23,250 nucleotides of DNA from Deltaproteobacteria bacterium. GTDB lineage: Bacteria > Desulfobacterota > Desulfobacteria > Desulfobacterales > Desulfobacteraceae. The notes under the pieces were generated by a model that was not told the DNA's origin, did no database searches, and saw only the letters and a program-made list of their open reading frames with translations. The stretch spans positions 1-23,250 of the forward strand of contig JAFCZY010000003.1 of assembly GCA_019314105.1 (NCBI GenBank), in the 5' to 3' direction. The translations under genes were made by a program, and so were the position numbers. Of this stretch, positions 1 to 23,250 are shown in pieces. Each line of letters starts with the position of its first letter. The stretch's first letter is position 1.

Positions 1-730
1 CCGAATTAAATGGTCGGATAGATCCCCGGATTGGGTTGATAATGTATAATGATTAAATCTCTCTACTACCTTTTCGAGAAATAATAGCTGCATTCCTTGT
101 GCTTCCACCTGAGCTAAAACCAAGAAGAATTTTAATTTTGGTATCATTAAAGACGCGTCAAATTCAACAAATTACCGAGCGTTTCTTTCTCCAGTCCGGG
201 TTTTTAATAAATTAGCAAGATACCAGATATAGTATGAATAGATTTACAGTTTCAGATTTGAAATTACAATATATGGAACAGCCTCATTCCAAATCTAAAA
301 AACTTGCTATAAATTATATTGGAGAAACATTTGAATATAGGAAACTCAATCGATCTTATTACACCATCAAAAACGGAACAATTATTTAACCTTGGTGCTC
401 GCCCTTCTCACTTAAAATATTATAAGTGACTTCTTGAAATTCAAGCAATAAATTATTCCTTCAGCGTTTAAACCCCTTTTTTCAAATAATATACAACGAG
501 TAACAAATAAGTGGATATGACAAGTAAATATAAAATCAAAATCTGAAAATAAATCCGATCCGAAAAAAAATTGTACCCAAAGTTTGATTATTAAAACTAT
601 TTCAATAAAATCAATGATCAAACTCTTTGATGCATATAGGTCCTCAAAAACTTCTATTGATAAAAGATTAAAAATACTTATTATCCAGTTAACAAACTTA
701 ATAAAAACTATGGTTTAAAAGGATTGGTCC
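1..730. other. Gene-poor AT-rich stretch with short open frames only
   Basis: No convincing complete gene is visible in the first 730 bases. Three short plus-strand frames have protein-like composition: 2-49 (15 residues ending SPDWVDNV, possibly the tail of a gene cut by the window edge), 57-218 (ends at a stop, contains LPPELKPRRILILVSLKTR, no start codon) and 234-389 (ATG, 51 residues, no Shine-Dalgarno). A fourth, 614-718 (ATG, 34 residues), stops 12 bases before the FmdB-type gene. None matches a family I recognise. They may be remains of decayed genes. No RNA gene, array or transposon end was seen. Confidence 0.4.
2..49 (+). CDS. Possible 3' end of a gene cut by the window edge
   Basis: Frame 2 is open from the first base to a TAA and reads RIKWSDRSPDWVDNV. 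The composition looks like a real C-terminus, but 15 residues are too few to identify a family, and the next 700 bases carry no clear gene to give context. This is a weak call. Confidence 0.2.
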   Translation, partial: RIKWSDRSPDWVDNV

Positions 731-922
731 ATGCCTATTTTTGAATATAAATGCAACAAATGCGAAAAAGATTTTGAAAGACTGGTTTTTATAGGGGAAG
801 AAAAAGATGTTTTCTGTCCTGAGTGTAAAAGTAAGGATGTGAATAAAAAAATGAGTGCATCAAGCTTTATGGGAAACAGTATCGGCAAATGTGCAACAAG
901 TTCACCCAAGGGATTTTCATGA
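731..922 (+). CDS. FmdB-family zinc ribbon protein
   Basis: A 63-residue protein of the FmdB/putative regulatory protein family (CxxC_CxxC_SSSS type). It begins MPIFEYKCNKCEKDFE, the family's standard opening, and carries two CxxC pairs (C8/C11 and C29/C32), which would bind one zinc. After the ribbon comes the usual short Ser-rich tail (SASSFMG). The ATG has an AAAGGA Shine-Dalgarno about eight bases upstream. Its biochemical role is not established; FmdB was first named as a possible regulator of formamidase or amidase genes, and members occur in many unrelated contexts. It converges with the YkgJ-type gene, leaving a 55-base gap that contains a short hairpin. Family is confident, function unknown. 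Confidence 0.85.
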   Translation: MPIFEYKCNKCEKDFERLVFIGEEKDVFCPECKSKDVNKKMSASSFMGNSIGKCATSSPKGFS

Positions 923-935
923 GCTGGATAATTTT

Positions 936-954
936 ATTCTTCAGGCAGAAGAAT
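936..954. terminator. Weak bidirectional hairpin between convergent genes
   Basis: ATTCTTC and GAAGAAT form a 7-bp stem around the loop AGGCA. It lies between the stops of the convergent FmdB-type and YkgJ-type genes. The stem is AT-rich and there is no clean U-tract, so its strength as a terminator is doubtful. Confidence 0.3.
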
Positions 955-977
955 AGATAAAAAATACCTTTCAACAT

Positions 978-1328
978 CTACTCAAATCCTCTACACCCGG
1001 TTTTTTCAGCATGCTCTCTTGATTTCGGATAATTTCGACAATGTTCTGGTTTTACATCATGAATCCGGCAAATGTATTTATCTTGCTTTGGAAGTTTCCT
1101 TAGCCATGGACACCTCCCCACATCATCACCTGTTTTTGGACTTATCCAAATATCATGAATATAATGATCTTCACCAAGAGGTATTGAGTTCACCCATTCA
1201 AGGATATCATATCGTCCTTCCATTTCCCATAATGCAATTTCTTCATCACTGACACTTGTTTGAAAAGCATCGCTGAGGTTGATACAGCAGTTACCGCATT
1301 GTTTGCATTTGAAAGTTTTAGGGGGCAT
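978..1328 (-). CDS. YkgJ-family cysteine cluster protein
   Basis: A 116-residue protein of the YkgJ / CxxCxxCC family (annotated as zinc- or iron-chelating domain). The N-terminus has the signature FKCKQCGNCC, and later come GRCPWL, YICRIH and KPEHCRNYP, the spaced cysteines typical of the family, ending in CRGF. These proteins are thought to bind a metal or an Fe-S cluster; the function is not settled. The ATG has a good AAAGGA five bases upstream. It is transcribed in the same direction as the SHOCT and lipoprotein genes, about 95 bases after the SHOCT gene, so it could be the last gene of that unit. The length is normal for the family. Confidence 0.85.
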   Translation of the reverse strand: MPPKTFKCKQCGNCCINLSDAFQTSVSDEEIALWEMEGRYDILEWVNSIPLGEDHYIHDIWISPKTGDDVGRCPWLRKLPKQDKYICRIHDVKPEHCRNYPKSREHAEKTGCRGFE

Positions 1329-1422
1329 ATTGGTCCTTTATTTGTGAATCAGATGCCTATGTTTCACTTCAAATATCTTTCACCGCACTTTATCAAAGTA
1401 GGGAATGGATTCAACAGTTTTT

Positions 1423-1690
1423 TTATTTTCTTTCGAGAACAGATTTCATTTCAGAAAACTCTTGTTCATTTATTTCTCCCGAAGCATATCGTTTCTTTAA
1501 AATATCTAAAGCACTTTCATTTTTTTTTAGATTGATTTCCGGAAATCAACCGTCTTATAATCGATATGAGTCCATAGATGATCAAACCCCAGAATAATAA
1601 TGGGAATATCCATCCAAAAAAACCGTGTCCAAAACCAAAAAATGATGCTCCGTTACAAAATCCATCACCCCAATTTATTGAGTGCCACAT
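1423..1690 (-). pseudogene. SHOCT-domain small membrane protein, frameshifted in an A9 run
   Basis: Reading from the ATG at 1690 gives a Gly/Phe-rich start, a transmembrane segment (WIFPLLFWGLIIYGLISII) and a basic end that meets TGA just after nine consecutive A's (minus strand; plus-strand T's at 1520-1528). In the next frame the sequence continues as ALDILKKRYASGEINEQEF and ends ERK-stop at 1423. That is a textbook SHOCT domain (short C-terminal domain, oligomerisation or interaction). Removing one A gives an intact protein of about 88 residues with the usual family layout: one TM helix, linker, SHOCT. The start has GGAG six bases upstream, and lies two bases after the lipoprotein stop. 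Options are a true mutation, a sequencing error in a homopolymer, or transcriptional slippage on the A tract restoring the frame in part of the transcripts. Confidence 0.75.
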
Positions 1691-1692
1691 GG

Positions 1693-1896
1693 TTATCTCC
1701 TGTAATATTTTCTATCATAATTTCTATGATTGTCATGCCTATGGTAATTCTGGTCATATGAACCATTATATGAGTTATAATGATAATTTCTATGATGATA
1801 GCCGCCATTGAATCCCCTTGCGTAAAAGCAACCTGATAATATTAAAGAAAGGAGCACGATTAAAAATAATATGCTGAAATGTTTAAATTTTGACAT
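1693..1896 (-). CDS. Small Tyr/His/Asn-rich lipoprotein
   Basis: A 67-residue protein with a signal sequence of basic start plus hydrophobic core (FSILFLIVLLSLILSGC) ending in a lipobox (LSGC, Cys near residue 23), so it is probably processed by signal peptidase II and lipidated. The mature part is almost entirely Tyr, His, Asn, Arg, Asp and Gly (for example YHHRNYHYNSYNG), low in complexity and polar. The histidines could bind metal, but that is inference. The ATG has an ideal AAGGAGG six bases upstream. The gene is followed directly by the SHOCT membrane protein gene and probably shares its transcript. I do not recognise a family. Confidence 0.6.
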   Translation of the reverse strand: MSKFKHFSILFLIVLLSLILSGCFYARGFNGGYHHRNYHYNSYNGSYDQNYHRHDNHRNYDRKYYRR

Positions 1897-2229
1897 AAGT
1901 CCTCCTTCGTTTATTTGTAATTCGTAAAATTATAATTGCAACATGGATGCCGAGGTTTAAAATTAATAAAAAATATTTTTAAGCGTTTGATATTAAAAGA
2001 GTTATTTTATTTCAAAGGAATTACATAAAGAGTTATACGAATATAATTATGGGTATTTATTATACAGTTGAAAAATTGATTGGATAATAAGTATACGATT
2101 TTCATAATTATCGATTAAGAAATGGGGAAGAATCTGTTTGATTTTAGCCTTGTAATCTTCCCCTCCAGGTGCAATATACCAATAACAAACTCAGTTCCAT
2201 ATTCGTCATAACCTGAAAAGGAGATCTTC
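1897..2229. other. Intergenic region with a possible decayed minus-strand gene
   Basis: This gap separates the lipoprotein start from the first MYLSEEKR-type start and should hold both divergent promoters; no clear -35/-10 pair stands out. On the minus strand, 2190 to 2047 is open for 47 residues and reads like protein (YWYIAPGGEDYKAKIKQILP), ending at TAA. It has no start codon. The stretch just upstream reads FSGYDEYGTEFVIG in a different frame, so the pair may be the remains of one gene broken by a frameshift. The family was not recognised. Confidence 0.3.
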
Positions 2230-2319
2230 ATGTATCTATCTGAAGAGAAACGGGTCGAGATCCGGAAATGTATTGAAAATTTACAAAGCACACCGGTTAA
2301 ACATGAAAATAATAAATAA
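2230..2319 (+). CDS. 29-residue ORF, truncated copy of the 2996 gene start
   Basis: The ATG at 2230 has AAAGGAG upstream and encodes MYLSEEKRVEIRKCIENL and a few more residues to TAA. The first 14 residues match the gene at 2996 (MYLSEEKRAEIRKC), and the first 23 bases are identical. After about 50 bases the similarity ends. It overlaps the start of the PHP gene in another frame. It may be a leader that couples translation into the PHP gene, or the broken end of a duplicated gene. There is no evidence that the peptide itself matters. Confidence 0.35.
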   Translation: MYLSEEKRVEIRKCIENLQSTPVKHENNK

Positions 2320-2986
2320 CAAAATATCCGGAGATTATCACCTACACTCTTCAACTATCTCAGATGGAATGAACTCAATAGATGAAATTGTAATCCAGGC
2401 TGGGAAATTAAACTACCAAGAAATTGCTATTACAGATCATAACCAGGAATATCTCGACAGCTATAAGTTTAGTGCTAATACTCATTACAGCATCGTCTCA
2501 TCAGGAAGATGGAAAAATATCCATAATGATGTCCATGTTATCTTTGGTGTGGAAGCAGATTTATTAAATGAGAATGGTGATATTTGCAACCATATTCAAA
2601 ATATTTTTCCAGAATTCATAATATTGTCAGCACATGAGAAAATGTACGCCGGAAATATAAGGTTGATCAAAAAAGGATATTTAAACGCTATTAACCGACA
2701 TGGATCTAAAATAAAATTATTAGGTCATTTATGCTCTAACCAATTTTCTGACCATTTAAATACAGAAGATATCATTGAGATTGTTTTAACGGCTAATAAA
2801 GCAGGTATCCCATTGGAATTAAATTGTGCAAATTTGGTAAATCAAAAAACTTGTGAGAAGAATTTAAAAGCAATGTTGTCATGCTGTGATTCCTTGTATG
2901 TTAATAGTGATTCCCATACTCTTTTTGAATTTATCAATGTTAGGAATGAAGGTTTTAATTATTTAAAATCAAATAATTATATATGA
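2303..2986 (+). CDS. PHP-domain phosphoesterase
   Basis: A PHP-domain (polymerase and histidinol phosphatase) metal-dependent phosphoesterase of about 227 residues. Visible metal ligands are DYHLHSST (HxH) near the start, ITDHNQEY (DH), a Glu in FGVEADLL, LSAHEK, LLGHLCSNQF, and VNSDSHTLFEF near the end, in the expected order. ELNCANL between the last motifs is also typical. This size and layout fit stand-alone PHP proteins such as histidinol-phosphate-phosphatase-like enzymes; the substrate cannot be told. I chose the ATG at 2303; a TTG at 2273 would add ten residues and overlap the short ORF more. It lies between two copies of the MYLSEEKR start and ends nine bases before the second. Confidence 0.75.
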   Translation: MKIINNKISGDYHLHSSTISDGMNSIDEIVIQAGKLNYQEIAITDHNQEYLDSYKFSANTHYSIVSSGRWKNIHNDVHVIFGVEADLLNENGDICNHIQNIFPEFIILSAHEKMYAGNIRLIKKGYLNAINRHGSKIKLLGHLCSNQFSDHLNTEDIIEIVLTANKAGIPLELNCANLVNQKTCEKNLKAMLSCCDSLYVNSDSHTLFEFINVRNEGFNYLKSNNYI

Positions 2987-2995
2987 GAGGAATGC

Positions 2996-3187
2996 ATGTA
3001 TCTATCTGAAGAGAAACGAGCAGAAATCAGGAAATGTTTTGGAAAGCTGCGATCCAATTCAGAACTCAATCCAGGACAAAATAATGGGAATCGTATTAAA
3101 GGGTTTCATGACACAGAGGAGGGAAGGAAAGTTTCGCAAATTTTATTTGGTGCCAGGAATGGGAAGGAAGTTTTTACACCGTTTTGA
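2996..3187 (+). CDS. Hypothetical protein, 63 aa (MYLSEEKR-type)
   Basis: A small soluble, charged protein starting MYLSEEKRAEIRKCFGKL, with GAGAGG about six bases before its ATG. The middle is Asn/Gly-rich and the end reads FGARNGKEVFTPF, then TGA. Its first 14 residues are repeated at 2230. The next gene (3194) is in the same frame, separated only by this TGA and two codons, so the two could once have been one 131-residue protein. No SECIS-like hairpin is seen after this TGA, and the residue context does not resemble a redox site. No family recognised. Confidence 0.45.
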   Translation: MYLSEEKRAEIRKCFGKLRSNSELNPGQNNGNRIKGFHDTEEGRKVSQILFGARNGKEVFTPF

Positions 3188-3193
3188 GATGAA

Positions 3194-3391
3194 GTGGGTT
3201 TAACTGCCATAACGTATAATTTTGATCCGGACAAATGGTATGATAGTGACTTGTATTTAATTCAATTGAAACTAAAAACCGGTGAAATAAATCAGAATGA
3301 ATATGATGAAGCGGTTGAGATCCTGGATAAAAAACTTGAAGGAATGTGGAAACGATTGGATGGGACTTATCAGATAAACAACGGGAATTGA
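3194..3391 (+). CDS. Small conserved-looking hypothetical protein, 65 aa
   Basis: Starts at a GTG and reads MGLTAITYNFDPDKWYDSDL, then a SHOCT-like helical stretch (LKTGEINQNEYDEAVEILDK) and the ending MWKRLDGTYQI. The middle LK-GEI-EYDEA pattern resembles the short helical repeat seen in SHOCT domains, but this is not a confident domain call. The Shine-Dalgarno is weak. It is followed after two bases by the next gene, suggesting co-translation. The in-frame upstream TGA is discussed with the preceding gene. Confidence 0.5.
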   Translation: MGLTAITYNFDPDKWYDSDLYLIQLKLKTGEINQNEYDEAVEILDKKLEGMWKRLDGTYQINNGN

Positions 3392-3393
3392 TA

Positions 3394-3720
3394 ATGGGAC
3401 CAATATCAAAACTGACAAATACTCTTGAACAGGCAGATGATATTTATTTGCCGTCATTTCCTCCAAAAAGTCCACTTACACAGTCTTGTTTTTCATGCTG
3501 GGGATTTTTTGACCTTTGTGTCGGGATTAAAAAAGAATCTTTTGGAACTGTCATACTTGATTTTTTAAAAAATCTAAAAGCAGAATCGGGACTGATTAAA
3601 ATCATTGAATGTATGCAAAATTCCAGGATGGGAATCTTTATCCATAAGGGGCACTTGGATAGATATGTAATTTTAGAGGAACTGGTAACCGGGATCAGTT
3701 GTCAATTTCCCTTTCGATAG
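3394..3720 (+). CDS. Hypothetical protein, probably 3'-truncated
   Basis: ATG at 3394, two bases after the preceding stop, encodes about 108 residues: MGPISKLTNTLEQADDIYLP, a segment with SCFSCWGFFDLC, then MQNSRMGIFIHKGHLDRYVI and LEELVTG. The last part looks like a conserved small-protein family in which the sequence after ELVTG normally continues; here it switches to ISCQFPFR and stop. From about 3690 on, the bases are the antisense of the neighbouring minus-strand gene's conserved KLTTDP motif. I infer the gene has lost its 3' end at a rearrangement point. No function can be assigned. Confidence 0.5.
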   Translation: MGPISKLTNTLEQADDIYLPSFPPKSPLTQSCFSCWGFFDLCVGIKKESFGTVILDFLKNLKAESGLIKIIECMQNSRMGIFIHKGHLDRYVILEELVTGISCQFPFR

Positions 3721-4224
3721 TTCTAAAACTGCATGACGTTCATCGTTTAATTCAAGTATGTTGCAAATTCCGGTGAAAATACCTATCCCATCATCAGTTA
3801 TAATTATTTCTGAAGATACAGGTGTTTTTTTAATCGTAATTATTGCGTGATTACCTTGTGAGTGGTCAATTGCATTATTTAGCATTTCCGTGAAGCAATA
3901 ATGCCAGATATCTAATACATTGTCTGGCAGGGCACCAAGCTTAGAAGCTACAAAATCACGCCAAATCCGGTCTTCTTCAAGACCTAACAAGTCAAAACTT
4001 TCTGTAACTTCAACGAGCGGATGAAGTTTGTAAATTCTATTTCGGGTATTTCCTTCTGCAATTATAGACTTTTGTTGAACCAATCTTTTCATATGGACAC
4101 TAACTGCTTGTCGAGAAATGTCAAATTCATCAGCAGTAACTATAACAATGTCATTGGCATGACCTTCAACATTGTTTATAATAAATTGTCGAATAGCTTC
4201 TCCACGATCACGCAAACCAACCAT
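3673..4224 (-). pseudogene. HTH / HATPase-like regulator with lost C-terminal (STAS-like) domain
   Basis: From the ATG at 4224 (GGGGG five bases upstream) the protein reads as an N-terminal winged helix (FDISRQAVSVHMKRLVQQKS, residues about 30-50), a linker with RNRIYKL, then a GHKL ATPase-like domain: TEMLNNAIDHSQG (N box) and ITDDGIGIF (G1 box). It then shows LELNDERHAVLELSKGKLTT-DP. In homologues I know, this KLTTDP motif is followed by a SGEGIFFTSR-type segment and a STAS-like DUF4325 domain. Here it ends within five residues (GYQFL). So the catalytic lid and the last domain are missing. The truncation point coincides with the end of the convergent gene at 3394. The longer open frame back to 4560 is not protein-like and was not used. 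Confidence 0.7.
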
Positions 4225-4232
4225 AACAACCC

Positions 4233-4263
4233 CCATTGTCAATGTTATCCGACCATTTGTCAA
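4233..4263 (-). promoter_or_regulatory. Direct repeat upstream of the HTH regulator, possible operator
   Basis: On the minus strand TTGACAATGG (4242-4233) and TTGACAAATGG (4263-4253) are two near-identical copies spaced about 21 bases apart, two helical turns, immediately upstream of the start. A TATAAT lies just upstream at 4270-4265. This is a plausible operator for autoregulation by the winged-helix protein; it is inference from spacing and position only. Confidence 0.3.
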
Positions 4264-4357
4264 CATTATAAAAATAAGTTTATAAACCCTCTGTGACAGT
4301 ATGAATGAGACACCTACCTCTTGAAAAATTAGTGTGGGGCGGGTAAGGGAAATACTT

Positions 4358-4450
4358 ATGAAACCAATTAAAATGAACAAACTGCCAACATCTGCAATCC
4401 GGCCAGGCGCTTGGGTTAATAAACCAAAACAGGAAAAATTTGTGGGATGA
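4358..4450 (+). CDS. Possible small ORF, 30 aa
   Basis: ATG with AAGGGA seven bases upstream, encoding MKPIKMNKLPTSAIRPGAWV and ten more residues to TGA. The codon use looks like coding sequence and it is divergent from the truncated HTH regulator. It may be a peptide or the leftover start of a gene. Weak call; no family seen. The remaining bases between 4225 and 4504 show no other gene. Confidence 0.22.
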   Translation: MKPIKMNKLPTSAIRPGAWVNKPKQEKFVG

Positions 4451-4504
4451 TTTGGAAAAGAAGACAAAAAGAAATGGAAATCGCCTTTTCTAAATAATTC
4501 CTGA

Positions 4505-5374
4505 TCAAGCCGCTCCCATGATGGCGAGGGCAATAATAAAGATAGTGATGAAAAGGGCAATCAGATCTTTTTTCGGGAATTGAAGCGTCCTGTTCAGGGG
4601 AAAGAAAATGATGCCGGAACCAAGTCCGCTGAAAAATCCAAAAACATGGGCCATAACATCTGTATTTTCTCCCTGGCTGAACATAGCGATCAGCACAGTA
4701 CCGGCAAATATGGGCATGAGCGTGTTGAAGCGAAATGGTTTTGCCTTTTGCGTCATCTGAAATGCCACAAGAAGGCCTGCCGCTCCCATGATGGCGGTTG
4801 AGGCGCCAATGGAAAGGTGAGCAGTTTTGTGAAGATGGGCATTGATAAGATTACCAAGGGTGCCGGCAAACAGCAACATAAAGGATCCTGTGCCAAATCC
4901 GGACAAGGTGATCACGGGTGCTCCGAATATAAGCATACCGGCCATATTCCCTGCAAGATGCCGGGCATCTGCATGTAAAAACAGGGCGGTAATAGCTCTA
5001 TAGGTTTCTCCCTGGAGGATAAAAAGGGCGGAGGCGCCATATTTGAGTATCATGTGTTCGTGAATATGATAGTGAAGACATAATGCATGGATAAGCCAGA
5101 ACAATCCCATGATGGAAAAAGCAGTATAGGATTTAAAGGAGGATATGGGGATTTGCTGTAACTGCTGTTTGAGTCTGAAAAATTTATTTTCTTTATAATA
5201 GATCTCAATCATGATGCGGGCTTTTTCCATATCCTCATGATTTACAAGGATATCAAATAATTTGTTTTTTCGTTCAACACGGGTTTCAATGTTTTGGGAT
5301 GTTAAAATAAGGATGATTAAATCTGCCTTCTTGGCAGAAAGAGTTGTCAATAATTTTTCCAAATTCCGGCTCAC
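4505..5374 (-). CDS. Rhomboid-family intramembrane serine protease
   Basis: A 289-residue multi-spanning membrane protein of the rhomboid family, which cleaves transmembrane substrates within the bilayer. The catalytic serine motif is GASTAIMG (Ser192), the catalytic histidine is in MAHVFGFFSG (His243), and the oxyanion Asn is in HLAGNMAG (Asn143). Before the membrane core there is a cytoplasmic N-terminal helical region (residues 1-80), as in GluP/YqgP-like rhomboids. Several hydrophobic helices follow between residues 83 and 285. The gene is monocistronic as far as can be seen, divergent from the FAH-family gene. The substrate is unknown. All key residues are present, so it is probably active. 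Confidence 0.9.
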   Translation of the reverse strand: MSRNLEKLLTTLSAKKADLIILILTSQNIETRVERKNKLFDILVNHEDMEKARIMIEIYYKENKFFRLKQQLQQIPISSFKSYTAFSIMGLFWLIHALCLHYHIHEHMILKYGASALFILQGETYRAITALFLHADARHLAGNMAGMLIFGAPVITLSGFGTGSFMLLFAGTLGNLINAHLHKTAHLSIGASTAIMGAAGLLVAFQMTQKAKPFRFNTLMPIFAGTVLIAMFSQGENTDVMAHVFGFFSGLGSGIIFFPLNRTLQFPKKDLIALFITIFIIALAIMGAA

Positions 5375-5472
5375 GGGTTAAAGGGCCTTGACCTTTTGTG
5401 GCAATGGTTTTAATACAATTAAAAAATAAACAATATTTTTAATATATATATGAATGATAGGAGAAAATAAAC

Positions 5473-6282
5473 ATGCAAATACTAAGGTTTGAAAGTGATG
5501 ACAATAAAATCTATACGGGGTGTGATTTTGAGGATGACAGCGCATCTATTCTTGAAGGAGATATTTATACTGATTTTTCTAATACAGGGAAAAGAAAATC
5601 GGTTAAAAAAATTTTAACACCGATTTTACCCAGCGTTATTTTTTGTATCGGGCTAAATTATAGACTCCATGCCAAAGAGACCGGAAAGGAATTGCCAAAA
5701 TATCCAGTGGTATTTATGAAAAATTTGAGTGCGGCAGCAGCTCATCTGGATGAGATTAAAATTCCACCCTCCTGTGTAAAGATCCCGGAAGTGGATTATG
5801 AGGTCGAACTGGCTGTGATCATAAAAAAGAAGGCAAAGAATGTCTTGCCGGAAAATGCCCTTGATTATGTCCTGGGATATACCTGTGCCAATGATATCTC
5901 TGCCAGAAGATGGCAGATGCATGCTGGCGGTGGTCAATGGATAAAGGGTAAAAGTTTTGATACCTTCTGTCCCTTTGGCCCCTGGATGGTGACACCGGAT
6001 GAGCTGACGGATCCGAATAATCTTGATATTGAATGTGTATTAAATGGTAATACCATGCAGAAAAGTAATACCAATGATATGATTTTTTCAGTGCCTCAAA
6101 TTATTTCATATTTATCCGAGTCAGTCACTTTGTTGCCCGGAACCCTTATCTTGACCGGTACGCCAAGTGGCGTTGGGTTTGCCCGGAAACCGCCTGTTTA
6201 CCTTAGCCCGGGGGATGTGCTGGAAACAAAAGTTGATAAAATCGGCGTGTTGAAAAATTATGTAACACTTGAGGAAGCATAA
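5473..6282 (+). CDS. Fumarylacetoacetate hydrolase (FAH)-family protein
   Basis: A 269-residue protein of the FAH superfamily, which includes fumarylpyruvate hydrolases, acylpyruvases, oxaloacetate tautomerases/decarboxylases and HpcE-type enzymes. Family landmarks are FCIGLNYRLHAKETG, PVVFMKNLSAAAA, VDYEVELAVII (metal-binding Glu110 and Glu112), YTCANDISARRWQ (Asp141), KGKSFDTFCPFGPW and ILTGTPSGVGFARKPP. The acidic metal ligands and the GTPSGVG turn are intact, so a Mg-dependent enzyme is likely. The start has AGGAGA eight bases upstream. It stands alone, divergent from the rhomboid gene and convergent with the ZraP-like gene, so context does not choose among substrates. Confidence 0.88.
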   Translation: MQILRFESDDNKIYTGCDFEDDSASILEGDIYTDFSNTGKRKSVKKILTPILPSVIFCIGLNYRLHAKETGKELPKYPVVFMKNLSAAAAHLDEIKIPPSCVKIPEVDYEVELAVIIKKKAKNVLPENALDYVLGYTCANDISARRWQMHAGGGQWIKGKSFDTFCPFGPWMVTPDELTDPNNLDIECVLNGNTMQKSNTNDMIFSVPQIISYLSESVTLLPGTLILTGTPSGVGFARKPPVYLSPGDVLETKVDKIGVLKNYVTLEEA

Positions 6283-6285
6283 GCA

Positions 6286-6323
6286 AACCGCCCGGAAGGA
6301 TGATGTCACCATTCCGGGCGGTT
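6286..6323. terminator. Strong bidirectional hairpin between convergent genes
   Basis: AACCGCCCGGAA (6286-6297) and TTCCGGGCGGTT (6312-6323) form a perfect 12-bp GC-rich stem with a 14-base loop. It begins four bases after the FAH-family stop and ends 22 bases before the ZraP-like stop. Neither side has a long U-tract, but the position between convergent genes makes shared termination the likely role. Confidence 0.6.
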
Positions 6324-6345
6324 ATAAAGCAAATCAGGTTACCGT

Positions 6346-6843
6346 TTAATTGTTGTTATAATAACAACCGTTTCCCTGTCCCTGAAACCCTCTCTGGCCG
6401 CCTCTTCCTGACCACTTGCCGCGGCCTTGACCGAATCCCGCACCCATACCAAGTTCAGGAGAGATTTTTTTTGCGCCCAACTGAAAATCGATCCGTTTGT
6501 CTCTCACCTGTTTTTGCAGGTCTGTGATTTCCCGGGATAATTTTTCAAGTTTGGTCCTGTCCGGGTTGGATGTTTCCATGAGCATTCTCATTTCTTGCCG
6601 TTTTTCAAATTTTGCAGATCTGGCCTCATAGGTGTCATCAATAAATACCTGGCGAAGGCTGCCCAGTTCATCTCGCTGATCCTGGGATAAGTCATTGAAG
6701 GCGCTTTGCCCTCCATATCGCGGACAGTCTTGATTAGAATTGTAACCCATTCCCCGGCCTCTGCCCTGTCCCCATGCAAATACGCTTCCTGCTACAAGTG
6801 CAACCATAAGAAGTGAACTGATCATAATAATTGATTTTTTCAT
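6346..6843 (-). CDS. ZraP/Spy-like periplasmic metal-stress protein
   Basis: A 165-residue exported protein. The signal peptide is MKKSIIMISSLLMVALVAGS followed by VFA, with likely cleavage after Ala23. The mature part has a Gly/Arg-rich start, then the helical LTxxQ-type core of the CpxP/Spy/ZraP group: LSQDQRDELGSLRQVF, MLMETSNPDRTKLEKLSREI (close to the ZraP pattern of LL-a-sPD--ki--ls-ei) and LQKQVRDKRIDF. It ends in a Gly/Arg/Gln-rich tail with one Cys. ZraP is a zinc-binding periplasmic chaperone that represses its own ZraSR system. The start at 6843 has GGAG in front and puts the sigma-54 promoter at 6910-6925 outside the gene; the longer open frame to 6948 would contain that promoter. 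It is divergent from the ZraSR-like pair. Confidence 0.82.
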   Translation of the reverse strand: MKKSIIMISSLLMVALVAGSVFAWGQGRGRGMGYNSNQDCPRYGGQSAFNDLSQDQRDELGSLRQVFIDDTYEARSAKFEKRQEMRMLMETSNPDRTKLEKLSREITDLQKQVRDKRIDFQLGAKKISPELGMGAGFGQGRGKWSGRGGQRGFQGQGNGCYYNNN

Positions 6844-6909
6844 AATAATCTCCAATTTAAAGTTTAGTTGGTTAATTGAACTTTGTATCGTTCTGTTGAA
6901 ACATGATAT

Positions 6910-6926
6910 AGCAAAGGATGTGCCAA
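6910..6926 (-). promoter_or_regulatory. Sigma-54 promoter of the ZraP-like gene
   Basis: On the minus strand the sequence is TTGGCACATCCTTTGCT. It matches the sigma-54 consensus TGGCACG-N4-TTGCW at all but one base, with GG and GC ten bases apart as required. Transcription would start near 6899, giving a leader of about 55 bases before the ATG at 6843. The neighbouring gene at 8972 encodes a sigma-54 activator, which strengthens the call. Confidence 0.78.
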
Positions 6927-6946
6927 GAGGAAAAATATTTTTCAAC

Positions 6947-6964
6947 ATATTGAATTTTCAATAT
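6947..6964. promoter_or_regulatory. 18-bp perfect palindrome, candidate activator site
   Basis: ATATTGAATTTTCAATAT is its own reverse complement except for the central two bases. It lies about 22 bases upstream of the -24 element of the ZraP-like gene and within the divergent region shared with the kinase gene. It is a candidate binding site for the ZraR-like activator, though it is AT-rich and closer to the promoter than most sigma-54 enhancers. Confidence 0.35.
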
Positions 6965-7116
6965 ATATTTAAAATTATGCAATAATAAAGCATTGTTATT
7001 AAATCTGTGATAGTGTATACTTTTTACTCAGAGCAATGTATCCAGGTGTGTATAAAATATCCAGAATCATAATGCCTGAAAATCAATGGCCTCTTGAAAT
7101 AAAGGTATTCTCCCCA

Positions 7117-7132
7117 TGGTATTGTTTTTGCT
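7117..7132 (+). promoter_or_regulatory. Possible sigma-54 promoter of the kinase/regulator pair
   Basis: TGGTATTGTTTTTGCT has the invariant GG and GC ten bases apart and a good TTGCT -12 element; the -24 element is weaker (TGGTATT against TGGCACG). The start point would be near 7143, about 35 bases before the kinase ATG. It would allow autoactivation by the ZraR-like protein. Confidence 0.42.
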
Positions 7133-7177
7133 TGTAATTAGGACCAATATATAACGTGCATAAAAAAGAAGAAAAAA

Positions 7178-8956
7178 ATGAAAAAACATAATTTTCCATT
7201 GGTATCCCCTTTATTTCTTATTGGTGTTTTATTGGTCCTCTTGCCGATCTTTACGGTCATGACCCTTGACAGGCTTGAAAAACAAAAGGAATTTTTTACT
7301 CAGAGGCTTTTGGAAAAAGGAACCTCGTTAATCAGGACATTTGAGGCGGGGACCCGGACAGGGATGTTCACCATGCGATGGGGTGCAAAAAGAATCCAGG
7401 CCATGCTTCTGGAGACCTCGTTGCAGCCCGAAGTTATCTATATGATGATTACATCAAAGGATGGTCGGATACTGGCACACTCGGATGCCGCCATGGTGGG
7501 ACTAACTTTTGATGCCATGCCCGGGACTGAAAAGATGAATGAAGATACCGATTTGGTCTATCACAGGGTAAGACTGCAAAAAAATCAGACGCAGATTTTT
7601 GAAGTGTTCAAGCGGTTTGTACCGATCAGATCCAGACCCATGCGCAGGCATATGCGGATGGATAGGATGTCAATGCTACGGGATGAGGGCTTGTCAGATC
7701 GGCAGACTACTGAAAGGGGAATTCTGGACTGGAGCCGGCCTTACCTTCAAAGCCGGGAAGGTAAATTGTCTGAAATGGCGGAACATTATATGTTTGCCGG
7801 GTTTTCCATGGAGAGGGAGGAGATTGCCCGGGACAGGCTGTTAAAAGAGACGGTCTGGCGGGGCATCCTTTTTTTTATATTGGGGTGCGTTGGTATGGTT
7901 GCCTTGTTCGTCTTCCAGGCGTACCGGTCTGCAAAAGCATCCTTGACACAGGTAAAGGCATTTTCCGATAATGTGATCCAGAACATGCCATCGGGATTGA
8001 TTACCATCAATCCTGACCATGAAATGACCTCCATGAATAAAGCAGCAAAAGATATCCTGGGAGGGGATCTGATGCAACCCTTTCCGCAAATGGTTGAATT
8101 GATACAGGAAATGGAAAAATCTCAAGGGGTTATAAACCGGGAGATTAATCTTGCAGTTGCTTCCGACCATGAGGTTCGGCTGGATATCATCGCATCCCCT
8201 ATCAAGGAGAGTGAAAATGAAATCATGGGGTTTTTATTTCTTTTCAGGGATCTGACCCAGATTAAAGCGCTTAAAAAACAGGTGGAGACAAATAAGCGGC
8301 TTGCAGCCATCGGAAAGCTTGCAGCAGGGGTTGCCCATGAGATCAGAAATCCCTTGAGTTCCATTAAAGGGTTTGCAACTTATTTTGGCAAACGGTATGA
8401 AGATAATGCTGCGGATAAGGAAACCGCCCGGATTATGGTCAAGGAGGTGGAACGTATCAACCGATCCGTTACCCAGTTACTCGAGTTTTCAAAACCCATG
8501 GCGATTGAAAAAAAACAAGTGGATATCAATGAGTTGATTACCCATTCCTTAAGACTTGTTCACCATGATCTGGATCAGAAGACAATTGAAACAAAGGTTA
8601 ATATTGATACAGAAAAAACCGTAATTCACACGGACCCGGATCGGATGAACCAAGTTTTTTTAAATTTATATATTAATGCCATAGAGGCATTGGGAGACAG
8701 AGGGAAATTAGAAATCTGTGTGCAGGATGCTGAGCAGGACGGGCGAATTGAAATAAGAATCATGGATAACGGCATGGGGATTGACGAGGCATCCCTTGAC
8801 CTGATCTTTGATCCCTATTTTACCACCCGGCCCAGTGGTACAGGGCTTGGGCTTTCAATTGTTCACAGGATTATTGAAAACCTTAATGGCAGCATCCGTG
8901 TGGAAAGCACAAAAGGCCACGGCACTTGTTTTATTATTAATTTGCCGGTTTCATAA
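7178..8956 (+). CDS. ZraS-like membrane sensor histidine kinase
   Basis: A 592-residue sensor kinase. TM1 is about residues 9-29 and TM2 about 228-247, enclosing a 200-residue periplasmic sensor region. Within it lies a Met/Arg/His-rich segment (SRPMRRHMRMDRMSMLRDEG, residues 152-171) that could bind metal. A cytoplasmic PAS domain follows (VIQNMPSGLITINPDHEMTS, about 267-370), then HisKA with the phospho-accepting His387 in VAHEIRNPLSS, and the HATPase domain with NLYINAIEAL (N box), MDNGMGID (G1), FDPYFTTRPSGTG and GLGLSIVHRI (G2). All catalytic boxes are intact. The regulator gene follows after 15 bases. Position opposite a ZraP-like gene supports a ZraS role in envelope or metal stress; the ligand is inferred. 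Confidence 0.88.
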   Translation: MKKHNFPLVSPLFLIGVLLVLLPIFTVMTLDRLEKQKEFFTQRLLEKGTSLIRTFEAGTRTGMFTMRWGAKRIQAMLLETSLQPEVIYMMITSKDGRILAHSDAAMVGLTFDAMPGTEKMNEDTDLVYHRVRLQKNQTQIFEVFKRFVPIRSRPMRRHMRMDRMSMLRDEGLSDRQTTERGILDWSRPYLQSREGKLSEMAEHYMFAGFSMEREEIARDRLLKETVWRGILFFILGCVGMVALFVFQAYRSAKASLTQVKAFSDNVIQNMPSGLITINPDHEMTSMNKAAKDILGGDLMQPFPQMVELIQEMEKSQGVINREINLAVASDHEVRLDIIASPIKESENEIMGFLFLFRDLTQIKALKKQVETNKRLAAIGKLAAGVAHEIRNPLSSIKGFATYFGKRYEDNAADKETARIMVKEVERINRSVTQLLEFSKPMAIEKKQVDINELITHSLRLVHHDLDQKTIETKVNIDTEKTVIHTDPDRMNQVFLNLYINAIEALGDRGKLEICVQDAEQDGRIEIRIMDNGMGIDEASLDLIFDPYFTTRPSGTGLGLSIVHRIIENLNGSIRVESTKGHGTCFIINLPVS

Positions 8957-8971
8957 AAGGATAAAAAATAA

Positions 8972-10333
8972 ATGAAAAAAATACTGGTTGTTGATGATGA
9001 TGCAGCCCATGCCAGGATGCTCAAACTCTTGATGGCAGACTGGGGGATTGACGTTCATCTGGCAGATGATGGCACCATTGCCGTTGAAATGGTAAAAGAT
9101 CAGCCTTTTGATATGGTTCTGATGGATATGAAAATGGTGAAGATGTCAGGAATGGAAGCATTACAATTGATTAAAACCTATAATCCTTCTTTGCCGGTAA
9201 TTATCATGACGGCCTACTCATCCGTTCATACAGCCGTAAAGGCCTTGAAAATCGGCGCCTATGATTATCTGACCAAACCATTGGATTTTGATAAGCTGAA
9301 ACTGACGATTGAGCGTATCTTTGAAAGCATTTCTTTAAAAACGGAAAACCGACATTTGAAGACCCGGTTAAAGGAAAAGTCCCTTGCCCATGACATCATC
9401 GGGAAAAGTCCTGCCATACTCTCTTTGCTGGACACCATTCACATGGTGGCACCGACAGATGCCACCGTTCTGGTAATGGGAGAATCGGGAACCGGTAAGG
9501 AATTGGTGTCATCGGCCATTCATTTTAATTCTTCACGAAAAGATCACCCGTTTGTAAGGATTAATTGTGCTGCGATTACAGAAACCCTGCTTGAGTCTGA
9601 ACTTTTCGGTCACGAAAAAGGAGCGTTTACGGGTGCAGACAAAAAAAGGAAAGGAAAATTTTTACTGGCAGACAAGGGCAGTATTTTATTGGATGAAATC
9701 GGTGAAATGAGTCTTGCCATGCAGGTAAAGCTGTTGAGGGTGATTCAGGAAAAAGAAATCACCCCTGTGGGAAGTGATCAAAATATTAAGACCGATGTGA
9801 GGATTATTGCTGCAACGAACAAGGAGTTAAAATTATTGTCCGAACAGGGGAATTTTCGTCAGGATTTATATTATCGGTTGAATGTTGTCAGTGTCGAGGT
9901 CCCGGCCTTGAGGGAAAGGAAAGAAGATATCCCAATGCTTGCCTTGTATTTTTTAGAAATGTTTTCAAAGAAAAACAAGCGGGATATCAAAGGATTTGCA
10001 CCTGACGCCATGGATGCCATGATCCGGTATGAATGGGAAGGCAATGTCAGGGAATTGATGAATTGTGTGGAAAGAGGCGTTGTCCTTGCCAGATCCGATT
10101 ATATCTGCACCGAAGACCTTTCGTTCATCAAAGCAAAGGATGCTGGCACAATCGAAGGCGGAACGGATTTTGGAAATATCCGGCTTTCCAAAATAGAAGA
10201 AAAAGCCATTCTTTCCACCCTTGAATCAGCCAATGGCAATAAGAGTGAAACAGCCAGGAGACTTGGTATTACAAGAAAAACCTTATTGAAGAAATTAAAA
10301 CAATATGGGAAAAGCGGAACCAAAGTGTATTAA
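8972..10333 (+). CDS. ZraR-like sigma-54-dependent response regulator
   Basis: A 453-residue NtrC-family activator. The receiver domain (residues 1-120) has the acidic pocket ILVVDDD and phosphorylation site Asp52 in VLMDMKM, then the conserved MTAYSS and KPLDFDKL. The AAA+ domain (about 145-375) has Walker A GESGTGKE, the sigma-54 contact loop GAFTGA, Walker B ILLDEIGEM and the R-finger region with YYRLNVVSVEVPALRERKED. A Fis-type HTH ends the protein (ETARRLGITRKTLLKKLKQY). All parts needed to remodel sigma-54 polymerase are present. It forms a pair with the upstream kinase, and a near-consensus sigma-54 promoter lies before the divergent ZraP-like gene. Its stop overlaps the convergent tyrA stop within a TTAA. 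Confidence 0.9.
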   Translation: MKKILVVDDDAAHARMLKLLMADWGIDVHLADDGTIAVEMVKDQPFDMVLMDMKMVKMSGMEALQLIKTYNPSLPVIIMTAYSSVHTAVKALKIGAYDYLTKPLDFDKLKLTIERIFESISLKTENRHLKTRLKEKSLAHDIIGKSPAILSLLDTIHMVAPTDATVLVMGESGTGKELVSSAIHFNSSRKDHPFVRINCAAITETLLESELFGHEKGAFTGADKKRKGKFLLADKGSILLDEIGEMSLAMQVKLLRVIQEKEITPVGSDQNIKTDVRIIAATNKELKLLSEQGNFRQDLYYRLNVVSVEVPALRERKEDIPMLALYFLEMFSKKNKRDIKGFAPDAMDAMIRYEWEGNVRELMNCVERGVVLARSDYICTEDLSFIKAKDAGTIEGGTDFGNIRLSKIEEKAILSTLESANGNKSETARRLGITRKTLLKKLKQYGKSGTKVY

Positions 10334-11472
10334 AAACGTTCAATCAACTTATCGATCAAAAAGGTGCTTTCACGCATGGCCTGTTCGCTGAAGGGGCCAA
10401 ACCATTGGGCAATCCGGTCGAATTTTTCAATAAAAAGCTGTTTGTCATTGGTTTCCAGCATTTCAAGATGGCTACTCAGGGACGCAATATAGTCTTTTAA
10501 AAGACGTCGTCGTTCCTTTGTTGCAAAAATAATTTCAGAATAAAGAGAAGCGTCCTGGGCAAACAGTCTGCCCACCATTCCCAGTTCAAGTCGATAAATC
10601 GGGCTTGAAAATTCAAGGGTATCTTCAATGCGGGCATGCTTTTCATATAAAAACTGTCCGAAACTGAAACTGGCAAAGTGACGTAATGCCTGTACAAATC
10701 CCATTATTTCGTCATGTTCTTCAGCGCTTGATTGAACAATCACAGCACCCCAGAGGGTGAGTTGTTCCACCAGCCACTGGCAGCGATCTGAATGTCTTCC
10801 CGGAGTGACGACAATGATTTGTTTATCAAGGGAGGTTGTGGTAGAGCCAAATAAAGGATGAAATCCTGTTACAGGGCCTGGATGGGATTCAAGCATTTTT
10901 TTCAATGGCTCTGATTTGACACTGGTTAGATCCACAAGAAGGGTTTTGGGGTCAAGAAACGGCACGATTTGTTCAATAATATTTTCGGTTTTTTCAATGG
11001 GAACCGAGAGAATGCAGAGGTCAATATTTTTGCAAAGTTCTGTTGCTTTGTTCCAGCCTTCTTTTGTGAGAATTCTGACCTCATACCCAGATTTTTGAAA
11101 GAGTGAAGCAAAAAAACGGCCCATCTGACCGGCGCCGCCGATGATTAATATCTTGGCATTCGGCCTGACGCCTTTATGCTCCATCTGGTCGGTCTGCTTG
11201 ATGCGTGATTGCCTTAAAATTACCCGGTAAAGGTCTTCCATAAAATCTGGGTCAAGATTCGCTTTTTCAGCCTGGGTCCGAAGTTTTGAGATCAGATCTT
11301 CCTCCCTTGCAGGATGATACACGGGAATATAGTGTTTTTTCTTTAATTTGACCACTTTTTCAACCTGGGCCTGGCGTTGAGCAAGAAGGGAAAGTATCTG
11401 TGAATCAATGTGATCAATATGGGTCCGTAAAGAAATGATTTCTTTGTTAAATGCAGGGGTGTTTTCTTCCAT
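10330..11472 (-). CDS. tyrA: Bifunctional chorismate mutase / prephenate dehydrogenase (T-protein)
   Basis: A 380-residue protein with the E. coli TyrA layout (373 aa). Residues about 9-95 are an AroQ-type chorismate mutase (LRTHIDHIDSQILSLLAQRQ, VYHPAREEDLI, LYRVILRQSR), converting chorismate to prephenate. From residue 107 comes the NAD-binding prephenate dehydrogenase (ILIIGGAGQMGRFFASLFQK; ILSVPIEKT; GFHPLFGST, which holds the catalytic His; EEHDEIMGFVQALRH), giving 4-hydroxyphenylpyruvate for tyrosine synthesis. I chose the ATG at 11472 (MEENTPAF); the open frame extends 16 residues upstream without family similarity. The ribosome site is weak. Gene order is convergent with the ZraR-like gene, with a 4-base overlap of stops, and it is not in an aromatic operon here. 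Confidence 0.9.
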   Translation of the reverse strand: MEENTPAFNKEIISLRTHIDHIDSQILSLLAQRQAQVEKVVKLKKKHYIPVYHPAREEDLISKLRTQAEKANLDPDFMEDLYRVILRQSRIKQTDQMEHKGVRPNAKILIIGGAGQMGRFFASLFQKSGYEVRILTKEGWNKATELCKNIDLCILSVPIEKTENIIEQIVPFLDPKTLLVDLTSVKSEPLKKMLESHPGPVTGFHPLFGSTTTSLDKQIIVVTPGRHSDRCQWLVEQLTLWGAVIVQSSAEEHDEIMGFVQALRHFASFSFGQFLYEKHARIEDTLEFSSPIYRLELGMVGRLFAQDASLYSEIIFATKERRRLLKDYIASLSSHLEMLETNDKQLFIEKFDRIAQWFGPFSEQAMRESTFLIDKLIERF

Positions 11473-11716
11473 TTTTTCTCTTTTTAAACCGTTAAACCCA
11501 AGGCAGCTCCAAGGCAGCATAGATTATTACTAAAGCCTAACAATTTCAAAGGCAATTGGCAATTTTAAATTTAAGACATCTGTCTGATAATAAATCACGA
11601 ATTAGGATAGATGGAATACAAAAATCTGGTGAATCTGGGAATGACCTTGCTAAAGCACTTTAAATGGGTTATAGAAAATTTATATTTTAACACAGGATAA
11701 TGGCTATAAACCAACA

Positions 11717-12133
11717 ATGGAAATGAATATGAAAATGTTGGATGAAATTATCAAGAGAGTTCATAATCTTACCCAGGATCAGCAAAAAGAGATTCTGGGG
11801 ACTCTTAGAACGTTGCAAGCCGGGAAACGAAGAGAATTTCGACGCCTGAAAATTAAAGCGGATATTGATGTTGTAGTCGGTGACAGGGTCATTCAGACCG
11901 ATATCGGTGATATCAGCGCCAACGGTGTTTTCATCAATGCGTCAGGGAAGTTTGAAATCAATAAAAGCGTGCGGGTCGTTTTTTCTGTTTCAGGGGTTGG
12001 CAGGCCGTTCAAACTCGAGGGAAGTATTGTCAGAGTGGCGGAAACCGGGATCGCCATCAAATTTGAGAATACCACCTCCTATTTTAAGGAAATCCTTAAT
12101 AATGTTATTTGGGGAAATAAAAACCTCGGGTGA
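11717..12133 (+). CDS. PilZ-domain protein
   Basis: A 138-residue protein with an N-terminal helical stretch (residues 1-35) and a PilZ domain. The c-di-GMP-binding signature is present: KRREFRRLKIK (RxxxR, residues 37-47) and DISANGVF (D/NxSxxG, residues 65-72), so binding is likely. Such proteins act as effectors of c-di-GMP in motility, exopolysaccharide or regulation; the target is not visible. A ribosome site is hard to see before the first ATG; several in-frame ATGs follow within six codons. The stop overlaps the start of the EamA-type transporter gene, so the two are translationally coupled. Confidence 0.85.
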   Translation: MEMNMKMLDEIIKRVHNLTQDQQKEILGTLRTLQAGKRREFRRLKIKADIDVVVGDRVIQTDIGDISANGVFINASGKFEINKSVRVVFSVSGVGRPFKLEGSIVRVAETGIAIKFENTTSYFKEILNNVIWGNKNLG

Positions 12134-13005
12134 TGATTTTTCCTGTTGATTTAAAAGTATTGCTTGGATGCCTCTGTGTTTTTGGATCGGCCTTCTTTTT
12201 TTATCTGGCCACAGTCATTATCAAATGGGCACGGATCAACGGGTTGCAGATCGATACAGCTTCTTTTGTATTTGCAAGGTTTCTATTGGGATTTATCAGC
12301 ATATCGATTTTGATGGCCATTAAAAAGAAGAAAATCAGAGTTAAAAAAAAACGATATCTGATTGGCAGGACGGTTGCCAATTGTGTGGCAGTGTACTGTT
12401 TTTTTAAAGGGGTGGATTTAACATCGGTGGCCCAGGCCAATATTTTAAATATGACCTATCCGTTGTTTATCGCCATTTTTTCATGGATTTTTTTAAAGGA
12501 ACAGCGGGATGCCATTGCCATCCTTATTGTTGTTTTTGCATTTGCAGGGGTCTGGCTGATTCTGGCACCTAGAGAAATGAGTTTTCATTTGAATTCGTTA
12601 TGGGCGCTGGCATCCGGGATCAGCGCGGCGATTGCCATTATGTATCTTAACCTTTCAAGACAGGTGCATGATACGGAAACCATTTTGTTTTTCTTGTTTG
12701 GCCTTGGGTCCATACTAATTTTTATTTTCTTTTTTAATAAGATGCATCTGCCCCAATACTCAGAATTGAGCTATCTTTTTTTCTGTTCATTCTCTGCCAT
12801 TGTGGGGCAATATCTGATCACCCTTGGTTTTAAATATGTGACCGCGATTGAAGGGAGCATTATCTCTTCAACGCGGATTCTGCTGGCTGCTCTGTTAGGG
12901 CCTGTTCTTGCAATGGACCCGGCTCTTTCCGTTTCCGGATGGACAGGGGCATTCCTGATTTTTATGGGTAATATTTATTTAACCCTGAGAAAAGCCCGAC
13001 GATGA
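12133..13005 (+). CDS. EamA/DMT-family transporter
   Basis: A 290-residue, ten-helix membrane protein of the drug/metabolite transporter superfamily (two EamA repeats). Landmarks are the first-repeat region FVFARFLLGFISISILMAI, the helix around YCFFKGVDLTSVAQANILNM, a mid-protein loop, and the second repeat with LGFKYVTAIEGSIISSTRIL. Members export metabolites or amino acids, or act as sugar or nucleotide carriers; the substrate cannot be assigned. I use the ATG at 12133, whose A is the last base of the PilZ stop codon; a GTG one codon earlier is possible. The tight overlap implies co-expression with the PilZ protein. Confidence 0.85.
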   Translation: MIFPVDLKVLLGCLCVFGSAFFFYLATVIIKWARINGLQIDTASFVFARFLLGFISISILMAIKKKKIRVKKKRYLIGRTVANCVAVYCFFKGVDLTSVAQANILNMTYPLFIAIFSWIFLKEQRDAIAILIVVFAFAGVWLILAPREMSFHLNSLWALASGISAAIAIMYLNLSRQVHDTETILFFLFGLGSILIFIFFFNKMHLPQYSELSYLFFCSFSAIVGQYLITLGFKYVTAIEGSIISSTRILLAALLGPVLAMDPALSVSGWTGAFLIFMGNIYLTLRKARR

Positions 13006-13029
13006 GGGAACTGAAGTTTAAGTGATATT

Positions 13030-13773
13030 TTACAGAATTCCGCCATTAATACCAATCACTTGTCCGGTAATATATCCCGCCTCTTTTGAACATAAAAAAA
13101 GAATGGTTGCGGCAACCTCAGAAGGCGTGCCAAACCTGCCTGCTGGTATTGTTTTTTTTATTTCCTCTACCGGCAGTCCGTCAATCATCTCGGTTTCTAT
13201 AAATCCCGGTGCTACTGCATTTACAGTGATGTTTCTCTTTGCAATCTCCCGGGCAAGGGCTTTGGTGGCGCCGATAAGGCCGGCTTTTGATGCAGAGTAG
13301 TTTACCTGCCCAGCTTGTCCTGTCTGACCTGATGTTGAAGATACATTGATAATTCTTCCAAACCGTTTTGACAACATATTTTTAACGGCAAGTCGTGTGA
13401 CATTAAAAAACCCGGTCAGATTCGTATCTATAACGGATTGCCAATTTTCTTTTTTCATCCGGACCATGAGCATATCATCCCTGATACCGGCATTATTGAT
13501 CAGGATATCTATTTTTCCTTTTTTTGAAATGATTTTTTGGATGGCGGTTTCCGATTCTTCCCGGTTGGTGACATCAAACTGAAGAAGAGCACCTTTTCCA
13601 CCGTTGCTGATAATCTCTTTTAAAACAGTTTCTGCTTTTTCTCGGCTTGAATTGAAATTTAGATATACAAACCGGCCGGTTTCAGCAAGTGCCGTGGCGA
13701 TTGCTTTTCCAATCCCTCTGCTGGCGCCTGTTACAAGAGCAATTTGAGTATTATCGGTTTTTGTTTCAGACAT
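13030..13773 (-). CDS. fabG: 3-oxoacyl-[acyl-carrier-protein] reductase (SDR family)
   Basis: A 247-residue short-chain dehydrogenase with all landmarks of FabG: cofactor turn TGASRGIGKA (residues 15-24), INNAGI (92-97), Asn119, catalytic Ser146, Tyr159 and Lys163 in VSSTSGQTGQAGQVNYSASK, and the C-terminal YITGQVIGINGGI. It would reduce 3-oxoacyl-ACP with NADPH in fatty acid synthesis, though many FabG-like SDRs act on other 3-oxoacyl substrates. The start has an AAGGAG seven bases upstream. It lies downstream of the SRPBCC-RND-MBL gene set on the same strand after a 173-base gap with no visible terminator, and is convergent with the EamA-type gene. Confidence 0.88.
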   Translation of the reverse strand: MSETKTDNTQIALVTGASRGIGKAIATALAETGRFVYLNFNSSREKAETVLKEIISNGGKGALLQFDVTNREESETAIQKIISKKGKIDILINNAGIRDDMLMVRMKKENWQSVIDTNLTGFFNVTRLAVKNMLSKRFGRIINVSSTSGQTGQAGQVNYSASKAGLIGATKALAREIAKRNITVNAVAPGFIETEMIDGLPVEEIKKTIPAGRFGTPSEVAATILFLCSKEAGYITGQVIGINGGIL

Positions 13774-13946
13774 GTTTTCTCCTTTTTCATAGCTTAATAA
13801 TTAAAGCCGTATTTAGTTTTTTTAAACCTACGGTGGACCCCATTGTTTGGTCAGCCGACAGAAAAATTAAGCCCTAATTTTATTAATCATATATCACATA
13901 TTTACACCGCTTGAGCAGAAAAATTTTTAAGTGTGAGAATGGACAC

Positions 13947-14477
13947 TCAAATATCCGTCGGAACCCATGAGGGGATTTTTGGGGTAACCATGTGCGTAAA
14001 TCGCGAAATGATTTGTTCCATTATATAATCATGGTTTTCTATGAAAAGCGTTCTTGCAAATGGAGAACTCATCTTTATCCATAATTGAGTGGGGGAAACG
14101 TCCCAGTTGAAATTAATGGTCGTGTTCTGTTGAGACGGCAGAAAGGAACAAATCCCTTCTCCCTGCAGATCACCTGTTACAGTAAAGGATATAACTGAGC
14201 ATTCCGTCAAGTCTGTTATGACGGAATCAAACGTAATACTGTAGGGGAGAGGGCCTTTCCATGTAGATCTTATGGTATTTCCTATTTTAAGATGATCAGC
14301 GTCATCAAGCTGTTCAATTTTTCCTAATCCATCACATTCCAAAGGCCATTGTTTATAGTTGATCAATTCATTCCAGATTAATTCTACTGGTGCATTAATA
14401 TTCCAGGAATTGTTAAAATGATATCGGTTTTTTTTATTTAAAAAGTCATAAAAGAGACGCATCATAGGGGGTTTCAA
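13947..14477 (-). CDS. SRPBCC-superfamily (polyketide cyclase/START-like) protein
   Basis: About 176 residues with the START/Bet v1-like pattern: FNNSWNINAPVELIWNELIN followed by YKQWPLECDGLGKIEQLD, TIRSTWKGPLPYSITFDSVI, and a long C-terminal helix (FIENHDYIMEQIISRF). These helix-grip proteins bind hydrophobic ligands such as lipids or sterol-like molecules. The TTG start used here overlaps the exporter stop (TTGA), favouring translational coupling; ATG codons at 14465 and 14462 are alternatives and would shorten the protein by four or five residues. With the RND exporter next to it, a role in handling the same hydrophobic cargo is reasonable but inferred. Confidence 0.7.
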   Translation of the reverse strand: MKPPMMRLFYDFLNKKNRYHFNNSWNINAPVELIWNELINYKQWPLECDGLGKIEQLDDADHLKIGNTIRSTWKGPLPYSITFDSVITDLTECSVISFTVTGDLQGEGICSFLPSQQNTTINFNWDVSPTQLWIKMSSPFARTLFIENHDYIMEQIISRFTHMVTPKIPSWVPTDI

Positions 14478-16717
14478 TTCCTTTGTTTCGTGTTTTTAAG
14501 GTTAGAGGATAGCAGAGAAGACAGTGGCTTATAGGTTATAATCATAGCGGGCATAATGATAAGATCACCAGCCAGCGCAGCAATTGATGCTGAAGAAATT
14601 AACAGGCCCAGAGAAAAAACATGCTGGAATGAAGAAAAAAGCAACCCTGAAGCAGATAAGAAAAGGACAGCCGTCGTTGAAACAAGCGCCCGGGATGTTT
14701 TGTGGTAGGCGGTTAATAAACATTTATGAAGAGTGTAATCCTTTTTTGAATATATCATTTCTCTTTTTAATTCTGTCAGGTAATGAATGGAGTCATCCAC
14801 TGATAATCCAAAAGAGATTACAGCGGCAAATATGGTTAATGGATCAAGGGGGATGTGAAACCAACCCATTATTCCAAAAATTGTGACAAGGGGAAATAGA
14901 TTGGGAATTAAACTGAGCAACCCAAGAATAAAAGATTTAAGTTGAATCATCATTAATATGGTAATAATAAACAGTGCCCAAAACAATGTTTTTAGTTGGG
15001 ATGAGATCAGATCTGTGGCTTGTGACCTAAGCATGATCAATTGGCCGGATAGAGTGGTTTCTATTTCTTGGCCAAAGGTGTGCCCCATCTCATGTTCAAC
15101 CTGTTTCAAGATAGTTTCTATTTGATTTGATGAATGATTTTTTATATGGATAATTAATCTAAGATTTTTTGAAATTGGATCAAAATAGGATCTTGTCATA
15201 TCCTCTTCAAAGTTTTTGGACACCAGTTGCTGAAATACAAATTCCGGCATCACCCCAATAGGAGACAATCTGAGGGATAGACGAAAGACAAGAGGGGTCA
15301 ATGATTCAACGCTTTGAATACCATGGATAGCCTTTAATTTGTTTTCGAATTGATAAAGCGTGTACCAGAATTCTCTATCCTCAACTTTTTTGCCAAGGGA
15401 TTTTAAAATAATGGAAAAAGAATACCCCGTAGATATCTGCTGTTCAATAAAACTCATGTCTTTAGCTTCTTGCGTGTGCTTCATAACAGGATTTGTTAAA
15501 TGTTTTACAGCTTGAATTTTAGGAATTCCTGATACCATGATAATGAAAAATAAAATTCCTCCGAATACTACTCTGCCAGGTTTTTTAAAGCCTATCGTTA
15601 AATACTTTTTAATAATCTGATTGGCGAAATCCCGTTTTATTTTAGAATGGAGTATCGTATTCGATATAAAATATCTTGGCAGACAAACGGAGGTGACCGC
15701 TAACGCCAATAAAAAAGCTATCATTACGCCAATGGAAATAATAATGCCGGCCTGGCAAACCATTTTAACAGGGCTCATTGTCAAACTCAGAAATCCGGCT
15801 GATGTGGTTAAAGCACACATAAAACAAGGGCGTATGATTATTTTAAATGTCCTTTGCAGTGCAATATCTTTTGAGTTATTTTTTAATAATTGAACATATT
15901 TTGAGACAATATGAAAAACGGTTGTTGTAGAAGCAATAAGGATAAACCCAAAACTTAATCCTGTCGCAAGATTTAAGTCGATTTTAAAAATACCCATGAT
16001 TCCCAATGTCCATATCAAAGATCCTAAACTTGTCAATATGACCATTATTCCGGCTTTCATGGTTTTAAAAAGATAAAAAGCGATCAGGGTACCGAATACT
16101 AGACCGAGCGATCCGAAAACAAGAGCGTTCATAAGATTATATCGTTCAAAAGCAGCTCTTAGGACAGGAATCCCTGTGGCATAGCAATGGGGATATTCAG
16201 GAAAAGCAGTGGTAACAATTTGTTTCATTTGCTTGAGTTTTTTTTCCAACTGAAACCCATTGAGTTTTTCATTATCAATTTTTACAATAAATGCGAGGGT
16301 TTTCATGTCTTTGGAGATTAACCGGCTGAGTCCGGGAATGGTATGCAGGGCGTCGGAAAGGGCTTCTTTGTTCCAGAAATTACGGGTGAGCCTGGATAAA
16401 ACAGAGGATTCCATTGTCCCAAGATCAATAACTTTTAAAATAGAATCTATGGCATTGAGTTCTTTGTTAACGCTATTAACTCTTTTTTTTAGTTCAGGAT
16501 CAGTAATAGATAGGCTGTTTTTAACCGCTAAGACGATGTAATCATCTGTCCCAAAAGACTCAATGAATGACAGATATTCTTTGTATTCTTTTGAATCAGT
16601 TATATCGAAAGAAACACCGGAAGTATCTAACCGCAATTGAGAAGCGGGTATGATAAAAAGTAGCGTCATCAAGACCAAACACCATATGATGAACTTATAT
16701 TTCAGTGCATTAATCAA
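14474..16717 (-). CDS. RND/MMPL-family exporter (HAE3-like)
   Basis: A 747-residue membrane protein with the duplicated RND plan: TM1 near residues 8-25, a periplasmic domain, a five-helix bundle (about 190-345) with GLSFGFILIASTTTVFHIV, TM7 near 380, a second periplasmic domain, and a second bundle whose SFGLSVDDSIHYLTEL (around residue 640) carries the paired Asp typical of proton-driven MMPL/HAE3 members. It is shorter than the 1000-residue HAE1 pumps and fits the lipid/hopanoid exporter type. The TTG start overlaps the upstream hydrolase stop by eight bases, and no Shine-Dalgarno is evident, which points to coupled translation. The substrate is unknown; hydrophobic molecules are likely. 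Confidence 0.85.
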   Translation of the reverse strand: MINALKYKFIIWCLVLMTLLFIIPASQLRLDTSGVSFDITDSKEYKEYLSFIESFGTDDYIVLAVKNSLSITDPELKKRVNSVNKELNAIDSILKVIDLGTMESSVLSRLTRNFWNKEALSDALHTIPGLSRLISKDMKTLAFIVKIDNEKLNGFQLEKKLKQMKQIVTTAFPEYPHCYATGIPVLRAAFERYNLMNALVFGSLGLVFGTLIAFYLFKTMKAGIMVILTSLGSLIWTLGIMGIFKIDLNLATGLSFGFILIASTTTVFHIVSKYVQLLKNNSKDIALQRTFKIIIRPCFMCALTTSAGFLSLTMSPVKMVCQAGIIISIGVMIAFLLALAVTSVCLPRYFISNTILHSKIKRDFANQIIKKYLTIGFKKPGRVVFGGILFFIIMVSGIPKIQAVKHLTNPVMKHTQEAKDMSFIEQQISTGYSFSIILKSLGKKVEDREFWYTLYQFENKLKAIHGIQSVESLTPLVFRLSLRLSPIGVMPEFVFQQLVSKNFEEDMTRSYFDPISKNLRLIIHIKNHSSNQIETILKQVEHEMGHTFGQEIETTLSGQLIMLRSQATDLISSQLKTLFWALFIITILMMIQLKSFILGLLSLIPNLFPLVTIFGIMGWFHIPLDPLTIFAAVISFGLSVDDSIHYLTELKREMIYSKKDYTLHKCLLTAYHKTSRALVSTTAVLFLSASGLLFSSFQHVFSLGLLISSASIAALAGDLIIMPAMIITYKPLSSLLSSNLKNTKQRN

Positions 16718-17621
16718 AGTTTATTTTAGATTCTTTTGCCCTTTTTACAATCAGATTGGCACAGTTTTTAATATTATCTACTGTGTAAAGGGTGAATTCA
16801 TCTTTATAGCTTTTTTTAAAGATGTTCCTGGCAAGTGCTTCGTCAGAAAGAGAGGATGATTTTATGTGTTTAATGGTGTTAAGGGTAATTTCCAGAGATT
16901 CTTGAATGCCGGTGATCGCAGCCTCTCCTGACAAAGGGCCTTGATGCGCAGGGCAGATAATGGAAGGGGTGAATTCCTTGATAAAATTAAGGGTTGAAAG
17001 ATACGCATCCGCATGGGTGAAAAATAATGGGAGATACCCTCTGCCGGGATAATGAAACCCGAGGCTGTCGGAGCAGAACATGATTTTTTTTTCAGTTAAA
17101 ACGCCGATCAGATTTCCTGGGGAATGACCGTCAATTTTAATCAGATCCAATGTGATGTGGCCAAGGTCTATGGATTGTTTGTCGTTAACAACCATTGAGC
17201 CGGTAAGGTCTGGAATTTTTTCCAATGAAGGTCTGCCGGGAGTGATATGATAGTCTGTCAGGCTTTTTGACATGAACAGGTCTTCTTTGAACAGCAAAGG
17301 ACCGGCTTTGGGATGCTCAATAAATTTTTTTGCACCGGCTGCTGTGATAATTCGGGCCTTGGGATATCTTTTGACAAGGCCTGGTAACCCTGTAATATGA
17401 TCGGAATGGGGATGAGAGGAAATGATAAAATCCGGATGGATATCAAGCTGTTCCAATTGCTTGATCACCGTATCAACGATGCCGGAGATACCCACTTCAA
17501 ACAGTGCGGAATGGTTGCTGCCGACAATCAAAAACAGGTTGAAAAAATAATTGCCTAATATAAAAATATTTTTATCAATTTCAATGGGGAATTTATTTTC
17601 AGGGATATAATGATCTTGCAT
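16710..17621 (-). CDS. Metallo-beta-lactamase-fold hydrolase
   Basis: A 303-residue MBL-fold protein. The metal-binding motif is SSHPHSDHITG (His70, His72, Asp74, His75), followed by DGHSPGNLIGVL (third His), CSDSLGF (bridging Asp) and CPAHQGPLSG (last His). It is a glyoxalase-II-like or lactonase-like hydrolase; the substrate is not identifiable. The C-terminal 60 residues are helical. The start has GGAG six bases upstream and is the first gene of the minus-strand set MBL, RND exporter, SRPBCC, whose genes overlap. It is divergent from the PAS kinase gene, sharing a 200-base upstream region. Confidence 0.88.
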   Translation of the reverse strand: MQDHYIPENKFPIEIDKNIFILGNYFFNLFLIVGSNHSALFEVGISGIVDTVIKQLEQLDIHPDFIISSHPHSDHITGLPGLVKRYPKARIITAAGAKKFIEHPKAGPLLFKEDLFMSKSLTDYHITPGRPSLEKIPDLTGSMVVNDKQSIDLGHITLDLIKIDGHSPGNLIGVLTEKKIMFCSDSLGFHYPGRGYLPLFFTHADAYLSTLNFIKEFTPSIICPAHQGPLSGEAAITGIQESLEITLNTIKHIKSSSLSDEALARNIFKKSYKDEFTLYTVDNIKNCANLIVKRAKESKINFD

Positions 17622-17702
17622 TCATACTCCTTTTTTTTAATCAGTTTCAGATATGATAGTATCAAATAACAGCATTTATATACGGTTCCTTGATTCAAAG
17701 TG

Positions 17703-17744
17703 TCAAGAGCCTTCTTGAGGGTTGATCAAGATACCTGATCTTGA
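17703..17744. promoter_or_regulatory. Two adjacent palindromes of TCAAGA half-sites
   Basis: TCAAGA-GCCT-TCTTGA (17703-17718) and TCAAGAT-ACCTG-ATCTTGA (17726-17744) are two inverted repeats with the same half-site. The second overlaps the -35 box at 17741. Four copies of one half-site before a promoter is a typical operator arrangement. The binding protein is unknown. Confidence 0.5.
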
Positions 17745-17769
17745 CAAAGGACAGGGGGGCAAGTATTTA
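17741..17769 (+). promoter_or_regulatory. Sigma-70-type promoter of the PAS kinase gene
   Basis: TTGACA at 17741-17746, a 17-base spacer, then TATTTA at 17764-17769. The -35 is perfect and the -10 matches four of six bases. The -35 lies inside the second TCAAGA palindrome, so a protein bound there would likely block or alter transcription. Confidence 0.5.
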
Positions 17770-17780
17770 ATCAGGTATAA

Positions 17781-17818
17781 TTTTTTTATTTTAAAGGAGT
17801 TTTTTTATTTTAAAGGAG
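17781..17818 (+). repeat. 19-bp tandem duplication containing the Shine-Dalgarno
   Basis: TTTTTTTATTTTAAAGGAG occurs twice, head to tail and without mismatch (17781-17799 and 17800-17818). The second copy places AAAGGAG seven bases before the kinase ATG; the first lies 26 bases upstream. It probably arose by slippage, and could act as a ribosome standby site. Confidence 0.85.
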
Positions 17819-17825
17819 ATATGCT

Positions 17826-19649
17826 ATGGCTGCTCACACTCCGAGACTCCTGAATGCACTGGATGTTTTTGAAGATGGTATTTATATCATTAATGAGGAT
17901 TATACTGTTGAATACATGAATAAATTCATGAAAGAATTGTTTGGCGAAGGGGTCGGGAAGAAATGTCATGACGTATTGATCGGATCTGCTACCCCTTGCG
18001 ACTGGTGTAAATATGATGAGGTTTTTATTAATAATGAAACGCATCACAGTGAGGTCTATATTGAAGCCCTTGATAAAATATTTGTTCTGTCAGAGCTTCC
18101 GGTGGTCAATCAGGACGGAAGCAAATCAAAACTTTCCATATACCGAGATATCACTCACAATGTACTGCAGGAGGAGAAGCTAAAAGCCTCTAAAGCAAGT
18201 TATCAAAGACTTTTTACCCACGCTGGATGCGGGGTGTTTGTCAGCAGTAAAAAAGGGCGATTTTTAGACGTTAATCCCGCGTTGTTAAAAATGCTTGGGT
18301 ATCAGGATAAAGAAGAATTCCTTTCGCTTGATCTTGCAAAAGATGTTTATTTAAGCCCTGATGACAGGCGGAAGTACACTGACATTATAGAAAAAAAAGG
18401 TCGGGTTGTCGATTATGAAGTAAAGTGGAGAAGACGGGACGGGCATATCCTTCATATTCTTTTGACCAGTAATGTCCGGTATGATCCCAAAGGAGTGATC
18501 CTTGGTTATGAAGGGATTGTCGTCGATCAGACCCGAAGAAAAAAAAATGAAAACCAGATAAAAGAAGCCCATGATTTTCTGGATAAAATTATTTCACATT
18601 CTCCCAATGCTATTATGGTAATGGATATGAGAGGGATTATCAAATTGTGGAATCAGGGCGCTGAAGAAATCTTCGGGGTTAAATCCGCCCAGGTGATTGG
18701 GAAAATGAGTATTCAGCAGATTTTTTCAAAAAACGTGGTGGAAAAGATTACGGAAATGATGAGGGATGAAAAGTTCGGGGGGAAAGGTAAGTTGAATTCC
18801 TATTCATTGAATTTTAAAAAGGATGACGGTGAGCTGGTTGAAGGCAACCTCTCCGCCAGTATCCTTTATGATGAAAAAGGCAATGAGCTGGCAACGGTTG
18901 GGTTGTTTGTTGATTTAAAGGAACGTCTTCAGATCGAAAGAGACCTCAGTGCAGCAAGACAACATCTGCTTCAGTCAGAAAAACTGGCTGCCATGGGAAG
19001 GCTTACGTCTCAGATCGCACATGAAATGAACAATCCGCTGTTTGGTATTATGAATACCCTTGAATTGATGAAAACCGAAATTCCTCCTGAGAATAAAAGA
19101 CGGAAACTTCTGGATATGTCTTTGTCCGAGATTGAACGCCTGGCGGACATGCTGAAAAAAATGCTGTCGTTTTCAAAGCCGGATCAGGATAAGCGCAGCA
19201 AGATAAATATCAACGTGATCCTTGATGAGTTGATGCTGCTATATGAAAAACGGTTCAGAGAAAACAGTATAAAAGTTATATTTGATCTTGTGGAAAATCC
19301 AGGGAATATTTTTGCCTCCAGGGATCAATTGCGTCAGGTCTTTATCAATATGTTTTCCAATGCCATATATGCCATGCCGGATGGCGGCAACCTTGAGATA
19401 TCCACCCGGGTTATTTCAGGAAAGCTTTATATCATTATCAAGGATACGGGGACGGGTATAAAACCCGAACATATGAAAAAGATTTTTGATTCTTTTTTCA
19501 CCACCAAAAAAGAGAGCGTTCAGGGCGTTGGTTTGGGGCTTTCTGTCTGTTATGGCTTTATCAAGGATCATGACGGGGATATTACAGTTGAATCCCAGGA
19601 AGGACAATGGACAAAATTTTCCATTATGCTTCCCATTGTCGGTAAATAA
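17826..19649 (+). CDS. Soluble multi-PAS histidine kinase
   Basis: A 607-residue kinase without obvious membrane helices. PAS1 (about 8-110) contains a cysteine group, KKCHDVLIGSATPCDWCKYD (Cys47, Cys58, Cys61), a pattern seen in PAS domains that may sense redox state or bind a cofactor. PAS2 (about 128-240) starts YQRLFTHAGCGVFVSS, and PAS3 (about 252-370) has FLDKIISHSPNAIMVMDMRG. HisKA follows with His399 in SQIAHEMNNPLFGIMNT, then HATPase with NMFSNAIYAM, KDTGTGIKP, FDSFFTTKK and GVGLGLSVCYGF. All catalytic boxes are intact. There is no receiver in the protein; the HTH-receiver regulator begins 214 bases downstream and is the likely partner. Location next to the metF/hdr operon suggests that it senses cytoplasmic redox or C1 status, which is inference. 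Confidence 0.87.
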   Translation: MAAHTPRLLNALDVFEDGIYIINEDYTVEYMNKFMKELFGEGVGKKCHDVLIGSATPCDWCKYDEVFINNETHHSEVYIEALDKIFVLSELPVVNQDGSKSKLSIYRDITHNVLQEEKLKASKASYQRLFTHAGCGVFVSSKKGRFLDVNPALLKMLGYQDKEEFLSLDLAKDVYLSPDDRRKYTDIIEKKGRVVDYEVKWRRRDGHILHILLTSNVRYDPKGVILGYEGIVVDQTRRKKNENQIKEAHDFLDKIISHSPNAIMVMDMRGIIKLWNQGAEEIFGVKSAQVIGKMSIQQIFSKNVVEKITEMMRDEKFGGKGKLNSYSLNFKKDDGELVEGNLSASILYDEKGNELATVGLFVDLKERLQIERDLSAARQHLLQSEKLAAMGRLTSQIAHEMNNPLFGIMNTLELMKTEIPPENKRRKLLDMSLSEIERLADMLKKMLSFSKPDQDKRSKININVILDELMLLYEKRFRENSIKVIFDLVENPGNIFASRDQLRQVFINMFSNAIYAMPDGGNLEISTRVISGKLYIIIKDTGTGIKPEHMKKIFDSFFTTKKESVQGVGLGLSVCYGFIKDHDGDITVESQEGQWTKFSIMLPIVGK

Positions 19650-19759
19650 GTTTTAAAAAATAAAATTCTATTTGATCCATATCGTCATTGTATAGGGTGG
19701 TAGTCGTTACGATGCTTCAAGCCGTTCTGTGGTAGGGGAGTTGTTCTATATTGTAGGAA

Positions 19760-19832
19760 TAGTTATTATAGTTATTCTATTTATTTTTTTTCACTTGACA
19801 AGATATATTATATAGAATAACTATAATAACTA
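19760..19832. promoter_or_regulatory. 20-bp perfect inverted repeat flanking a -35 box
   Basis: TAGTTATTATAGTTATTCTA (19760-19779) is repeated as its exact reverse complement at 19813-19832, with 33 bases between. Each arm is itself two head-to-tail copies of TAGTTATT at a 9-base period, making four copies in all. A TTGACA lies in the loop (19795-19800) and a TATAAT inside the right arm (19822-19827), 21 bases apart, which is longer than a normal 17-base spacer. The structure sits 31 bases before the HTH-receiver start. It is most simply a two-dimer operator for the protein encoded downstream; a long RNA hairpin is the alternative. Confidence 0.72.
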
Positions 19833-19863
19833 AAGTTATGAAATCCCTAAAAAAGGAGGTGCT

Positions 19864-20436
19864 ATGGAAGACACGTTGACTGTATTCACCGCAAGCAAAT
19901 ACTGCAATGTTTCGTCTAAAACCATTATCAATTGGGTGGAGGCCGGTCATATTAAAGCGTATCGGACTGTTGGCGGCCATCGCAGGATAAAAAAATCTGA
20001 TCTTGAGACATTTATGCGAAGCCAGGGAATCCCGATTCCTGAAGAAAAGGATGAAGGTGCCAGAAAAAAGATTCTGGTCGTAGATGATGACATGATCATT
20101 GTTGAATCAATTGTACAGGCGCTGGAGGAAGATGAATTTGATTATGAGGTTCTTTCCGCTTCGGATGGCTTCGAAGCCGGGCTTCAGGTAAGTCATTTCC
20201 ATCCTGATCTTTTGATTCTGGATATTATGATGCCGGATATTAAAGGCTATGAAGTCTGTAAAAAAATTAAAACCAACGAGAAAACAAAAGACACTAAAAT
20301 TATCGTATTATCCGCATATCTGGATGATGATAAGTTTGCGCAGATGAAAGAATATGGTGCGGATATCTGTTTATCAAAGCCATTGCCCCTGTCCCAGCTC
20401 AAGGATGAAGTGGCCAACTTATTGGGATTAAAATAG
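19864..20436 (+). CDS. HTH (MerR/excisionase-type)-receiver response regulator
   Basis: A 190-residue regulator with inverted domain order. Residues about 5-52 are a MerR/excisionase-type winged helix: LTVFTASKYCNVSSKTIINW followed by VEAGHIKAYRTVGGHRRI and SDLETFM, the BldC/Xis-like helix-turn-helix plus wing. After a short linker comes a receiver (about 68-188) with LVVDDDM (Asp75 and Asp76 pocket), phosphorylation site Asp120 in LLILDIMMPD, and SKPLP near the end. Classical response regulators have the receiver first. The ATG has AAAAGGAGG in front. It heads the metF-hdr operon (next gene after 14 bases) and follows a large inverted repeat, so autoregulation and control of the operon are likely. 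Its kinase is probably the PAS kinase upstream. Confidence 0.85.
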   Translation: MEDTLTVFTASKYCNVSSKTIINWVEAGHIKAYRTVGGHRRIKKSDLETFMRSQGIPIPEEKDEGARKKILVVDDDMIIVESIVQALEEDEFDYEVLSASDGFEAGLQVSHFHPDLLILDIMMPDIKGYEVCKKIKTNEKTKDTKIIVLSAYLDDDKFAQMKEYGADICLSKPLPLSQLKDEVANLLGLK

Positions 20437-20450
20437 GAAGGAGGCAAATC

Positions 20451-21315
20451 ATGAATTTAAAGGAATCTTTGGAAAAAAAGAGATTTGTTGTAACATCCGA
20501 AGTACAGGTACCCCTCGGTGATGAAGAACCCGAGGCTATTATTGATAGCCTTAGCAGGGTAAAAGGCCGTGTGGACGGGGTATCTGTTTCGGAAATAGAA
20601 GAGTGACACCATCAAAACCTGCGGTCTTTTAAAAGAGAATAATTTGAATGCGATTTACCAAACCACTACAAGAGATAAAAATAGATTCCAATTGCAAAAA
20701 GATCTGGCCCTTGCCCATGAGACTGGTGTGGAAAATCTTCTGGTTTTTACGGAAGATTACAGGATTTCCGGGGATACGCTTCAGGAATCCATGTTTTTTC
20801 ATGTAGATTCAGGCAAACTGGCATCGGTTATGGATCATTTGAAACAAGGGGTGACAATTGAAGGAAAAGAGCTTGAAAACAAGATGGATTTTGTTCTGGG
20901 TTCCGGCATTGAAACACCCTGGGGGAAAAACATGCCCAAGCGCGGCATGGAAGAAATGGAAGATATGATGAATGTGGGCACAGGATATTTTTTGACAACC
21001 CCTATTTTTGATATTGATCAGTTTGCCAGGTTCATGAAGCAGGTTGAGCCTTTTCGTGTCCCTGTTATTGCTGAAGTTATGATTTTGAGGACAGCAGGGA
21101 TGGGCAAATTTTTGAATCGCCATTTTAAATCCGGGCTTGTCCCTGAATGGGTCATTCAAAAATTGATGAAAGCACCCAATAAAAAGAAAGCAAGTATGGA
21201 GCTTTTTGCCGATACGGTTAACAGCCTGAAAGATATCTGCCAGGGGGTTCATATCATTACTATTGGCGGTGTCGATAACCTGGTGGAATATATGAATACA
21301 GCCAAATTAAGATAA
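20451..21315 (+). pseudogene. metF: MetF-like methylene-tetrahydrofolate reductase, one-base frameshift
   Basis: ATG at 20451 (GGAGG seven bases upstream) begins MNLKESLEKKRFVVTSEVQV and stays in frame for 51 residues to TGA at 20604. In the +1 frame the protein continues without loss as SDTIKTCGLLKENNLNAIYQ, then TTTRDKNRFQLQKDL, the flavin-barrel MetF sequence, to TAA at 21315. Further MetF landmarks are NVGTGYFLTTPIFDIDQFAR, PVIAEVMIL, KFLNRHFKSGLVP and a final GVHIITIGG. Joined, it is about 287 residues, the normal MetF length. So there is one extra base (or two missing) around 20598-20604. It would reduce methylene-H4F to methyl-H4F, in the Wood-Ljungdahl pathway. In acetogens and sulfate reducers such genes sit with hdrABC, as here. 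The rest of the gene shows no decay, so sequencing error, recent mutation or programmed shift are all possible. Confidence 0.78.
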
Positions 21316-21329
21316 GGGAGAATTTTAAA

Positions 21330-22616
21330 ATGGCAGAGGCGATTAAAATTGATGAACTTGACATTGAGTTTAAAGATGAGGTTCTCGCAAAAGTGCCGGA
21401 TGCAAATTTTGATCTTTGCCTGACATGCGGAACCTGCACGGGAGGATGTGCTGCCTCGGAATTGTTTGATATGGATCCTCGAAAGCTTATTAGAATGTTA
21501 AATTTAGGGTTGGATGATGAAGTACTGAAAACAAACTGGAAATGGGTTTGCAGTATGTGTGGGCGATGCGTGGCAGCCTGTCCCATGAAAATTAATATCC
21601 CGGCGCTGATTTTTAATCTGCGTGCAAACGTTCCCAGGGGAAAACGTCCCAAAGGTATTCTGGGGTCATGTGATCAACATATTCGAACCGGCAGTGCCAT
21701 GGGGGCTGCAAAGGATGATTTTGAATTTACGGTATTGGATGTGGCCGAGGAAATCAGGGAAGATCATCCGGGATTTGAGGAATTACAGGTCTCAGTGGAC
21801 AGGGTTGGTGCCACAATGGTATTGAACCAGAATTCCAGGGAACCGGTTACCGAGCCCGAAGAAATGGGACCTTTATGGAAAATTCTTCACACAGTAGGTG
21901 CGGACTGGACGTATCCATCCGTAATGTGGGCCGGAGAAAATTATTGCATGTTCATGGCTGATAATGAGGGATGGAAATATATTATAGAGGAATTCGCTCA
22001 CCATGTAGACAATAATTTAAAAAGTCCCATTGTGGTCAATACCGAGTGAGGCCACTCCTATTTTGCGATCCTGGAAGGGTTGCGAAAATTTAAGATACCT
22101 CACAAGTTTGAACTGATCACCATCATTGAGCTGTATGCCCAGTGGATTAAAGAAGGTAAACTCAAAGTCAACTCTGACTGGAACAAAGATATCAAAGCCA
22201 AGTTTACAGTGCAGGACCCCTGCAATATCGGAAGAAAAAGCGGGTCCAATAAGATTGTAGATGATTTAAGGTTTGTTATTAAAACCGTTGTGGGCGAAGA
22301 AAATTTTATTGATACGGTTCCTAACCGGGATAACAACTATTGCTGCGGTGGTGGCGGCGGTGCGTTGCAGGCTGGATTTCCTGATCAGAGAAGGGCCTAT
22401 GGCAGAACAAAATTCAACCAGCTTGCGGCAACGGGTGCGACTTATGTGATCGCACCCTGCCATAATTGTCACGGTCAGATTGAAGATATTGGCGAATACT
22501 ATGGCGGCAAGTATCATGTGGTTCATTTATGGACAATCATCTGCCTTGCCATGGGCGTACTGGGTGAGGAAGAACGAACCTATCTTGGGCCGGATCTGGC
22601 TGAAGTGGGACTATAA
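21330..22616 (+). CDS. HdrC/HdrB-like Fe-S protein, probable selenoprotein (Sec240)
   Basis: One 428-residue protein read through an in-frame TGA at 22047-22049. The N-terminal HdrC-like part has two 4Fe-4S motifs: CLTCGTCTGGC (Cys30, 33, 36, 40) and CSMCGRCVAACP (Cys74, 77, 80, 84). The C-terminal HdrB-like part has a CCG domain: QDPCNIG (Cys298), NNYCCGGGGG (Cys338, 339) and APCHNC (Cys377, 380), the CX39CCX37CXXC pattern that binds the noncubane cluster. Between them is an earlier, degenerate cluster region ending PIVVNTE-UGA-GHSYFAIL, where related proteins have Cys before Gly-His. Coding similarity does not pause at the UGA, no start with ribosome site follows it, and a hairpin begins 11 bases after. 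The start at 21330 has GGGAG in front. It probably passes electrons between HdrA and a thiol or ferredoxin partner. Annotating it as two genes (21330-22049 and 22080-22616) would be an error. Confidence 0.82.
22061..22088 (+). promoter_or_regulatory. Bacterial SECIS-like hairpin after the in-frame UGA
   Basis: In RNA, UUUU then GCGAUCC (22061-22071) pairs with GGGUUGC, one bulged G, then AAAA (22077-22088), around the loop UGGAA. The stem is seven pairs (with two G-U) plus four A-U pairs. The loop starts 22 bases after the UGA and has G as its second base, both fitting bacterial SECIS elements recognised by SelB. Confidence 0.65.
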
Positions 22617-22630
22617 AAGGAGGGTTCCAA

Positions 22631-23250
22631 ATGGCCGAAAAAGGTATCAGAAAAGGTGAAGGGTCGGTAATGGTCGTCGGTGCCGGCATTGCGGGTATTC
22701 AGGCATCCCTGGATCTGGCTGATTCAGGATATTTTGTATATCTCGTAGATAAAAATACCGCCATTGGCGGGACAATGGCGCAACTGGACAAGACCTTTCC
22801 CACAAACGACTGCTCAATGTGTATCATATCCCCGAAACTGGTTGAAGCAGGGCGTCATCTTAATATTGAGCTTTTAACCATGACTGAAGTTGAAGACGTC
22901 GCGGGAGAAGAAGGGAATTTTACGGTTAAATTAAAAGAAAAACCAAGATTTATTGATCTTGATAAATGTACGGCCTGCGGAGAGTGCTCCGAGGTGTGTC
23001 CCGTGGAGCTTCCCAGTCAGTTTGATGAAGCGCTTCGAGACAGGAAAGCTGCATTCAAGCTGTATCCCCAGGCAATGCCGTCAGGGTTTGCCATAGAAAA
23101 AAAAGACAAGGCTCCGTGCCGTTTGACATGTCCTGCCGGATTGAATGTGCAAGGGTACGTCCAGATGGTCAAAGCGGGCAAATATAAAGAATCATTGGAA
23201 ATTATTATGGAACAGCTCCCGTTGCCGGGAGTTTTAGGGCGGGTCTGCCC
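22631..23250 (+). CDS. hdrA: HdrA-like FAD/Fe-S flavoprotein, large fused type (partial)
   Basis: Begins MAEKGIRKGEGSVMVVGAGI (AGGAGGG in front) and runs off the window after 206 codons. The FAD-binding VVGAGIAGIQASLDLADSG (residues about 15-33), GGTMAQLDKTFPTNDCSMCI and SPKLVEAGRH are HdrA hallmarks; the Cys of NDCSMC, which is selenocysteine in some HdrA proteins, is a TGC codon here. A ferredoxin-type cluster follows (CTACGECSEVCPVE). After about residue 155 the sequence changes to CRLTCPAGLNVQGYVQMVKA followed by KYKESLEIIMEQLPLPGVLG, the start of a GltD/NfnB-like N-terminal domain, so the full protein is probably a long HdrA with an inserted NAD(P)H-oxidoreductase module. It would hold the bifurcating flavin of the Hdr complex. 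It is 14 bases after the selenoprotein gene. Confidence 0.87.
   Translation, partial: MAEKGIRKGEGSVMVVGAGIAGIQASLDLADSGYFVYLVDKNTAIGGTMAQLDKTFPTNDCSMCIISPKLVEAGRHLNIELLTMTEVEDVAGEEGNFTVKLKEKPRFIDLDKCTACGECSEVCPVELPSQFDEALRDRKAAFKLYPQAMPSGFAIEKKDKAPCRLTCPAGLNVQGYVQMVKAGKYKESLEIIMEQLPLPGVLGRVC

Follow-up and report, generated by a model that had tools for sequence, protein, structure and literature searches.

A candidate selenocysteine-containing HdrD-type subunit of an Hdr-type methylene-tetrahydrofolate reductase in a Desulfobacteraceae bacterium

The hdrD gene in the window (the whole stretch of DNA that was analysed, 23,250 nucleotides) encodes an HdrD-type protein and contains an in-frame UGA codon followed by a hairpin. 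Our reading, to which we give a probability of roughly 0.75, is that the product is a selenocysteine (Sec)-containing subunit, that its UGA is decoded via the hairpin, and that it works in an Hdr-type methylene-tetrahydrofolate (methylene-THF) reductase complex. The features are collected in Table 1.

The region from 21330 to 22616 is translated as a single protein of roughly 47 kDa with one in-frame UGA (U240, in the context NTE-U-GHSYF; TGA at 22047), as the first-pass annotation had stated. A search of genome contigs yielded 48 loci, three of which (L053, L054, and L056) stop short of the UGA site; the codon for residue 240 is TGA in all 45 loci spanning it. The record titles of the UGA loci range from Desulfobacula, Desulfotignum, and Desulfospira to Desulfohalobiaceae and Desulfobulbaceae. 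Within the family, a match at E 1e-60 was present in 85 of the 86 genomes. The best 50 rows (49 of the 86 genomes; E up to 4.1e-229) have exactly one in-frame TGA per match, the position of which was read for a subset of the loci. The lower-ranking rows, among the matches listed, include both genes with and genes without TGA.

Cys had been expected before the Gly-His pair, and this is what the homologues have. Residue 240 is Cys in 120 of 120 listed protein homologues (best 120 of 3162), a count that rests on database entries, which may show C where the source holds U. In the 15 homologous genes without UGA that were read from DNA, the codon is TGC (14 genes) or TGT (one gene). The codon table had 88 distinct rows, and L071-L073 (<45% identity) were excluded from the Sec/Cys counts. 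Residue 240 is almost certainly selenocysteine. None of the best 120 protein hits exceeds 70% identity, though 80-96% identical DNA is common. This suggests that gene callers cut the MetF-linked Sec clade and that the protein databases contain few whole copies. It should be mentioned that the entry P0033 from Desulfotignum phosphitoxidans is named "oxidoreductase, selenocysteine-containing"; its apparent counterpart L116 has TGC at 5564 (minus strand), and the name looks wrong.

Table 1. Positions of hdrD, its elements, and the adjoining genes in the window
Feature	Positions	Strand	Basis
Regulator with HTH_17 and response-regulator receiver domains, upstream of metF1	19864..20436	+	Pfam
metF1, divergent MetF-like (PF02219, weak), frame broken near 20600	20451..21315	+	Pfam, relatives
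hdrD, HdrC+HdrB fusion with predicted Sec, 428 residues	21330..22616	+	Reading frame, Pfam, NCBIfam, UGA conservation, fold match
Two 4Fe-4S motifs of the HdrC-like part: Cys30/33/36/40 and Cys74/77/80/84	21417..21581	+	Pfam Fer4_8/Fer4_17
UGA codon, predicted to be read as Sec240; aligned with EtfD Cys581, ligand of the first (linear) cluster	22047..22049	+	
His242 codon, aligned with EtfD His583 (ligand of noncubane D2)	22053..22055	+	Alignment; ligand role from PMC13083937
SECIS-like hairpin, 12 bp, 3-nt apical loop; core 22064-22084	22061..22087	+	Folding, alignment, covariation
C-terminal CCG site: Cys298, 338, 339, 377, 380, predicted noncubane ligands	22221..22469	+	Pfam CCG; HdrB/EtfD alignment
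hdrL, 5' part, HdrA-type with GltD-like insert, cut by the contig end	22631..23250	+	Profile matches, relatives

The metF-hdr gene order and the clades of HdrD

The proposal that hdrD lies in a MetF-Hdr operon holds: the order metF1-hdrD(Sec)-hdrL-mvhD(Sec)-metV-metF2 is conserved in relatives, and the cultured Desulfospira joergensenii DSM 10085 (L033) is one of those with the operon. The description of the surroundings as metF and Hdr genes is also right, with two corrections: the upstream metF is broken, and the gene downstream is of the HdrA type and contains an insert resembling GltD. The break is a net 14-nt deletion that occurs only in this window and is missing from 11 of 11 aligned relatives; a strain mutation and an assembly error are indistinguishable here. 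metF1 is intact in the relative L012, where it encodes 292 residues, and the hdrL product of the same relative has 1480 residues. In 32 of 32 close loci whose sequence extends that far, the divergent metF lies directly 5' of hdrD, and it does so in 11 of 11 loci from whole genomes (the two sets overlap). Further upstream, a PAS sensor histidine kinase followed by the HTH_17-receiver regulator occupies 17826-20436 of the window, and the regulator gene, 82-97% identical, precedes metF in those relatives with upstream DNA.

A TGA codon is likewise present in mvhD, in all 28 close loci and all 11 whole-genome loci that cover the site. The context in the MvhD of the operon is CCQY-U-AYAAGDLAG (L012, 10838-11281; L150, 300-749), and the TGA is also found on contig C108 of the window's own genome. 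metV and a second, regular metF follow mvhD in seven of the seven genomes with longer stretches. C108 begins inside hdrL and continues with mvhD, metV, and metF2, of which the last two match PF12225 and PF02219; this means that the 3' part of hdrL and the three following genes exist in the window's genome. In all seven genomes the gene cluster is that of an Hdr-type methylene-THF reductase; in the window's own genome it is spread across two contigs, and we infer the junction of C147 to C108 from synteny. An acetyl-CoA synthase domain (PF03598) is present. A MetVF-HdrL-MvhD-HdrD complex seems likely.

Two more hdrL-mvhD-metV-metF clusters of this genome lie on contigs C137 (L151) and C371 (L153); one of them has TGT as the MvhD codon and the other has TGA. 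Where a Cys HdrD has an MvhD nearby, that MvhD has Cys too (9 of 9; L114, L116-L121, L125, L126). Sec HdrD is found together with Cys MvhD in L047, L049, L051, and L055 (4 of 4).

The Sec protein might instead be an ordinary member of a general pool of HdrD/GlpC proteins on which several HdrA-MvhD complexes draw. Its adjacency to metF would then be a regulatory convenience, and it would reduce DsrC or another disulfide rather than act as a partner of MetVF. The window's own genome has two further Sec HdrD paralogues (L127 and L128 on contigs C291 and C339; 58-60% identical), with the motifs UGHVT and UGHEL, and no match to MetF, MetV, HdrL, or MvhD was found around them (6763 of 8908 bases for one and the whole 3277 bases for the other). 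The neighbourhoods of the Cys genes and the other Sec genes were taken from 40 hand-picked stretches, a subset of the matches listed. The UGHVT/UGHEL clade has matches to MetF, MetV, HdrL, and MvhD in none of 14 whole-genome loci, so Sec is not tied to folate chemistry. Among the 15 Cys loci, none has MetF or MetV; HdrA-type pieces are found in eight and MvhD in nine. In addition, E-C-G-H occupies the Sec site in the HmcF (L073) and the TmcB (L072) that this genome encodes, each of which scores over its cut-off. The loci of the UGHVT/UGHEL clade, the Cys loci, and the shared ECGH motif favour a general pool. Against it, MetF adjoins hdrD in every locus of the window's clade whose sequence extends that far, and MetV-MetF2 follow mvhD in 7 of 7 genomes. 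Furthermore, in the distant locus L044 the gene order is different, yet HdrD again comes after HdrL-MvhD-MetV-MetF. The general pool seems unlikely, and the reading of HdrD as a subunit of the methylene-THF reductase complex is preferred.

A quick tree was calculated from 110 rows (52 Sec, 55 Cys, and 3 added outgroup rows), for which 18 close Sec rows were dropped and 40 of the 120 protein hits were used. It requires four Sec/Cys changes. The Cys rows P0002 and P0005 are sisters of the MetF-linked Sec clade. UGHVT/UGHEL and kin form a separate second Sec clade, in which the Cys row L122 is nested, and the Sec rows L047, L051, and L055 lie apart from both. The tree shows no direction of the Sec/Cys changes, and its base is unsafe owing to the long outgroup branches. 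Genome G057, which we take to be that of Desulfobacterium autotrophicum HRM2, has a listed Sec copy (L140) in the UGHVT clade that is not MetF-linked; two of the three matches of this genome were listed.

Translation across the UGA codon and the downstream hairpin

The frame could also be read as two proteins, namely a 239-residue N-terminal piece of roughly 26 kDa ending at the UGA and a C-terminal piece starting from TTG at 22080. A mechanical open reading frame does begin at 22080, with GGAAGGG immediately before it. However, comparison of the 10 codons from the UGA to this TTG with 43 relatives gives 4 substitutions at first, 6 at second, and 166 at third codon positions. The substitutions are almost all at the third position, which means that this stretch is translated in the hdrD frame. 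The separate start, which the first-pass annotation had named as evidence against its own reading, is not conserved: the codon is TTG in just 49 of the 70 Sec rows, CTG in 16, GTG in 4, and GCG in one. Moreover, the Cys homologues read straight across the site. The HdrB-like fold spans residues 161-425 approximately, and the second piece would be without the first half of it. Two separate proteins are therefore very improbable. Still less credible is that the UGA stems from an error in sequencing, or that a Cys codon of a decaying operon has recently mutated to a stop: the neighbouring metF1 does carry its deletion in this window only, but all 45 loci, which come from many assemblies, share this UGA, and the hairpin has been retained.

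As had been noticed, the hairpin begins 11 nt past the UGA. Its minimum free energy is -15.5 kcal/mol (z -2.4), and 3 of 200 shuffles were equally good. The same 9-pair stem was recovered independently by RNAalifold from 69 Sec sequences. The alignment (A2) comprised these 69 of the 70 Sec rows, with L079 omitted. In it, 94.4% of the cells pair. The cells changed on both sides number 43, against 13.2 in shuffles (0 of 500 shuffles as high). With a covariation score of 0.316, the stem exceeds both the shuffles, whose mean is 0.219 and of which 0 of 500 reached this value, and the slid partners, which gave 0.046-0.103; this score alone can surpass shuffles when the sequences are related. In the same 69 sequences, the number of pairs changed on both sides (5, matched by 65 of 500 shuffles) and that of further pair types (12, matched by 122 of 500) are not above chance.

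At the same place in the 15 Cys genes, 68.1% of the cells pair, which is no better than shuffles but more than with slid partners (35-50%). At least six of the seven core pairs are present in 70 of 70 Sec rows vs 5 of 15 Cys rows. The RNA stem after the UGA is kept in the UGA genes and decays in the Cys genes. This comparison between genes supports the hairpin better than folding of the single sequence. The five Cys genes that keep the core pairs are L113, L114, L117, L123, and L125; these pairs may be SECIS remnants after a Sec-to-Cys change, or they may pair by chance, as the coding sequence is conserved here. Rfam gave no match for the hairpin. Together with the conserved UGA and the decoding genes, it is taken as a SECIS element.

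The decoding genes selA, selB, selC, and selD, which had been named as a check, are represented in the window's own genome by SelB (340.7 bits), tRNA-Sec (76.5), SelA (603.7), and SelD (358), all above the cut-offs. The selD gene of this genome itself carries one TGA. The first-pass annotation had listed three outcomes that would speak against it, and all three were looked for and not observed: the homologues have Cys or Sec, selB and selC are there, and the start at 22080 is not conserved. The features of a bacterial selenoprotein were thus found: the conserved in-frame UGA with Cys in the homologues, the decoding machinery, and a SECIS hairpin just downstream of the UGA, for which two of the five hairpin measures do not exceed shuffles.

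Architecture of the protein and the site of Sec240

The first Cys quartet of the HdrC-like part is present in 119 of 121 rows of the protein alignment (the other two have gaps), and the second in all 121. The 4Fe-4S part matches HdrC chains in the PDB. This part is followed in the same chain by the HdrB-like double CCG fold, as in an HdrC+HdrB fusion. HdrD-type is a better name for the protein than the earlier label "HdrB-like". Its best curated (NCBIfam) matches are HmcF, TmcB, and DsrK, at 176 of 750, 172 of 735, and 115 of 400 bits, respectively. These scores are far under the cut-offs, which places the protein outside the three equivalogs; unlike it, HmcF and TmcB of the own genome have Cys instead of Sec.

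EtfD from Mycobacterium smegmatis (PDB 9ojn) serves as the reference for the CCG domains. Its D1 cluster is a linear [3Fe-4S] with Cys503, 538, 581, and 584 as ligands, and its noncubane D2 cluster is bound by Cys637, 672, 673, 709, and 712, and His583 (PMC13083937). In the profile alignment, Cys581 is matched by U240 and His583 by H242. The D2 cysteines align with Cys298, 338, 339, 377, and 380, which are invariant in the alignment. The other D1 ligands are lost: Cys538 is replaced by W193, Cys584 by S243, and Cys503 by an alanine. Hence the C-terminal ligand set is complete and the N-terminal set keeps only residue 240, unlike in EtfD, which retains the linear cluster, and in an HdrB with two noncubane clusters. 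Since only one of the four D1 ligand positions is left, the first cluster is probably absent, and this one position persists as Sec, or as Cys in relatives. The placement of Sec at the first cluster site agrees with the EtfD alignment; the cluster itself is probably not retained. FadF and DgcB likewise lack the D1 cysteines, according to the EtfD authors (PMC13083937).

The alignment methods do not all agree on the register of residue 240. Both hhalign and HMMER place it, against EtfD, on the first Cys of the CxxC, and MAFFT places it on the second; a GlcF-like profile agrees with the former. In a structure model calculated from the query and 53 of the 120 protein hits, a helix starts just after residue 240, likewise after Cys377. 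The EtfD alignment also suggests, in structural terms, why the motif is UGH: U would mark a ligand position of the lost cluster and H a ligand of the remaining one. Sec240 probably lies in the vacated cluster site, where it would carry out thiol/disulfide or electron-relay chemistry. That it acts directly beside the noncubane cluster is suggested tentatively, at slightly less than even odds.

Proposed mechanism and comparison with known systems

In the Hdr families, electrons pass from HdrA through the HdrC clusters to the CCG clusters. In the proposed mechanism, SelB and tRNA-Sec would decode UGA 240, aided by the downstream hairpin, and HdrD would have HdrL, MvhD (presumably a selenoprotein too), MetV, and MetF as its partners in the complex. 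HdrL has an NAD(P)H-binding insert and would be the point at which electrons are split or merged among ferredoxin, NAD(P)H, and the branch through HdrD. Within HdrD, the electrons would pass through the two cubane clusters to the single noncubane cluster, and HdrD may link to MetVF. Sec240 would be situated in the vacated CCG-cluster site; the predicted His ligand of the noncubane cluster is two residues away. As a fast selenol, Sec240 might perform thiol/disulfide chemistry or exchange electrons with a partner, either MetVF or a small dithiol such as DsrC. In a complete oxidiser, where the pathway operates in reverse, the complex would use the joint oxidation of methyl-THF and ferredoxin to reduce NAD(P)+. 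The opposite direction would apply during autotrophic growth.

The complex envisaged resembles the fourth, Hdr-type methylene-THF reductase, which consists of MetVF, HdrBCA, and MvhD (PMC9430772) and for which bifurcation has been proposed (PMC5861303, PMC6085437). MetV, MetF, and MvhD are shared with the Moorella and Sporomusa complexes. The HdrA of Moorella (162.8 kDa) has a GltD domain that binds NAD(P)H (PMC9430772), and hdrL likewise encodes an HdrA of about 1480 residues with such a domain inserted. The differences are that one Sec fusion replaces HdrB and HdrC here, that there is an extra divergent metF1, and that MvhD has Sec. In syntrophic Seep-SRB1g, metF adjoins HdrABC (PMC10553843).

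The protein is less new than the first-pass annotation implied. A selenoprotein family of the Fe-S oxidoreductase type (GlpC, COG0247, PTHR43551) with a UGH motif is already in print (PMC13188914, PMC1794560); it comprises 47 proteins from 31 organisms in one survey (PMC5029168) and is counted among the selenoproteins with largely uncharacterised functions (PMC13188914). The present protein, which is of the COG0247 type and has both 4Fe-4S and CCG domains, shares the U-G-H motif. As in that family, Sec stands right before Gly-His in Deltaproteobacteria, and the family is clustered with hdrA and frhD (PMC13188914, PMC1794560). The reported operon is glpC-hdrA-frhD-frhG-frhA (PMC1794560), whereas metF1-hdrD-hdrL-mvhD-metV-metF2 is found here. 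HdrD4 of D. autotrophicum HRM2, a sulfate reducer of the Desulfobacteraceae, is likewise an HdrC+HdrB subunit reported as a selenoprotein (PMC2702500). For Desulfococcus multivorans, PMC5109826 lists five Sec genes, with no HdrD among them. No earlier report of a Sec HdrD in a MetVF operon was found in the literature search, the reach of which excluded figures, supplements, and most subscription papers. The protein is almost certainly a selenoprotein of a known family, and the MetVF-Hdr operon setting is the part for which no earlier report was found.

Sec in an HdrB-like subunit and in MvhD provides a handle for selenium labelling and for Sec-to-Cys exchange tests. A more speculative picture, possible but on balance doubtful, is that of an electron-splitting methylene-THF reductase with two selenoproteins, in which Sec in a lost Fe-S cluster site would face the noncubane cluster. 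Such an enzyme might make the reverse Wood-Ljungdahl pathway cheaper in sulfate reducers.
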